Shown here piece after piece: positions 1-64,000 of a DNA stretch of 64,000 bases. A program made the position numbers and the translations under genes. Position 1 is the first letter of the stretch. Each line of letters opens with the position of its first letter. Location of the stretch: NCBI GenBank assembly GCA_024958655.1, contig JANWUR010000005.1, positions 1 through 64,000 of the forward strand, in the 5' to 3' direction. The notes under the pieces were generated by a model, which worked only from the letters and a program-made list of their open reading frames with translations, was not told the origin of the DNA and searched no databases. This DNA is from Cyanobium sp. FGCU6. Its GTDB lineage: Bacteria; Cyanobacteriota; Cyanobacteriia; PCC-6307; Cyanobiaceae.

Positions 1-861
1 CGTTGCAATAGTTTTAAAGCTCACAACCTATTCCTGGTCATCATCAAAAAGAAAAAGCCAAGCCGTGAGGAGATCCGGGACGCGAAGCGCTTCCAGCTCA
101 ACGAGATCAGCCGCAACCTAAGGGCAATTGACGGCATGATCCATTGCGGCGCAGAGCTTTCAGCGCTTGGTTCACAGCTCTACCGCAAGCTGCTGATCGC
201 CAGTGAAGTCACCCGCCAGCAGCAAGAGATGTACGACGCTGATAGCCGGCGCATCGATGACAGGATCGTCAATCTGTCGAAACCCCATGTACGACCGATC
301 GTGCGAGGCAAGGCAGGCAAGAAAACCGAGTTTGGAGCCAAGATCTCAATTTCCGATGATAATGGCTTTGTCGATGTGGATCGGATCAGCTGGAACAACT
401 ACAATGAAGCCAACGACTTGATCGCTCGTGCCAAGCAGTACAAGGAAGAGCGAGGATATTACCCAGCGAGAATCTGTGCCGATTCAATCTATATGACATC
501 AGACAACAAGAAGTTCTGTGCAGACAATAACATCAGGCTCAGTGGCCGGCCACGCAAGAAGCAGGCAGAAGCCGCAATGCAGACCCCAGAGCAGCAGGAG
601 CTGTTCAAATCAGACTTAAGGAAGCGTTCGGTGATTGAGGGAAGAATCGGAACGGGAAAGCGGAAATATGGTCTTGATCGGATCATGACCAAGCTGGTAG
701 AAACATCAAGAACGGTGATCACGATGGCATTCTTTGTGATGAATGCCGAGAAGACTTTAAGGCTACTGCGCCTTTTATTTGGTTTTCTTGTCTCGATGTA
801 CTTTACGATGCTCTGGTTATGGGCTCCCTGGCGCCGTTCAGGGCGCTTGTGGGCTACATAG
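1..861 (+). mobile_element. IS5-type transposase, 5' end outside window
   Basis: This is the C-terminal part of a DDE transposase of the IS5 group. The frame is open from base 1, so the gene begins upstream; the visible product is 286 residues. Supporting motifs are a VRPIVRGKAGKKTEFGAKIS-like stretch around 290-350, typical of the catalytic core of this group, and a C-terminal RSVIEGRIGTGKRKYGL block around 625-680 that carries the catalytic glutamate. The protein ends in a hydrophobic tail. The right end of the element lies somewhere between the stop and about 940, but I could not define a terminal inverted repeat because the left end is absent. It sits directly against a broken hsdS gene and may have truncated it. 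Confidence 0.85.
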
Positions 862-880
862 GCATACTTTGGCGTAAAGC

Positions 881-2525
881 ATGACGTCGTTTGCGCTTGA
901 TCGTTCAGGCTGTTCAAGCCGCCCATGGCGCACTGAAATTTCCGCGAAAGTAATTCAGCAAGCCCTTATTAGCAACGATGGGCTTATCGCCGATGGTGAC
1001 TGGGTGGAGAGCAAGGATCAAGATCCAGAAGGCAAGATGCGACTGCTTCAGCTAGCAGACATAGGTGATTCAGTCTTTTGGGAAAAAGTCCCAGAGATTT
1101 GTAAATGACGAACAGTATGCACGTCTTCGCTGCACTGAAGTGCTGGAGGGTGACATTTTGATTGCCAGAATGACTGACCCTCTGCGAAGAGCCTGCCTTG
1201 TTCCTGCTCTGGGTCAGCGGATGATCACTGTTGTGGATGTCGCCATTGCTCGACCCGGTCAGGTCTCGGTCATGCCGAAATGGTTGATGTATGTCATCAA
1301 CGCGCCTCAGATTCGTGGCAGCATCGAGCTGCAATCAACAGGAACAACTCGTCGGCGAATCACTCGCAAGAAGCTGACAGCTCTTGAATTTCCGGTTCCC
1401 CCTCAATAGGAACAACGCCGCATCGCCGTCAAGCTCGACACCACCCTCGCCGCCGTCGACGCCTGCCGACAGCGACTCGATGGCGTGGCGGACCTGCTCA
1501 AGCGCTTTCGCCAGGCCGTGCTGGCGGCGGCCACCTCGGGGGAGCTGACGCGGGAGTGGCGGGAGGACAGGGGGATTGAGCAGGAGTGGAGGGCTACCAC
1601 GTTTAGGGCAGCCTGTGAATACATCAGGGTTAGGTATGTGGGCAAAATGGCTGATCAATACGTGACTGCAGGGGTCCCCTTTCTCCGATCCCTCAATGTC
1701 AGGCCGTTTCACTTTGATGAAGACAACCTCGCTTACATTAGCGAAGAATTCCATCGCTTAATCAGGAAGTCAGCACTTGCTCCTGGAGATCTTGCTGTTG
1801 TCAGAACTGGTGCTCCCGGGCAGTGCTGCGTAATTCCTGATTCTCTTCCTGAATCAAATTGTTCAGATCTCTTCATTGCAAGGCCAGGCCACGACTTGTT
1901 TGCTGACTATGGAGCCATCGTTATTATTTCAAGCCTTGGACAGGGGTTTATCAAGTCGGAGCAAGGTGGTGTGGCTCAGGCGCACTTCAATGTTGGCTCC
2001 ATGAAGCGAGCTCCCCTGAATCTGCCTTCATTACCTGAGCAGCAAGAGATCGCCCGTCGCGCCCAGGTCCTCTTCACCCTCGCCGACCAACTCGAAGCCC
2101 GCCTCGCCACCGCCCGCAAGGTCGTCGATCGCCTCACACCAGCCCTGCTGGCCAAGGCGATGCGCGGTGAACTGGTGCCCCAGGATCCGGGCGACGAACC
2201 TGCAAGCCTGCTGCTAGAGCGGATCCGGGCGGCCCGCCAGGTAGGGGCCGGTGCAGCCAAACCCTCGCGGCGTGGGCGCCCCAAGGCTGCAGCCACCCCG
2301 GTACAGCTCCACCTGGATGCCGCCCCGGTCCCATCCGATTCGCTACCCCCAGATCTACTAGCCTGCCCTCTGAGTGAATGCGGACCCCTCAGCGAACGCG
2401 CACTGCTGGCGGCCTCAGAGCTGAGACCGGAGATGTTTCGGGTCCAGCTGGAACGGGAGCAGGGGCTGGGGGCTATGCGCGACAGCCGCGACGATGGCCG
2501 GGTGCTGCTGGAGGCGGTGGGGTGA
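881..2525 (+). pseudogene. hsdS: Type I restriction specificity subunit (HsdS), disrupted
   Basis: HsdS is the DNA-recognition subunit of type I restriction-modification enzymes. Two target-recognition halves and two conserved coiled-coil repeats are visible: TRD1 about 940-1400 (GDWVESKDQDP, then ARMTDP), the first repeat about 1407-1590 (EQRRIAVKLDTTLAAVDACR), TRD2 about 1590-2010, and the second repeat about 2030-2240 (LPEQQEIARRAQVLFTLADQ). The reading frame moves by one base in the A run at 1083-1087, and an in-frame TAG at 1407-1409 interrupts the expected PPxxEQRRI motif. The first 60 bases encode no recognisable HsdS N-terminus, so the 5' end may have been lost to the adjacent insertion sequence. 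No hsdM or hsdR is in the window. A sequencing error could explain one lesion, less easily both. Confidence 0.85.
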
Positions 2526-3085
2526 GAATCCTGCACTGGCTGGAGATCAGCAACTTCAAGGGGTATCGCAACTCCGGGCGCATCCCGCTGGAGCATCCCT
2601 CGGTGTTGATCGGCCCCAACAACTGCGGCAAAACCACCGCCCTGCAGGCCATTGCCCTCTGGTCCACCGCCGTGCGTACCTGGCAGCTGGAATCCAAAGA
2701 CTCCAAAGCCAAGACACGCACGGGCAAACCCCTGAATCGGCTCGCGATTCAGGCCGTTCCTGTTCCTAAAACCCGGCATTTCTGGAAAAATCTCAAGGCT
2801 ACTGGCCACGATATGCAGATCTCCCTTGGGCTGGAACTGGATGGAGCGGTTGTACCGGTCACGATGGTGTTTCACCATCACCCCAGCGATGAACTGATCT
2901 ATGCCGAACCGCACCCCGTCACCGCCAGCAACCCCCAGGCCCTGGCCAGAGCCGCCCAGCTGGATGTGGCGTTGCTCTATTCCATGTCGGGCATCTCGGC
3001 CGATGAACCGCTGATCACCCGCAATCGGATCGACTACCACATGGGTCGCGGCAGCACCTTGCTGGAGCTGATGACTGCGCCGATG
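2522..3085 (+). pseudogene. AAA family ATPase, 3'-truncated fragment
   Basis: The fragment starts with GTG overlapping the hsdS stop (GTGA). It encodes the N-terminal part of an SMC/RecF-like AAA ATPase of the kind often found with defence genes: LEISNFKGYRNSGRI is followed by a Walker A motif GPNNCGKTT at about residues 32-40. Family-like sequence continues to roughly MSGISADEPLI and HMGRGSTLLE, then stops near 3075-3090. After that the frame stays open to 4099, but only by reading antisense through the serine hydrolase gene, so there is no native 3' end and no Walker B or signature region. It looks like the remnant of a gene cut by a deletion or rearrangement. The end coordinate is my estimate of the junction. 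Confidence 0.7.
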
Positions 3086-3124
3086 GTGGTGAGGGGTTGC
3101 TCCTTTTGCACCCCTGATCCTCCA

Positions 3125-4363
3125 TCACGACGCCGGCCGACCTGTGGGCTGCCCATGGGGAAAGGTGACGGGCGCGGCAAACCGGCCATAGAGCTGCTGC
3201 GCCACTCTCAGCAGCGCCGCATGCGCTTGCTCATCGCCACGGTTGGTGAGCACCACCATCCCCAGATCGCGTCTGGGCTCAAGCCAGATGTGGGCGAGAT
3301 TCATCTCGTTGGAGCCCGTGTGTTGAAGCAGGCGCCCAGGGGCCCAGTTCACGGTCACTTCCGCCCAGCCCAATCCATAACGTCCGCGGGCGGGAGTGCC
3401 GGGCCCTCCGTTCACTCCGCTGGGGATCGCCACCACGGGGGTGTGGAGCTTTTTCAGGGTCGCCGGGCGCACCAGGGCCGGCCCCCGTTTGCCCTCGCCC
3501 GCATTCCAGCCGGCCCAGCGAGCAAAATCCAGCACCGACATGTGGGCCGTGCCCGCCGGGCCGAGGATCGGCGGATTGTCGCCATTGGGACCCGCCAGCA
3601 TCGCCTTGAGCTGGCCACCCACCACCTGATGGCCAAGCGGGGCGTCGATCTTGCCAAGGGTGGCCTGGGGGCCGAATCCGGCCGTACCCAGCTGCAGGGG
3701 CAGGAACACCCGCTCGGTGAGCAGCTCCTCCCACGTTCTGCCGCTGACGCGCTCCAGCATGGCGCCAGCGATCACGTAGTTCATGTTCGCGTAAGCAAAG
3801 TGCAGGCCGGGCCTGATCGCCAGGGGCTGCTTCACAAACTGCCCCAGCAACCAGTAACGCAGGTCGTTGAGGTTGCCGTCTTGCGCGCTCGACTGCAGCA
3901 GCAGCGCCAGGAGCGCCTCATTGTCGCTGGCAATCCCGCTGGTATGGGAGAGCAACTGAACCAGGGTCACTCCCCCCAGCCCGGGCGCCATCTGATCCGC
4001 CAGCTCCGGAAACACCTCCGCCAGCGTGGAGGTCCACCGCAGCTTCCCCTCCTCCACCGCCATCGCCGCCAGCAGGGAGGTCATCGCCTTGGTGTCTGAG
4101 CCCAGATGAAAGCGGTCGCTGCGCTGCACGGGGATCTGGGCGCCGGCCTTGCGGGTGCCCACAGCGCCCACCGCCACCACCTTCCCTTCGATCACCACAG
4201 CCGCTGCCAATGCGGGCAGTGAATAGCGGCTGCGAACGGGCTCCAGCATCGCCTCCAACGCGATGGGCGCGCTGGCCGATGGCACAGGGGTGGGTGCCGC
4301 ACCGGCGGGAGGAACAGCCGCTGCCACCATCTGCAGGCCGAGCAGGGCAATAGAAAAAAGCAT
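3125..4363 (-). CDS. Secreted serine hydrolase, beta-lactamase/PBP class C family
   Basis: A 412-residue protein with an N-terminal signal peptide (MLFSIALLGLQMVAAA...). The class C beta-lactamase/DD-peptidase fold is supported by an SxxK motif (GSDTK, near residue 93, nucleophilic serine), a YxN motif (FAYANMNY) and an HTG triad (LLQHTGSNE). Members act in the periplasm as DD-peptidases, esterases or beta-lactamases, and the substrate cannot be told from sequence. The gene is intact although its downstream neighbour is a truncated ATPase fragment read on the opposite strand; the rearrangement junction lies just beyond its stop codon. The upstream 428 bases separate it from the divergent monooxygenase gene. 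Confidence 0.85.
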   Translation of the reverse strand: MLFSIALLGLQMVAAAVPPAGAAPTPVPSASAPIALEAMLEPVRSRYSLPALAAAVVIEGKVVAVGAVGTRKAGAQIPVQRSDRFHLGSDTKAMTSLLAAMAVEEGKLRWTSTLAEVFPELADQMAPGLGGVTLVQLLSHTSGIASDNEALLALLLQSSAQDGNLNDLRYWLLGQFVKQPLAIRPGLHFAYANMNYVIAGAMLERVSGRTWEELLTERVFLPLQLGTAGFGPQATLGKIDAPLGHQVVGGQLKAMLAGPNGDNPPILGPAGTAHMSVLDFARWAGWNAGEGKRGPALVRPATLKKLHTPVVAIPSGVNGGPGTPARGRYGLGWAEVTVNWAPGRLLQHTGSNEMNLAHIWLEPRRDLGMVVLTNRGDEQAHAALLRVAQQLYGRFAAPVTFPHGQPTGRPAS

Positions 4364-4791
4364 GCTGCCAATTTAATACTGAGCCAATACGCAAGCAATG
4401 TCGACCCAGCTCAAGTGTCTGAACCTTGGCTGCATCAATGCATGAGGCAGGGACAAGAAACCCCAAGCCCCCCTACCTGGCGGTACATGTCCGTGGCGTC
4501 GATCCAGGCCGCACACGCATGATCTTCGATACTGCCAAGCTGTGGTGTTCAGTCTCGAGGCAGTTTGTCTGCATCGAGGGCAGCGCATGTAAGTCGCTCT
4601 GTGAACGAGCCTCTGAAATGGGCCCCCCCGCGCCACAGGGCCTTAATTCTCCCATGCAGCTCTTCCATGGCGATAGCCGATGCTGTGAGGATCTTCAGGG
4701 ATGAGCCACACGCTGCGCATCCACCCTCAAGCTTCCATTACCCTCACCACAAGTTCTCACGATCGCTGCTGTAGACCTGATCAATTCCACG
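4364..4791. other. Intergenic region without supportable gene
   Basis: These 428 bases separate two divergent genes. Short open frames exist on both strands but none has a recognisable domain, a good ribosome site or composition like the neighbours. I see no tRNA-like cloverleaf and no strong terminator. It presumably holds the promoters of the serine hydrolase and the monooxygenase, but I could not assign them. Confidence 0.5.
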
Positions 4792-6312
4792 ATGATCTCA
4801 AGACTCTCTACAGCCACCACTGAAGTTGATCCCAGCGATGGCCATCGGCACAGGCTGAATGTGGTTGTGATTGGTGGCGGGCCGGTGGGATTGATGTTTG
4901 CCTGCAGTCTGGCTGAGCTGATGCCAGCACATGCACGGATTCAGGTGTTTGATCGCCGCTGGCGCCATAGCTCTTCCGGGATTGACTGGGACCCCGCAGT
5001 GCAACGCCGCCAGCAGGTGGTGACTCTGCAATCGCATGACTTCTGTCAGTTGCCTCCAGGGCTGATGCAGACCTTGTTCGAGACCACCTACGCCGAGGTC
5101 TGGCCCCTCGGGCCCGGGTCGGTGCAGGGCCTGTACCCCCGCAATCTGCGCATCGCCCAGCTGGAGGATCAGCTCTTGCAGCAAACCAGGAAGTTTGCCG
5201 AGATCAACCTGCATGCCAGCTCTGGCGATGTGCGGCAGGCTCTGGGACAGACGCCGGTGCTGGTGATCGCCGATGGCGCCCACTCCGACACACGCCAGGA
5301 GCTGCACACCCATTTCGGTGTGGCAGAGGAACGCCTGTATCGCCTCGCCGATGAGCGTGTCGAAGAGAGCTGCCTCGGCCTGGCCTTGCACACGAACCTC
5401 TCCGATGCTGCCGCTGTGGTGTTGAGTGCATCGCAGCGGCGACTGCTGCTGAATCCGCTGCACGGTGAGGGCCACCTCAACATCCGGTTGACGCCTGCCG
5501 AAGCGACCGGGCTGCTCCACGCTCTCAAGCACCGGCCCGGGGATGGCGGCGCCGACACGCCAAGCCGGATCAGCCTCGGCGCACTCCAGGGCACAGACCT
5601 CTGGCCACGACTGGAGGAGGAGCTGTGCCTCTTCGCTGTCGACACCAACAGGATTCGATCCTGCAACTGGTTTCGTCTGGGCATGGCGCACCAGCACCGT
5701 TTTGTGGCGCCTTTGCTGGAAGCCAACCCTGCCCCGTGGCGCACCTACGGCTGTCTGATCGGCGATGCGGCCACTGCTCTCCACATCTGGCCCGGCCGCG
5801 GCATCAACGCTGGGGTGGTCGCCGCCGTTTCGCTGGCTCGTTGTCTGGCGCGGCAATGGCCCGCTGCGGCCCGCCGACCCGGCGGCTTTCGCGACGCCGA
5901 CTTCATCCGCCACGAGGGAGTGATGCAGATGCTGCAGTACCGGCACAAGTCGCGCGCCTGGCGGGCGATGGTCACCCCGGATGGGGCTGGCGGCATGGAA
6001 CCGATCCAGAACCGGCTCGCTCGCTCCCTGGCAGAGCCGGTCGACAGTCACACGGCGGCTTCCGATCGGGAGACCTTCCGCCAGACGGTGCACCAGTTGC
6101 ATGGGCGGCTGGCAGCCCGTCTGCCCAGCCAGCCCAACCCCGGCGAGCTGGAGCAGGTGCTGACCAGGCTCTCAGCGCGCACCCTGCACACCCTGGTGGC
6201 CTCCGGAGCCTGGGACGGCCAGCTGATGGGCGGCGAGGAGGTGGATCTCGACTGGTTGCTGCCATCCACCCCCGCCCCGACCGGGTGCCCCTCCACCCTG
6301 CTCAGCCACTGA
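4792..6312 (+). CDS. FAD-dependent monooxygenase-like oxidoreductase
   Basis: A 506-residue flavoprotein. The N-terminal dinucleotide-binding site is clear: VVVIGGGPVGLMFACSL at about residues 24-40. A second flavin-binding signature typical of aromatic-ring hydroxylases appears as IGDAATALHIWPGRGIN near residues 323-339. Between them lies a substrate domain with no specific match that I recognise, and the last 120 residues are helical. There is no signal peptide, so it should be cytosolic. The substrate is unknown; neighbours (serine hydrolase upstream, helicase downstream) give no pathway hint. The ATG start leaves a 26-residue lead before the Rossmann fold. Confidence 0.75.
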   Translation: MISRLSTATTEVDPSDGHRHRLNVVVIGGGPVGLMFACSLAELMPAHARIQVFDRRWRHSSSGIDWDPAVQRRQQVVTLQSHDFCQLPPGLMQTLFETTYAEVWPLGPGSVQGLYPRNLRIAQLEDQLLQQTRKFAEINLHASSGDVRQALGQTPVLVIADGAHSDTRQELHTHFGVAEERLYRLADERVEESCLGLALHTNLSDAAAVVLSASQRRLLLNPLHGEGHLNIRLTPAEATGLLHALKHRPGDGGADTPSRISLGALQGTDLWPRLEEELCLFAVDTNRIRSCNWFRLGMAHQHRFVAPLLEANPAPWRTYGCLIGDAATALHIWPGRGINAGVVAAVSLARCLARQWPAAARRPGGFRDADFIRHEGVMQMLQYRHKSRAWRAMVTPDGAGGMEPIQNRLARSLAEPVDSHTAASDRETFRQTVHQLHGRLAARLPSQPNPGELEQVLTRLSARTLHTLVASGAWDGQLMGGEEVDLDWLLPSTPAPTGCPSTLLSH

Positions 6313-6333
6313 GGGATCAACACCACATTGAAC

Positions 6334-6355
6334 TGATCGTCGATAACAACGATCA
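6334..6355. repeat. Perfect inverted repeat TGATCGT-N8-ACGATCA
   Basis: A perfect 7-base inverted repeat with an 8-base spacer lies in the gap between the monooxygenase stop and the helicase start. There is no following T run, so it is not a typical terminator; a protein-binding site is possible but unproven. Confidence 0.35.
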
Positions 6356-6503
6356 CAAGCGCTCACCTGTCGCCTCCAGGTCGTGGCGCCGTCCCTCCGG
6401 AGCGCCCGGGCCCGGGCAGGCGGCCGGGGAACCACCTGATCCGCCACGATGTCGATTCGCATGGCTCCGCGTAACGACGACCATCCCGTTCCCGCACACC
6501 CTC

Positions 6504-9056
6504 ATGGATGCAGGTGTGACCATGGCGCGATCCAGGCCGGCCCCGGCAGACAGCGAAGGGGTGCTCGCCCCCATCGAAGCCTGGTTCGCCCGGCAGGGCT
6601 GGACGCCGATGCCCTTCCAGCGGCAGGCGTGGGAGGCCTATCTGGCGGGCGAGAGCGGTCTGATCCAGGTGCCCACCGGCTCCGGCAAGACCTACGCCGC
6701 CGTGATGGGTCCGATCGCCGAGCTGCTGGTGGAAGCCGGCTGGAGCCCAGAGCAACCAGGCACCACATCCAAGGGCCTGCGCCTGCTCTACCTCACCCCC
6801 CTGCGGGCCCTCAGCCGTGACCTGGCCCTGGCGATCCAGGCGCCGATCGAGGCCATGGGCTGGCCCGTGAAGCTGGCCATCCGCAACGGCGACACCTCCA
6901 GCCATGAGCGCAGCAAGCAGTTGCGCACGCCGCCCCAGATCCTGATCACCACCCCGGAATCCCTCAGCCTGCTGCTGGCCAACGCCAAGGCGCCGGAGTT
7001 GTTCGGTTCGCTGCAGGCGGTGGTGCTCGATGAGTGGCATGAGCTGATGGGCAGCAAGCGCGGCGTGCAGACCGAGCTCTGCCTCGGCTGGCTGCGAGCG
7101 CTGCGGCCACACCTGCGCACCTGGGCGATCAGCGCCACGATCGGCAACCTCGAGGAGGCGGCCCGGTCGGCCGTGGGGAACCAGCCGTCCGTGCGCGAAC
7201 CCCGCATCATCACCGCCGACATCGAGCGCAGAACAGCGATCCGCAGCCTGCTGCCCGAGCAGATCGATGGCTTTCCCTGGGCTGGCCACCTGGGACTGCG
7301 CATGTACGAGGAGCTGGTGGCGGCCCTCGATCCCGCGGTGAGCACCCTGCTGTTCACCAACACCCGCAACCAGGCCGAACGCTGGCACCAGTGCCTGCGC
7401 TTCGCCTGCCCGGAGATGGAACACGCCCTGGCGCTGCACCACAGCGCCATCGACCGCAACCGGCGGGAGGCGATCGAGGCGGGGGTGAAGGAAGGGGACA
7501 TCCGCTGGGTGGTCTGCACCAGCTCCCTGGATCTGGGCGTCGACTTCCAGCCGGTGCAGACCGTGGTGCAGATCGGCTCCGCCAAAAACCTGGCGCGCCT
7601 GCTGCAGCGGGCCGGCCGCTCCTCCCACTGCCCCGGCGGCACCTCGCAGGTGCTGTTCATGCCCACCAACGCCCTGGAGCTGCTGGAGGTGTCGGCGATG
7701 CGCCGAGGGCTGGCCGAAGGGCTGGTGGAAGTGCGCCGCCCGCCCGAGGCGCCGCTCGACGTGCTGCTCCAGCATCTGGTGAGCCTGGCCTGCGGACCGG
7801 GCTTCGAGCCGCCGGCCGAGCGGGAGACGCTGCGGCGCGTGTGGAGCTATCGCCAGCTCGACGACGACGCCTGGCAGTGGTGCCTCGACTTCCTCGAGCG
7901 AGGCGGCTCCTGCCTGGGGGCCTATCCCCGCTACCGCAAGCTCGAGCGCGAGCCCCTCGATCCGGAGCAACCCGCCGGCGCCTTCCGCTACGTGGTGCGG
8001 GAGCCGGCGATCGCCCGCCTGCACCGGCTGAACATCGGCACCATCACCGCCGACTGCTCCGTCACCGTGCGCGTGCAGCGGGGCGCCGTGCTCGGCCACG
8101 TGGAGGAGACCTTCGTGGCGCGCCTGCGGCCGGGGGATGTGTTCTTCTTCGCCGGCCGCTCGCTCGAATTCGTGCGGCTGCGGGAGATGACGGCGCTGGT
8201 GAAGGCCTCCAAGCGCCAGAGCCGCACCGTGCCGGCCTGGGGCGGCGGCCAGATGGCCCTCTCCGATCTGCTGGCCCACCACCTGCGCGAGGAGGTGCAC
8301 CGCTGCGCCGAAGGCAGGCTCGACTCCCCTGAGCTGCGGGCCCTGGAACCGCTGCTGGCCCGCCAGGCCGACCTTTCAGTGCTGCCCCGCAGGAACGAAA
8401 CGCTGCTGGAGCTGTGCCGCACCCGCGACGGCAGCCACCTGTTTCTCTATCCCTTCGAAGGCCGCTTTGTGCACGAGGGCCTCGGCTTCCTCTGGGCCCT
8501 GCGCCTGGCCCGCCACCACAGCGGCACCTTCACCGTTTCGGTCAACGACCACGGCTTCGAGCTGCTGGCCGCGAAGGGCTACCCCTTCGACGCGCTGCTG
8601 GAGGAGCACCTCGAGGCGCTGCTCGACGACCAGGCGCTTGAGGCCGACCTGGAGCAGGCGGTGCATCTCTCCGAACTCTGCCGCCGGCGCTTCCGCGGCA
8701 TCGCCCAGGTGAGCGGCCTGGTGGCGGGCGGCATGCCTGGCCAGAAGCGCAGCGGCGGCCAGCTGCAGATCAGCGCCGCCCTGCTGTTCGATGTGTTTCA
8801 GCGCCACGAGCCCGACAACCGGCTGCTGGCTCAGGCACGCCACGAAGTGATCGTCGAGCAGCTGGAGGTGCATCGCCTGCGGGCGGCCCTGGAGCGGATC
8901 CGGAGCAGCGAACTGCGGCTCGAGCACACCCCGCGGCCGGGGCCGTTCGCCTTTCCCCTGCTGGCGGAGCGCCTCAACCAGCGGATGAGCAACGAATCCC
9001 TGCTGGAGCGGCTGGAGCGGCTGCGATCGGAAGCCCTGCGGGCCGAAGGGGTCTGA
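6504..9056 (+). CDS. Lhr-like DEXH-box helicase (ligase-associated damage-response type)
   Basis: An 850-residue superfamily 2 helicase. Motifs in order: Q-motif-like PMPFQRQAWEAY, Walker A VPTGSGKTYA (about residues 56-65), TPLRALSRDL, TTPESLSLLL, Walker B/DEXH-type VVLDEWHEL, SATIGNLE, and in the second RecA domain LDLGVDFQPV and QRAGRSSH. The long C-terminal region contains the winged-helix and beta-barrel parts expected of Lhr proteins. In many bacteria this short Lhr form is encoded with a DNA ligase, an exonuclease and the phosphoesterase PdeM; a PdeM-like gene is present 5.7 kb downstream but no ligase is in the window. The frame is open far upstream, but conserved sequence begins only here; ATG at 6522 is an alternative start. 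Confidence 0.88.
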   Translation: MDAGVTMARSRPAPADSEGVLAPIEAWFARQGWTPMPFQRQAWEAYLAGESGLIQVPTGSGKTYAAVMGPIAELLVEAGWSPEQPGTTSKGLRLLYLTPLRALSRDLALAIQAPIEAMGWPVKLAIRNGDTSSHERSKQLRTPPQILITTPESLSLLLANAKAPELFGSLQAVVLDEWHELMGSKRGVQTELCLGWLRALRPHLRTWAISATIGNLEEAARSAVGNQPSVREPRIITADIERRTAIRSLLPEQIDGFPWAGHLGLRMYEELVAALDPAVSTLLFTNTRNQAERWHQCLRFACPEMEHALALHHSAIDRNRREAIEAGVKEGDIRWVVCTSSLDLGVDFQPVQTVVQIGSAKNLARLLQRAGRSSHCPGGTSQVLFMPTNALELLEVSAMRRGLAEGLVEVRRPPEAPLDVLLQHLVSLACGPGFEPPAERETLRRVWSYRQLDDDAWQWCLDFLERGGSCLGAYPRYRKLEREPLDPEQPAGAFRYVVREPAIARLHRLNIGTITADCSVTVRVQRGAVLGHVEETFVARLRPGDVFFFAGRSLEFVRLREMTALVKASKRQSRTVPAWGGGQMALSDLLAHHLREEVHRCAEGRLDSPELRALEPLLARQADLSVLPRRNETLLELCRTRDGSHLFLYPFEGRFVHEGLGFLWALRLARHHSGTFTVSVNDHGFELLAAKGYPFDALLEEHLEALLDDQALEADLEQAVHLSELCRRRFRGIAQVSGLVAGGMPGQKRSGGQLQISAALLFDVFQRHEPDNRLLAQARHEVIVEQLEVHRLRAALERIRSSELRLEHTPRPGPFAFPLLAERLNQRMSNESLLERLERLRSEALRAEGV

Positions 9057-9124
9057 GCCCCGATGAGGCGGCTGCGAGCTAGAACGCCCCTGCCGATGAA
9101 GACGTAAACAGCTATACACAAGCC

Positions 9125-11236
9125 ATGGCGATGGCCACCCTCCGCAAGACGCTGACCCGCCGGCGGGCCGGCCCGCTGCCATGGCTTCTGCTGGGGGCCG
9201 GGCTTCTGCTGACGGCCCTGGTCACCGCGGCGATGCTTCGAGCGGAACAAAGGGAGAGGCAACGGCGGGCGATTGAGCTGGCCGACGATGTGGGCGCGGC
9301 GCTCAACAACCGCCTCGGAAGCACCATCGCCCTGCTGAGCGCCACCGTGGGCCTGTTCCAGGCGTCCGAACAGGTGACGCGCACCGAATTCCACCACTTC
9401 TTTCAGGCGCTCGACCTCTCGGTCGACACGATCGAGGGCATCCAGGGCATCGGCTTTGCCGCCGTCGTGCCAGCCGGTCCGGGGCTCGACGCGTTCCAGA
9501 AGCGGATCCGAGCCGATGGCGTCGCCGACTTCCGAATCTGGTCGAACGCCTCGCAGGAGGAGCCGCCATCCGGAGCCCTCAGGGACAGCGGCATCACGGC
9601 GCCCCCCCTCACCAGCGCGATTCTTTTCCTGGAACCCCAGAGCTGGCGCAATCAGCGGTCGATCGGCTTCGACATGTACAGCCAGCCCACCCGCCGGCTG
9701 GCCATGGCGATGGCGGCCCTCAGCGGCAGGCCCAGTCTGACCGGTCCGGTGAAGCTGGTGCAGGAGGCCGGTTCGGAGGTGCAGGTGGGCACCCTCGTCT
9801 ACCTGCCCGTGCATCGCGGCGGCCGTTCCCCCGGCAAGGCAGGGAGAGGCGATCTCTCGACGCTCATCGGCTGGGCCTATGCCCCGTTGCGGATGGGCAA
9901 CCTGCTCACGGCGACCCTCTCCAGGGTGGACAATTCCGACCTCCGTGGCAGTCGGGTTCTACTGGTCGACGGTCGTGAGCCCCGCGTCGACCGACGCCTG
10001 GCGGACAGCTCCAGCAGCGATCCCACCCCCATCCCAGCGGGCACGGTCTGGGTCTCCCAGCCGGTGCTGGACAGGGACTGGTCGATCGGTGTGGTGCTCC
10101 GCCCGAGCCCGGCTTCGCTGCTGGGCTTCACCCCCGTGATCCTGCTCACGGCCCTGGCGGGAACCCTGGCCAGCACAGCAGCGGCCCTCACCGCCTCGAT
10201 GCTGCTGGCGAATCACCGCTCCACGCTGGCGGCCCTCAAGGAGGCGGAAAGGGCGAGCCGGGAGCGGGCCCTGGCGGCCACGGTGTTCGAGAGCTCCCCG
10301 GTGGGCATCATCGTCACCGACCCCGACGGCGTGGTGCTGACCACCAACGAGGCCTTCAGCCAGATCAGCGGCTGGTCGTGCCGTGAGGTGAAGGGCCACA
10401 AGGCCAACATCCTGCGTTCCGGCCGGCACGACAACGCCTTCTACCAGAACCTCTGGGAATCGATCATCCAGCGCGGCTACTGGAACGGCGAGATCTGGAA
10501 CCGCCATCGCAACGGCCAGATCCGCCGCCATGAACTGAGCATCTCCGCCGTGCTCAATCCGGACAACCAGATCACCCAGTTCGTGGGGATGCTGCGCGAC
10601 ATCACCGATCGCCATGCCGAAGACGAAAAGATCCGCTATCAGGCCCTGCACGACTACCTCACCGGCCTGCCCAACCGGGCCCTGCTGCTGGAGCAACTCG
10701 AGCGCGGGCTGGTGCTGATGCGCCGTCAGGGCGGACGGGTGGCGCTGCTGTTCATGGACCTCAATGGGTTCAAGCCCGTCAACGATGCCCACGGCCACGA
10801 GGTGGGCGATCTGTTGCTCAAGGAGGTCGCCGACCGGCTCCTCCATGGCGTGCGGGCCAGCGACACGGTCTGCCGGCAGGGGGGCGACGAATTCGTTCTC
10901 CTGGTCGTTGACGCCGGCAGCGACCGGGATCTGCTGCAGCTGGCCCGCAAGCTGCAGCGGGTCGTCGCCAGGCCCTATCCCGGGCTCCCCGCCGACGTCT
11001 CGATCAGCATGAGCGTGGGGATCGCCTGCTGGCCGGAGCATGCGATCGATGCCGACGACCTCTTCCGCGCGGCGGACGCGGCCATGTACACAGCCAAGAA
11101 AGCCGGCGGCGAGAATCTCTTTCTGGCTCGAGTGCTGGAACCCGGCGGACTCAGGACGAGCGCTTCTCCAGCCGACGCACGATCAGAGCCATCAGGCCCA
11201 GGGAACCGGCCAGAGCCATCAGCAGAGCAAGGGTGA
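9125..11236 (+). CDS. Membrane CHASE-PAS-GGDEF diguanylate cyclase
   Basis: A 703-residue sensor that should make cyclic di-GMP. Layout: a transmembrane helix at about residues 20-38, a periplasmic CHASE domain to about 270, a second transmembrane helix at about 338-362, a PAS domain at about 385-495 (SSPVGIIVTDPDG), then a GGDEF domain at about 505-675. The active-site signature GGDEF is intact (about residues 586-590), and RASD nine residues earlier fits the RxxD inhibitory I-site, so the enzyme is probably active and product-inhibited. No EAL domain follows. The last 35 residues are proline- and serine-rich and lie outside the domain. A PilZ-domain glycosyltransferase 6.4 kb downstream is a possible c-di-GMP receptor. 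Confidence 0.92.
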   Translation: MAMATLRKTLTRRRAGPLPWLLLGAGLLLTALVTAAMLRAEQRERQRRAIELADDVGAALNNRLGSTIALLSATVGLFQASEQVTRTEFHHFFQALDLSVDTIEGIQGIGFAAVVPAGPGLDAFQKRIRADGVADFRIWSNASQEEPPSGALRDSGITAPPLTSAILFLEPQSWRNQRSIGFDMYSQPTRRLAMAMAALSGRPSLTGPVKLVQEAGSEVQVGTLVYLPVHRGGRSPGKAGRGDLSTLIGWAYAPLRMGNLLTATLSRVDNSDLRGSRVLLVDGREPRVDRRLADSSSSDPTPIPAGTVWVSQPVLDRDWSIGVVLRPSPASLLGFTPVILLTALAGTLASTAAALTASMLLANHRSTLAALKEAERASRERALAATVFESSPVGIIVTDPDGVVLTTNEAFSQISGWSCREVKGHKANILRSGRHDNAFYQNLWESIIQRGYWNGEIWNRHRNGQIRRHELSISAVLNPDNQITQFVGMLRDITDRHAEDEKIRYQALHDYLTGLPNRALLLEQLERGLVLMRRQGGRVALLFMDLNGFKPVNDAHGHEVGDLLLKEVADRLLHGVRASDTVCRQGGDEFVLLVVDAGSDRDLLQLARKLQRVVARPYPGLPADVSISMSVGIACWPEHAIDADDLFRAADAAMYTAKKAGGENLFLARVLEPGGLRTSASPADARSEPSGPGNRPEPSAEQG

Positions 11237-11276
11237 GGGGCTGGTCCACGGCGGGCGGGGGAGGGGGAGCGATCAT
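11151..11276 (-). CDS. Candidate 41-residue single-pass membrane protein
   Basis: A short antisense ORF encodes a Pro-rich N-terminus (MIAPPPPPAVDQ), one hydrophobic helix (about residues 13-33) and a basic C-terminus (VRRLEKRSS). Its 3' end overlaps the non-conserved tail of the diguanylate cyclase, and its ATG overlaps the ATG of the opposite-strand cyclotransferase gene. The shape resembles small thylakoid subunits or a membrane anchor, but I do not recognise it as any named photosystem or cytochrome subunit, and there is no good Shine-Dalgarno. It is reported as a candidate only. Confidence 0.25.
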   Translation of the reverse strand: MIAPPPPPAVDQPLTLALLMALAGSLGLMALIVRRLEKRSS

Positions 11277-11952
11277 GGCAGAGCCAACCCGCCGCCAACG
11301 CCTGATGATGCCGCCGACCGAACGGGTGTTCGTCTACGGCAGCCTGCGGCGGGGCCAGGCCAACCACAGGCAGCTCCTGGGAGCCCGTCATGAAGGGGAA
11401 GGCACCCTGGAGGGGGCGGATCTGCACGATCTGGGGCCGTTCCCGATGGCGGTCCCCGGCAGTGGCCGGGTGCAGGGGGAGGTGTTCGCCGTGACGCGCG
11501 AGCTGCTGCTCGCCCTGGATCGTTTCGAGGGGGTTCCCCGCCTCTACAAGCGCCGGCGCCGCCGGCTGGCGGATGGCCGGCGGGTCTGGGTGTACCTCGG
11601 CCGGGCCCATCAGGTGCGCCACTCCCCGCTGCTGGCGGAGGGCCGCTGGCAGGGCCCGCGCCGCCGCCCCGTGACCCGGGGGCTGCCGGAGGGGATGGGC
11701 GTCCTGGCGATCAGCGTGCTGGCCCTCACCCTTCAGGGCCAGGCTCCGGCCGCCGCCGGCGGCTTCGACAACCAGGCCGCCTGCAGCGCCTGGCGCTCCA
11801 GCCATGGCAGCGCCCGCATCCTTCTGGGCAACCAGATCGGCGCCGAGAACTATCTGAGCAAGAGCCGGCGCTTCCAGGAGAGCCCCCCCGAGCAACCCGT
11901 GGCGCTCTACAGCGTCATCGACCTGCAGCGTGTGTGCTCCGAGCGCCGCTGA
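11275..11952 (+). CDS. Gamma-glutamylcyclotransferase-like protein with secreted-type C-terminal extension
   Basis: The first 140 residues form an AIG2/GGCT-like domain: FVYGSLRRGQANHRQLL carries the YGSL substrate-binding loop, and VQGEVFAVTRELLLALDRFEG contains the usual acid-rich motif. Such enzymes release 5-oxoproline from gamma-glutamyl compounds. After about residue 140 the sequence changes to MGVLAISVLALTLQ followed by APAAAGG, which looks like a signal peptide, then a 60-residue hydrophilic segment containing two cysteines (one near QAACSAW, one near the C-terminus). This suggests fusion of a cytosolic enzyme gene with a small secreted-protein gene, or an internal start at ATG 11695. 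An alternative start is ATG 11305. Confidence 0.75.
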   Translation: MAEPTRRQRLMMPPTERVFVYGSLRRGQANHRQLLGARHEGEGTLEGADLHDLGPFPMAVPGSGRVQGEVFAVTRELLLALDRFEGVPRLYKRRRRRLADGRRVWVYLGRAHQVRHSPLLAEGRWQGPRRRPVTRGLPEGMGVLAISVLALTLQGQAPAAAGGFDNQAACSAWRSSHGSARILLGNQIGAENYLSKSRRFQESPPEQPVALYSVIDLQRVCSERR

Positions 11953-11962
11953 TCCCTCCAGC

Positions 11963-14131
11963 TCAGGCGGCCACCAGCCAGCGGCCGGCCCCGCCGAGCA
12001 GGAGGGTGGTCAGCGAGAGCCCCGCCCAGGTGATCCAGGCCGGCTGCAGCAGGCGGCGCAGCAGCACCACCGAGCCCCCCACCCCCGTCAACACGGCGAG
12101 GGTCTGGCAGAAGGCCACAACATGGGGATCGGCGCTCCAGGCGGGCAGGCCATCCGCGGCGATCCCCAGCGGAGTTAGCGACGCCGGCAGCAGCAGCCCC
12201 GCCTCCCCCATCCCCAGGGGCAGGAAGTGGGCGAGCATCAACGCCCACAGAAGCGGCAGCAGGGCGTAGAGCAGCAGACGCTGCCGCGCGGCCGGCCAGC
12301 GCGCCGGCGCCAGGGCGATCGTGAACCAGCGCAGCAGCTGGAAAGCCGCCGAGGGCAGGGCCAGGATCAGGGTGGCCGCCGCCAGCCGGGGCAGCAGTGA
12401 ACCCTCATGCAGGCTCGCAGGAGCGTGGGGGAGCCAGGTGAGCAGCTTCGGCCCGTGGTGCAGCAGCACACCGCCGGCCAGCACCAGGATCAGGCCGGTC
12501 TCCCCGTCGGGGGGGGCCATGTCGCGCTGGAGGTCGGCGGCGGGTGGGCGCAGGCGCAGCTGCACCGAGCGGTGGGGACAGGCCTGGGCGCAGGTGAGGC
12601 ACAGCACGCAGTTGCGGTTGTCCGTGAGGTGGGCGGGATGGGTGCCGAGTGGGCAGCCGGCGGTGGCCAGGCCCTCGCCCTCGGCCGGCCCGCCCTTGAA
12701 GCAGGCGTAGGTGGTGCAGCTGCCGCTGCAGGTGCCCGCCTGAGCCCGCAGTTCACTGATCGCCAGCTTGGCGAACAGGCCGTTCATGCCCCCCACCGGG
12801 CAGAGATAGCGGCACCAGAAGCGCTTCTCGAAGCGCAGCGAGCCGATCACCGCCCCGGCGGTGATCAGCAGCAGCAGCAGGCTGCTGAGGCGCGCCGTGT
12901 CCTGCAGGTCGGCCAGCTCCTCCCACAACAGAATGGCGGCGAAGCCAACCGCCAGCAGCGGAGCGGCCCAGCGGTCGCTGTCCCCCCGCGGCCAGCGGGC
13001 GGGGTGCCAGCCGAGGCGCCGCCCCGTGCGCTGCACGATCTCCCCCCACACCATGAACGGGCAGAAGGAGCACCACAGCCGCCCCACCAGGGGATAGGCC
13101 AGCAGGATCAGCGGCCACCACCAGGCCCAGAAGAGGTTGAGGGCGCCGTTGTGCGCACGGTCCTGGGGGCCGAGCCACAGCCAGAGGTTCACCAGCACGA
13201 ACACCCAGCTCACGAGCCCGAACAGCAGGGCGTTCCACAGCCGCGGCGAGCGCATCCACTCCCTGAGCACCGGCTTCCAGCGCCAGAGATCGAAGCGGGC
13301 CCGCGTGTTGCGGCGCTCCGTCCAGAACACGTCCTCCGGCAGCTCGGCCGGGCAGGTGGCGCTGCACTGGCGCAGGGCCCGCTCGATCAGCTGGCTGAGC
13401 TCGCGCAGATTGCCTGGGAAGTCGTAGGTCTGCAGACGCTTCACCAGCGCCTCTCCCACCTGCGGCGGCCGGGGCCAGCCCAGGCTGAGCGCCCGTTGTC
13501 GCACGCCGTAGCGCAGCCATTCCCCCAGGTCCTGCCGGCGCACCCGCAGGGGCGGCACCCGGATCTGCCGCACCAGCGGATCCAGATCGGCAACGGTGGT
13601 CTCGGTGGTGAGGAACACCCGGCCCGGGAAGCGCCGCTCCACCCCGTCGGCGTCCGTCCAGCGCCCCGATCGCACCAGCTCCAGCAGCGCCGGGCGCAGC
13701 TCGTGGGGCACCTTGTCGATCTGGTCGATCAGCAGCGATCCCCGCCCCAGGCATTCGAGCAGAGGCGGCGCCTCGGCGCTGCTGCCCGGGCCCACTCCGG
13801 CGGCGAACAGCTCGCCCCCGTCCGGGCGCAACAGCGCCCCGTTGAGACGCACCATCAGCTGGTGACGGGCGGCCGAGCCGAAGTGGATCAGGGCGGCGAT
13901 GTTGTCCTTCTCCAGGCCCGGTTCGCCGCTGATCAGCACCGGCCTGGCGTCGGCATCGGCGGCAGCGCAGCGGACCGCCTCCCGCAGCTGGCGGGCGTAG
14001 CGGCTGCTGCCCACAATCCCCCGCCGGGCCCGGCCCAGCAGGAAGGGAGCAAGGCGCATCAGGGCGGCGGCATCAGGGGAGACCGTGCCCGCCCCGCCAG
14101 TGGGGGTTGCTTCGCCGGCCATCGCTGCCAC
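11963..14131 (-). CDS. NtrC-like AAA+ domain fused to NosR/NapH-like membrane polyferredoxin
   Basis: A 722-residue fusion. Residues about 35-260 resemble the sigma-54 activator AAA+ domain: degenerate Walker A GEPGLEKDN (69-77), Walker B GSLLIDQID (131-139) with Gln in place of the catalytic Glu, and sensor II-like FPGNLREL. The GAFTGA loop that contacts sigma-54 is missing. From about residue 310 the protein is a polytopic membrane domain of the NosR/NapH type, with LWCSFCPF, FWCRYLCPVGG (CxxxCP), a CSGSCTTYAC cluster and a ferredoxin-type CVLCLTCAQACPH motif that could bind one 4Fe-4S cluster. The C-terminal third is hydrophobic. A role in membrane electron transfer, perhaps with a regulatory head, is inferred. 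Cyanobacteria are known to lack sigma-54. Confidence 0.8.
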   Translation of the reverse strand: MAAMAGEATPTGGAGTVSPDAAALMRLAPFLLGRARRGIVGSSRYARQLREAVRCAAADADARPVLISGEPGLEKDNIAALIHFGSAARHQLMVRLNGALLRPDGGELFAAGVGPGSSAEAPPLLECLGRGSLLIDQIDKVPHELRPALLELVRSGRWTDADGVERRFPGRVFLTTETTVADLDPLVRQIRVPPLRVRRQDLGEWLRYGVRQRALSLGWPRPPQVGEALVKRLQTYDFPGNLRELSQLIERALRQCSATCPAELPEDVFWTERRNTRARFDLWRWKPVLREWMRSPRLWNALLFGLVSWVFVLVNLWLWLGPQDRAHNGALNLFWAWWWPLILLAYPLVGRLWCSFCPFMVWGEIVQRTGRRLGWHPARWPRGDSDRWAAPLLAVGFAAILLWEELADLQDTARLSSLLLLLITAGAVIGSLRFEKRFWCRYLCPVGGMNGLFAKLAISELRAQAGTCSGSCTTYACFKGGPAEGEGLATAGCPLGTHPAHLTDNRNCVLCLTCAQACPHRSVQLRLRPPAADLQRDMAPPDGETGLILVLAGGVLLHHGPKLLTWLPHAPASLHEGSLLPRLAAATLILALPSAAFQLLRWFTIALAPARWPAARQRLLLYALLPLLWALMLAHFLPLGMGEAGLLLPASLTPLGIAADGLPAWSADPHVVAFCQTLAVLTGVGGSVVLLRRLLQPAWITWAGLSLTTLLLGGAGRWLVAA

Positions 14132-14193
14132 TGCTCGCTGAGCCGATTCTGGCCGCCGATGATGGGGTCTCCCTGCCGACCGCTCCCCACCCC

Positions 14194-14802
14194 ATGGCTC
14201 TCACCCTCTACGGCGGCGCCCGCAGCCGGGCCTCGATCGTGCGCTGGTACCTCGAGGAGAAGGGCATCGCCTACAGCTGGCACCAGCTGGAGATGGCCGC
14301 CGGTGAGCACCGCACCGAGCCCTTCCTCTCGATCAACCCCTTCGGCAAGGTGCCGGCCCTGGTGGACGACGGGCTCAGCGGTCCGGACGGCGGTCCGCTG
14401 AAGCTGTTCGAGAGTGGCGCGATCCTGCTGCACCTGGCCCAGGGGCCAGGCGGTGAGTTCAGCGATCCCGCCACCGCCGATGCCAGGCGTTCGCTCACCG
14501 CCCAGTGGCTGCTGTTCGCCAACGCCACCCTCGGGCCGGCCCTGATCGCCGGCAAGGAGAAGCCCGAGGAGCTCGACCGGCAACTGGCCGTGCTGGAGGA
14601 ACTCCTGGGCCGGGGCAGCTCCCTGCTGGCCGGCTCCTGGGGAGATCCGGGCTGGGGCGCCGCCGACTGCGTGCTGCAGGCCTACCTGGCCTACATCCCG
14701 CTGTTCCTGCCGGAGCACGATCTGAGCCGCTTCCCCCGGATCGGCGCCACGATCGCCGCCGCCACCGCCCGGCCGGCCTACCTGCGGGGGATGGGCCGCT
14801 GA
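14194..14802 (+). CDS. Glutathione S-transferase family protein
   Basis: A 202-residue thioredoxin-fold protein. The N-terminal domain shows LYGGARSRASIVRWYLEEKG, the expected beta-alpha unit with the catalytic Ser/Tyr region, and the cis-proline motif GKVPALVDDG near residue 52-60, followed by LFESGAILLHLA (the ES glutathione-contact pair). The C-terminal half is all helical. The ATG at 14194 was chosen because the fold starts right after it; the frame is open 87 bases further upstream. The stop overlaps the ATG of the next gene by one base (TGATG), so the two are probably co-transcribed. Confidence 0.88.
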   Translation: MALTLYGGARSRASIVRWYLEEKGIAYSWHQLEMAAGEHRTEPFLSINPFGKVPALVDDGLSGPDGGPLKLFESGAILLHLAQGPGGEFSDPATADARRSLTAQWLLFANATLGPALIAGKEKPEELDRQLAVLEELLGRGSSLLAGSWGDPGWGAADCVLQAYLAYIPLFLPEHDLSRFPRIGATIAAATARPAYLRGMGR

Positions 14803-15521
14803 TGAGCACGGCGGTGCCGGCGGCGGCCACCCCGAGGCCGGAGGCCGCAGACTTCCTGTGGCGAGGCCACCGGCTCCTGCTGCTGGGGGCACGGGCCGTG
14901 GTCGACCCGGCCCAGGAGTTGCTGCTGGTGGCGGATCTGCACCTCGGCAAGGCCGAGGTGTTCCAGGCTCACGGCATTCCCCTGCCCAGCGACGGTGATG
15001 CCGCCACCCTCAACGCCCTGCTGGAGCTGGCTCACCGCTGGCGCCCCCGGCGGGTGGTGGTGCTGGGCGACCTGATTCACGGCCGCACGGGACTCACGGC
15101 CGAGCTGCGCCAGAAGCTCTCAGCCCTGCCGGAGCTGCTGGGCTGCCCGCTGGAGCTGATCGGCGGCAACCATGAGCGGGGCAGCTGGATCGAGGGGCTG
15201 CCCTGCGCTCCCTCCCTGGCAGCCGGGCCGCTGTGGCTCAGCCACCAACCGGAGCGGTGCGAGGGCCGCCTCAATCTCTGCGGCCATCTCCATCCGGTGG
15301 CGCGGGTTGGTGGGGGGGCCGACCGCCTGCGGCTGCCCTGCTTCGCCCTCGATCCCGATGCCGACCGCCTGCTGCTACCCGCTTTCGGGGCCCTCACCGG
15401 CGGCCATCCGGTGCCGGAACACTGGCGCTGCTGGCTGCTGGCCGAGGGGGCGGTGCTGAGCTGGCCCGACGGGCCCCTCAGCCCTCGGCGGCCAGGGCGC
15501 GCACCACGTCGCCGCGGGTGA
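14802..15521 (+). CDS. pdeM: PdeM-type metallophosphoesterase (ligase-associated)
   Basis: A 239-residue calcineurin-like phosphoesterase. Metal-binding motifs appear in order: VADLHLGK (DxH, about residue 44), VVLGDLIHG (GDxxHG), IGGNHERG (GNHE), then LSHQPE and LCGHLHPV (GHxH). Together with the family-typical FQAHGIPLPS loop this matches PdeM of the ligase-associated DNA damage response set. Its usual partner helicase is at 6504-9056. Translation starts inside the stop of the upstream GST gene. Its last 44 bases overlap the 3' end of the convergent CBS gene. Confidence 0.85.
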   Translation: MSTAVPAAATPRPEAADFLWRGHRLLLLGARAVVDPAQELLLVADLHLGKAEVFQAHGIPLPSDGDAATLNALLELAHRWRPRRVVVLGDLIHGRTGLTAELRQKLSALPELLGCPLELIGGNHERGSWIEGLPCAPSLAAGPLWLSHQPERCEGRLNLCGHLHPVARVGGGADRLRLPCFALDPDADRLLLPAFGALTGGHPVPEHWRCWLLAEGAVLSWPDGPLSPRRPGRAPRRRG

Positions 15522-15945
15522 GCACCCCCACCGGACGGTGCGCCTCATCGAGCACGAACAGCCGCTGCACGCTGCCCTCATGCAGCTGGCGGGCAGCCAC
15601 CGGCAGCAGGGTCTGGGCGGCGCAGGTGTGGGTGCGTTCGCTCATCACGTCGGCGACGCGGCTGCCGAGCACCTGGTGGACCTGCCGGTCCCACTGCAGC
15701 GGGTTGCGCAGGTAAATCACCGCATCCAGCAGCATCACGTAAGGGCCCGCGTCGAAGCCGCTCTCACGCACCATCAGATCCTTTTCGGTGAGCTCGCCCA
15801 CCAGCTCACCCTTCTCCCCCACCACCGGCAGGCCACTGATGTGGTGCTCACTCATCAGCTTCACCGCCTCCTGCAGCGGGGTGTCGGGGCCCACCTGGAT
15901 CACGGGGCTGCTCATCACCTCGGCGACAGGACGCTCGACGACCAT
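15478..15945 (-). CDS. Tandem CBS-domain protein
   Basis: A 155-residue protein made of two CBS domains and nothing else: VAEVMSSPVIQVGPDTPLQ... at the start, and VADVMSERTHTCAAQTLL... from about residue 92. Such pairs bind adenosine nucleotides and in cyanobacteria and plastids may modulate partner proteins, including thioredoxins, but the ligand and partner here are unknown. The ATG at 15945 is preferred; a GTG at 15957 would add four residues. The 3' end overlaps the convergent pdeM gene. Confidence 0.88.
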   Translation of the reverse strand: MVVERPVAEVMSSPVIQVGPDTPLQEAVKLMSEHHISGLPVVGEKGELVGELTEKDLMVRESGFDAGPYVMLLDAVIYLRNPLQWDRQVHQVLGSRVADVMSERTHTCAAQTLLPVAARQLHEGSVQRLFVLDEAHRPVGVLTRGDVVRALAAEG

Positions 15946-16019
15946 GCGGATCTCCACGACTCCGCCATTCTGCTGCGGCGCCGGCCGCGGAGAATGGCCC
16001 CACTCACCACCGCCTGCCC

Positions 16020-16586
16020 TTGCGCCGCCTCGCCGACCTGCTCACTGTCACCCGTGCCTTCATCGGCCTGCCGCTGCTGCTGGCGATGGGCGCCGGCCAG
16101 GAGGTGCTGGCCTGGTGGCTGCTGCTGCTGGGCGGTCTGAGCGACTGGGCCGACGGCCTGCTGGCCCGCCGCGCCGGCGGCGGCTCGGTATGGGGTGCAC
16201 GGCTCGATCCGCTCACCGACAAGATCCTGATCAGCGCACCCTTGCTGGTGCTGGCAGCCTGGGGCGTGCTGCCCCTGTGGGCGGTGTGGCTGCTGCTGGC
16301 CCGGGAGCTGCTGGTGTCGGGCTGGCGCGCCGGCCAGGCGAGTGGCGGGCCTGCCTCGCTGGGGGGAAAGGCGAAAACAGTGCTTCAGTTCGGCGCCCTG
16401 CAGCTGTTGCTCTGGCCCGGCGCATGGCCGCAGGCCACCCTGCTGCACCGCGCGGGCTGGATGCTGTTCTGGCCCTCCCTGGCCCTGGCCCTCAGCTCGG
16501 CCTGGGGCTACCTGCGCCCCGGGCCTCAGCCCGCCAGCAGGGCCGCATCGCCGCTGACGTCCGGTGATTCCGAGCGCAGGGCGTAG
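16020..16586 (+). CDS. CDP-alcohol phosphatidyltransferase (PgsA-like)
   Basis: A 188-residue integral membrane enzyme carrying the complete CDP-alcohol transferase signature DWADGLLARR followed by GARLDPLTDK, i.e. DxxDGxxARx8GxxxDxxxD, at about residues 42-67. The family joins CDP-diacylglycerol to an alcohol such as glycerol-3-phosphate or inositol; sequence alone does not fix which. About four to five hydrophobic helices follow. The start is TTG at 16020, because the upstream ATG at 15994 is out of frame. The C-terminal 61 bases overlap the 3' end of the convergent epimerase gene. Confidence 0.85.
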   Translation: MRRLADLLTVTRAFIGLPLLLAMGAGQEVLAWWLLLLGGLSDWADGLLARRAGGGSVWGARLDPLTDKILISAPLLVLAAWGVLPLWAVWLLLARELLVSGWRAGQASGGPASLGGKAKTVLQFGALQLLLWPGAWPQATLLHRAGWMLFWPSLALALSSAWGYLRPGPQPASRAASPLTSGDSERRA

Positions 16587-17443
16587 TCGTTGGCATAGCT
16601 GTCGGCCAGGGTGGCCGCCAGATCGAAGGCCGGCTCCCAGGCCAGCTCCCGACGCACCCGCGCCGTGTCGGTGAGGAAGTGGGCCAGGCGCAGGGGGAAG
16701 GCCTTGCGGGCCTTCGGATCGAGCCGGGTGGGATCGAAGGAGCGGATCTCCACCGCGGCCGGATCCCGCCCGGCCGCCGCGGCGGCGGCCTGCACCAGGC
16801 CTCGGAAGGTCACGCCCTGCGTGCCGGTGCAGTTATAGATGCGGTTGGCGGCTGTCTCCACCTCGATGCAGCGGGCCATGGCCGCCGCAAGGTCGCTCAC
16901 GTGACCGAGCTGGGTGATCGTGCTGCCATCGCCCGGCAGCGGCACCGGATGGCCATGGACGATGCGATCAAAGAACCAGCGCTCGATCGGGTTGTAGTTG
17001 CCCGGCCCCGCGATGTAGGTGGGACGGAAGGAGGTGAACGGGATGCCCTCGGACCGCAGCCAGTTCTCGGTGTCGGCCTTGCCGGCGTGGCGGCTGGCCG
17101 GGTCGGTGGGGGCGTCCTCGTCCAGCGGCCAGAGCTCGCTGTCGGCGTAGACCCCCGCCGAGCTCACGTACACGAAACGGTGGGAGGGAGCGCCGGTGCG
17201 CTCCACCACCCGCCGGCTGTCCTCCTGCGTGCGACCGGAGCTGTCGATGATCACGTCGAAGCGGCGTCCGTCCAGCACCGCCAGCCCCTCGTCGCTGCTG
17301 CGGTCGCCGGCGAGATGCTCAACCCCGCCGGGCACGGGCTGGCGGCCGCGGCTGAACAGGGTGAGCGCATGGCCGGCGGCACGCAGGCGCTCCACCAGGG
17401 GCCGACCCACGAAACGAGTGCCGCCCATCACCAGGATGTCCAT
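16526..17443 (-). CDS. NAD-dependent epimerase/dehydratase (CSP41-like)
   Basis: A 305-residue short-chain dehydrogenase-type protein. The N-terminal MDILVMGGTRFVGRPLVERL is a Rossmann glycine-rich loop; VYVSSAGVYADS gives the serine/tyrosine region; FRPTYIAGPGNYNPIERWFF is typical of the cyanobacterial and plastid CSP41 branch, which has been linked to RNA binding in chloroplasts. The catalytic YxxxK motif is not evident, in keeping with that branch. The start was set at MDILVMGG; the frame is open 66 bases upstream without family-like sequence. Confidence 0.82.
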   Translation of the reverse strand: MDILVMGGTRFVGRPLVERLRAAGHALTLFSRGRQPVPGGVEHLAGDRSSDEGLAVLDGRRFDVIIDSSGRTQEDSRRVVERTGAPSHRFVYVSSAGVYADSELWPLDEDAPTDPASRHAGKADTENWLRSEGIPFTSFRPTYIAGPGNYNPIERWFFDRIVHGHPVPLPGDGSTITQLGHVSDLAAAMARCIEVETAANRIYNCTGTQGVTFRGLVQAAAAAAGRDPAAVEIRSFDPTRLDPKARKAFPLRLAHFLTDTARVRRELAWEPAFDLAATLADSYANDYALRSESPDVSGDAALLAG

Positions 17444-17553
17444 CGCCAAGTCCCTTGCTGCCGGGCCATTCCAGCAGGAAGGCCGACCGCCATCACCGCT
17501 TCCGGCCACTGCCGACGGCGCCGTGATGTCCTGACGAAGCAGGTCGCCACAGG

Positions 17554-17559
17554 TAGCGT
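17554..17559 (+). promoter_or_regulatory. Candidate -10 element TAGCGT for the PilZ glycosyltransferase gene
   Basis: TAnnnT hexamer about 49 bases before the ATG at 17608. It fits the recurrent pattern seen upstream of other genes here; there is no clear -35 box. Confidence 0.35.
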
Positions 17560-17607
17560 CAGAGCGAAGCGCGCGGCAAGGAGTCGGGCCTTCCCCCGAG
17601 GCCGCCC

Positions 17608-19800
17608 ATGCCGCCGCCGTCCTCCGCGTCTGCCGCCACGCCCCGGGCCGCGCGTCCGGTGCTGGGCCCGGCTCAGATCGCCGGACTGCTGATCGTGGCC
17701 GCCACGGCGGTGCTGCTGGGTCACTGGCTCAGCCGCATGGATCCCGCCTGGCTGGTACCGCTGGGCTTCGATCCCCGCAAGCTTCCCGCCCCTCCCCGCG
17801 CCTGGGGCCTCGACGATCCCTGGCGCAGCCTGTTCGTCCCCCTCGGCCTGGCGAGTGCCCTGGCGCTTGCCCTGCGGGGTCTGCCGCGTCGCCCCTGGAC
17901 CCAGGCCCTGGCCCTCAGCCTGCTGCTGGCCTTCACCCTGCGCTATCTGCTCTGGCGCACCACCACCCTGGGCGGCGATGACGGGCTGAGCCGGCTGCTG
18001 GCGGTGCCGATGCTGCTCACCGAAGTGCTCTATCTCGCCCATCGCCTGTTCCCCTTTGCCCCGGCCCTGCTGTTCGATCCACGCCACCGCCGCCAGCAGG
18101 CCGACCGGCTGATGGCCGATCCGCTGGTGGGCCGCCTGGCTGTGGAAGTCTGGATCCCGGTCGACAACGAACCCGAGCGGCTGGTGCGCCGGGCCCTGCT
18201 CACCAGCCTCCACCTGGATCCCGCTCCGGCTTCGGTGACGCTGATCGATCTTTTGGGCCGTCCGGAGATCGTTCAGCTGGGGAGGGATCTCGGGGCCGCG
18301 GTGCTCAGTGCCGCAGCGGGTGAATCAAGGGTGGCGCTGATGAACCGGATGCTGGCCGCCGGCGGCGCGCCGCTGATCGCCATGTTCGATGGCAACTTCA
18401 TGCCCCTGAAGCCCTTCCTGCGCCGCACCCTGGGCTTCTTCCGTGATGAGCGGGTGGCGATGGTGCAGACGCCCCAGCGCCATTTCCAGTCGGAGTTCTG
18501 GAACCGCAACCTCGGGGTCGATCTGGTGATCCCCGGCAACCGCGACACCTTCTTCCACTACCTGGAGGTGATCCGTGATCGCTGCAACGCGGTGCTGGGC
18601 TGCGGCACCTCCTGGGTGGCTCGACGCAGCGCGCTCGTGGGTGCCGGAGGCTTCCTGGGGGCCGCCGGGTGGCTCGAGGATCAGCAGACCAGCGCCCGCC
18701 TGCTCACCCGCGGCTGGCGGCTGGTGTACCTCGACGAGATCCTCAGCCTCGGCGAGCCCCCCCATACCTTTGCCGCCTATCTGCAGCAGAGGCTGCACGG
18801 GGTCCAGGGCGAACTGCAGACCTTCCTGATGCCCAGGCGGTTGCCGATCTGGCGGCTGGGCCTGTGGCCCCGCTGCTTCTACCTCGATCAGGCGCTCGGT
18901 CTGCTCACGCCGCTGCTGCGCACCCTCTACCTGCTGCTTCCGCTGCTGGCCCTGATGCTGTCGGTGCCACTGATCAACGCATCGCTGCTCGCCGTGATCG
19001 CCTATGCCCTTCCCTTCCTGATCCTTTATCACTGCGTTCCCTCCTGGCTCTCCAACCACCACTTCAAGCCCTTCTGGCACGAGATCCACGAGACCCTGAT
19101 CGCCTTTCCCACCCTGGCCCGGCTGCCCCGGATGCTGCGCCATCCCTTCCGTGCCCTGCCCGAAGACGACCCCACCACCTCCGAGCGTCGTTTCGGTCAG
19201 AGCCTCAATCTGCGCCTCGCCTGGCCGTTCCTGCTGCTGCTCCTGCTGCTGATCGGCACCCTGCTCGTTCACTACGCAGCGGCGATGCTGCCCGGCGCCT
19301 CCCTGGTACCGGCCAAGCCTTACCAGGGGGAGAGCGCGAACCTGCTCTGGAACCTCTACAACGGCTGGGTGCTGCTTGTTTGCCTGCTGTGCTGCATCGA
19401 CCAGCCGGTGCGTCAGGGCGGCGACCGTGTGCCTCTCAATCGGCGCGGCCAGCTGGAGATCGGCGGCCAGCCACTGGGCGGCCACACCGGCGACATGTCC
19501 GAAAGTGGTGTGTCCTTCCTGATCGACGGCGGCGGCCCATCCCCGGGCGGTGGCGATGGCTGGCTGATTCTCGAACAACCGAGCCTGCGCCTGCCGGTGC
19601 GGCTGGTACGACAGAGCCCCTGCGGCCTGGCGGGCCTGGTGTTCCGTCCGATGGACCCCCCCACCAACCTGGCCCTGCTGAACCTGCTCTACGGCGGCGG
19701 CATCGATCTGCCGGCTCCGCGCCAGCCGGGAGGGCTCACGGCGTTGCGCAGCCTGGTGGGGGGCCTCTGGCAGGCGGAGCCGATCCTTCGCCGCACCTAG
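17608..19800 (+). CDS. Cellulose-synthase-like GT2 membrane protein with PilZ domain
   Basis: A 730-residue BcsA-like protein: transmembrane helices near the N-terminus (about residues 22-45, 75-90, 105-120), a cytosolic GT2 domain (about 165-400), more helices (about 430-480, 530-555, 575-595), and a C-terminal PilZ domain (about 597-715). The PilZ DxSxxG motif is present as DMSESG; the upstream arginine motif is RQGGDR, one residue longer than RxxxR. Catalytic motifs are degenerate: the DxD is DGN (MFDGNFMP), the first site reads LIDLLGRPE instead of a DDG-type motif, and QxxRW is replaced by QQRLHG, although an ED pair remains (WLEDQQTS). It may be a non-catalytic or altered-specificity transferase responding to c-di-GMP. 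Confidence 0.8.
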   Translation: MPPPSSASAATPRAARPVLGPAQIAGLLIVAATAVLLGHWLSRMDPAWLVPLGFDPRKLPAPPRAWGLDDPWRSLFVPLGLASALALALRGLPRRPWTQALALSLLLAFTLRYLLWRTTTLGGDDGLSRLLAVPMLLTEVLYLAHRLFPFAPALLFDPRHRRQQADRLMADPLVGRLAVEVWIPVDNEPERLVRRALLTSLHLDPAPASVTLIDLLGRPEIVQLGRDLGAAVLSAAAGESRVALMNRMLAAGGAPLIAMFDGNFMPLKPFLRRTLGFFRDERVAMVQTPQRHFQSEFWNRNLGVDLVIPGNRDTFFHYLEVIRDRCNAVLGCGTSWVARRSALVGAGGFLGAAGWLEDQQTSARLLTRGWRLVYLDEILSLGEPPHTFAAYLQQRLHGVQGELQTFLMPRRLPIWRLGLWPRCFYLDQALGLLTPLLRTLYLLLPLLALMLSVPLINASLLAVIAYALPFLILYHCVPSWLSNHHFKPFWHEIHETLIAFPTLARLPRMLRHPFRALPEDDPTTSERRFGQSLNLRLAWPFLLLLLLLIGTLLVHYAAAMLPGASLVPAKPYQGESANLLWNLYNGWVLLVCLLCCIDQPVRQGGDRVPLNRRGQLEIGGQPLGGHTGDMSESGVSFLIDGGGPSPGGGDGWLILEQPSLRLPVRLVRQSPCGLAGLVFRPMDPPTNLALLNLLYGGGIDLPAPRQPGGLTALRSLVGGLWQAEPILRRT

Positions 19801-19871
19801 GGGACCGGCACCTCCAGGCACGGCGCGGGGACCAGCGCAAGCCGATGATGGAATGGCACCAGATCCAGTTC

Positions 19872-20636
19872 ATGGAGATCATCCCCGCCATCGACCTGCT
19901 CGACGGTCAGTGCGTGAGGCTGCACCAGGGCGATTACAACCAGGTGACCCGCTTTGCCGACGACCCGGTGGCCCAGGCCCTGGCCTGGCAGAGCCAGGGG
20001 GCCCGGCGGCTGCATCTTGTGGATCTCGACGGCGCCCGGCGGGGTGAACCGGTGAACGACGGCGTGGTGCGGGCGATCACGACGGCGCTGGAGATCCCGG
20101 TGCAGTTGGGCGGCGGCGTCCGCAGCCTGGAGCGGGCCGAGGAGCTGCTGGCCTGCGGCCTCGACCGTGTGATCCTCGGCACCGTGGCGATCGAGCAGCC
20201 CGAGCTGGTGGAAACCCTGGCCCGGCGCCATCCCGGCAGGATCGTTGTCGGTATCGATGCCCGCGACGGACGGGTCGCGACCCGCGGCTGGCTGGAGAGC
20301 AGCACGGTGGAGGCCAGCGAGCTCGCCCGCCGTTTCGACGGCTGCGGACTGGCCGCCCTGATCACCACCGACATCGCCACCGACGGCACCCTGGCCGGCC
20401 CGAATCTCGCCTTCCTGCGGACCATGGCCCATGCCACCTCCACGCCGGTGATCGCCTCGGGCGGCGTGGGTTCCCTCACCGATCTGCTCAGCCTGCTGGC
20501 CCTCGAACCCCTGGGGGTGGAGGGGGTGATCGTGGGCCGGGCCCTCTACGACGGCAGCGTGGATCTGGCGGAGGCCCTGCAGGCGGTGGGGCCGGAGCGC
20601 CGGCAGGACGTCGGCGGCAGCCTGCCGGTGGCCTGA
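19872..20636 (+). CDS. hisA: Phosphoribosylformimino-5-aminoimidazole carboxamide ribotide isomerase (HisA)
   Basis: A 254-residue TIM-barrel enzyme of histidine biosynthesis that converts ProFAR to PRFAR. Recognised from MEIIPAIDLLDGQCVRLHQG, where the catalytic aspartate lies in AIDL, then HLVDLDGA, QLGGGVRS, LGTVAI, VGIDARDG, ITTDIATDGT with the second catalytic aspartate, and ASGGVGS. The ATG at 19872 matches the usual start of the family; an upstream ATG at 19845 would add nine unconserved residues. It is 71 bases downstream of the glycosyltransferase with no obvious terminator between. Confidence 0.95.
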   Translation: MEIIPAIDLLDGQCVRLHQGDYNQVTRFADDPVAQALAWQSQGARRLHLVDLDGARRGEPVNDGVVRAITTALEIPVQLGGGVRSLERAEELLACGLDRVILGTVAIEQPELVETLARRHPGRIVVGIDARDGRVATRGWLESSTVEASELARRFDGCGLAALITTDIATDGTLAGPNLAFLRTMAHATSTPVIASGGVGSLTDLLSLLALEPLGVEGVIVGRALYDGSVDLAEALQAVGPERRQDVGGSLPVA

Positions 20637-20655
20637 GACCGCATCACGGAAGCGG

Positions 20656-20661
20656 TACGGT
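20656..20661 (+). promoter_or_regulatory. Candidate -10 element TACGGT before the Fur-family gene
   Basis: This TAnnnT hexamer overlaps the most upstream in-frame TTG (20661). Transcription from it would begin near 20668, so translation must start further down, supporting the ATG at 20760. Confidence 0.4.
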
Positions 20662-20759
20662 TGATCTATAAGAGATCCATTCCTTGCGAACGCGCCTTGA
20701 CCCGCGCCCTCGCCACCCTCGCCTCCTCAGGCGCTGCAGCCGATGGCACGGATGACGGC

Positions 20760-21167
20760 ATGGCTCGATGTGTCGAGGACGTCTATCGTCGCTGCCGCGA
20801 TCTGGGCATGCGCCTGAGCCGCCAGCGGCGGATGGTGCTGGATCTGCTGTGGGAAGAAAAAAGCCATCTCAGCGCTCGCGACATCTTCGAGAAGCTGAAT
20901 GATTTGGGGCGCAACATCGGCCATACCTCTGTGTATCAGAACCTGGAAGCACTCCAGTCCGCCGGTGTGATCGAGTGCCTGGATCGCGCCAGCGGACGTC
21001 TCTACGGCTACCGGGCCGATCCCCACAGCCACCTCACCTGCATCGACACCGGCCGCATCGAAGATCTCGATGTCCGTCTGCCCGAAGATCTGCTGCAGCA
21101 GATCGAGGAACGTACCGGCTACGCGATCGAGTCGTACACGCTCCATCTTTCCGGTCGCCGGCGCTGA
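20760..21167 (+). CDS. Fur-family metalloregulator
   Basis: A 135-residue winged-helix repressor. LGMRLSRQRRMVLDLLWE and ARDIFEKLNDLG form the DNA-binding domain, with recognition helix NIGHTSVYQNLEAL. The dimerisation part has DPHSHLTCIDTGRIEDLDV, where canonical Fur/PerR proteins carry CxxC; here the second cysteine is replaced, and no C-terminal cysteine pair exists, so the structural zinc site seems absent. Iron, peroxide or another signal cannot be decided. The ATG at 20760 was chosen over the TTG at 20661 because a likely -10 box overlaps the latter. Confidence 0.85.
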   Translation: MARCVEDVYRRCRDLGMRLSRQRRMVLDLLWEEKSHLSARDIFEKLNDLGRNIGHTSVYQNLEALQSAGVIECLDRASGRLYGYRADPHSHLTCIDTGRIEDLDVRLPEDLLQQIEERTGYAIESYTLHLSGRRR

Positions 21168-21230
21168 GCTCACCAACGGATCCCTCCCAGGCCCGTCCAT
21201 CGCGAACTGGCTTCCGTTGCTGCCGCCCGT

Positions 21231-21236
21231 TACCGT
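21231..21236 (+). promoter_or_regulatory. Candidate -10 element TACCGT before the DUF3685 gene
   Basis: TAnnnT hexamer overlapping the first possible GTG (21235). A transcript would begin near 21243, so the GTG at 21244 or a later codon is the likelier start. Confidence 0.35.
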
Positions 21237-21243
21237 GAACACT

Positions 21244-22959
21244 GTGCGCTTTGCCTCTGTGGGCCGACGCCAGGATTCCTCCCTGCCGCCGCTGCTGCTG
21301 CTCGCCGAGCCTCTCCAACGGGAAGGACTGGTGCGCTGGCTCGAGCAGCCTCCCGCCGCTGGCCGGGTGTTGATCGCTGGCGTTGGCAGTACCGGCGATG
21401 CCATCGGGCCGGTGAAGCTGGTGATCTGGGCGCTGGATGGAGCTCCGCTCGCCGAAGCCCTGATCGCTGAGCTGCGGGCGCTGCAGGATCGCTGGCAACC
21501 CGCCCCCATCCTGCTGCTGCTTCCCGGCCGCCACGCTTATCCCACCGACCTGCTGCTGGCGCTGCCGGTGCAGGGACTGCTGGTGAACCCCGGGGCCGAC
21601 GAGCTGCGCGAGGCGGTGGACACCCTGCTGGCAGGGGGCCGCCTGGTGAACATCCTCTCCGGCACCGCAGCGCACGCCAGCACCGGCTCCGGCGGCGCCG
21701 CGGTACCCCTGGGGCTGGGTCAGTGGCTGCTCGTGAGCGGTCTGCAGCAGATCGATGCCGAACTGGCCAGAATCCGCCGGCTGCTTGCCGCCGAGCAAAC
21801 CGGCGATCTGGCGGTTCTGCTGCTGCGGGGCAGGCTGCGCGAGCTGCGCATGGCCCGCCATCTGCTGCTGTGGCTCTGGGGGCCGATCAGCATGGCCTGG
21901 AGCCCCGGCCATCACGCCGGGGAATCTGCTGCCGCCATCGAGTCGCCGGCACCGCAGCCCTCGGGCAGCCAGCCGACAGCGGTGAGCCTCACCCTGCGCG
22001 ATCGCACGGCCGATGGGATCTGGGCCGCCCTGCGTGAGCGGTTGCTGGAGGCTGCAGGCGGCGGGCCCAATAACGGCAGCGGCCGGCTGCTGGCCCTCGA
22101 CGGTCTGCAACCGGAGCGCCGCCGCGATCTGTTGATCGCCCTGCTCGAGCAGTTCACCCGGCTGCGTCAGCAGCTCCAGGGCGATGCTGACGGACTCGAC
22201 AACCTCATCAACCGCTGGCAGGAACGTCAGCCGGAGGTACGCCGCGAGGCGCTCCGCCAGATGGCCGGCTCCTATGTGCAATTGCCCTGGGAAGGAGGGA
22301 TGCGGCCCGTAGCCGACAGCCTGCTGCGCAGCAGCGACCTGGAGCCGGAGGATCCCGAGCTTCCCGATCCCCGCCCGATGCTCGCCACCCTGCTGCTGGC
22401 ACGGCCCCTGCTCGTGGACGGCCGTCTGCTGGCCCCGGACGAACCCCAGGCCGTTCTCTACCTCGAAAGGCTGCTGGCCAACTGGCTGGTTCGCAGCGCC
22501 GAGCTGGTGAGCGCCGAGGTGCTGGCCGCCTGTGCCGACTGGCCGGAGCTGCGCCGCTACCTGCTGCATCCGGACTACCTGCCCACCCGCAACCTCGAGC
22601 GGCTGCGCAACCGCCTCAACGCCCAGCAGCGCTGGAGCGAGTGGTTCGAACGTCCGATCCATCTCTACGAGAGCCGCCGACCGCTCTATCAGCTCGAGGC
22701 AGGCAGGATCCGCAGCATCGATCTCACCGAACCGCGCGACGGTGAACTGCGGCGGCTGGGATGGCCCCAGCAACTGGTCACCCTGATCCTGGAGGCCCGT
22801 GATGCTCTCGCCCCCCAGCTGCAGAACCTGGTGCGAGGTCTGGGAGATCTGGTGGTGGTGCTGCTCACCCGGGTGGTCGGACGGGCGATCGGCCTGGTTG
22901 GACGGGGCATCCTGCAGGGAATGGGCCGGGGCGTTGGACGGGACGCACGGGCACAATGA
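21244..22959 (+). CDS. DUF3685 (Ycf55-like) protein
   Basis: About 571 residues. This is a cyanobacterial protein related to plastid Ycf55. The first ~130 residues resemble a degenerate response-regulator receiver (LLLLAEPLQREGLVRWL, LVIWAL, ILLLLPG), without a clear phosphoacceptor aspartate in the usual place. The remaining part is mostly helical and ends in amphipathic repeats (LGDLVVVLLTRVVGRAIGLVGRGIL), which suggests membrane association. Function is not established. The start is uncertain (GTG 21235, 21244 or 21259). Confidence 0.75.
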   Translation: MRFASVGRRQDSSLPPLLLLAEPLQREGLVRWLEQPPAAGRVLIAGVGSTGDAIGPVKLVIWALDGAPLAEALIAELRALQDRWQPAPILLLLPGRHAYPTDLLLALPVQGLLVNPGADELREAVDTLLAGGRLVNILSGTAAHASTGSGGAAVPLGLGQWLLVSGLQQIDAELARIRRLLAAEQTGDLAVLLLRGRLRELRMARHLLLWLWGPISMAWSPGHHAGESAAAIESPAPQPSGSQPTAVSLTLRDRTADGIWAALRERLLEAAGGGPNNGSGRLLALDGLQPERRRDLLIALLEQFTRLRQQLQGDADGLDNLINRWQERQPEVRREALRQMAGSYVQLPWEGGMRPVADSLLRSSDLEPEDPELPDPRPMLATLLLARPLLVDGRLLAPDEPQAVLYLERLLANWLVRSAELVSAEVLAACADWPELRRYLLHPDYLPTRNLERLRNRLNAQQRWSEWFERPIHLYESRRPLYQLEAGRIRSIDLTEPRDGELRRLGWPQQLVTLILEARDALAPQLQNLVRGLGDLVVVLLTRVVGRAIGLVGRGILQGMGRGVGRDARAQ

Positions 22960-22978
22960 GGCCAACCGCTCCCCACCG

Positions 22979-23548
22979 TTGCCCACGCCCCGTCTCCCCT
23001 TCAGGCTCTCCGCCCTGCTCGGGGCCATGCTGTGTCTCCTGATCGGTTGGGTCGTCTGGCCGGGTGCCGCCATCGCCGCCCTCGATGACGACCGCTACGA
23101 CGGCAATATCTTCGCCCTCTATGCCGGCAACGGCTCGCTGGTGCCGCCCCGCAACACCCTCGCTGAGGCCCGCGCCGCCGGCCGGGTGGCGGTGATCGTC
23201 TACTACCTCGACGACAACGCCCCCAGCAAGCGCTTCGCGCCGGTGGTGTCGGAGCTGCAGCGCCACTGGGGCAATGCGATCGAACTGATCCCCCTGGTCA
23301 CCGATCCCCTGCAGAACCGTCCCATCAGCGGTGACGACGATCCTGCCCGTTACTGGAAGGGGGCGATCCCCCAGGTGGTGGTGATCGAACCCGGCGGTCG
23401 GGTGGTGTTCGACGACCAGGGAGCCTTGGCGATCGAAAAGATCGATGCGGCCATCAGCAAGGCCACCGGCATCCCCCTGCCGGAAGGGGTGACGGGCTCC
23501 GACCTGCAGGCGTTCAACGAACTCAATCGAGAGGTGGTGAACCGATGA
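22979..23548 (+). CDS. Thylakoid membrane photosystem I accumulation factor
   Basis: A 189-residue protein with an N-terminal signal or anchor segment ([20 protein letters not shown]) followed by [27 protein letters not shown], a stretch I recognise from the cyanobacterial family annotated as PSI accumulation factor. The rest is thioredoxin-like ([21 protein letters not shown], then a cis-proline-type [12 protein letters not shown]) but lacks the redox CxxC. It probably works on the lumenal side of the thylakoid. TTG at 22979 is the best start because no ATG in frame lies close. The stop overlaps the fumC ATG (ATGA). Confidence 0.78.
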
Positions 23549-24963
23549 GGCCTGGCCCACCCACCGCCGCAGCCGGCGATGCCGTGCCGGCCACCCGCAC
23601 TGAGCGCGACAGTCTGGGAGTGGTGGAGGTGCCCGCCGACCATCTGTGGGGAGCCCAGACCCAGCGCTCCCTGCGCTGTTTCCCCTTCGGCGTGCGCATG
23701 CCCCTGGCGATCGTGCACGCCTTCGGCGAGCTGAAGGCCGCCTGCGCCGAGGTGAATGCCTGTGAGGGGCTGCTTGATGCGGGTCGCTCCGAGGCGATCG
23801 TGGCCGCCGCCGAGGCGGTGGCCCGGGGCGAGCTCGATGCTGAATTTCCCCTGCGGGTGTGGCAGACAGGTTCCGGCACCCAGACCAACATGAATGCCAA
23901 CGAGGTGATCGCCAACTGGGCGATCGCAAGGTCGGGGGGGGTGCTCGGCAGCAAGACTCCCATCCATCCCAACGACCACGTCAACCTCAGCCAGTCGAGC
24001 AACGACACCTTTCCCGCCGCGATGCACATCGCGGTGGCCGTGGGCCTGGAGCGCCGGCTCATCCCCTCGGTGGAGGCCCTGACCAGAGCCCTGCAGCAGC
24101 GGGCCGAGGAGTTTGGCGGCGTGGTGAAGATCGGCCGCACCCACCTGCAGGACGCCGTGCCCCTCACCCTCGGGCAGGAGTTCGGGGGCTGGGTGGCCCA
24201 GTTGGAGCTGGCGCTGGAAGGGCTGCGGCTGCTGCTGCCCCAGGTGCGCCAGCTGGCGATCGGCGGCACGGCGGTGGGAACGGGCCTCAACGCCCCGCCC
24301 GGCTTCGGGGAGGCGGTGGCTGCCCGCTTGGCGGAGCGGATCGGCCTGCCCTTCACCAGCGCCCCCAACAAGTTCCAGGCCCTCGCCGGCCACGAGCCCC
24401 TCGCCGCCGCCCACGGCGCCCTCACGGTGCTGGCGGGCAGCCTGATCAAGATCGCCAACGACGTGCGCTGGCTTGCCAGCGGCCCCCGCTGCGGCCTCGG
24501 CGAGCTGATCCTGCCCGAAAACGAACCCGGCTCCTCGATCATGCCGGGCAAGGTGAATCCCACCCAGTGCGAGAGCCTCACCATGCTTGCGGTGCAGGTG
24601 ATGGGCAACAACACGGCCGTGCAGATGGCCGCCAGCCAGGGGAATTTCGAGCTGAACGTGTTCAAGCCCCTGATCGCTCACAACCTGCTTGAGAGCATCG
24701 AGCTGCTGCGGGGCGGCTGTCAGGCCTTCCGCGAGTTCTGTGTCAGCGGGCTGAGGGCCGACCGGGTGCGCATCGCCGAACTGCTGGAGCGCAGCCTGAT
24801 GCTGGTCACGGCCCTCACCCCCACCATCGGCTACGACCGGGCCTGCGAGATCGCCCGGCACGCTCACCGGGAGGGCCTCAGCCTGCGGGAGGCGGCCCTG
24901 GCCCTGGGGGTGATCGATGGTGAAACCTTCGACCGCTGCGTCAGGCCCGAATCGATGGTCTAG
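23545..24963 (+). CDS. fumC: Fumarate hydratase class II
   Basis: A 472-residue class II fumarase, interconverting fumarate and malate. Hallmarks: [20 protein letters not shown], the [17 protein letters not shown] substrate region, [10 protein letters not shown] with the catalytic histidine, and the flexible signature loop [15 protein letters not shown] containing the catalytic serine. It is a soluble homotetramer in known members. Its ATG overlaps the preceding stop by four bases, implying co-translation with the accumulation factor gene. The stop overlaps the convergent Cache gene by four bases. Confidence 0.96.
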
Positions 24964-25940
24964 GGCTGCTCGTACATCCCTGAGCCCACGATCAGGGCTT
25001 CTTCGCCCTGCGGCGTCACCACCTTGCGTACGTAGGCCACCTTGCGCAGGGGGAGCCGGGAGGCATCGGGCTGGGGCCACCAGTAGGTGGTCCAGCCCGA
25101 GCCCTGCTGCAAGGCCAGGTCGATGTACTGCCGCACCATCGGCTGGCCGGAGGCATCACGCAGATCGATCAGGTTCCTGCCTTCCAGCTCCGGGAAGCCC
25201 GGATTCACCACCTCCACCCCCTTGGGCGTGTCCACGAACACATAGGTGTCACGGAAGCTGAAGCGCTCACGCCGATCGCGCAGCACCGGGAAGGCAGCCC
25301 GGCCCTGGCGTTGCAGCAGCTCCGCCGCCGCATTCACCTCCTGGATCACGAACGCCCGCTCCATCGGCGCCTCGTAGAGGCCACTGCCCACCAGATAAGT
25401 GCGACCGGAGGGAGCCTGCACCCGCACCACATAGGTGCTCTTCCACACCGGCCGCCGTTCGTTGGCGCCGGGACGACGCCACAGGTAGTGCACCCAGCCC
25501 CTGCCCCCGGGATCGCCGGCCCGCTCCACCAGCATGCGGCCGAAGGGCTTGCCGGCCATGTCCATCTCACGGGCGAGAATGTTGCCCTCCTCCCGGGGAT
25601 CGGGGGGATAGACGATGCGTTGGCCTTCGGGGCTCAGGACGAACACATAGCGCTCACCCTGGAACCATCGCCCTCCCCGCTGGCGGAAAGCCGGGAAGGC
25701 CTGGTCGCCTTCGCGCGCGACGCTCGCCGCCGCCGCCTCCACGAACGCCACCAGATCCCTGGTGGCGGGGTTGGTGTAGGTGAAGGCCGGATCGGCCTCA
25801 GCCGCGGTTGGGGCTTGAGCGGTGGAACCAGCCGGCGGAATGGGACCACCCGGGCCCGCCAGGGCCGCCGGCAGACCGGGGAGACCCAGAGCGGCCAACA
25901 CGAGCAGGACAGGCAGAGGACGGCGGACCATCGGCGGCAA
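24960..25940 (-). CDS. Secreted double-Cache domain protein
   Basis: A 326-residue exported protein with a signal peptide ([22 protein letters not shown]). It contains two similar Cache units: about residues 55-185 ([52 protein letters not shown]) and about 190-326 ([54 protein letters not shown]). Cache domains bind small periplasmic ligands, usually as the sensor part of a receptor; here no transmembrane output domain follows, so it is a free or lipid-free binding protein. ATG at 25931 is an alternative start. Confidence 0.82.
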
Positions 25941-25981
25941 GGGATGGAAACAGTGCGGGAGAAAGCGGGAGGAGCAGCGGT

Positions 25982-27364
25982 TCAGAGCAGGTTCGCCGCC
26001 AGTTCGGCCAGCTCCGAGCGCTCGCCGCGCATCAGGGTCACATGGCCGGCCAGGCCCTGGCCCTTGAAGCGCTCCACCAGCCAGGTGAGGCCATTGCTCT
26101 CGGCGTCAACGTAAGGATTATCGATCTGATACGGATCACCGGTGAACACGATCTTGGTGCCTTCGCCCACCCGTGTCACGATCGTTTTCACCTCGTGAGG
26201 GGTAAGGTTCTGGGCCTCGTCCACCACCATGAACTGACGGGGAATCGAGCGGCCGCGGATGTAGCTGATCGCCTCCACTTCCAGCAAGCCCATGCCCTTG
26301 AGATCAGCCCAGCTGCTGCGCGGGGCGCGGTTGCCGCCGCGCGAAGGGTGGGGCGCGTCCTCGGCACCCAGCAGATAATCAAGGTTGTCGATGATCGGCT
26401 GCATCCAGGGGCCCATCTTCTCCTCCAGATCGCCGGGCAGAAAACCGATCTCCTTGCCGAGGGGGATCACCGGTCGGGTCACCAGCATCCGGTCATACAG
26501 GCGTTCGTCGGCCACCTGGTGCAGGCCGGCCGCCAGGGCGAGCAGCGTCTTGCCGGTGCCGGCCTTGCCCACCAGGGTCACCAGCTGCACCGCCGGGTCG
26601 AGCAGCAGATCGAGGGCGAAGGTCTGCTCCCGGTTGCGCGGCTGGATCCGTCCCAGTCGCACCTTCGGCACCCGCTGCAAGGGAAGCAGGGCACCCAGGC
26701 GGGCGTCGAAGCGGGCCAGCAGGGTGTGGTTGGGCTGCACCTGATCCACCAGCGTGACCCCCTCGTTGGCCTGAAGGCCGGCGGGTCCACCGCTGCCCTG
26801 CGGCAGTTCCGCCAACGGCAGGCCCCCATCGGCCTTCACGCGGTCGATCTGCTCAGCGCTCACCCACAGCTCGCAGAAGCCTGGGTAGAGATCGGCGAGA
26901 TCCACCTTGTCGGTGGTGTAGTCCTGGGCGGTGAGTCCCACCGCATCGGCCTTGATGCGCAGATTGGTGTCCTTGGTGACCAGCACCACCGGAGGCTGAC
27001 TGCCCATCACCTCATGCATCCGCTGCTCGAGTGCCACGGCAAGGATGTTGTTGTCACCGTTGCCGGCCTTCAGCTCGGGCGGCAGCTGGGCGAGGGTTTC
27101 GCTGCGGCAGAACACCACCCGAAGGGTGCCGCCGCTGCTCCGGTCGATCGGCACCCCCTCGGAGAGATTGCCCTGCTCTCTCAGTTCATCGAGCAGACGT
27201 GACACCTGACGGGCATTGCGGCCCTTCTCGGAGGGATCCCGCTTGAAACGGTCGATCTCCTCCACCACCTCGATCGGCACCACCACGTGGTTGTCCTCGA
27301 AGCGGTTGATGGCCTGGGGGTCATGGAGCAGGACGTTGGTGTCCAGGACATAGGTCTTGCGCAT
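25982..27364 (-). CDS. PIN-PhoH family ATPase (PhoH2-like)
   Basis: A 460-residue fusion of an N-terminal PIN-domain nuclease (KTYVLDTNVLLHDP, VVEEIDRFK, ADAVGLTAQDY; about residues 1-150) with a PhoH ATPase domain (about 220-460). The ATPase shows Walker [14 protein letters not shown], Walker B FMVVDEAQNLTPHEV and the FTGDPYQID sensor. PhoH2 proteins are reported RNA helicase/ribonucleases, often found with toxin-antitoxin-like modules in actinobacteria, but as single genes in cyanobacteria. It lies 41 bases from the Cache gene on the same strand, so co-transcription is possible. Confidence 0.9.
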   Translation of the reverse strand: MRKTYVLDTNVLLHDPQAINRFEDNHVVVPIEVVEEIDRFKRDPSEKGRNARQVSRLLDELREQGNLSEGVPIDRSSGGTLRVVFCRSETLAQLPPELKAGNGDNNILAVALEQRMHEVMGSQPPVVLVTKDTNLRIKADAVGLTAQDYTTDKVDLADLYPGFCELWVSAEQIDRVKADGGLPLAELPQGSGGPAGLQANEGVTLVDQVQPNHTLLARFDARLGALLPLQRVPKVRLGRIQPRNREQTFALDLLLDPAVQLVTLVGKAGTGKTLLALAAGLHQVADERLYDRMLVTRPVIPLGKEIGFLPGDLEEKMGPWMQPIIDNLDYLLGAEDAPHPSRGGNRAPRSSWADLKGMGLLEVEAISYIRGRSIPRQFMVVDEAQNLTPHEVKTIVTRVGEGTKIVFTGDPYQIDNPYVDAESNGLTWLVERFKGQGLAGHVTLMRGERSELAELAANLL

Positions 27365-27416
27365 GCCAGTGGCCGCTCCGGTGCCATTCAGGCGAACCTA
27401 GGGCCATCCCCCCATC

Positions 27417-27422
27417 TACGCT
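27417..27422 (+). promoter_or_regulatory. Candidate -10 element TACGCT
   Basis: TAnnnT hexamer 32 bases before the TTG start at 27454, in the gap between the divergent PhoH-like and CofE-like genes. Confidence 0.4.
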
Positions 27423-27453
27423 CCGGCCGTTCGCGCCCTGTTGGGTTTCAGGC

Positions 27454-28632
27454 TTGCCGTTCCTCGCCTCCGTCCTGCCGGTCCTGCTGCTGCTGTTCGG
27501 CCTCACGCTGCTGTGGCTTGAACTGCGTCACCGCCTGAGGCCCGCGTCTCCCCTGCAGCTGATTCCCGGCCCCTTCAGCGTGCGGCGCCGTGCCCAGGGC
27601 CTCGAGGTGACCGGCGACATCACCATCCGCAACCCCCATGCGCGCATGGAGGTGATGGTGCCGGAGATCCGGGTCGAACCCGTGCTGCTCGGCCGCAGCG
27701 ATCTCGCCGAGCTGCGCACCGTCACCCGCATCACCCCTCTCCATCCCGATGAGGAGGCTCGGCCCGATGGCTACTGGGCGGCCTACATCGTGAAAGGAAG
27801 GAAATCCACAGGTGCCAGGCTGCGCCTTCAGCTCAGCGGGCCGGCGGGCGTTGATCTGGAGGGCCTGCTCGACACCCTCTGGATCGACCTGCACTGGGTG
27901 AACTACGGGCCCTTCGGCCGCCTGCACCGCCGCCACGGCCTCCTGGTGCCGGTGCAGAAGCCCGAGCCTCTCGATCCCGCCCAGGCGGAATGGCGTGAGG
28001 GGGAAGCCTGCCGGGTTCTGCCCCTGCGTACCCATCTGCTGGGGGTGCTCGACGATCCCTTCGACGTTCTGCGCCGCTACGGCGGTGAACTGCTCCAGAG
28101 CGGCGACATCCTCACCATCGGCGAGACACCGCTGGCGGTGATGCAGGGCCGCTACCACCATCCCGCCACGGTGGAGCCCTCGATGCTGGCCCGGCTGCTC
28201 TGCCGCGTCTTCCACCCCACCAGCAGCCTGGCCACCGCCTGCGGTATGCAGAGCCTGATCGACATCGTCGGCCCGGCCCGCGTGCTCTGCGCCTGGCTGG
28301 CCGGCACCGCGCTCAAGCTGGTGGGCAGCAAGGGCGGCTTCTATCGACTGGCCGGCGACCAGGCGCGGCTGATCGACGACATCACCGGCACCACCCCCCC
28401 CTACGACCAGACGATCGTGCTGGGTCCCACCGATCCGGAAGCCTTCTGCCGCGACGCCGCCCGCGACCTTGGCGTGGGCATCGCCGTGGTCGATGTGAAC
28501 GACCTGGGCCGGGTGAAGGTGCTGGCCTCCAGCCCGGGCTGCGATGAGGAGCTTCTGCAGCGGGCGCTTCGCCCGAACCCGGCCGGCAATGCCAACGAAC
28601 GCACCCCCCTGGTGCTGGTTCGTCCGGCCTGA
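27454..28632 (+). CDS. F420-0:gamma-glutamyl ligase (CofE)-like protein
   Basis: A 392-residue protein. A transmembrane helix lies at the N-terminus (VLPVLLLLFGLTLLWLEL). The central and C-terminal parts resemble CofE: RTHLLGVLDDPFDVLRRYGGE, SGDILTIGETPLAVMQGR, AGDQARLIDDITGTTPPYDQTIVLGPTDPEAF and GIAVVDVNDLGRVKVLA. CofE adds glutamates to coenzyme F420; the cyanobacterial branch is membrane-tethered and its real substrate is not established. The TTG start follows a likely -10 box by 32 bases. Confidence 0.75.
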   Translation: MPFLASVLPVLLLLFGLTLLWLELRHRLRPASPLQLIPGPFSVRRRAQGLEVTGDITIRNPHARMEVMVPEIRVEPVLLGRSDLAELRTVTRITPLHPDEEARPDGYWAAYIVKGRKSTGARLRLQLSGPAGVDLEGLLDTLWIDLHWVNYGPFGRLHRRHGLLVPVQKPEPLDPAQAEWREGEACRVLPLRTHLLGVLDDPFDVLRRYGGELLQSGDILTIGETPLAVMQGRYHHPATVEPSMLARLLCRVFHPTSSLATACGMQSLIDIVGPARVLCAWLAGTALKLVGSKGGFYRLAGDQARLIDDITGTTPPYDQTIVLGPTDPEAFCRDAARDLGVGIAVVDVNDLGRVKVLASSPGCDEELLQRALRPNPAGNANERTPLVLVRPA

Positions 28633-28641
28633 TTCGCTGCC

Positions 28642-28647
28642 TAGGAT
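28642..28647 (+). promoter_or_regulatory. Candidate -10 element TAGGAT
   Basis: TAnnnT hexamer that overlaps the first in-frame ATG (28646) of the next gene, arguing that translation begins downstream at 28688 or 28694. Confidence 0.4.
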
Positions 28648-28693
28648 GGCGGCGTATTCCGCCGTCCTTTCCGTTCCCGACCTCCCCGTGCCC

Positions 28694-29821
28694 ATGCCCT
28701 CGGCGACCACGCCGGCAACGACACCGGCAGGAGCAGCAGAGCGGGCTCCCGGCGATGGGGCCCCTCCGCCCGTCTGGAGCGTTGAACCGCTGCAGGGCTG
28801 GCACCTCCCCCTGCTCGATGATCCAGCCCTCGTCCCTCTCCAGCCGCTGGCTCAGCGGGCCCTGCTGCTGGCCCTGCCCGACCGCCTGATGAGCGCCGTG
28901 TCGCCTCGGCGGCCCCGTGCTCCGCAGGTGCTGCTGGCCCTTGGCCGTGATCCGGAGCATCGCACCCATGCTCTGGGGCTGATCGGCAGTCGCCGGTTGA
29001 ACCGCAGCGGCAGTTGCTGGCAGGTGGAGCACCTCCTGCTGAGCGGCGAAGCCACCGACCCTCTCCTCTCCCCCGGCCGGCGTCCCGTCACCATCGGCCT
29101 GCTCCAGGAGGCGATTCAACGGGTGCGCGGGGCGGCCAGCTGGATCACCACCGTCGATGCCAGCGACACCGCCCTGCTTGCCGCCCTGCGGGAACAGGGT
29201 TTCCAGCCCCTGCGCACCGACTGCCTCTGGCGCTGGCAGCCCGCCGACACTCCGCCCCTTCCCGAGGCCGAAGCGCCGACGGGGCCAGCGGCCGATCTGC
29301 AACTCCGCCCTCTCAACCGCCGGACGGCCGCCCTGCTCTGGCATCTCGAGCAGGCGGCCTGTCCGGCTCAGCTGCGCCAGCTGCTCGATCGCCGCGTGGA
29401 GGATCTGCTCGACCAGAGCCAGGGATGCGGTTGGATGTTGGTGGATCCCAGCCGCAACCAGGCCGTGGCCGGCGTGCGACGCCTGGAGGAGCATCCGGGC
29501 GGCGGACAGGGGGTGGAATTCAGCCTGCACCCGGGATGGAGCCATCTGCTGGGACCCGCCACCGAGCGGCTGCTGCGCCAGATCGCGGCTTCCTCCTCTG
29601 AGGCGTTGTGGCTGCACGCCGAAGCCGCCGATGAAGCACGGCGCAGCTGGCTCGACGCCCTGGGCGCTGAGCCCCACGGTGAGCAGGTGCTGATGGCCCG
29701 CAGCGTCTGGCGCCGGCAGGAAGGACAGCCCGCCCGAGGCGCCGCCCGCCGGATCGAGGCGGTGCTCGAGCAGCTCCAGCCCCGCCGCCGCCCGCTGCCC
29801 ACACCGGTGGTGCCGCGCTAG
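28694..29821 (+). CDS. Conserved hypothetical, possible GNAT-like protein
   Basis: About 375 residues, rich in leucine, alanine and arginine and without membrane segments or signal peptide. Two halves have a faint acetyltransferase-like rhythm (VLLALGRDPEHRTHALGLIG and QAVAGVRRLEEHPG), but no acetyl-CoA signature is secure, so I do not assign a function. A probable promoter overlaps ATG 28646; GTG 28688 or ATG 28694 is the more likely start. The stop codon abuts the GTG of ruvX, so the two are likely translated together. Confidence 0.65.
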   Translation: MPSATTPATTPAGAAERAPGDGAPPPVWSVEPLQGWHLPLLDDPALVPLQPLAQRALLLALPDRLMSAVSPRRPRAPQVLLALGRDPEHRTHALGLIGSRRLNRSGSCWQVEHLLLSGEATDPLLSPGRRPVTIGLLQEAIQRVRGAASWITTVDASDTALLAALREQGFQPLRTDCLWRWQPADTPPLPEAEAPTGPAADLQLRPLNRRTAALLWHLEQAACPAQLRQLLDRRVEDLLDQSQGCGWMLVDPSRNQAVAGVRRLEEHPGGGQGVEFSLHPGWSHLLGPATERLLRQIAASSSEALWLHAEAADEARRSWLDALGAEPHGEQVLMARSVWRRQEGQPARGAARRIEAVLEQLQPRRRPLPTPVVPR

Positions 29822-30280
29822 GTGGCGCGGCCCCTTCCCTGTTCCGCCCTCGCCCTCGACGTGGGCCGGCGGCGCATCGGCCTGGCCGGCTGCGATCCGC
29901 TCGGGATGGTGGTCAGCCCACTTCCGGCCCTGGCCCGGGGTCCGTTCCCCCAGGACCTGCAGCACATCCTCAGGCTCGTACAGGAGCGCCGGATCGCGGC
30001 CCTGGTGATCGGTCTGCCACTCGATGCCCGTCAGCAGCCCACCGCCCAGGCCGTCCACTGCCGCCGCTACGGCCTGCGGCTGGCGGGAGCCCTGGCCGCT
30101 GCCGGCAGACCGCTGCCTCTGGCCTGGGTGGATGAGCATGCCAGCACCTGGTCCGCGGCGGAGCGTTTCGGTCTGCAGGGTGACCGCAGCGGCCGGCTCG
30201 ACAGTGCCGCCGCCGCCCTGCTGCTGGAACAATGGCTGCAGGACGGTCCGTGCCCGGCACCGGCCCCTGATCCCCCCTGA
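29822..30280 (+). CDS. ruvX: Holliday junction resolvase-like RuvX (YqgF)
   Basis: A 152-residue RNase H-fold protein. The characteristic N-terminal strand LALDVGRRRIGLAGCDPLG holds the first catalytic aspartate, VIGLPLD is the second motif, and WVDEHASTWSAAE and LDSAAAALLLEQWL contain the remaining acidic residues. YqgF proteins process pre-16S rRNA in E. coli and were annotated as resolvases by fold. It starts with GTG directly after the upstream stop. The C-terminus ends in a short proline-rich tail. Confidence 0.88.
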   Translation: MARPLPCSALALDVGRRRIGLAGCDPLGMVVSPLPALARGPFPQDLQHILRLVQERRIAALVIGLPLDARQQPTAQAVHCRRYGLRLAGALAAAGRPLPLAWVDEHASTWSAAERFGLQGDRSGRLDSAAAALLLEQWLQDGPCPAPAPDPP

Positions 30281-30299
30281 GTCCCACCGCCTGGCTTTC

Positions 30300-30851
30300 A
30301 TGAGTGCCGATTCCCCCACCCTGCCGGGCTCCGGAGAAGTCCCCACCGTTCTGGTTCGCGATGGCCACGACCGCCAGCTGCTGTGTTTCCTCGAGCAGCT
30401 GATCCCGCTCGATGGCCACGACTACGCGCTGCTCACCCCGGTCGATACCCCGGTCTGCCTGTTCCGCCTCCGCGACGACGCCGATCCGGAGCTGATCGAG
30501 ACGCTCGACGCCAGTGAGCCGATTCTCTCTGTGGCCGATGTCGTGCTGCAGGAGCACGACCTCACCCTGGTGCGCTCGGCAGTCACGCTCACGGTGAGCG
30601 GTGAGCTGGAGGAGCCAGATCCCGACGACATGGAGGAGGAGGAGGACGGTGATGAGGAAAGCGAAACCTACGAACTGCTGGTGAGCTTCCTCGCCGACGA
30701 GCAGGAATACGGCCTCTACATCCCTCTGGATCCCTTCTTCGTCGTCGCCCGCATCGAAGGAGGCGAAGGGGTGCTGGTGGAGGGTGAGGAGTTCGAGCGC
30801 GTCCAGCCCAGGATCGAAGCCGAGCTGGATGAGCGGGAGTCGGACAGCTGA
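30300..30851 (+). CDS. DUF3727 domain protein
   Basis: A 183-residue acidic protein containing a duplicated motif: LIPLDGHDYALLTPVDTPVCLFRL in the first half and FLADEQEYGLYIPLDPFFVVARI in the second, typical of the cyanobacterial/plastid DUF3727 family. The two halves are joined by an acidic linker (PDPDDMEEEEDGDEESE). Function is not known. It lies between ruvX and the HAD phosphatase gene; its stop overlaps the following ATG by one base. Confidence 0.82.
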   Translation: MSADSPTLPGSGEVPTVLVRDGHDRQLLCFLEQLIPLDGHDYALLTPVDTPVCLFRLRDDADPELIETLDASEPILSVADVVLQEHDLTLVRSAVTLTVSGELEEPDPDDMEEEEDGDEESETYELLVSFLADEQEYGLYIPLDPFFVVARIEGGEGVLVEGEEFERVQPRIEAELDERESDS

Positions 30852-31363
30852 TGCTGCTGAGCGAGCTGCTCGTTCCCGACTGGATGCCCGGCACCACCCT
30901 GGCCCATCTCCCCCTGGAAACCCTCCAGGAGCGCGGCATCCGCGGGCTGGTGCTGGATGTGGACCGCACCCTGCTGCCCAGGCGGCACGCCACCCTGCCG
31001 CCGGCGGCCGAGCAATGGCTGCGGCACGCTGCCGCCCAGATGCCGATCCATCTGCTCAGCAACAACCCCTCCCGCCAGCGCATCGGCGGTGTTGCCCGGC
31101 AGCTCGGTCTGCCCTTCACCACCTCCGCCGGCAAGCCCCGACGCAGCGCACTGCGCCGGGTGCTGGAGCAGCTGGGCATCCCCGCCCCCCAGGTGGCGCT
31201 GGCTGGCGACCGGGTGTTCACCGACGTGCTCGCCGGCAACCGCATGGGCCTCTACACCGTGCTGGTCAAGCCGATCGACCCCCAGGGGGATCCCTGCCGG
31301 CAGGATCGCCTGCAGAACCTGGAACTGCGCATGGCCCGCTGGATGGGAGGCACGCGAGGCTGA
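30851..31363 (+). CDS. YqeG-type HAD-IIIA phosphatase
   Basis: A 170-residue HAD-superfamily protein. The nucleophile motif is LVLDVDRTLLPR (DxDxT), motif II is HLLSNNPS, the lysine of motif III is in AGKPRRSAL, and the acidic motif IV is LAGDRVFTDVLAGNRMG. This matches the YqeG group, related to mitochondrial PGP phosphatase. A role as phosphatidylglycerophosphate phosphatase would fit a cyanobacterium, but that is inference. It overlaps both neighbours by one base in a tight operon with proB. Confidence 0.85.
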   Translation: MLLSELLVPDWMPGTTLAHLPLETLQERGIRGLVLDVDRTLLPRRHATLPPAAEQWLRHAAAQMPIHLLSNNPSRQRIGGVARQLGLPFTTSAGKPRRSALRRVLEQLGIPAPQVALAGDRVFTDVLAGNRMGLYTVLVKPIDPQGDPCRQDRLQNLELRMARWMGGTRG

Positions 31364-32493
31364 TGGCGATGCGACGGGTGATCAAGGTGGGCACCAGCCT
31401 GCTGCGGGGCGACGCCGAGCGCCCCACGGCGGCGGTGATCGCCGATCTGGCGGCCACCATGGCCCGGCAGCAGAGGCTTGGCGACAGCCTGGCCCTGGTG
31501 ACCAGCGGCGCGGTGGGTCTGGGCTGCGAGGCGCTCGGCCACGAACGACGTCCCACCGAGGTGGTGGCCCTGCAGGCCGCCGCCGCCGTGGGGCAGGGAC
31601 GGCTGATGGCCCTCTACCAGGACGCCTTCGCCGTCCGCGGCCTGCCGGTGGCCCAGGTGCTGCTCACCCGCGGCGATCTCGCCTCCCGCCGCCGCTACCG
31701 CAATGCCGCCCGCACCCTGGAGCAGCTGCTCGCCTGGGGTGTGGTGCCGGTGGTGAACGAGAACGACACCCTCGCCACCGATGAGCTGCGCTTCGGCGAC
31801 AACGACACCCTCTCCGCCCTGGTGGCGGTGGCCCTTGGCGCCGACGAACTGATCCTGCTCACCGACATCGACCGCCTCTATTCCGGCGATCCCCGCACCG
31901 ACGCCGATGCCCGGCCGATCGCCGAGGTGCGCGACCTTGACGAACTCGAACGCCTCTCCCTCGGCGCCGGCGGCGGCGGCCGCTGGGGCACCGGCGGCAT
32001 GACCACCAAGATGGCGGCGGCCCGTATCGCCACCACCAGCGGCATCCGGGTGAGGCTGGCTGATGGCCGCGATCCGGCGGTGCTGGCGGCCCTGCTGGCG
32101 GGCGAAGCGGTGGGCACCGTGTTCCACGCCAGCCCCCGCCCTCTCCCCGACCGCAAGGGCTGGCTCGCCCATGCCCTCCTGCCCAAGGGGAGCCTGCAGG
32201 TGGATGCGGGCGCCGAGAAGGCCCTGCTGGAGCGCGGCGCTTCGCTGCTGGCGGTGGGCATCGCCGCCGTTGAGGGAACGTTCGGCCGGCGCGAGCCGGT
32301 GCGGCTGCTGGGGGGGGACGGTCGTGAACTGGGCCGCGGCCTGAGCAGTTTCAGCAGCGACGAGCTGCGCGAGATCCTGGGGCTCAGCAGCGAAGAGGTA
32401 AGGCGCCGGCTCGGAACCGTGGGCGATGCTGTGGTGCACCGCGACGAACTGGTCCTCACCCTCCCTCCAGCCGGTGAGGCACCCGCGGGCTGA
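31363..32493 (+). CDS. proB: Glutamate 5-kinase
   Basis: A 376-residue enzyme catalysing the first step of proline synthesis. The amino-acid kinase domain shows [55 protein letters not shown] and [24 protein letters not shown] is the phosphate-binding loop. The C-terminal 90 residues form a PUA domain ([21 protein letters not shown]), as in the long form of the enzyme. The ATG overlaps the upstream TGA. No proA lies nearby. Confidence 0.96.
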
Positions 32494-32523
32494 AGCAGCG
32501 GCGAACGGCTCCGGCAGCACCCC

Positions 32524-32529
32524 TACGAT
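32524..32529 (+). promoter_or_regulatory. Candidate -10 element TACGAT for lpxD
   Basis: TAnnnT hexamer 22 bases before the lpxD ATG, between the proB stop and lpxD. Confidence 0.4.
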
Positions 32530-32551
32530 CCGCTCGTTGTCGAACCACGAG

Positions 32552-33589
32552 ATGCGCTTCAGCACCCTGCTCACCCATCTCGGCGAGGTCAGCGACGCGA
32601 CCCCCCGCGATCCGGCCGGCGATCCTGAACTCAGCGGCGCCGCCGCCCTCGATCGGGCAGGAGCCGGCCAGCTCGCGTTCCTTGAGTCGGGCAACGCCCT
32701 GGCCCAGGCCCTGGCAGCCACCGCCGCCGCCGCCGTGCTGATCCCCCTCGACGACGAGCTGCAGCGGCAGGCGAGCGAACGGGGACTGGCCTGGGTCGCG
32801 CTGAAGGACCCCCGGCTGGCCTTCGCCGAAGCCCTCGACCTGCTTCACCCCCGGCCCGTCCTGCCCCCGGGGGTTCATCCCACGGCCGTAGTCGATCCCC
32901 ATGCCCGCATCGGAGAGGGCGTGTACCTCGGCGCCCACGTGGTGGTGGGGGCCGGCAGTGTGCTGGGCGATGGTTGTGTGCTGCACCCGGGGGTGGTGAT
33001 CTACGACGACGTGGAGCTCGGGGAAGGTTGCGAGGTTCATGCCAACGCCGTGCTCCATCCCGGCAGCCGTCTGGGCCGCCGCTGCGTGGTGCACTCCAAC
33101 GCCGTGATCGGCTCGGAGGGCTTCGGCTTCGTTCCCACCGCCAACGGCTGGCGCAAGATGCCCCAGACCGGCCTGGTGGTGCTGGAAGATGAGGTTGAGG
33201 TGGGCTGCGGCTCCACGATCGATCGCCCCTCGGTGGGCGAAACCCGCATCGGCGCCGGCAGCAAGATCGACAACCTCGTGCACATCGGCCACGGGGTGGT
33301 CACGGGCCGGGGCTGCGCCCTGGCGGCCCAGGTGGGCATCGCCGGCGGCGCGGTGCTCGGCGACGGCGTGATCCTCGCCGGCCAGGTAGGGGTGGCCAAC
33401 AAGGCCGTGATCGGCGATCGCGCCATCGCCTCCTCCAAATCCGGCATCCACGGCGAGGTGGCGGCCGGCGAGGTGGTGAGCGGCTACCCCGCCATCCCTA
33501 ACAGGTTGTGGCTGCGCTGCTCGGCTGCCTTCAACAAGCTGCCGGAGATGGCGCGCACCCTGCGCCGCCTCAGTTCCGATGGGAGCTGA
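32552..33589 (+). CDS. lpxD: UDP-3-O-acylglucosamine N-acyltransferase
   Basis: A 345-residue lipid A pathway enzyme that adds the second acyl chain to UDP-3-O-acyl-glucosamine. The N-terminal uridine-binding domain (about residues 1-110) is followed by a left-handed beta-helix of hexapeptide repeats ([21 protein letters not shown] onward). The GSEGFGFV and VHIGHGV motifs, the latter containing the catalytic histidine, are clear. Its presence shows a lipid A-type outer membrane. Confidence 0.95.
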
Positions 33590-33608
33590 AGGCCAGCGGG
33601 CGGGTCGG

Positions 33609-33614
33609 TAGTCT
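33609..33614 (+). promoter_or_regulatory. Candidate -10 element TAGTCT for leuB
   Basis: TAnnnT hexamer 24 bases before the leuB ATG. Confidence 0.3.
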
Positions 33615-33637
33615 CGCGGCGCCGCCTACCGTCCGCG

Positions 33638-34717
<1,080 letters not shown>

Positions 34718-34784
34718 ACCCGCCATCGCCGGGGATGGGGCCGGCGATCTGCGAAACTCGCAGGCGCGTTCTCCCCCTGCGTCG

Positions 34785-35687
34785 ATGTCGAAGCGTCACC
34801 CGGTCGTGGCCGTCACCGGTTCCTCCGGCGCCGGTACCAGCACGGTCAAACGGGCCTTCGAATACATCTTCACCCGCGAGGGCATCACCCCGGCGGTGGT
34901 GGAGGGCGACAGCTACCACCGCTACGAGCGCGGCCCGATGAAGGAGGCGATGGCGGCGGCGCTGGCCAAGGGCGAGAACTTCTCCCACTTCGGTCCCGAG
35001 GCCAACCTCTTCGACAAGCTGGAAGAGCTGTTCAAGAGCTACGGCGCCACCGGTGGCGGCGAGAAGCGCTACTACCTCCACTCCCTGGAGGAGGCCGCCG
35101 AGCACAACGGCCGCCTCGGCACAAGCCTGGAGCCTGGCCAGTTCACCCCCTGGGAAGCGATCCCCACCGGCACCGACCTGCTCTTCTACGAGGGTCTCCA
35201 CGGTGGTGTGAAGGGTGACGGCTACGACGTGGCCGGCCTTGTCGACCTGCTGATCGGCGTGGTGCCGATCACCAACCTGGAATGGATCCAGAAGATCGCC
35301 CGCGACAACGCCGAGCGCGGTTACTCGGCCGAGGCCACCGTGGACACGATCCTGCGGCGCATGCCCGACTACATCAACCACATCTGCCCGCAGTTCAGCC
35401 GCACCGACATCAACTTCCAGCGGGTGCCCACGGTGGACACCTCCAACCCCTTCATGATCCGGAACATCCCCACTCCGGACGAAAGCTTTGTGATCATCCA
35501 CTTCCGCAAGGGAGCCCGCGAGAAGTGGGGGATCGATTTCCCCTACCTGCTCGACATGATCCACGACTCCTTCATGTCCAGCCCCACCTCGATCGTGGTG
35601 AACGGCGGCAAGATGGGTTTCGCCATGGAGCTGATTCTCACCCCGATCATCCACCGCATGATCGAGGAGAAGAAGAAGCTGGCCTGA
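34785..35687 (+). CDS. prk: Phosphoribulokinase, class I (proteobacterial-type)
   Basis: A 300-residue kinase making ribulose-1,5-bisphosphate. The P-loop is VTGSSGAGTSTVK (residues about 10-22); other family motifs are VVEGDSYHRYER, NFSHFGPEANLFD, LLFYEGLHGG, IGVVPITNLEWIQKI and FQRVPTVDTSNPF. This is the short class I form known from proteobacteria, not the ~330-residue class II form usual for plants and many cyanobacteria. The only cysteine I see is in HICPQFS, so the regulatory thioredoxin/CP12 cysteine pair of class II enzymes is absent. The related uridine kinase family was considered and is less likely. Confidence 0.88.
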   Translation: MSKRHPVVAVTGSSGAGTSTVKRAFEYIFTREGITPAVVEGDSYHRYERGPMKEAMAAALAKGENFSHFGPEANLFDKLEELFKSYGATGGGEKRYYLHSLEEAAEHNGRLGTSLEPGQFTPWEAIPTGTDLLFYEGLHGGVKGDGYDVAGLVDLLIGVVPITNLEWIQKIARDNAERGYSAEATVDTILRRMPDYINHICPQFSRTDINFQRVPTVDTSNPFMIRNIPTPDESFVIIHFRKGAREKWGIDFPYLLDMIHDSFMSSPTSIVVNGGKMGFAMELILTPIIHRMIEEKKKLA

Positions 35688-35713
35688 ACAAGGCCGACGT
35701 CGCTCGGCACGCG

Positions 35714-35719
35714 TACACT
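35714..35719 (+). promoter_or_regulatory. Candidate -10 element TACACT after prk
   Basis: TAnnnT hexamer 27 bases past the prk stop. It would start a transcript near 35726 into a region with only a weak ORF candidate. Confidence 0.3.
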
Positions 35720-35788
35720 GGCTCAAGATGATTCGGTGATGGCTTTCACCGAGGTGCCATCGTCCGAGCCGCCGCCGACAACAGTCCC

Positions 35789-35830
35789 TCCTTCCGGATC
35801 CGCGGAGCCGGAAGGAATGGTGGGCTTTTT
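35789..35830 (+). terminator. Hairpin with downstream T run, possible prk terminator
   Basis: A 9-base-pair stem (35789-35797 with 35808-35816, loop 10) is followed after about nine bases by TTTTT at 35826-35830. The gap between stem and T run is longer than usual, so it may be a terminator or simply an RNA structure. Confidence 0.35.
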
Positions 35831-35848
35831 GCAGCTGGCCGCTCCGGA

Positions 35849-36187
35849 GTGGGGGATCCTCTGACAAGCCTGCACCTCGATCGTATCGACAGCCGTGAAC
35901 TCCTTCGCGGGGCCCGCCATACCTATTTCCGTTTCCTTGAAAGCGGCTGGGCCCATGGCGACCCCCTTGGGGTGGTGATCGGCGGCGGCGAGGGCAGCGT
36001 CGGGAGAGTCGTTTTCGATCTGCCGGTGCTTCTTCCCCACGAGTGCTTCGTTCCCCTCGAACTGCTTCGCCTCCGTCCCGGCAGTCGCAGCCGGGGCAGC
36101 CGCGCCCAGGCGGCCCGACCGGCGGTCCCCCTCGGCACCCCTCCGCTCCGTTCTTCCTCCGCGGTCCGCGCCGCCGGCGATGGTTGA
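35849..36187 (+). CDS. Weak ORF between prk and prepilin peptidase
   Basis: A GTG-started 112-codon ORF (SLHLDRIDSRELLRGARHTYFRFLE near the start). Its first ~75 residues look protein-like; the last ~35 are low-complexity and rich in Arg, Ser and Ala. No family is recognised, and the end overlaps the start of the prepilin peptidase gene by eight bases. A possible promoter lies 130 bases upstream. It may be a real small gene or a chance ORF in a 490-base gap. Confidence 0.35.
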   Translation: MGDPLTSLHLDRIDSRELLRGARHTYFRFLESGWAHGDPLGVVIGGGEGSVGRVVFDLPVLLPHECFVPLELLRLRPGSRSRGSRAQAARPAVPLGTPPLRSSSAVRAAGDG

Positions 36188-37052
36188 GTCGTCGTTCTCG
36201 ATCCTGATGGCCACTGCGCCAGCAGCCCTGGCGATCCCTGCCCTGGCGCTCGGGGCCTGCATGGGCAGCTTCCTGAACGTGGTGGCCTGGCGCCTGCCGC
36301 GCGGTCTGTCGTTCGTGCGGCCCCCGAGCCGCTGCCCCCGCTGCGGCACCCGCCTGCGCTGGCACGACAATGTGCCGATCCTGGGCTGGCTGTTGCTGGG
36401 AGGGCACTGCCGCCATTGCCGCACCCCCATTGCCGTGCGCTACCCGGCGGTGGAACTGCTGGCGGCAGGACTTTGGGTCGCCCTTCTGTTCGCCAGGCCC
36501 GAAGCCATGGGCAGCGCACCGAACCCCTGGCTGGTGGTGCTGGCCGGCTGGACGCTGGCGGCCTGGCTGATTCCTCTGGTGCTGGTGGATCTGGAGAGCA
36601 TGCTGCTGCCCGAACCCCTCTGTCGCTGGGGGCTGATCTCCGGTCTGGTGGCCACGGCGATCATGGGCAGCCTGCAGGGTGATGGCACCGCCCGGGCGCT
36701 TCTGCTGTCCCACATGCTGGCGGCCGCGGCGGGATTGCTGGGTTTCGAAGCTCTCTCGGCCCTCGGCGAGAAGGCCATGGGACGGCCTGCCCTGGGCCTG
36801 GGGGATGCCCGACTCGCCGCCCTGATCGGAGCCTGGCTCGGTCCTCCCGGGCTGGCTGTCACGGTGGCCCTGGCGGTGTTCGGCGGCGCCCTGGTGGGCG
36901 GCGTGGCCCGCCTCACCGGACGGTTGGGCCCCCAGCAGCCCTTCCCCTTCGGCCCCTTCCTCGCCGCCGGCGCCCTGGTGGTGTGGATCGGGGGAGCCCT
37001 TCCCTGGGTGGCCCTCTCGGGACTGGGGCCCCTGCTGGCCCCCGGCGTTTAA
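36180..37052 (+). CDS. pilD: Type IV prepilin peptidase
   Basis: A 290-residue polytopic membrane protease that cleaves prepilin leaders and N-methylates the product. The N-terminal GACMGSFLNVVAWRLPRG is diagnostic; two CxxC pairs (SRCPRCGTRL and GHCRHCRTPI) form the zinc-binding cytosolic loop. The catalytic aspartates are expected in VLVDLESMLLPE and LGLGDARLAALIG, matching the DxxxxxLPx and GxGDxxL motifs. Eight or so hydrophobic helices follow. No pilin gene lies in the window. Confidence 0.92.
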   Translation: MVESSFSILMATAPAALAIPALALGACMGSFLNVVAWRLPRGLSFVRPPSRCPRCGTRLRWHDNVPILGWLLLGGHCRHCRTPIAVRYPAVELLAAGLWVALLFARPEAMGSAPNPWLVVLAGWTLAAWLIPLVLVDLESMLLPEPLCRWGLISGLVATAIMGSLQGDGTARALLLSHMLAAAAGLLGFEALSALGEKAMGRPALGLGDARLAALIGAWLGPPGLAVTVALAVFGGALVGGVARLTGRLGPQQPFPFGPFLAAGALVVWIGGALPWVALSGLGPLLAPGV

Positions 37053-37087
37053 TGGGGGGATCGTCCTCCCGCTGCCGCGGGTAGCCC

Positions 37088-37978
37088 ATGTCCCTGTTCG
37101 ACTGGTTCGCGGATCGCCGCAAGAACGCCCCGGTGGTCCGCAACAGCCAGGGACCCGACACCGACGAAGGTGACGGGCTCTGGAGCAAATGCCCCGAGTG
37201 CGCCCAGGTGGTCTACCGCAAGGATCTGATCGCCAACGCCAGCGTCTGCCGCGGCTGCGGCCACCACAACCGCATCGACAGCCCCGAGCGGATCCGCCTG
37301 ATCGCCGATGAGGGCAGCTTCGAACCCCTTGACAGCGACCTGTCCCCCACGGATCCCCTCGCCTTCAAGGACAGGCGCAGTTATGCCGACCGGCTTCGGG
37401 ACAGTCAGCAGACCACGGGCATGCGCGATGCGGTGGTCACCGGCCTCTGCCGGCTGGAGGGCCTGCCGCTGGGCCTGGGGGTGATGGACTTCCGCTTCAT
37501 GGGTGGCTCGATGGGCTCGGTGGTGGGGGAGAAGCTCACCCGGCTGATCGAGGAGGCCACGGCCCGCCGCTTTCCGGTGCTGATCGTGTGCGCCTCCGGC
37601 GGCGCCCGCATGCAGGAGGGGATGCTCAGCCTGATGCAGATGGCCAAGATCTCCGGCGCCCTCGAGCGGCACCGCCGGGCCGGCCTGCTCTACCTTCCCC
37701 TGCTCACCCACCCCACCACCGGCGGGGTGACGGCCAGCTTCGCGATGCTGGGCGATCTGATCCTGGCGGAACCCAAGGCCCTGATCGGCTTCGCCGGCCG
37801 GCGAGTGATCGAGCAGACCCTTCGCGAGAAGCTGCCCGAGGGGTTCCAGACGGCGGAATATCTCCAGGACCACGGCTTCGTGGACACGATCGTGCCCCGC
37901 ACGGAGCTGCGCAGCACCCTGGCCACCCTGCTGAGGCTGCACGGTGCCGTCCCTGCAGCCCTGCCTGTGGCCTCGTGA
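37088..37978 (+). CDS. accD: Acetyl-CoA carboxylase carboxyltransferase subunit beta
   Basis: A 296-residue subunit of acetyl-CoA carboxylase, first step of fatty acid synthesis. The N-terminal zinc ribbon is [13 protein letters not shown] and [11 protein letters not shown] (four cysteines, about residues 37-60); the carboxyltransferase core shows [30 protein letters not shown] and [16 protein letters not shown]. It ends at LPVAS with the stop overlapping the next GTG. Confidence 0.96.
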
Positions 37979-38415
37979 GTGGCCTCGTGACCCCCCACCG
38001 TTGGAACGCAGCGGCCCGCTGGCTGGCCCATCAGCTCGCGCCCCTGCTGCTGGTGCTGCTGCTGGCTCCGCCCCTCGCCATGGCCGGCCCGGTCGACTGG
38101 CAGGAGGTACCGGCCACGTCTGAAGGGCGGCAGTGGTGGGATTCCGGCAGTCTGCGCTTCGATCGACAGGGCCGGCTCTCGGTGCTCAGCCGCTTCCAGC
38201 CCCCAGCCCCTGCCACGGACGACGGCGAGCCGGCAGAGCGGCCCACCATCGGCACCCTTTACGTGATGCAGCTCGACTGCGACCAGGCCCTCTACCGCGA
38301 CACCTCGGTGAATGGCCTGCCCCGCTGGCAGCCGGAATGGCGCCCCGTGGCCGGCGACGGCCTGATGACCTCCGTGCTGAAGGAAGCCTGCGCCGCCGCC
38401 ACGGCGAGCCGTTGA
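37975..38415 (+). CDS. Small secreted protein of unknown function
   Basis: A 146-residue protein with an N-terminal signal peptide ([22 protein letters not shown]). The mature part has two cysteines (LDCDQALY and LKEACAA) that could form a disulfide, and the pattern [23 protein letters not shown], seen in cyanobacterial exported hypotheticals. The GTG start overlaps the accD stop (GTGA); GTG 37987 is an alternative. Location next to accD is probably only operonic convenience. Confidence 0.7.
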
Positions 38416-38431
38416 TCTCCCTCTCCCTCCC

Positions 38432-39511
38432 ATGACCGACCGTCCCCTGCGGGTTGCCGTTGCCGGCCTCGGCTTCGGCGAAAAGGTGCACCTGATCGCC
38501 CTCGCCGACTGCCCGGCCACTGAGCCGGTTGCCCTCTGGCATCCGCGGCCTGAGCGGCTGGAGCAGGCCAGCCGCAGCAGCGGTCTGCCGGGGTTCAGCG
38601 ACTTCGAGACCCTCCTGGCCGATCCCGCCGTGGAAGCGGTGGTGATCGCCACGCCGCCAGGGCCCCGCTTCGCTCTGGCACGGGCCGCCCTGGAAGCGGG
38701 CAAGCACCTGCTGCTGGAAAAGCCCGTGGCCCTCGATGCCGAACAGGTGGAGGAGCTGCAGCGCCAGGCCTTGCAGCGTGGGCTGACGGTGGCGGTCGAT
38801 TTCGAATATCGGGCCGTTCCCCTCTTCCAGCAGTTGCATCAGCTGCTGGAGCGGGGCGAGCTGGGTGATGCGTGGCTGGTGAAGCTCGACTGGCTGATGA
38901 GCAGCCGGGCCGATGCCAGCCGCCCCTTCAACTGGTATTCGCAGGCAGCGAAAGGCGGCGGGGTTCTGGGGGCACTGGGCACCCACGCCTTCGACCTACT
39001 GCATTGGCTCGTGGGGCCGAGCCGCAGCCTACGGGCTCAACTGTCCACCGCCATCGGCGAACGGCCTCTTCCGGATGGCAGCGGCTCAGCCGCGGTGGAC
39101 GCCGAGGACATCGCCCTGATCCAGATGGAGCTGCAGGCGGCCGGAGGGATCGTTCCGGCCCAGGTGAGCCTGGCCTCGGTGAGCCGCCAGGGACGGGGCT
39201 GCTGGATCGAGCTGTACGGCAGTGCCGCCACCCTGGTGCTGGGCTCCTCCAACCAGGCCGACTACGTGCACGGGTTCCAGCTGTGGTGCGCACCGGCGGG
39301 CGAACCACTCCGGCCGGTGCCGGCCGATCCGCTGCTGGCCTTCCCCCGCACCTGGGAGGACGGACGGATCGCGCCGGTGCGGCGGCTGATCGAGCAGTGG
39401 GCGGCGGCGATCCGCGAAGGGAGGCCGATGGTGCCGGGGCTGGCGGAGGCGGCGGCAAGCCAGCGCTGCTGCGACCGGGCCCGTGAAGGCGGAGGCGCGA
39501 TAGCGGGCTGA
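38432..39511 (+). CDS. Gfo/Idh/MocA family oxidoreductase
   Basis: A 359-residue NAD(P)-dependent sugar or sugar-acid dehydrogenase-like protein. The nucleotide site is RVAVAGLGFGEKVHL; AVVIATPPGPRFALARAALEAGKHLLLEKPVALD carries the EKP catalytic lysine motif; GGGVLGALGTHAFDLLHWLVG is the C-terminal domain signature with the conserved histidine. Substrate not identifiable. It is 17 bases after the secreted protein gene and may end the accD operon. Confidence 0.88.
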   Translation: MTDRPLRVAVAGLGFGEKVHLIALADCPATEPVALWHPRPERLEQASRSSGLPGFSDFETLLADPAVEAVVIATPPGPRFALARAALEAGKHLLLEKPVALDAEQVEELQRQALQRGLTVAVDFEYRAVPLFQQLHQLLERGELGDAWLVKLDWLMSSRADASRPFNWYSQAAKGGGVLGALGTHAFDLLHWLVGPSRSLRAQLSTAIGERPLPDGSGSAAVDAEDIALIQMELQAAGGIVPAQVSLASVSRQGRGCWIELYGSAATLVLGSSNQADYVHGFQLWCAPAGEPLRPVPADPLLAFPRTWEDGRIAPVRRLIEQWAAAIREGRPMVPGLAEAAASQRCCDRAREGGGAIAG

Positions 39512-39545
39512 CCGGGATCAAGTATCGCTGTGAACATCTTGATTC

Positions 39546-39561
39546 GGTAGCAACCGCTACC
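39546..39561. promoter_or_regulatory. Palindrome GGTAGC-N4-GCTACC, NtcA-box-like
   Basis: A perfect 6-base inverted repeat that also matches the NtcA consensus GTA-N8-TAC (39547-39560). It stands in a non-coding stretch 126 bases before a 37-codon ORF. A TATCGT hexamer follows at about nine bases, closer than the usual ~22-base spacing to a -10 box, so NtcA control is possible but unproven. Confidence 0.35.
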
Positions 39562-39686
39562 ATTTGCTCTATCGTTGGTCGAGGGAGGGTTCGCCCTGCC
39601 TCGGTGGAAGTAGGGGGATCCCCCGAAGCAACGCGCCATCCACCCCGTGGCCCTTCCTGGCCCGGGAATCCCGAACGGAGGCACCG

Positions 39687-39800
39687 ATGACCATCACCAC
39701 GGCCAAGCAGATGGCCCGCCAGGCCGAGGAGGCCCGTCGCGCCGCACGCCAGGACGCCTTCTGCGTCCAGGCGCTGCGCCGCCAGCACCTGATCGACTGA
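39687..39800 (+). CDS. 37-residue hypothetical protein
   Basis: A short ORF ([20 protein letters not shown] at the start) predicted to be a charged amphipathic helix with one cysteine. A strong ribosome site GGAGG (39677-39681) lies five bases before the ATG, and a clear intrinsic terminator begins 34 bases after the stop, giving a self-contained transcription unit. No family recognised. Confidence 0.55.
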
Positions 39801-39834
39801 GCGCGCTCCCTACCAGGGCTCAGCGCCCTGCGGA

Positions 39835-39860
39835 GGCCCCGCCCCCGGCGGGGCCTTTTT
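39835..39860 (+). terminator. Intrinsic terminator
   Basis: A perfect 9-base-pair GC stem (39835-39843 with 39847-39855, loop of three C) followed by TTTTT. It should end transcription of the 37-codon ORF before the fba promoter. Confidence 0.85.
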
Positions 39861-39877
39861 CGTGCCCGGGCATCACC

Positions 39878-39883
39878 TAAAGT
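39878..39883 (+). promoter_or_regulatory. Candidate -10 element TAAAGT for fba
   Basis: TAnnnT hexamer just after the terminator. It would start transcription near 39890, leaving a leader of about 140 bases before the fba ATG. Confidence 0.35.
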
Positions 39884-40029
39884 CGCCTCCAGGCCCGGCC
39901 CTGACGGGGACGGTTCCGCGGATTCTCCTCCCGGCGTCTCTTGTCACGGTCCGTCACCCGGTCGCCCGTCGACCCACCCTCGACCCCCCGTCGAGCTCAA
40001 TCCGTCCCCACCCTCCGCGAGGTTTTCCC

Positions 40030-41103
40030 ATGGCGCTCGTTCCGCTTCGGCTGCTGCTCGACCACGCCGCCGAGAACGGCTACGGCATCCCTGCCTTCAA
40101 CGTGAACAACCTGGAGCAGGTGCAGTCGATCATGGAGGCGGCCTACGAGACCGACTCTCCGGTGATCCTGCAGGCCTCCCGCGGCGCGCGCCAGTACGCC
40201 GGTGAGAACTTCCTGCGTCACCTGATCCTGGCCGCGGTGGAAACCTATCCCGACATCCCGGTGGTGATGCACCAGGACCACGGCAACAGCCCCGCCACCT
40301 GCTATGGCGCCGCCGCCAACGGCTTCACCTCCGTGATGATGGACGGCTCCCTGCAGGCCGACGCCAAAACCCCGGCCAGCTATGAGTACAACGTGGCCGT
40401 CACCAAGGAGGTGGTGGATGTGGCCCACGCCATCGGCGTGAGCGTGGAGGGCGAGCTGGGCTGCCTGGGCTCCCTGGAGACCGGCATGGGTGAGGCCGAG
40501 GACGGCCACGGCTTCGAGGGCAAGCTCGACCACAGCCAGTTGCTCACCGATCCCGGCGAGGCCGCCGACTTCGTCGCCAAAACGAAGGTGGATGCCCTGG
40601 CGATCGCCATCGGCACCAGTCACGGCGCCTACAAGTTCACCCGCAAGCCCACCGGTGAGGTGCTGGCCATCAGCCGCATCGCCGAAATCCACAAGGCCAT
40701 CCCCAACACCCACCTGGTGATGCACGGCTCCTCGTCGGTGCCCCAGGAGTGGCTCGACATGATCAACAAGTACGGCGGCGCCATCCCCGAAACCTATGGC
40801 GTGCCCGTGGAGGAGATCCAGGAAGGCATCCGCAACGGCGTGCGCAAGGTGAACATCGACACCGACAACCGCCTGGCCTTCACCGCCGCCGTGCGCGAAG
40901 CGGCCTTCAAGGATCCCGCCAACTTCGATCCCCGCCACTTCAACAAGCCCGCCCGGGCCTACATGAAGCAGGTGTGCCTCGATCGCTACCAGCAGTTCTG
41001 GTGCGCCGGCAACGCCAGCAAGATCAAGCAGCGCGACATCAACTACTACGCCACGCTCTACGCCAAGGGCGAACTTGATCCCAAGACCGCCGTGGCCGCC
41101 TGA
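40030..41103 (+). CDS. fba: Fructose-bisphosphate aldolase, class II
   Basis: A 357-residue zinc aldolase of the Calvin cycle and glycolysis. Signatures: [26 protein letters not shown] with the catalytic aspartate and a zinc histidine, [33 protein letters not shown] and VMHGSSSVP with further zinc/substrate residues, and [14 protein letters not shown]. The ATG at 40030 starts the usual [13 protein letters not shown]. It is a monocistronic unit bounded by terminators on both sides. Confidence 0.96.
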
Positions 41104-41136
41104 TCATTCGTTCACAGCGTCACTCCAGCATCGACA

Positions 41137-41161
41137 GGGGGCCTGAGGGCCCCCTTTTTTG
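41137..41161 (+). terminator. Intrinsic terminator after fba
   Basis: A 7-base-pair stem (GGGGGCC / GGCCCCC, loop TGAG) followed by seven T residues, 33 bases after the fba stop. It may also serve the convergent CsgG-like gene. Confidence 0.85.
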
Positions 41162-41236
41162 TGGCCGCCTGGGCTTTCACCACCGCCTGGGAATGGGGGG
41201 GAAGAGACGACGAAAGGTTCTCGCCCCCCATCCGCC

Positions 41237-42091
41237 TCATTGGAGTTCAAGGGTTCCCAGCGTGTTCTGGCGACGGATCTGATCCTTGGCGTTGTACGCC
41301 GCCATGCAGTCGCCCTTGGGAACAAGCAGACAACTCACATAACCCGACGCTTCAATCAATGCGGCACGGATCGCTTTGGCCGCCGGGGTGCGATTCATAC
41401 TGGTGGAGTTGTTGGAGAAGTTGAAGGTGCCAGCCGCCGCCGTGGCGGCGTAACCGGCACGGTTCATCGGCACCAGGGCGCCGACAATGGCTGCGGCGGG
41501 CAGCAGACTGCCGCCGCTTGCCTTCTGCTCAAGGGTATTGGCGGCTCGACCCTCGACGGTGCGGGATCCGACGATCTCCCCGGTGGTGCTGTCGACAACG
41601 CGGATATCGATCGCCACGTAATCCTTGGTCACCGTGCTCTGCTTCGAGCCGCCGAACCCCAGAAAGCCAACACCACTGCCTTTACTCTCGACCCCGGTGG
41701 CTGTTTCGTAGGAGGTGATCGTTCCAAGAATGATGAAACGCGCACCCGTCATCTGGCCCCTGGCTGCAGCGGTGGGGCTACCACGGCGAACGATGCCCAG
41801 CTCAGCGAGTTCCTGCTCGGAGAGAACCTGTCCCAGGCTCTGACGCTCAACGACGCGGATGTCGCCGGTGGCCGCCAGCTCATTGGCCAGGGCATGGGAC
41901 AGGTCCTGAGCCACTGGTCCCTGCCACCACCAGGTTCCGGTGACGTTGTTCTTGAAATCGGGAACGGATACCGTCGGCGACGGGCGGCCGACGGCCTGGG
42001 CAGTCAGGGGCTGAGCGAAAGCCCTGTAGCCTGCCGTCATCGCCATACCGGCTGTAGCAGCAACTACAGAAAAAACACGTAAGATGTGCAT
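41237..42091 (-). CDS. CsgG/HfaB-like secretion-associated protein
   Basis: A 284-residue exported protein. It begins with a signal peptide (MHILRVFSVVAATAGMAMTAG). The body has a CsgG-like core: TVSVPDFKNN, LANELAATGDIRVVERQSLGQVLSEQELAELG, ARFIILGTITSYE and VAIDIRVVDSTTGEIVGSRTVEG. CsgG proteins form outer-membrane pores for curli-like export, or activators of cell-wall synthesis in related families. No lipobox cysteine is seen near the cleavage site, and no curli genes are nearby, so the exact role is open. The upstream TTG at 42115 is less likely than the ATG at 42091. Confidence 0.8.
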   Translation of the reverse strand: MHILRVFSVVAATAGMAMTAGYRAFAQPLTAQAVGRPSPTVSVPDFKNNVTGTWWWQGPVAQDLSHALANELAATGDIRVVERQSLGQVLSEQELAELGIVRRGSPTAAARGQMTGARFIILGTITSYETATGVESKGSGVGFLGFGGSKQSTVTKDYVAIDIRVVDSTTGEIVGSRTVEGRAANTLEQKASGGSLLPAAAIVGALVPMNRAGYAATAAAGTFNFSNNSTSMNRTPAAKAIRAALIEASGYVSCLLVPKGDCMAAYNAKDQIRRQNTLGTLELQ

Positions 42092-42159
42092 GAGGATTAT
42101 TGCCGTCGCCAACAAGTTTACTGATGTGGCGGGGTGATCGGACCTGATTCCTCCAGCCC

Positions 42160-45021
42160 TCAGGGTAGGGCTCTCCCGGGGAGTTCCGGTGGCCGCGGCG
42201 GTGTTGACTCCTGTGCACTCAGCCGGGCCAGGGCATCCTTGAGGTTGCGCTCCATCACGAAGGTGGTGCCATCGGTCACCACCACTCGCACCAGGGTGGG
42301 CAGATCGTTGGCCTTCGACTGCAGATACACCGGCTCCACATAGAGCAGTCCCGAACCCACGGGAAGCACCAGCATGTTCCCCCGGAACAGCCGCGAGCCA
42401 AGCCGGTTCCAGAGACCGAACTGAAAACTGATCGTGGGGTCCTGATCGATGAGGGCGGAGACCTGCTGGGGTCCGAGCAGCAGCCGCTGCTGCGGGAACC
42501 GCACCAGCAGCAGCTCGCCGTAGTGGGGAGGATCATTGCGGGCGGCCAGCCAGCCAACCAGATTGGTGCGCTTGAGCGGGGAGAAGGGCAGCAGCAGCAC
42601 GAATTCCGTGCTGGTCTGGCCCGGCAGCTGGAGGGTGAGGTGATACGGACGAACCTGGGCATTGCTGTTGCCATAGATCTCGTACGGCACCGACCACACA
42701 TCGTCGCCGTTGTAGAACGTGCGCACGTCGGTGACGTGGTAGCGAAGCAGGCGCTCCGACTGGATCGTGAACTGGCTCCTGGGCACCCGGATGTGGCGCA
42801 GCAGAGCCTCAGGCATGTCCGAGAGCGGACGGAAGAGCTCTGGGAACGCCCGCTGCCAGGTGCGCAGCACCGGATCGGAGGGGTCGCTGACGTACAGCCA
42901 GAGCCGGCCGTCGTGGGCATCGACCACCGCCTTCACAGGATTGCGGAAATAGCGGATGCCCTGGGGATTGGGATCGCTGTAGGGATAGGAGCGGCTGTTG
43001 GTGAAGCCGTCGAGCATCCAGTACTGATGCTGATCCTCTCGGTAGCCCTCATGGGCCCCCACCCGGGCCGTGACCAGGTAGGGCTCGCTTTCGAAATGCA
43101 GGAAGGGGGCCAGCGTCTCCAGGCGCTGGTTCACCTGGCGGCGCAACAGCAGCAGTGACCGGGGGGTGAACGAACCGGTGAACAGCACGCGGGGCTCGAA
43201 CAGATACACCGCCGCACAGAAACGCTGCCAGGCGGTGCCCAGCGGTACTCCGCGGGTGCCGTCGTAGTGGGTATAGACGTTCAGGTCGCCATCGGGATAG
43301 GCGAACTCCTGCACCTTCGTTGGGGCGATGGCATAGGGCGCGGGAGCCGACGCGAAGTAGAGGCTCGGCCGACCCACCGGCAGCGCTGCACGCGCCTCAG
43401 CATCACTGACCCCCAGCTGGGGGATCCCCTGCACCCGGCCGGCGCGCCCCAGATCCTTGACGAAGAACAGAGGCAGGCCATCCGGACCTGCCGTGTTCAC
43501 CGGCGACACCGTGAAGCCATGGCCGTTGGTGAAGACCAGATGGCGGTTCAGCCAGGTGCGCGAACCCTTCGGCAGAGCGCTGCTGTCGAGCTCCCGGGCC
43601 GAGATCAGCACCTGGCGGCTGGTCTGACGCCCGCCCAGATCATTGAGGGGATAGCGATCAACGGCCGCCGAGGAGAAGCGGTAATAGAGACGCAGTTGCT
43701 GCAGCTGGCGGTTGGCGGCCAGCAGGGGCTCGCTGTCCCACAGGCGGATGTTGTCGAGGGTGCCGGGGGCCTCAGCCAGATCGGCCGCGGTGATCTTCTG
43801 ACGGGGCTCAAGGGTGATCGTGCGAACCCGTTCCAGACCGAAGGCACGACGGGTGGCCTGGATGCTGCGCTCCAGATAGGGGCTCTCCACGGCCAGCTCC
43901 CGGGGCTGCACCCACAGCCGTTGCACGAGTGGCGCCAGCAGCCACTCGGAAACAGGCACCAGCAAGGCCGTGAACGTGAGTGGGAGCAGCACACCGCGCC
44001 GGAGCCACCCCTTCGGCACGGGCATGAGCAGACCCAGGGCCGTGAGCACCAGCAGCAGGGCCAGTAACAGTCGCAGGGGCAGGCGCACGTGCAGATCCAC
44101 AAAGCCTGCGCCGGAGGCGACGCCGCTGCCCTCCACCATCAGATCGAAGGGGGCAAGGGCGCTGATCAGGGCGGCAACCACGGCCAGAACGGCCAGCTGT
44201 GGCTGGAGAACGCGCTGCTGGTCCTCGCTCAGGCCCGGAAAAGCCCCATCCGAGAGGCTGGTGCCCTCGCTCAGGCAGAGCAGCAGACAGGCGGCCAGCC
44301 CTACCATGGACTGCGCAAGCACCACGCTCAGCAGCAGCTTCAGGGCGGGCAGCTGCAGAACGGTGAAGGAGAGGTCCAGGCCCACCAGCGGATCACGCTC
44401 GCCGAAGGGTGCCGCCAGCAAGGCGGGCAACCAGAGGCTCCATCCACGGGCCAGGGCCGTGCCGGAAGCCGCCAGGGCCGCCGCCAGGATGATGCGCAGG
44501 CTGGTGAGGGGCCAGAGCAGCAGGGGCACCACCAGCCCGGCTGCCAGGGCGAGAGGCAGAAGGGGATGGAGACCCGCCAGCACCGAGAGGCCGGTGATCC
44601 CTTGGCTGTTGAAGGGAGCACCGATCAGATCGCGGGCCTGGAGCACGAGATAGGTGAGGCCGGTGGCCAGAAGCAGCTGCAGGAGCATGAGGGCCAGCAG
44701 CAGGCGCCGCCCCTGCAGGCTGAACAGGGGATCGGGCCCCAGCAGCTTGCGGGCCGCCTCCTGCCGGAGGCGCCAGCAGCGCTGCAGCTGCTTGAGCTGC
44801 AACAGCGACCCGCCCACGAACACCAACAGGAACGCCAGAACCTGGAGCGCCCAGCGGCGCAGCAGCACGCCCTGGAGGTCGAACTGCGCGAACCAGTGCC
44901 ACTCCACCGCCATGCGGGCCAGCACCACGATCGACGCCAACACGCCCAGCGCCGCCGCCAGGGCCACGGGGAGGATCTGCGGCACCCTGGGACGCCGGGG
45001 CGGAGAAGGGGAGGAGATCAC
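42160..45021 (-). CDS. UPF0182 family membrane protein
   Basis: A 953-residue protein matching the UPF0182 family in length and layout: about seven transmembrane helices in the first 350 residues (for example LPVALAAALGVLASIVVLARM and LLLALLLVLTALGLLMPVP), then a large soluble domain rich in YxxPLNDLGGRQ-, DGFTNSRSYPYSDP- and FYNGDDVWSVPYEIY-like motifs. The function is unknown; members occur in actinobacteria and cyanobacteria. The stop lies 68 bases from the start of the CsgG-like gene on the same strand. Confidence 0.9.
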   Translation of the reverse strand: MISSPSPPRRPRVPQILPVALAAALGVLASIVVLARMAVEWHWFAQFDLQGVLLRRWALQVLAFLLVFVGGSLLQLKQLQRCWRLRQEAARKLLGPDPLFSLQGRRLLLALMLLQLLLATGLTYLVLQARDLIGAPFNSQGITGLSVLAGLHPLLPLALAAGLVVPLLLWPLTSLRIILAAALAASGTALARGWSLWLPALLAAPFGERDPLVGLDLSFTVLQLPALKLLLSVVLAQSMVGLAACLLLCLSEGTSLSDGAFPGLSEDQQRVLQPQLAVLAVVAALISALAPFDLMVEGSGVASGAGFVDLHVRLPLRLLLALLLVLTALGLLMPVPKGWLRRGVLLPLTFTALLVPVSEWLLAPLVQRLWVQPRELAVESPYLERSIQATRRAFGLERVRTITLEPRQKITAADLAEAPGTLDNIRLWDSEPLLAANRQLQQLRLYYRFSSAAVDRYPLNDLGGRQTSRQVLISARELDSSALPKGSRTWLNRHLVFTNGHGFTVSPVNTAGPDGLPLFFVKDLGRAGRVQGIPQLGVSDAEARAALPVGRPSLYFASAPAPYAIAPTKVQEFAYPDGDLNVYTHYDGTRGVPLGTAWQRFCAAVYLFEPRVLFTGSFTPRSLLLLRRQVNQRLETLAPFLHFESEPYLVTARVGAHEGYREDQHQYWMLDGFTNSRSYPYSDPNPQGIRYFRNPVKAVVDAHDGRLWLYVSDPSDPVLRTWQRAFPELFRPLSDMPEALLRHIRVPRSQFTIQSERLLRYHVTDVRTFYNGDDVWSVPYEIYGNSNAQVRPYHLTLQLPGQTSTEFVLLLPFSPLKRTNLVGWLAARNDPPHYGELLLVRFPQQRLLLGPQQVSALIDQDPTISFQFGLWNRLGSRLFRGNMLVLPVGSGLLYVEPVYLQSKANDLPTLVRVVVTDGTTFVMERNLKDALARLSAQESTPPRPPELPGRALP

Positions 45022-45080
45022 GGCCTGAGCGTAGGCAGAACGCAGCTGGCGACAAGGGCGGCAGGAGCCTGGATCAATAC

Positions 45081-45097
45081 CCGATCCGAGGGATCGG
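45081..45097. repeat. 17-base palindrome CCGATCC-GAG-GGATCGG upstream of thrC
   Basis: A perfect 7-base-pair inverted repeat with a GAG centre. It lies just before the candidate thrC -10 box (45104-45109), so it occupies the -35 region and could be an operator. A similar palindrome precedes the bicupin gene at 46884. Confidence 0.45.
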
Positions 45098-45103
45098 CTT
45101 TGT

Positions 45104-45109
45104 TAGCAT
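45104..45109 (+). promoter_or_regulatory. Candidate -10 element TAGCAT for thrC
   Basis: TAnnnT hexamer with a preceding TG-like context (TGTTAGCAT), 47 bases before the chosen thrC GTG. Confidence 0.45.
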
Positions 45110-45155
45110 GGGTTGGCTGCCGCTGATAGCGTTCTCCAGATCTGTGGGCGTGCCC

Positions 45156-46424
45156 GTGACCGCGACCCTGTCCCGCTCCACCTTCACCGGCCTGCGCTGC
45201 AAGGAATGCGGCCAGCCCTACGAGGCCGGAGCCCGTCACGTCTGTGAAGACGTCTGTTTCGGCCCCCTCGAGGTGGTCTACGACTACGAAGCGATCAAGA
45301 GCCGGGTGAGCCGCGCCACAATCGAGGCCGGCCCCACCTCGATCTGGCGCTACCGCGATTTCCTGCCGATCGAGGGAGAACCGATCGATGTGGGCACCGG
45401 CTTCACGCCCCTGCTCAAGGCCTACCGCCTGGCGCGCCGCCTCGGCCTCACCAACCTCTACATCAAGAACGACGGCGTCAACATGCCCACCCTGTCCTTC
45501 AAGGACCGGGTGGTGAGCGTGGCCCTCACCCGCGCCCGCGAGCTCGGTTTCACAACTGTGAGCTGCGCCTCCACCGGCAACCTCGCCAACTCCACCGCCG
45601 CCATCGCCGCCCACGCCGGCCTTGACTGCTGCGTGTTCATCCCCAGCGACCTGGAGCTGGGCAAGGTGCTGGGCACCCTGATCTACAACCCCACCCTGAT
45701 GGCGGTGAAGGGCAACTACGACCAGGTGAACCGCCTGTGCTCGGAAGTGGCCAACACCTACGGCTGGGGCTTCGTGAACATCAACCTGCGCCCCTACTAC
45801 TCCGAGGGATCGAAGACCCTCGGCTACGAGGTGATCGAGCAGCTGGGATGGCAATTGCCCGACCACATCGTCGCGCCCCTGGCCTCCGGATCGCTTTTCA
45901 CCAAGATCCGCAAAGGCTTCGACGAGTTCATCAAGGTGGGCCTGGTCGACGAGAAGCCCGTACGCTTCAGCGGCGCCCAGGCTGAAGGCTGCGCCCCGAT
46001 CGCCCAGGCCTTCGCCGAGGGCCGCGACTTCATCACCCCGGTGAAGCCCCACACCATTGCCAAGTCGATCGCCATCGGCAATCCGGCCGACGGTCCCTAC
46101 GCCATCGACATCGCCAACCGCACCGGCGGCAGCATCGCCGCCGTCAATGATGCCGAGATCATCGAGGGCATCAAGCTGCTGGCCGAAACCGAAGGTGTGT
46201 TCACTGAAACCGCCGGCGGCACCACCATCGCCGTGCTCAAGAAGCTGGTGGAACAGGGCCGGATCGACCCGGGTGAAACCACGGTGGCCTACATCACCGG
46301 CAACGGCCTCAAGACCACCGAAGCCGTGGCCGACGCCATCGGAGCTCCTTACACGATCGAAGCCCGTCTCGACAGCTTCCAGGCGGCCTGGGCCCGGGCC
46401 CAGGGCCACCACATCGCCAGCTGA
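45156..46424 (+). CDS. thrC: Threonine synthase
   Basis: A 422-residue PLP enzyme converting O-phosphohomoserine to threonine. The N-terminus has a zinc-ribbon-like GLRCKECGQPYEAGARHVCEDVC, typical of class with this extension. The PLP lysine is in MPTLSFKDRVV; CASTGNLANSTAAIAAHAG is the phosphate loop; GGTTIAVLKKL and ITGNGLKT are conserved C-terminal motifs. Start GTG 45156 is preferred (GTG 45144 or ATG 45108 are possible, but the latter would overlap the -10 box). A MoaD/ThiS-like gene follows 62 bases later. Confidence 0.93.
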   Translation: MTATLSRSTFTGLRCKECGQPYEAGARHVCEDVCFGPLEVVYDYEAIKSRVSRATIEAGPTSIWRYRDFLPIEGEPIDVGTGFTPLLKAYRLARRLGLTNLYIKNDGVNMPTLSFKDRVVSVALTRARELGFTTVSCASTGNLANSTAAIAAHAGLDCCVFIPSDLELGKVLGTLIYNPTLMAVKGNYDQVNRLCSEVANTYGWGFVNINLRPYYSEGSKTLGYEVIEQLGWQLPDHIVAPLASGSLFTKIRKGFDEFIKVGLVDEKPVRFSGAQAEGCAPIAQAFAEGRDFITPVKPHTIAKSIAIGNPADGPYAIDIANRTGGSIAAVNDAEIIEGIKLLAETEGVFTETAGGTTIAVLKKLVEQGRIDPGETTVAYITGNGLKTTEAVADAIGAPYTIEARLDSFQAAWARAQGHHIAS

Positions 46425-46486
46425 ATGGCTGAGCCCTCAGAACAGCCTGAGCTCATTCCTTCGCCAACCCCACCCCCCTCTTCACC

Positions 46487-46762
46487 ATGCCCGTTCAGGT
46501 ACTGATCCCCACCCCCCTGCAGAAGTTCACTGCCGACCAGTCGAGTGTGTCGGTGGAAGCCACGAACGTGAATCAGCTGCTGCAGGCCCTGGAGGGCAAG
46601 TTTCCCGGGATCCTGGTCCGACTCTGCGATGAGAACGGCAAGCTGCGCCGCTTTCTGAACGTGTACGTGAACAGCGAGGACATCCGCTTCCTCGAAAACC
46701 AGACAACCGCCCTCAATGACGGCGACGAGGTGAGCATCGTGCCGGCGGTGGCTGGCGGCTGA
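46487..46762 (+). CDS. MoaD/ThiS family sulfur-carrier-like protein
   Basis: A 91-residue beta-grasp protein ending in VPAVAGG. The C-terminal Gly-Gly is the site where these proteins are adenylated and thiocarboxylated. The fold is supported by [25 protein letters not shown] and [15 protein letters not shown]. Position directly after thrC suggests a link with sulfur transfer to an amino-acid precursor, as in CysO- or HcyD-type pathways, rather than molybdopterin or thiamine synthesis, but that is inference. No activating E1-like or JAMM gene is adjacent. Confidence 0.87.
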
Positions 46763-46860
46763 ATAGCGCCCGTCGATTCCAGCGCCGATCGATCAGCACG
46801 GCTGGTGGGGCCGATCAGAGGTTCCGTTCCTGGGCAACCACGGCCCATGCGTTCTGGGCA

Positions 46861-46866
46861 TAGCGT
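46861..46866 (+). promoter_or_regulatory. Candidate -10 element TAGCGT for the bicupin gene
   Basis: TAnnnT hexamer 43 bases before the ATG; it places the palindrome at 46884 in the 5' leader. Confidence 0.35.
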
Positions 46867-46883
46867 TGCGCCACGAAACTTCA

Positions 46884-46900
46884 TCGACCCGAGGGGTCGA
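46884..46900 (+). repeat. 17-base palindrome TCGACCC-GAG-GGGTCGA before bicupin start
   Basis: A perfect 7-base-pair hairpin with a three-base GAG loop that ends eight bases before the ATG, across the expected ribosome-binding site. Confidence 0.45.
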
Positions 46901-46908
46901 CCGCCGCC

Positions 46909-47883
46909 ATGACCCAGACCCTCAGCACCGGTGCCGCCTCCCACGATGGGCTGGTCAGCGCCGAGATCTATGACTACCGACAGGCCGCCAACCCGGTGCG
47001 CCCGGGCCTCACCGAACCGATCCCCTACCACGCCTGGCCGGCAGCCCTGCATGAGCGCGGCCCCACGGCGATCCTGCCGCTCGACCTGAGCCAGCAGCTG
47101 GGGTGTGCGGGCCCTGCCACCAGCCCCGCCCTGGCGGCCCACTTCCTGCGTCTGCTCCCCGGCGAGGGGACCAAGGCGGCGGCCCAGGCCAGCAGCTCCC
47201 TGTTCTACGTGCTGCGCGGCCGTGGGCAGCTGGAGCGCCCAGCCTCGGGGAGCATCGCCAGCGTTGAGCTGCACTGGTCCACGGGAGATCTGTTCGTGCT
47301 GCCCGCGGGCGAAACTCCGCTTCTGCAGGCAGACGAGGAGAGCGTTCTTTACTGGGTCCACGACGGCCCGCTGCTGACGCACCTGGGGGTCGAGGCCAGC
47401 CGGCCCCGTTTCCGCCCCCTGCACGTGACCTCCGAGAGCATCGAGGCGGAACTGGTTCAACTTCAGGCCGACCCCAGCGCCGCCCGCAGCAACCGCATGA
47501 GCCTCCTGCTCGGCCATCCCGAATTCCCGAGCAGCCGCACAATCAGCCATACCCTCTGGGCAATGGTGGGCCTGGTGCCCGATGGGGCCGTGCAGCCGCC
47601 GCACCGTCATCAGTCGGTGGCCCTCGATCTGATCATCGACTGCGATCCGGGGTGCTACACCCTGGTGGGCACCGAGGTCGACCCGTCGGGAGCGATCCGC
47701 AACCCGCACCGGATCGACTGGGAACCCGGCGGCGCGTTCATCACCCCACCCGGCCACTGGCACGCCCATGTCAATGGGAGCGGCCGCATGGCCAGGCTGC
47801 TACCGATTCAGGATGCCGGCCTGCACACCTACCTGCGCAGCCTCGACATCCGCTTCTCGGGTGGGCTGGCCAGCCAGGACTGA
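46909..47883 (+). CDS. Bicupin protein (gentisate dioxygenase-like)
   Basis: A 324-residue protein with two cupin barrels. The first (about residues 75-165) has [15 protein letters not shown] and [10 protein letters not shown] but lacks the full histidine set. The second (about 215-305) has [18 protein letters not shown], giving the HxH pair, and [16 protein letters not shown] with the later histidine, so metal binding is likely only there. The arrangement recalls gentisate/1-hydroxy-2-naphthoate dioxygenases. The substrate is not known. The 3' end overlaps the convergent ftsH gene by 84 bases. Confidence 0.8.
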
Positions 47884-49719
47884 GGAGGCACGGGGAAGCT
47901 GCACCGGAGGCAGGCCCGGATGGGCCTCCTCCCACTGCTGAACCGAGACACGGAAGCTGTCGCCATCGATCGTCTCCTCGACGATCAGCCGCTCCACCAG
48001 GTGATCCATCAGATCGCGTCGGGGAGCCAGCGCTGCCACGGCGGCATCGAGAGCAGAGGTGGCCAGGCTCCGCACCTGGGCATCAATGCGGTTGCCGGTA
48101 TCGCGAGAGTAGTGAGGTTCGGAGCGGATCCAGTCGCGGCCGAGGAAAACCTCCGCTCCTTCACCCTCCAGTGCGACCGGACCAAGGCTGGAGAAGCCGT
48201 AGCGCGTGACCATCTCCCGGCAGATGCGGCTCACGATCTGCAGATCGCCGGCGGCACCCTGGGTGACCTCGCTGGAACCGAACACCACCAGCTCAGCGGC
48301 CCGCCCCCCCAGCACCACCACCAGCCGCGCCAGCAGATAGGCCCGGCTGATCAGGCCGGAATCAAGGATGTCCTCGTCCGGAACGGTGCGGGCGAAACCA
48401 CCCACCCCTCCCGCCCGCGGCAGGAGGGTCACCTTGTCGAGCCGATCGGCATGGGGCACCAGGCAGATGAGCAGGGCATGGCCCACCTCGTGGTAGGCGA
48501 TCAGCCGCTTCTTGGCGCTGTCCTGGAGCGGGGCAGCGGTGAGCCCCATGGTGATGCGCTCGAGCGCATCGCCGATGGCCGCGTCGTCGATGGCGCTCTG
48601 CTGGCGCCGGGCCGTGAGGATGGCGGCCTCGTTGAGCAGGTTGGAGAGGTCGGCGCCGGAAAAGCCGGGGGTTCGGGAGGCCCAGTCGGCGAGCGAGACC
48701 GTGGACGCCAGGGGGCGCGAGCGGGCATGGACGGCGAGGATGTCCTCGCGACCGCGGCGGTCGGGAAGGTCGACGGTGATGCGGCGATCGAAGCGCCCCG
48801 GGCGCATCAGGGCCGCATCCAGCACGTCCGGACGGTTGGTGGCCGCCAGCAGGATCACACCGGAGTTCTCCTCGAAGCCATCCATCTCGGTGAGCAGCTG
48901 GTTGAGGGTCTGCTCACGCTCGTCGTTGCCGCCACCGATGCCGGCACCGCGCTGGCGGCCCACCGCATCGATCTCGTCGATGAAGATGATGCACGGCGCC
49001 TTGGCCTTGGCCTTGCGGAACAGGTCGCGCACCCGGCTGGCCCCCACGCCAACGAACAGTTCCACGAACTCGGAGGCGGCCATCGAAAAGAACGGGACCC
49101 CCGCTTCGCCGGCGATGGCGCGGGCCAGCAGGGTCTTGCCGGTTCCAGGAGGGCCGACCAGCAGCACACCCTTGGGGATCTTCGCCCCCACGGAGGTGAA
49201 GCGCTCGGGGGAGCGCAGGAACGTGACCACCTCCTGGAGCTCCTCCTTGGCCTCTCCGATGCCGGCCACATCCTCGAAACGAACGGTCGGCCCCCCTTCC
49301 GGCTGAAGGCGGGGCTGGCTGCGGCCGAAGCCCATCGCCTTGTTGGCGACCTGGGCGGAACGACGCAGCAGCAGGCCAAGCCCCAGCAGAAGGATCAGCA
49401 CCAGGAGGGCATTTCCGACAAGCCCTGCCGTGGCATCCTCCCGCTGCTCATCGCGCACGGTGAGCGGGACCTGGGCCTGTTCAGCCGTGCGCAGCAACTG
49501 CTGGTTCTCGCTGAAGACCGGCACGCGCAGGTTGCGGCCATCCTTGAACTGCACATCCACCACCCGCTGGCGGGGGGAGAGTTCAAGGGAGCGGACCTTG
49601 CCGTTGCTGACGTCCTGCAGCAACTGGCTGTACGAGGGGGTACCAGCCCCCGATCCCCAGAGGGTGAACGGACGGGGCTCGGATGGCCGCGGGGCCGGGG
49701 CGGGCGTACTGCTGCTCAC
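47800..49719 (-). CDS. ftsH: FtsH-type AAA+ metalloprotease with single predicted membrane helix
   Basis: A 639-residue ATP-dependent zinc protease. The AAA+ domain has Walker [14 protein letters not shown], Walker [17 protein letters not shown] and [23 protein letters not shown]. The protease site is YHEVGHAL (HExGH). Unlike usual FtsH proteins, no helix is predicted at the N-terminus; only one transmembrane segment is seen (about residues 103-121, [19 protein letters not shown]). It may be a specialised cyanobacterial paralogue that degrades membrane proteins. The 3' end overlaps the bicupin gene. The start is ATG 49719. Confidence 0.92.
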
Positions 49720-49740
49720 AGGGGTCCCTGGGTAGCCAAA

Positions 49741-49746
49741 ACTTTA
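49741..49746 (-). promoter_or_regulatory. Candidate -10 element TAAAGT for ftsH
   Basis: On the minus strand this TAnnnT hexamer lies 22 bases before the ftsH ATG, inside the 88-base gap between divergent ftsH and rpmF. Confidence 0.35.
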
Positions 49747-49807
49747 GCGATTTGACGAAAGGCAAGTCGGCAGCGGAAGATCATCGTTTGGTTCAAAAGG
49801 AAGCGGG

Positions 49808-49987
49808 ATGGCTGTTCCCAAGAAGAAAACCTCCAAAGGCAAGCGGAACCAGCGCCATGCCCACTGGAAGGCCAAGGCAGGCGTCGCCGCCGCCAAGGCC
49901 CTTTCGATCGGCAAAGCCGTGCTGAGCGGCCGGGCTCAGGGCTTCGTCTATCCCATCGCCGAGGAAGCGGAAGAGGCCGAAGGCTGA
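49808..49987 (+). CDS. rpmF: 50S ribosomal protein L32
   Basis: A 59-residue ribosomal protein. The N-terminus [20 protein letters not shown] is the standard cyanobacterial/plastid L32 sequence, rich in basic residues, without zinc-binding cysteines; the C-terminus is acidic ([10 protein letters not shown]). Its last 40 bases overlap the 3' end of the convergent kinase gene. Confidence 0.96.
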
Positions 49988-50958
49988 GCGCAGGGCCGGC
50001 GGCAGCGTCGCCGGCCATCGAGTTCCACCACCCCCATCAGGGGCAGGTCGGCCTCAGAGGAGCTGGTGACCATCCCCTGCCCCACCAGGGGATCCTGGTA
50101 GAGGGGTGGCGGCAGTGAGGCGAGCGTGGCCCTCACCAGGGCACGCACCTCCTCTGCTCGCATCCAACCTCCACCGGAACGGCGTTGGCGGGCTTCGGCC
50201 TGCAGCCTCCAGCGGTAGGGAAGAGTCCAGTTCAGAGGGCGCAGCAACCAGAGGCCGTCGGCCATCTGCCAAAGCGGAAGGTATTCCCTCAGTTCGCGGT
50301 TCCAGCGCGGAAGCCACTGCAACTCCTGTGGGGTGAGTGCAAGCCCCTGGCCCGGGTCTGTGCAACCCCCGGCTATCCGCCCGGAGGCCGTCAGCAAAGA
50401 CAGCGCGTCCTCCCCCAAGGGCCGGCAGCCCATCAGCCATCCCTCCAGCACCAGGGCATCAGCAGCAAGGCCCTTCGCCTGCGGGGCCCGCTCCCCCCGC
50501 CCGCCCGCGAGGGTCTTGTCGAAGCGGGGCAGCAGCAGCACCCCCCTGGCCCGCCAGTCGGCCAGGCGCTGAAGCAGAAGAGGCAGATCATGACTTCCCG
50601 GCGGCACCCGGCTGACCCCGAAGGGGTTGCCAGCCAGCACCGCCAGCCTGCGGTCGAGGGGAAGATAGAGATCATCGATCGAGGCCACGGCCAGTCGCAC
50701 GCCTGCCTGTGGGGCCAGGGCCTCCAGCAGCCGGCCGAGGGTGGATTTGCCAGAGCCCACCGGCCCGTTGAGCAGCATCAACGGACGCGGCCCGCCGCCC
50801 GCGACCCGTTCGGCCAGCGCATTGAGCAGCGGCAGGGCGAAAGCGTCCCGTAAAACCGGATCGGTGCGATCGACCAGCGCCACGACCCCAGGATCCGCTC
50901 CGGCCAGACGCCGCTGCCAGGCCACGATCCCCGCAGCCGATGGGTCTTCAGGTTCCAA
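49948..50958 (-). CDS. P-loop kinase, probable D-glycerate 3-kinase
   Basis: A 336-residue kinase of the P-loop family to which plant and cyanobacterial glycerate 3-kinase (GLYK) belongs, the last step of photorespiration. Walker A is [16 protein letters not shown] (about residues 63-78). The substrate side shows [21 protein letters not shown] and [23 protein letters not shown] and [12 protein letters not shown] follow, as expected. It starts a three-gene minus-strand set with ycf20 and cbbY, overlapping ycf20 by eleven bases. Pantothenate or uridine kinase-like alternatives are less likely. Confidence 0.8.
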
Positions 50959-51295
50959 GCTTGAACGCTTCCAGCACCACGGACAGCATCAGGCCGATGC
51001 GCAGGTTGTCGGCCACCACCCAGCCCAGCGAGGGCTCATCGCGAACCAGGTGGGTGCGCAGCCGCACCATCACCTCGAAGGCCAGAACGAGCAGCAGCAC
51101 CATCGCCGGCCGCCCACCCGGCACGGCCTCCATCAGCAGGCTGGTGAGGTTCTGACCCAGGTAGAACCCCACCAACAGAGCGAGAAGCGCCAGGCTGCCG
51201 GCCCGCCAGCTGTTGCGCAGCTGGCCCAGCACCCGGCGGCTCCAGCTCGCGGTCAGTCCCTGGTAGCGGGTGCGCTGGAAGGGCCGGCGGCTCAT
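50948..51295 (-). CDS. ycf20: Ycf20/DUF565 membrane protein
   Basis: A 115-residue protein with two hydrophobic helices (AGSLALLALLVGFYLGQNLT and PAMVLLLVLAFEVMVRL) and the family pattern of DUF565, the cyanobacterial homologue of plastid Ycf20, which in algae and plants has been tied to non-photochemical quenching. MSRRPFQRTRYQGL is the chosen start; it overlaps the cbbY stop by four bases. Confidence 0.85.
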   Translation of the reverse strand: MSRRPFQRTRYQGLTASWSRRVLGQLRNSWRAGSLALLALLVGFYLGQNLTSLLMEAVPGGRPAMVLLLVLAFEVMVRLRTHLVRDEPSLGWVVADNLRIGLMLSVVLEAFKLGT

Positions 51296-52059
51296 GGGGC
51301 CTCGATCAGCTGCTGGAGCCACGACAGCGTGATCGGCCCGGCGGGGCCACGAGCCTTGGACGGCATGGCGACCGGTGCCGGGCCCTCCCCACTGCCGAGC
51401 CCGTTCACCACCGCCCGGGCGTGACGGAATGCGGAGGCGGGTTCATGCCGGGACAGACGGCTGAGGGTGACCACACAGGTCAGGCCAGCGGCGTGGGCGG
51501 CGGCCAGACCGCCGGCGGAATCCTCGAGCACCAGCACGCGGGCGGGATCGAGAGCCAGACGGCTCAATGCCAGCCGGTAGCCCTCGGGATCGGGTTTCTT
51601 GGCGATCACATCCTCGCCGCAGATCCAGGTGCGGAAGGCGGCGGACACCGAAGCCAGGGCGCCGGCCGCGAGAGCCTCCACGGCAGCCCGGCTGCTGGCG
51701 GTGACGATCGCCTGCGTGAGGCCGGCCTCGGCTGCCTCGGTGATCAGCCGCTCCACCCCGGAGCGCAGCGGCAGTGAACCGGCACGCACCAGGGCCGTGT
51801 AGTGACGCTGCTTGGCCTGCACCAGGCCATCGAGCCGCTGCTCGGCTGGAGCCTCTCCCTCCTGGTCCCGCAACCAGGTGCGCAGCCGATCGCGACCGCC
51901 GCTGACCTTCAAAAGCCGCAGGTAGGTCTCGGGATCCCAGCGGTAGGGCTCGCCGCGCTCGGCGAAGGCCTGGTTGAAGGCCGGCAGATGCCCGTCGAAC
52001 TCGGTCTCGGCCAGGGTGCCGTCCAGATCCCAGAACAATGCCGCAAGCGGTGGGGCCAT
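51292..52059 (-). CDS. cbbY: CbbY-like HAD phosphatase (xylulose-1,5-bisphosphatase type)
   Basis: A 255-residue HAD hydrolase. The nucleophile motif is LFWDLDGTLAETE followed by the CbbY-specific cap stretch DGHLPAFNQAFAERG. Motif II is VTASSRAAVE, the lysine lies in VIAKKPDPEGYRL, and motif IV is VLEDSAGGLAAAHAAG. CbbY removes the inhibitory RuBisCO by-product xylulose-1,5-bisphosphate in bacteria and plants, which fits a carbon-fixing host. Start ATG 52059; the frame is open 69 bases upstream. Confidence 0.85.
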   Translation of the reverse strand: MAPPLAALFWDLDGTLAETEFDGHLPAFNQAFAERGEPYRWDPETYLRLLKVSGGRDRLRTWLRDQEGEAPAEQRLDGLVQAKQRHYTALVRAGSLPLRSGVERLITEAAEAGLTQAIVTASSRAAVEALAAGALASVSAAFRTWICGEDVIAKKPDPEGYRLALSRLALDPARVLVLEDSAGGLAAAHAAGLTCVVTLSRLSRHEPASAFRHARAVVNGLGSGEGPAPVAMPSKARGPAGPITLSWLQQLIEAP

Positions 52060-52107
52060 GGCCGTGGGGCCGGACGGGGTTGGCGCCCCGAACGTAGACC
52101 CCCCGGC

Positions 52108-54045
52108 GTGAGGGCCGACCAGGGGCACAATGCCTCAAGCCGCTGCTCGCTCCTGAACTCCTCTCCGTCCGAGGCCTGCTGGCGGCTCCCCCCGACGGTG
52201 GGGTCTGACGATCTCGCCAGCCTGGCTGCGGCGCTGCGCGAGGGCGGGGTGCCGGAGCTCCCTCCGGAACTGCTGGTGGTGCTGCATCGGCGAGGCCTGG
52301 AGCAGTGGGAGGCGATCGCCGGACTGCTGGATCCGGCGCCGGCCCCCGAAGCGCTGGATCACTTCCCCGGGCTCGAGATCGCCTTGCTGCGTCTGGAACA
52401 GGCCTGCCGCCTGCGGGAGGGGGTGGCGATCTGCGGCGACTATGACGCCGATGGCATGACCAGCACGGCGCTGCTGGTGGGGGTGCTGCGACGGCTCGGT
52501 GCCAGGCCGCAGGCAGCGATACCGAGCCGGATGGCCGATGGCTACGGCCTCAACCCCGGCATGGTCGAGCGGCTGGCGGCTGAGGGTTTGCGTCTGCTGG
52601 TCACCGTCGACAATGGCGTCTCGGCCCGGGAGGCGCTGGAGCGGGCCCAGTCCCTGGGGGTGGAGGTGATCCTCACCGACCATCACAGCCTGCCGGAGGA
52701 GCTGCCGCCCCATCTGGCCCTGCTCCATCCGGCGGTCACCCCCGAGCGCTCCCCCTACCGGGGCCTGGCGGGGGTGGGTCTGGCCCATCTGCTGGCCAGC
52801 AGTCTGTGTCGAAGGCTCGGAAGAAGGGATGGTCTGGAGATCGCCCAGAACCTGTTCTGCATCGGCACGATCGCCGACATGGCTCCCCTGCATGGGGTGA
52901 ACCGGCGCTGGCTGATCGACGGGCTCCCCGGCCTGAGGCACAGCCCTCTGGCGGGCCTTCGGGCCCTGCAGCAGATCGCTGGCCTTGAGGACGTCCCCCT
53001 CGACGCTGAAGCCGTGGGGTTCCAGCTCGCCCCGCGGATCAACGCCGTGGGCCGTCTCGGCGATCCCCTGCTGGTGGTGGACCTGCTCACCACCACGGAT
53101 GCCCAACGGGCACAGGAGCTGGCACGGGCCTGCGAGGTGCTGAACCGCCAGCGAAAAGAACTCTGCCAGGCGATCGAAGCGGAGGCCCTGGCCCTGCTGG
53201 AGGCCGATGGCGAGAGGCGTTCCACCTTTCTGCTGCTGGCCCAGAGTCACTGGCACCACGGCGTGATCGGCATCGTCGCCGCCCGGCTGGTGGAGCGGTT
53301 CGGCCGCCCGGTGGCACTGCTGGCTGGGGATGGCGACGGCCGGCTGCGGGCCTCGGTGCGGGCCCCGAAAGGCTTTGCCGTCGATCGCAGCCTCGCGGCC
53401 TGCGCCGACCTGCTGGAGCACTTCGGCGGTCATCCGGCCGCAGGAGGCTTCACGGTGCGCGCCGAGGTGGTGGCCCGCCTGCATGAGCGTCTGGATCAGC
53501 TCGCCGAAGAATGGCTGGGCGAGCGGGGCAGCACGCTCCCGGTGGAGCCGGAGGCCCTGCTACCGCTGGAGCGCATCGACGAGGCGTTCTGGCGGCAGCT
53601 GCAGCGGCTCGAACCGTTCGGGATCGGCAACCCGGCTCCGATCTTCTGGAGCACCGGCTGTCGCATCGCTGCCCAGAAGGTGCTGCGTGGAGGCCATCTC
53701 CAGCTGCAGCTCGAGCAGGGGGGCAGGCAACTGCGGGCGATGGCCTGGCGCTGGACCGGGGAGCAGCAGCTGGACAGGCCGGTGGATGTGGCTTACCGCA
53801 TCCGTCGGGACCGCTGGCAGGGCGTGGAACGTCTCCAGCTGGATCTGGTGGGCCTCAGGCCAAGCCCGGAGGGCGAAGTGATGCTGCGTCGCGGCCAAAG
53901 GGCCTACTGGTGCCGACGCAGGGGCGACAGCGTGGTGGTGCGCAACGCCGCAGGACGGGAAGTGATGGACTCAGAAACCGATCATCCACCCTATGTACGC
54001 TCCCTGCTCGAGGAAGCCGCCATGGCCCTGGGCCTGGCGGCCTGA
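52108..54045 (+). CDS. recJ: Single-stranded-DNA-specific exonuclease RecJ
   Basis: A 645-residue 5'-3' exonuclease of the DHH phosphoesterase family. Motifs: AICGDYDADGMTSTALL, VTVDNGVSA, ILTDHHSLPEELP (DHH), IGTIADMAPL, then the DHHA1 domain GIVAARLVERFGRPVALLAG and HFGGHPAAGGF, and a C-terminal OB-like domain (LEPFGIGNPAPIFWS). GTG 52108 is the likeliest start; the conserved fold begins 25 residues later. It diverges from cbbY. Confidence 0.93.
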   Translation: MRADQGHNASSRCSLLNSSPSEACWRLPPTVGSDDLASLAAALREGGVPELPPELLVVLHRRGLEQWEAIAGLLDPAPAPEALDHFPGLEIALLRLEQACRLREGVAICGDYDADGMTSTALLVGVLRRLGARPQAAIPSRMADGYGLNPGMVERLAAEGLRLLVTVDNGVSAREALERAQSLGVEVILTDHHSLPEELPPHLALLHPAVTPERSPYRGLAGVGLAHLLASSLCRRLGRRDGLEIAQNLFCIGTIADMAPLHGVNRRWLIDGLPGLRHSPLAGLRALQQIAGLEDVPLDAEAVGFQLAPRINAVGRLGDPLLVVDLLTTTDAQRAQELARACEVLNRQRKELCQAIEAEALALLEADGERRSTFLLLAQSHWHHGVIGIVAARLVERFGRPVALLAGDGDGRLRASVRAPKGFAVDRSLAACADLLEHFGGHPAAGGFTVRAEVVARLHERLDQLAEEWLGERGSTLPVEPEALLPLERIDEAFWRQLQRLEPFGIGNPAPIFWSTGCRIAAQKVLRGGHLQLQLEQGGRQLRAMAWRWTGEQQLDRPVDVAYRIRRDRWQGVERLQLDLVGLRPSPEGEVMLRRGQRAYWCRRRGDSVVVRNAAGREVMDSETDHPPYVRSLLEEAAMALGLAA

Positions 54046-54055
54046 GGCAAGGATT

Positions 54056-54163
54056 TCAGAGAGCGCCTCGGCGGTAGAACAGGATGAAGATCACGGCCGG
54101 GCCGGCCAGGGTGATCAGGGCCAGGGCTCCGAAGTTGGCGATCAGATGGAAGTCGATGCCCAT
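54056..54163 (-). CDS. psb30: Photosystem II protein Psb30 (Ycf12)
   Basis: A 35-residue single-pass membrane protein. The C-terminal [20 protein letters not shown] matches the conserved GPxxIFxLxxRRGxL end of Psb30/Ycf12, a subunit at the edge of the photosystem II dimer. The N-terminal [14 protein letters not shown] precedes the helix, as in short alpha-cyanobacterial forms. It lies ten bases beyond the recJ stop on the opposite strand. Confidence 0.85.
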
Positions 54164-54294
54164 GGTTCGGTGGCTCTCGCGAGAGGAAGCAGGTGCGACC
54201 CTAGGTGGCCGTCGCCCCTGGGCAGGCCCAGGGCCGTTGGCGTTGTGACGGCTTGTCACAGGAACACGCCCCCACCCTGTGTATGAATAGGTCG

Positions 54295-54645
54295 ATGAAG
54301 CACTGGCGTTGCATCAGTGGCTGCGGTGCCTGCTGCCGCCTGGATCCCTCGCTTCGGAGTGAGGCCCTGGAGGCCCTCAGCCCGGAGCAACGGATGCTGT
54401 ATCTCTCGATGGTGGGGCCGGATGGCTGGTGCGTGCACTTCGACACCGGTGGCCGTCGCTGCCGCATCTACGACCTGCGCCCCGACTTCTGCCGGGTGGA
54501 GAACCTGATGCGGCTGTTCGGGGCGGAGGGCGACGATGCCAATGCCTTGGCGATCGCCTGCTGCACCGAGCAGATCCGCTGCGAAGACGGAGGCCGTGGC
54601 AGGGTGATGCGGCGCTTCCGTCGTGCGATCCGCCGTCAGCCATGA
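54295..54645 (+). CDS. YkgJ-family cysteine cluster protein
   Basis: A 116-residue protein with the N-terminal [13 protein letters not shown] cluster (CxxxCxxCC) and further cysteines at [19 protein letters not shown] and CCTEQIRC, forming the usual putative Fe-S or zinc site of the family. ATG 54283 could add four residues. Its stop overlaps the ATG of the next gene (ATGA). Function not established. Confidence 0.82.
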
Positions 54646-55004
54646 GCCAGCCCCCCGAGAACGACGCTGCCGCCGACACCTCCGCCGGCGGCCGGCCCGG
54701 CAACTGGGGCGCGGTGTTTCTCTCCACCGCCACCACGGTGTTTCTGGCGGAACTGGGCGACAAGACCCAGCTCGCCGCCCTGCTGCTGTCAGCCGAGTCG
54801 GGGAGGCCGGTGGTGGTGTTCTTCGGCGCGTCCCTGGCCCTGATCAGCTCCAGCCTGGTGGGAGTGCTGCTGGGACGCTGGCTCTCCACTGTGATGGAGC
54901 CGCGCCAACTCGAGCGGGCCGCAGGGGTGCTGATGGTGGCCCTGGGCCTGTGGCTGGGCCGCCAGGCGGTGGTGCATCTGGCACCCCTTCCCGCCGGCGT
55001 CTGA
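54642..55004 (+). CDS. Half-size GDT1/TMEM165 (UPF0016) transporter, first copy
   Basis: A 120-residue membrane protein with a single ELGDKTQ motif (VFLAELGDKTQLAALLLSA), the cation-binding signature of the GDT1 family, and about three helices. Full-size members carry two such motifs; here the second is in the adjacent gene. In marine picocyanobacteria such pairs are described as hemi-manganese exchangers exporting Mn from the cytosol. A 47-base gap separates the pair. Confidence 0.88.
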   Translation: MSQPPENDAAADTSAGGRPGNWGAVFLSTATTVFLAELGDKTQLAALLLSAESGRPVVVFFGASLALISSSLVGVLLGRWLSTVMEPRQLERAAGVLMVALGLWLGRQAVVHLAPLPAGV

Positions 55005-55050
55005 TCCGTCTCTTCCCCGCTCGCTCCCCGACGTTCGCCTGCTGCCTCCG

Positions 55051-55401
55051 ATGCTCGCCCTGCTCGCTTCCACCTTCGCCACGGTCTTCCTGGCGGAACT
55101 GGGCGACAAGACCCAGCTCGCGATCGTGAGTATCAGCGGCACCTCCAGCCGGCCTGGGGCGGTGTTCGCGGGCAGTGCGGTGGCCCTGGTGCTCGCCAGC
55201 CTGGTGGGCGCGGCTGCCGGCGGCTCGCTCTCAAGCGTCATCCCCACCGATGCGCTCCAGCTGGCGGCCTCCCTGGGCTTCCTGATCATCGGCAGCCGGC
55301 TGATCCTCCGCTCACGGGAGGAACCGGAATCGGCGGCAGAGGCACCTGGCGAAGCGCCGCCGGCCAGCGCTGACGGGGAGAAGGCTCCCACCGCTCCCTA
55401 A
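55051..55401 (+). CDS. Half-size GDT1/TMEM165 (UPF0016) transporter, second copy
   Basis: A 116-residue partner of the preceding gene, with VFLAELGDKTQLAIVSISG and about three helices, and a charged proline-rich tail (EEPESAAEAPGEAPPASADG). The two copies presumably form a heterodimer equal to one full-size exchanger. The LAELGDKTQLA core is identical in both. Confidence 0.88.
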   Translation: MLALLASTFATVFLAELGDKTQLAIVSISGTSSRPGAVFAGSAVALVLASLVGAAAGGSLSSVIPTDALQLAASLGFLIIGSRLILRSREEPESAAEAPGEAPPASADGEKAPTAP

Positions 55402-55404
55402 AGT
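55399..55404 (+). promoter_or_regulatory. Candidate -10 element TAAAGT for the RNase R-like gene
   Basis: TAnnnT hexamer overlapping the stop of the second half transporter, giving a leader of about 85 bases. Confidence 0.3.
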
Positions 55405-55495
55405 CAGCGATCCGATGCCGTGGGTGCGCCGCTCCGTCCCAGAGAAGCGGATTCCGTGGTGCCGCCGCCGCCCATCCCCCTGATCCCGCCCGCCG

Positions 55496-57796
55496 ATGAA
55501 GTTCACGGTCGCCGACCTGCTCGACCAGCTGTCCACCAGCGAAACCCTTCCTCTGGCGAATCTGGAGAAGGCTCTCGGCCTGGCGGATGCCCAGGAGAAG
55601 CAGCAGTTGCGCATCGGCATCGACGCCCTGATTCGCCTGGAACTGCTGCAGGAGACGCCTGACGGCCTCCTGAGGCGAGAGGTGCCGGAGCTGGTCACCG
55701 CACGGCTGCGCTGTTCCAGCAAGGGCTTCTGCTTCGCCCTGCGCGAAGACGGCGGCGAGGACATCTACATCCGGGATCACCAGCTCAACCACGCCTGGAA
55801 CGGGGATCGGGTGCTGGTGCGCATCACTCGGGAGGGGGGGCGGCGACGCTCGCCGGAGGGCGGCGTCCAGTGCGTGCTTGAACGGACTACCACCAGCCTG
55901 CTGGCCCAGGTGGAGCGCCAGGACTCCCGGCTGGTGGCGATGCCCCTCGACGATCGGCTGCTCACCGCCATCGACCTTCCCGAAGAAGACAGCGCACACC
56001 TCGAACCTGCGGAACCGGCGGTGGTGGACGTGCGCATCGACCGCTTCCCCGTGGGCCAGTTCCCGGCCCAGGGTCATGTCGCCCGCAGCCTGCCGGTGTC
56101 CGGCGGCGAGGAGGCCGACCTCGACCTGCTGCTCACCAAGCACCGTCTGCACGAGCGGCCCACCGCTCCCCGGGCCTCCCTCCGCTCCCCCAGCAGCAGC
56201 CGCCAGGACCTCACGGCCCTCGTGACCCTTCTGCCCACCGGGTGGAAGGCTCCGGAAGCGCCGGTTCTGCCCGCCCTCTCCCTTGAGGAGCGTGAAGGCG
56301 GCTGGCGGCTGTGGCTGCACGCCCCCGCCGTGGCCGAACGGGTGGGAGCCGGCACCAGCCTCGACACCTGGATGCGGGATCAGGGCGAGGCGCTCTGCCT
56401 CGGGAACCGCTGGCTGCCCCTGCTCACCCCTGCCCTGACCAAGGCCTCCCAGTTCCGGGTGGGCGAGGAGCAGGAGGCCGTGTCCGTGGCGATGGAGCTG
56501 AACGCCGCGGGCGAGCTGGAGCACTACCGCTTCGCCCTCAGCCGGATCAGTCCCACAGCAGCAGTGGATGCCGCCGCTCTCACCGCTCTCGGGGAGCGCA
56601 AGCCCAGGTCCCGCACCGTACCAGCCGCCCTCAAGCCACTGAAGGATCAGCTGCCGGTGCTGGAGCAGCTCGTGGCCCTGGCCAGCCTGCTCCGCCAGCG
56701 GCGCCTGGCCTCCGGCTCGATCGATCTCGATCTGCCGATGCCGGAGCTCGATCGCCTCGGCGACCTGCGCGTGCCCGCCCCCGATGCCGCCCTGCGCGGA
56801 TGGCTTGTGGAACTGCCGGCGGCGGATCCGGTGGGGCTGCTACGGGAAGCGGTGCTGGTGGCTCACAGGGCCCTCGGACGCCACCTGGCCGCCCTCAGTC
56901 TGCCGGCCCTGTTCGCCCGCAACAGCGCCGCAGATCCGGCGGAGATCAACGAGGTTGCCAAGGCAGCGCTGGCTCTGGAGATCCCGCTGGAGTTGAGCCC
57001 CGAAGGCAACGCCAGCGCCGCCGAACTCGCAGCGGCCTTTGCCTCCACCGACCGGAGCCGGGGTCTGCAGCAGCAGCTGCGCAGCAGCCTGAGCCAGGTC
57101 CAGCTGGCGGAGGGACCCGGGGAGCATGCCCTGGCCGGGGAGTACGAGGCTTTCGCCCCCTGGTGCTGTCCAGGCCTCCACTACGCCGACTTCTGGAATC
57201 AGCAGCTGCTGGTGACCCTCCTCACCGAGGGCAAGGACCGCCCGAGCGTACGTCACAAGACCAGCGTCGATCTTGCCTCCGACAGCTGCCACGGGGCAGT
57301 GGACTGGCCGTTGTTCGCCCCGGCCGTGCTGGCCCCGTTCGAACAGGCCCGGACCCGGGGACTGGCCCAGCGGCTCAACGGGCGCACCCGCTTCCTGCAG
57401 GAGCTGCAGGACGACACCCTGGCAATGGCGCAGGCCCGCCACGCCGAACCTCTGGTGGGGCAGACGTTGCCTGGGGTGATCAGCGGCGTGCAGAGCTACG
57501 GGTTCTTCGTGGAGGTGCCCCCCTCGATGGTGGAGGGGCTGGTGCACGTGAGCTCGCTCAAGGACGATTGGTATGAGTACCGCAGCCGCCAGAACCGCCT
57601 GGTGGGGCGAAAGTACCGCCGCACCTACATGGTGGGTGATGCCGTGGAGGTGGAGATCCAGAAGGTGGATGCCCTGCGGCACCAGATCGATCTGGCGGTG
57701 CTCCAACCCGAACTGCCGGAGATCGAAGCGGAGCACGACGATGAAGCGATCCAGGAGTCCCGGACCGGCTTCGACGACGACGACCACGAGGACTGA
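55496..57796 (+). CDS. RNase II/R-like protein with degenerate catalytic domain
   Basis: A 766-residue member of the RNase II/R family by architecture: N-terminal helical region, cold-shock-like OB fold (about residues 65-115, LRCSSKGFCFALREDGGEDIYI), RNB-type region (about 230-570) and a C-terminal S1 domain (about 650-735, GVISGVQSYGFFVEVPPSMVEGLVHVSS). The catalytic DxxDxDD aspartates expected before LSLEE are missing (here VLPALSLEE), and the YTHFTSPIRRY motif near the RNB end is replaced by GLHYADFWNQQ. It is therefore probably inactive as a nuclease and may bind RNA. It ends in an acidic tail. Confidence 0.82.
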   Translation: MKFTVADLLDQLSTSETLPLANLEKALGLADAQEKQQLRIGIDALIRLELLQETPDGLLRREVPELVTARLRCSSKGFCFALREDGGEDIYIRDHQLNHAWNGDRVLVRITREGGRRRSPEGGVQCVLERTTTSLLAQVERQDSRLVAMPLDDRLLTAIDLPEEDSAHLEPAEPAVVDVRIDRFPVGQFPAQGHVARSLPVSGGEEADLDLLLTKHRLHERPTAPRASLRSPSSSRQDLTALVTLLPTGWKAPEAPVLPALSLEEREGGWRLWLHAPAVAERVGAGTSLDTWMRDQGEALCLGNRWLPLLTPALTKASQFRVGEEQEAVSVAMELNAAGELEHYRFALSRISPTAAVDAAALTALGERKPRSRTVPAALKPLKDQLPVLEQLVALASLLRQRRLASGSIDLDLPMPELDRLGDLRVPAPDAALRGWLVELPAADPVGLLREAVLVAHRALGRHLAALSLPALFARNSAADPAEINEVAKAALALEIPLELSPEGNASAAELAAAFASTDRSRGLQQQLRSSLSQVQLAEGPGEHALAGEYEAFAPWCCPGLHYADFWNQQLLVTLLTEGKDRPSVRHKTSVDLASDSCHGAVDWPLFAPAVLAPFEQARTRGLAQRLNGRTRFLQELQDDTLAMAQARHAEPLVGQTLPGVISGVQSYGFFVEVPPSMVEGLVHVSSLKDDWYEYRSRQNRLVGRKYRRTYMVGDAVEVEIQKVDALRHQIDLAVLQPELPEIEAEHDDEAIQESRTGFDDDDHED

Positions 57797-57799
57797 GCC

Positions 57800-58423
57800 A
57801 TGGATCCGGTGGTGCTGGCGGTCTCCGGCGCGTCCGCCCAGCCCCTGGCCGAGCGGGCGGTGGCTCTGCTGCTCGAGGCCGATCTCCCGGTGGAGATGGT
57901 CACCAGCCGCGGGGCGATCGGCGTGTGGCAGGCGGAGCTCGGCCTGCGGGTTCCCTCGGAACCGGAAGCCCAGGAACGGTTCTGGAGGGAGCGCACCCGC
58001 TGCCAGGGCGGCAGGCTGCGCTGCCATCGCTGGAATGACCAGGCGGCCGGCATCGCCAGCGGCAGCTTCCGTACCCAGGGGATGGTGATCCTGCCGGCCA
58101 GCATGGGCACGGTGGGCCGGATCGCCTCGGGTGTGGCCCTCGATCTGATCGAGAGGGCGGCCGACGTGCATCTCAAGGAGGCGAGGCCCCTGGTGATCGC
58201 ACCGCGGGAGCTGCCCTGGAACCTGGTGCACCTGCGCAACCTCACCGCCCTGGCGGAGGCGGGTGCCAGGATCGCGCCGCCGGTGCCGGCCTGGTACCAC
58301 CGGCCGACCACGATCGAGGAGATGGTGGATTTCCTGGTGATCCGGGTGTTCGATGCCCTCGGTCTGGAGCTCGGCTCCCTGCGCCGTTGGCAGGGCCCCG
58401 TGGCGCCGTCATCTTCGCCCTGA
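57800..58423 (+). CDS. ubiX: UbiX-like flavin prenyltransferase
   Basis: A 207-residue flavoprotein that makes prenylated FMN for UbiD-type decarboxylases. Family motifs: [19 protein letters not shown] at the N-terminus, [28 protein letters not shown] (the FMN-binding S-G-S and PASM block), [19 protein letters not shown], and [28 protein letters not shown]. It starts four bases after the RNase R-like gene. No ubiD is in the window. Confidence 0.9.
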
Positions 58424-58444
58424 GGCCCCTTTCGCCCGCCGCCC

Positions 58445-59014
58445 TTGGCCCTGCGTCGCCTGCTGCTGCTCCCCCTGCTCTCCCCGCTGCTGGCCGTTGT
58501 GCTGGTCGGAGCGTTGAACCCCCGGCCCTCGGTGAGCCTGCGGCTGCTCACCTGGAGCTCCCCATCCCTGCCGATCGGGATCTGGATGGCGGCGGCGGCG
58601 GGGACCGGAGCGGTCCTCAGCGGCGGCGCCACGGCGCTGGCCATCGGCGAAGCCGGCGGCTCCCTGCGCCGTCGAGTGCGCCGCCGGCAGGGTTCCGCGG
58701 CTGCCGAGCCGAGCTGGAGCGCAGAGGTCTGGGACCATGTCCCGGACCGGGACGAGGCCCGGGACGCCCCGAGGAGGGCCCAGCGACAGCAGGTGGTGGA
58801 GGGACCTCCGTCGTGGGGCGCGGGACCATCGCGGGCGCCCGGCGAACCGGCCCCCACCGTGGCGGTACCGTTCCGGGTGCTCCGGCGCGGCGATGGTGGG
58901 GGTGTGGCGCCTCCCGAAGCCGAACGGCGGGAAAAGCAGCAGCGGAGTGATCCTGAACCGGTGGCGGTGGCAGCCGACGACGACTGGGGGGCCGCCGAGC
59001 GGGACGACTGGTGA
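58445..59014 (+). CDS. Cyanobacterial membrane protein of unknown function
   Basis: A 189-residue protein with two N-terminal hydrophobic helices (RLLLLPLLSPLLAVVLVGAL and LPIGIWMAAAAGTGAVLSGGATALA) and a long disordered, charged C-terminus ending in DDDWGAAERDDW. TTG at 58445 is the best start. The terminal DDWG/RDDW repeat could be a docking tail. No known family assigned with confidence. Confidence 0.65.
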   Translation: MALRRLLLLPLLSPLLAVVLVGALNPRPSVSLRLLTWSSPSLPIGIWMAAAAGTGAVLSGGATALAIGEAGGSLRRRVRRRQGSAAAEPSWSAEVWDHVPDRDEARDAPRRAQRQQVVEGPPSWGAGPSRAPGEPAPTVAVPFRVLRRGDGGGVAPPEAERREKQQRSDPEPVAVAADDDWGAAERDDW

Positions 59015-59029
59015 ACCGTCGGCCCTGCT

Positions 59030-59035
59030 TAGAGT
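59030..59035 (+). promoter_or_regulatory. Candidate -10 element TAGAGT for the DUF2996 gene
   Basis: TAnnnT hexamer 29 bases before the GTG at 59064. Confidence 0.35.
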
Positions 59036-59063
59036 TCCGCCCTGCCATGAGCGAACCGATCCG

Positions 59064-59492
59064 GTGACCGACAGCGCTTCCGTTCCCAGCCCGGCCTCCG
59101 GGACCGCAGCCCCCGCCAAGGCCAAACCTCCGGCTCCGGAGGATCAGCCCTTCGCCACCTTCGTCCCCGATCTGCTGTTACCCGCCCTCAGCCGAGAGAT
59201 CGAGGCCTACGGCGGCCCCGCTCCGGCCCTTGCGTTCGAGGAGGGTCCGATGCCGGTGGTGGGCAGCGACTGCTGGATGGTGAAGGGAACCCTGCCGGGT
59301 GAGCGCCGTTTCTGGCTCTGCTTCACCGAGCCCGACATCAGCAGCGCCAAGACGATCGCTGTGGCCGAAGCCGGGGCTGATCCCACGCTGCTGGAGTCGT
59401 TCCTGATCGATGAGCGCAAGATGACCCTGCCCCTGATCGTTTCGAGGCTGGTTCAGCGGCTGAACGGCCAGAAATGGCTCGGCCCCAACTGA
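59064..59492 (+). CDS. DUF2996 protein
   Basis: A 142-residue soluble protein with a Pro/Ala-rich N-terminus and a conserved core: PFATFVPDLLLPALSREIEA, CWMVKGTLPGERRFWLCFTEPDISSAKTIAVAE and LSRLVQRLNGQKWLGPN-like C-terminus (read as VSRLVQRLNGQKW). This fits the cyanobacterial DUF2996 family, of unknown function. GTG start chosen after the -10 box; it precedes acsF by 78 bases. Confidence 0.78.
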   Translation: MTDSASVPSPASGTAAPAKAKPPAPEDQPFATFVPDLLLPALSREIEAYGGPAPALAFEEGPMPVVGSDCWMVKGTLPGERRFWLCFTEPDISSAKTIAVAEAGADPTLLESFLIDERKMTLPLIVSRLVQRLNGQKWLGPN

Positions 59493-59538
59493 GGCTGCCG
59501 CCGCTTCACATCCCGCCCTCGCACGGGCTCACGCCCCC

Positions 59539-59544
59539 TACGAT
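59539..59544 (+). promoter_or_regulatory. Candidate -10 element TACGAT for acsF
   Basis: TAnnnT hexamer 26 bases before the acsF ATG, in the 78-base gap after DUF2996. Confidence 0.45.
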
Positions 59545-59570
59545 GGCCGGATTGCGTCCGCTGCCGCACG

Positions 59571-60665
59571 ATGGTGCCTCCCGCCGCCACTGCCTCCGCT
59601 CCTGTTCAGCCGATCGGCACCCCGGAGGCCCCGGCCATCAAGGAACCGGTGAAGGACACGATCCTCACGCCGCGCTTCTACACCACCGACTTCGAAGCGA
59701 TGGCGGCGATGGACCTCCGCCCGAACGAGGCTGAACTGGAAGCCATCTGCGAAGAGTTCCGCAAGGACTACAACCGCCATCACTTCGTGCGCAACGAGGA
59801 GTTCGAGGGGGCAGCCGACAAGCTCGATCCCGAAACCCGCAAAGTGTTCGTGGAGTTTCTCGAGCAGAGCTGCACCTCCGAGTTCTCCGGCTTCCTGCTC
59901 TACAAGGAACTGAGCCGCCGGATCAAGGAGAAGAACCCCCTTCTGGCTGAGTGCTTCGCCCACATGGCCCGCGATGAGGCCCGCCACGCAGGCTTCCTGA
60001 ACAAGGCGATGAGCGATTTCGGCCTGCAGCTTGATCTCGGCTTCCTCACCGCCAACAAGGCCTACACCTACTTCAAGCCGGCCTACATCTTCTACGCCAC
60101 CTACCTTTCCGAGAAGATCGGCTACTGGCGCTACATCGCGATCTACCGCCACCTCGAGAAAAACCCCGACAGCAAGATCTTCCCGATCTTCAACTTCTTC
60201 GAGAACTGGTGCCAGGACGAGAACCGCCACGGCGACTTTTTTGACGCCCTGATGAAGGCCGTCCCCAGCACCGTCACCGGCTTCACCGCCAAGCTCTGGT
60301 GCCGCTTCTTCCTTCTGGCCGTGTTCGCCACCATGTACGTGCGCGATGTGGCCCGCAAGGAGTTCTATGAGGCCCTCGGCCTCGACGCCCGCGCGTACGA
60401 CAAGTACGTGATCGCCAAAACCAATGAAACCTCGGCCCGCGTTTTCCCGGTGGTGCTCGACGTGGAGAATCCCAGGTTCTGGGATCGGCTGGAGCGACTG
60501 GTCAGCAACAACCAGGCCCTCCAGGAGGCCGAGGACTCCGGTGCCCCGGCTCCGATCAAGGCGCTACGCAAACTTCCCTACTGGGGCGCCAATGCCCTCG
60601 AGATGGCCAAACTGTTCCTGATGGCGCCCATCGCCAGCAACCGCTTCCAACCTGCGGTGCGCTGA
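59571..60665 (+). CDS. acsF: Mg-protoporphyrin IX monomethyl ester (oxidative) cyclase
   Basis: A 364-residue di-iron oxygenase forming the fifth ring of chlorophyll. Iron ligands are expected in two ExxH motifs, both present: [10 protein letters not shown] and [11 protein letters not shown], with additional glutamates in [14 protein letters not shown]. The conserved PIFNFFENW and [26 protein letters not shown] stretches are diagnostic of AcsF/CHL27. It requires oxygen, so it acts under aerobic growth. tldD and tldE follow. Confidence 0.97.
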
Positions 60666-60669
60666 ACCC

Positions 60670-62112
60670 TTGACCCCGTCCGCCACTCCCCTGACCAGCC
60701 GGCCGTCGGCAGGTCTTCACCACTCCTCCTGGCGATCCGTTCTCGAACCGGTTCTGGCCGGCGGCACAGCCGCCGGTGCCGACCTGGTGGAGGTGTTCCT
60801 TGAGCGCACCGACCACACCGGTGTCCTGGCCGAGCAGGAGGCGATCACCAGCGTCAGCCCGGCCTTCGGGGCCGGGGCCGGCATCCGCGTCTTCCTTGAT
60901 GGTCGCGACGGGTTCGTCTCCACCAACGACCTCAGCTCCGGCGGTCTGCTCAACGCCCTCGATCAGGCCCTCGGCATGCTGGGGCTGCTGCGTCCCGCCA
61001 GCGGCCACGGGGGCTTCATGGGCCTGCACAAGCTGCGGGATCACGGCGCCGGCAAAGAGCTGTGGCTCGAGCAGTGCCCGTCTCTTGCGGAAGCCACCGG
61101 CCGGCTTCTCGAAGGCACCGATCGCCTGCAACGGCACGGCCATCATCTGCAGGCACGGAGAGCCACGTACGCCCGCGACTGGCAGGAAGTGCTGGTGGCC
61201 GCCAGCGATGGCACGTATGCCCGCGACATCCGGCTGCACCAATCGGTGGGGCTGAGTGTGCTGGCCGCCGACGGCGACCATCGCGCCAGTCTCGGCCGAC
61301 GCTACGGCACCTCCGATCGGCCCGACGATCTGCGCGCCTGGGATGCCGAGGCAGCCGCCATCGATCTCACCGAGAGCGCTGCCCGCATGCTCTACGCCGA
61401 CTACGTGGAGGCGGGGCAGTTCCCGGTGGTGCTCGCCAACCGCTTCGGCGGCGTGATCTTCCATGAGGCGTGCGGCCATCTGCTGGAAACCACCCAGGTC
61501 GAGCGGGGAACCACGCCCTTCGCCGAACGGGTGGGTGAGCCGATCGCCCATGAGGCCGTGACGGCGATCGATGAGGGGCTCAGCGATGGCGCCTTCGGAT
61601 CCCTGTCGATGGACGACGAGGGCATGGAACCGCAGCGGACCGTGCTGATCGAGAACGGCATCCTGCGCCGCTTCCTCTCCGACCGGGCCGGCGAACGGCG
61701 CACCGGCCATGCCCGCACCGGCAGCGGTCGCCGCCAGAGCCATGCCTTCGCCGCCGCCAGCCGCATGCGCAACACGTACATCGCCGCTGGCCCACACAGC
61801 CCCGCTGAGCTGATCGCCTCGGTCGACCGCGGCCTCTACTGCAAATCGATGGGTGGTGGCAGCGTCGGTCCTACCGGGCAGTTCAACTTCGCCGTGGAGG
61901 AGGCCTTCCTGATCGAGAACGGCGAACTCACCAAACCGGTGAAAGGCGCCACCCTGATCGGCGAGGCCAAGGAAGTGATGCCGCGCATTTCGATGTGTGC
62001 CAACGACCTCGACCTGGCTGCCGGTTTCTGTGGCTCGGTGAGCGGCAGCATCTTCGTCACGGTGGGCCAGCCCCACATCAAGGTGGATTCGATCACCGTG
62101 GGGGGACGCTGA
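60670..62112 (+). CDS. tldD: TldD metalloprotease subunit
   Basis: A 480-residue subunit of the TldD/TldE zinc protease, which cleaves unfolded or modified peptides. The active-site HExxxH is [12 protein letters not shown] (about residue 266). [29 protein letters not shown] and [12 protein letters not shown] are conserved around it. TTG at 60670, five bases after acsF, is the apparent start. The tldE partner follows directly (2-base gap). Confidence 0.93.
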
Positions 62113-62114
62113 CC

Positions 62115-63518
62115 ATGACGAGCAGCAGCACCGCCCGGCCGGAAGTCTCCGGTGGACTCGATGCCACCGATCTGCGCCAGCGACTGGTGGATCTGGCCAC
62201 CACCAGCGGTGTGAAGCGCTGGGATCTCGGAGCCGGCTGCAGCACCGACACCTCTGTGCAAGTGGACAGGGGCGAACCGAAGCAGATGAAGGGGGCCCAG
62301 CGCAGCGCCATCACCGTGCGTGTGTGGAACGACCAGGGGCTGGTGGGCGTCACCAGCACGTCGGATCTCTCCGACTCCGGACTGGAGCGGGCCCTGGCCG
62401 GCGCCCGTGATGCCAGCGCCTTCGGCAATCCGGAGGACACGCCGGCCTTCTCCCCCCTGGCCACAGCTCCCCTGGCCCCACTCGAGCAACCCCTGCACCA
62501 GCCGGTAGGCATCCTCGATCTGCTCGCCACCCTCAAGGAGGCCGAGCGGGATCTGCTGGGGCGCCATCCGGCCATCGGCACCGTTCCCTACAACGGTCTT
62601 TCGCAGCGGAGCAGCGACCGGCTTTACCTCAACAGCGAAGGCGCGTGCCGCCAACAGCGGCTCACCACGGCCAGCCTCTATCTGTACGCCCGCGCCGAGG
62701 AGACCGGCCGCAAGCCGCGCAGTGCCGGTGCCGTGCGTCTCGCCTACGGCGCCGGCAGCCTCGACATCGCCGGCTGCATCGAGGAGGCCGCCGCCCGCAC
62801 CATCGCCCACCTCGACTACGCCCCGATCGACACCGGGCGCTACACCTGCGTCTTCACGCCCGAGGCCTTCCTCGATCTGATCGGCGCCTTCAGCAGCATG
62901 TTCAACGCCCGCGCCGTGCTCGATGGCGTCAGCCTGAGCACCAGGGAGTCGCTGGGAGCACCCGTGGCCGTGCCGTTCCTCTCGATCCACGACAACGGCC
63001 TGAACCCCGGCAACATCGGCGCCTCCACGTTCGACGGCGAAGGCACCCCCACCCGCAGGCTTGCGCTGGTGGAGGCGGGAACCCTTCGCAACTTCCTGCA
63101 CTCGGAGGCCACGGCCCGGGCGTTCGGCGTGAGCCCCACCGGCCATGCCGGCCTGGGCGCGAAGGTGTCGGTGGGGCCCGACTGGTTCGAGATCGGCCCC
63201 GCCGAGGGGGCCGAGGGCGGCGCCACCGGCCTTGATCACGGGGTCGGCGATGGCGATCCCCGTGGCCTGGTGCTGATCGATTCCCTCTCCGCCCTCCATG
63301 CGGGCGTGAAGGCGAGCCAGGGCTCCTTCTCCCTGCCCTTCGACGGCTGGCTGATCCGCGGCGGCGAACATCGCTCGATCGAGGCGGCCACGGTGGCCGG
63401 TGACATCCGCCAGGTGCTCCAGGGCATCGTGGGCTTCGAAGGCGAGGCCAAGATCACGCCGAGCGGACTGTGTCCCCACGTCTGGGTGGAGGGTTTATCG
63501 ATCACCGGCGAAGGCTGA
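62115..63518 (+). CDS. tldE: TldE/PmbA protease subunit
   Basis: A 467-residue partner of TldD, lacking the zinc HExxxH motif as usual. The family pattern is seen in NSEGACRQQ (substrate strand), VVFTPEAFLDLIGAFSS-like (CVFTPEAFLDLIGAFS), SIHDNGLNPGNIGASTFDGEGTPTRRLALVEAG and GEAKITPSGLCPHVWVEGLSI-like regions near the end. It is co-transcribed with tldD. Chosen start ATG 62115. Confidence 0.92.
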   Translation: MTSSSTARPEVSGGLDATDLRQRLVDLATTSGVKRWDLGAGCSTDTSVQVDRGEPKQMKGAQRSAITVRVWNDQGLVGVTSTSDLSDSGLERALAGARDASAFGNPEDTPAFSPLATAPLAPLEQPLHQPVGILDLLATLKEAERDLLGRHPAIGTVPYNGLSQRSSDRLYLNSEGACRQQRLTTASLYLYARAEETGRKPRSAGAVRLAYGAGSLDIAGCIEEAAARTIAHLDYAPIDTGRYTCVFTPEAFLDLIGAFSSMFNARAVLDGVSLSTRESLGAPVAVPFLSIHDNGLNPGNIGASTFDGEGTPTRRLALVEAGTLRNFLHSEATARAFGVSPTGHAGLGAKVSVGPDWFEIGPAEGAEGGATGLDHGVGDGDPRGLVLIDSLSALHAGVKASQGSFSLPFDGWLIRGGEHRSIEAATVAGDIRQVLQGIVGFEGEAKITPSGLCPHVWVEGLSITGEG

Positions 63519-63549
63519 ATACCGGTCGATCGAAGCGAGGCAACCAGCG

Positions 63550-64000
63550 ATGAAGGTCCTGTTCTGGGGTACTCCGGCCTACGCAGTGGTGACGCTCGAC
63601 GCCCTGGTGGCGGCGGGCCATGAGCTGGTGGGTGCCGTCTCCCAGCCGGATCGGCGTCGGGGCAGGGGCCGGGACCACGTGCCCTCGCCGGTGAAGGCAA
63701 GAGCGCTGGACCTGGGCCTGCCGGTGTTCACCCCCACACGCATCCGCCGCGAACCCGACACCCAGCAGCAGCTCGCGGACCTGGGGGCGGATGTCTCGGT
63801 GGTGGTGGCCTTCGGCCAGATCCTGCCCACCGGGGTGCTGGACCAGCCTCCCCTGGGCAGCTGGAACGGCCACGGGTCCCTGCTCCCCCGCTGGCGCGGC
63901 GCGGCCCCGATCCAGTGGGCCCTGATGGAGGGCGACACGGAAACCGGCGTGGGGATCATGGCGATGGAGGAAGGACTCGACACCGGCCCGGTGCTGCTGG
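63550..64000 (+). CDS. fmt: Methionyl-tRNA formyltransferase, 3' end outside window
   Basis: The first 150 codons of Fmt, which formylates initiator Met-tRNA. The opening MKVLFWGTPAYAVVTLDALV, then GAVSQPDRRRGRGR, VKARALDLGLPVF, and the folate/catalytic motif GSLLPRWRGAAPIQWAL are clear. The usual N-H-H-type catalytic context reads WNGHGSLLPRWRG. The frame stays open to base 64000. Confidence 0.93.
   Translation, partial: MKVLFWGTPAYAVVTLDALVAAGHELVGAVSQPDRRRGRGRDHVPSPVKARALDLGLPVFTPTRIRREPDTQQQLADLGADVSVVVAFGQILPTGVLDQPPLGSWNGHGSLLPRWRGAAPIQWALMEGDTETGVGIMAMEEGLDTGPVLL

Follow-up and report, generated by a model that had tools for sequence, protein, structure and literature searches.

A cyanobacterial protein family that joins a bEBP-type AAA+ head to a membrane polyferredoxin

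Why would a cyanobacterium keep an NtrC-like AAA+ module when no sigma-54 gene was detected in its genome, and what might that module do when fused to a membrane polyferredoxin? These questions are raised by a gene on the reverse strand of a 64,000-nucleotide stretch of DNA from Cyanobium sp. FGCU6 (the window). The gene (11963..14131, 722 amino acids plus stop) was delimited from its open reading frame and a 93%-identical relative (L006). A GTG at 14131 was taken as the start codon, which is uncertain, the other candidate being an ATG at 14122; strong conservation among relatives sets in at about residue 22 of the window protein. All features described below lie on the same strand.

The fused gene and its altered AAA+ head

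Residues 34-276 comprise an AAA+ core and lid of the bEBP type (NtrC/PspF), and from about residue 285 onward the protein is a membrane Fe-S protein. Sequence analysis confirms that the two parts are fused in a single 722-aa gene, as the initial annotation had described it: Pfam matches, NCBIfam similarity and a single ORF all agree with an NtrC-like AAA+ module joined to a NosR/NapH-like Fe-S membrane domain. That annotation had also warned that separate AAA+ and ferredoxin genes in close relatives would point to an assembly artefact. Relatives at 36-93% identity are also fused, and an artefact is ruled out, although two of the 21 matches from f1, the family to which the window belongs, are split ORFs. 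The genome of the window (4.07 Mb, with a completeness of 99.97%) contains one family match at E<=1e-10 and four further Sigma54_activat matches besides the fused gene. An AlphaFold model of the full protein had a mean pLDDT of 80.6 and a pTM of 0.67.

The AAA+ core (residues 34-195, 13547..14032) matches Sigma54_activat over residues 40-159 (32.7 bits against a cut-off of 20.2), and the lid (residues 196-276, 13304..13546) matches AAA_lid_14 over residues 196-268 (33.3 bits against 27). The predicted structure, a check that had been proposed for the fusion, returned a bEBP-type fold: residues 34-272 superimpose on FleQ (6jdi) with a VIA-align Z of 19.1 and an rmsd of 3.3 over 231 aligned residues, with further fold matches to an NtrC1 Walker B mutant (3m0e) and PspF, and a profile match to a NifA chain (9qq6) at E=1.5e-21.

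Motif and cysteine conservation was counted over 134 distinct sequences (142 rows), consisting of 94 picocyanobacterial members, 31 other members of subfamily I and nine members of subfamily II; the window protein belongs to subfamily I. In its altered Walker A motif, GEPGLEKDN (residues 69-77, 13901..13927), Lys75 is kept in 134/134 sequences, and residue 76 is Asp in 125/125 sequences of subfamily I and Thr in 9/9 of subfamily II. The same division was seen in the loci used for neighbourhood analysis, where GxGKT was found in 30/31 subfamily II loci (the exception, L145, is truncated) and GLxKD in 39/41 subfamily I loci, two being unmatched by the pattern. The earlier description of Walker A as degenerate holds for the window protein; subfamily II has a normal GxGKT. 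With Ser/Thr replaced by Asp and the Lys kept, nucleotide binding by subfamily I may still be possible.

The Walker B motif of the window protein, LLIDQID (residues 133-139, 13715..13735), has Gln at the position of the catalytic Glu (residue 137). The replacement had been pointed out before and holds for this protein, but Gln shares this position with other residues: the 94 distinct picocyanobacterial sequences have Q (40), K (30), N (12), G (5), C (4) or R (3), and subfamily II has Asn. The constant feature is that Glu never occurs there (0/134). On these alignments the hydrolysis Glu is gone in both subfamilies, and a normal P-loop is retained by subfamily II alone. The absence of the sigma-54 contact loop was likewise borne out. 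The GAFTGA stretch is missing from the window protein (its site is at residues 106-124, 13760..13816), and GAFTGA-like and FRxDLxxR patterns, in the forms that we assume for these motifs, occur in 0/134 family sequences each. An Arg located by alignment, which we take to be the sensor II Arg, is kept in 87/94 picocyanobacterial, 15/31 other subfamily I and 0/9 subfamily II sequences.

In order to determine how far the fusion has spread, as had also been proposed, a draw of 386 genomes across the phylum was searched with the window protein, and 112 matched at E<=1e-10. Of the 112, eight come from genomes outside the class, and these match through the AAA+ or the NapH-like part alone. The other 104 all fall among the draw's 185 PsaA/B-positive genomes; since 81 of the 185 have no family match, the family is dispensable. 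Reading of the match ranges placed head and membrane part in one frame in 101/104 genomes, the remaining three being the two split ORFs (G257 and G342) and a fragment alone (G284). Additional partial or broken copies were noted in G133, G207 and G116. Within f1, which has a match in 21/58 genomes, three rows (G201, G348 and G272; loci L101-L103) contain a TGA within the match; their open frame begins at query residue 16-19, so the stops are taken to precede the conserved part. In a separate draw from the class, 261/388 genomes matched a subfamily II query (P0003) at E<=1e-30, a search that picked up both subfamilies, and a one-ORF match was found in 80/80 loci examined (the best 80 of 524 genome contig matches). 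Judged by these surveys, the fused family is old and widespread in cyanobacteria. A MAG labelled Bifidobacterium breve (L021) also holds this cyanobacterial gene at 75% identity and is probably a mislabelled bin.

The membrane iron-sulfur half and a proposed function

The second half of the protein matches Fer4_5 (PF12801) in two stretches (36.5 bits against a cut-off of 22) and the NapH/MauN family TIGR02163 at E=1.4e-9, its 37.9 bits lying far under the NCBIfam cut-off of 213.05; by this measure it is related to NapH/MauN and is no member of TIGR02163. Between head and ferredoxin domain, AlphaFold places four long helices (296-320, 329-356, 386-406 and 413-433), which we read as probable membrane helices, and a shorter one (358-372). 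Four crossings would leave the head and the ferredoxin domain both in the cytosol; the shorter helix, if it crosses the membrane, could upset this topology. Helices 2 and 4 each border on a Cys-Pro motif: WCxxCP (C354 and C357; 13058..13075) at the end of helix 329-356, and WCRYLCP (C440 and C444; residues 439-445, 12797..12817). They are followed by an eight-Cys ferredoxin-like domain (C468, C472, C477, C493, C508, C511, C514 and C518; 12542..12742), which falls below the Fer4 cut-off and is poorly modelled (pLDDT <50 at 464-510), and by a helical membrane domain in the AlphaFold model (residues 541-722, 11966..12511). All 12 Cys are invariant in the 134 distinct sequences. The eight-Cys domain is expected to hold two [4Fe-4S] clusters, and the four Cys at the membrane edge could bind a third.

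Modelled alone, the membrane half reached a pLDDT of 80.6 and a pTM of 0.84. Foldseek found no match to solved structures at E<=0.001, and in a separate structural comparison the best Z was 5.4; these results are not proof of a new fold. Outside the phylum, where the membrane half was compared with a plasmid collection, the closest stand-alone relative found was WP_027463891.1 of Deinococcus ficus (plasmid pDFI1), with 30.6% identity over 92% of the query. Like the window protein, it has all 12 Cys, and E544, Y622, E643 and Q676 of the C-terminal membrane domain are aligned as well; unlike the window protein, it stands alone without an AAA+ head and has Phe for Pro in the second Cys-Pro motif. 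The existence of this relative indicates that the membrane unit is viable without the head; the head would be an addition that regulates or scaffolds. Upstream of the Deinococcus gene, and overlapping it by 4 bases, lies a gene for a His-rich hypothetical protein (L156:7027-7953, forward strand) with no Pfam match and, by eye, a hydrophobic start, which may be an extracytosolic partner of the stand-alone relative.

We propose that the window protein transfers electrons in the membrane and has a cytosol-facing, non-hydrolysing head that regulates or oligomerises, a reading to which we give an even chance. The Fe-S clusters of this NapH/NosR-like protein would face the cytosol and would be reduced by quinol or, from the cytosol, by ferredoxin or an NAD(P)H enzyme. 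Electrons would pass through the ferredoxin clusters and then the four membrane-edge Cys to an acceptor located within the membrane or on its far side. NapH-like proteins have been proposed to carry electrons across the membrane (PMC8238504). The head, a former bEBP AAA+ module that presumably makes no sigma-54 contact and hydrolyses no ATP, would oligomerise, bind a ligand or both, and in so doing gate or scaffold electron flow. The initial annotation is in part supported: its account of the fusion and of the lost sigma-54 activator features holds, and its nucleotide sensor or assembly platform stays a hypothesis. Weighing against our own reading are the dispensability of the family, the want of a recurrent neighbour in subfamily I, the missing structural match for the membrane half and the poor model of the ferredoxin domain. 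A more specific version, which we advance as speculation and consider unlikely in this detail, is that a bEBP AAA+ ring became detached from transcription and now serves as the allosteric head of a regulated membrane oxidoreductase of the ferredoxin:plastoquinone type or linked to sulfide; subfamily II would bind ATP without splitting it, and subfamily I would be locked by its altered P-loop.

Neighbours, extension and ancestry, and the competing explanations

A survey of gene neighbours, suggested at the outset, was informative for one subfamily and yielded nothing for the other. cysK is found on the same strand <1000 bases downstream of the fused gene at 19/31 subfamily II loci versus 0/41 subfamily I loci; one more subfamily II locus has cysK at 1107 bases, and 12/31 have no adjacent cysK. 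Other neighbours of the 31 subfamily II genes are psbA (9), petC (7), a NifX-like cofactor-binding protein (6), rhodanese (5), a Tll0287-like protein (5), SQR-like (4) and YgaP-like TM (4) proteins, ho2 with hemN (3), cydAB (3, named by eye), feoB (3) and an HdrB-like protein (2); the SQR-like and HdrB-like matches are under their NCBIfam cut-offs and their functional assignment is tentative. At least one of these non-cysK genes was found at 21/31 subfamily II loci (10/31 had none) versus 1/41 subfamily I loci (petC), counts that are no independent tests, as some of the subfamily II loci are closely related and the genes were picked for their recurrence. Across the 41 non-picocyanobacterial subfamily I loci there was no recurrent neighbour, the largest component (6/41) being response regulators by eye. 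Picocyanobacterial neighbours, identified by reading translations, are housekeeping-like (helicase, phosphoesterase, CBS and PgsA-like); they look like conserved chromosome order, and an operon-based function for the window gene was dropped.

The subfamily II setting appears to be one of sulfide or low oxygen, and subfamily II would likely serve redox balance under those conditions; we infer, by extension, that a similar setting could hold for subfamily I. Two plasmids, Pseudanabaena pPg_03 (L157) and Aulosira plasmid2 (L158), carry stretches with cysK, petC, psbA and rhodanese, joined in Pseudanabaena by DsrE and DUF2892, and these look like portable sulfide/low-oxygen clusters.

The neighbourhoods bear on an alternative in which the protein takes part in metal or cofactor maturation, as a CcoG/NosR-like accessory that reduces metal or supplies electrons for assembly and uses its head as a docking platform. 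CcoG is a copper reductase. The 4-base overlap with the His-rich protein gene in Deinococcus fits this role, as do feoB and the NifX-like protein at 3/31 and 6/31 subfamily II loci, but both are found at 0/41 subfamily I loci, and copper or iron genes are not neighbours across the family in general. We regard maturation as unlikely.

The N terminus differs between members. Among the full-length non-picocyanobacterial members (L105-L147, counting L112 and L135 as one gene), 36/41 exceed 800 aa and align across an N-terminal extension. Pfam identifies this extension as a cNMP_binding domain in the two members tested, P0002 and P0003 (with 46.5 and 54.0 bits against a cut-off of 27.5). The window protein has neither the extension nor a cNMP_binding match in Pfam, and an HMM built from the extension of the 36 long members gave two matches among ORFs of >=150 aa in L001-L104, neither being the fused gene. 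Because both subfamilies have the extension, its loss in picocyanobacteria appears probable. By eye, the extension rows of subfamily I show no Arg at what we presume to be the phosphate-binding place of a cNMP domain.

The cNMP/CRP-like sensor domain of P0002 and P0003, together with the descent of the head from signal-transducing modules, would suit a membrane redox sensor, in which the clusters sense redox state or sulfide, the head signals to a cytosolic partner and electron transfer is secondary. A conserved C-terminal membrane domain and an eight-Cys domain exceed what a sensor needs, however, and Pfam scans revealed no HTH or other output domain, leaving this explanation rather improbable.

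Selection and phylogeny bear on the possibility that the head has no function and is decaying as a passenger. Between the window protein and L006 (93% identity), dN and dS were 0.036 and 0.284 for the head, 0.032 and 0.324 for residues 60-140, and 0.044 and 0.279 for the membrane part; from this one pair the head appears to be under purifying selection, with a dN/dS of ~0.13. Mean pairwise identity over the first 60 picocyanobacterial rows was 0.65 for the head versus 0.85 for the Fe-S region. FastTree phylogenies of both halves (91 sequences each), another of the proposed checks, recovered the same deep clades: the bipartitions of subfamily II (30 sequences) and the picocyanobacteria (17 sequences) had support of 1.0 in both, a comparison of two named clades as unrooted bipartitions. 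This fits a single ancient fusion. The variable Walker B of picocyanobacteria, the further loss of head sequence in L100 and L101 and the two split ORFs in f1 are what a decaying passenger would leave; the dN/dS of the head, the invariance of K75 and D76 in subfamily I and the shared deep clades stand against it and make it quite improbable. The heads of L100 and L101 (genus g9) are shortened and have lost more sequence near Walker B (LLVSGMD) and the ELF stretch.

The initial annotation had held that rpoN in this genome would refute a repurposed head. No rpoN match (PF04552, E<=0.001) was found in the 99.97%-complete genome of the window, and with GAFTGA, the Walker B Glu and rpoN all missing, an active sigma-54 activator is ruled out. 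Across the phylum draw, 11/386 genomes had an rpoN match at E<=0.001 and two exceeded the cut-off, one within the class (G125) and one beyond it (G224). The G125 match (contig C1; L159:5918-6538, reverse strand; E=2.3e-16) is a 207-aa ORF in a genome that is also PsaA/B-positive; it covers the sigma-54 DNA-binding domain model alone, which was the model searched, and may be what is left of rpoN or a domain put to new use. According to a 2011 survey, sigma-54 and its activators were absent from all 29 cyanobacteria examined, with a GAFTGA filter applied (PMC3162934); such a filter would have excluded the fused family. An active regulator working with sigma-70 RNA polymerase, in the manner of TyrR or DhaR, could draw on the homology of the head to bEBPs, some of which are sigma-54 independent (PMC3162934), but the protein is membrane bound, lacks the Walker B Glu and has no DNA-binding domain detectable by Pfam, and we find this barely credible.

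Relation to known systems

No published function for the family was found in the open-licence literature. Synechocystis slr0593, a "cAMP binding membrane protein", is presumably a family member. Its log2 change was about -1.3 at both 3 and 12 h of iron deprivation in the expression table of PMC3516471. The family is present in 104/185 sampled PsaA/B-positive genomes, and two annotated records are named after its disabled or degenerate parts. These are plasmid proteins of subfamily II adjoining cysK, recorded as "cyclic nucleotide-binding domain-containing protein" (Pseudanabaena) and "nitrogen assimilation regulatory protein" (Aulosira). Both belong to the same fused family, their names omit the membrane polyferredoxin, and the window member lacks the cNMP-like domain. 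If the head gates electron flow, the family would trace a route from transcription motor to regulator of a membrane enzyme, and subfamily II could be tested as a component of the sulfide/low-oxygen response of cyanobacteria.

In its AAA+ core and lid the head is homologous to the bEBPs (NtrC/PspF/NifA; FleQ, VpsR) by both profile and fold. Unlike them, the family has no GAFTGA-like loop, Walker B Glu or FRxDLxxR in any of its 134 distinct sequences, and the window protein is membrane fused, in a genome without detected rpoN, with no HTH family found in Pfam scans of it or of P0002 and P0003. A disabled gene-switch motor that evolution has kept without its usual partner suggests reuse for tuning membrane electron flow. 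With the NapH/MauN/NosR polyferredoxins (PF12801) the window protein shares an eight-Cys part resembling ferredoxin and a pair of Cys-Pro motifs located at membrane helices; it differs from them in having no flavin domain found by Pfam, an extra C-terminal membrane domain and a cytosolic AAA+ head.
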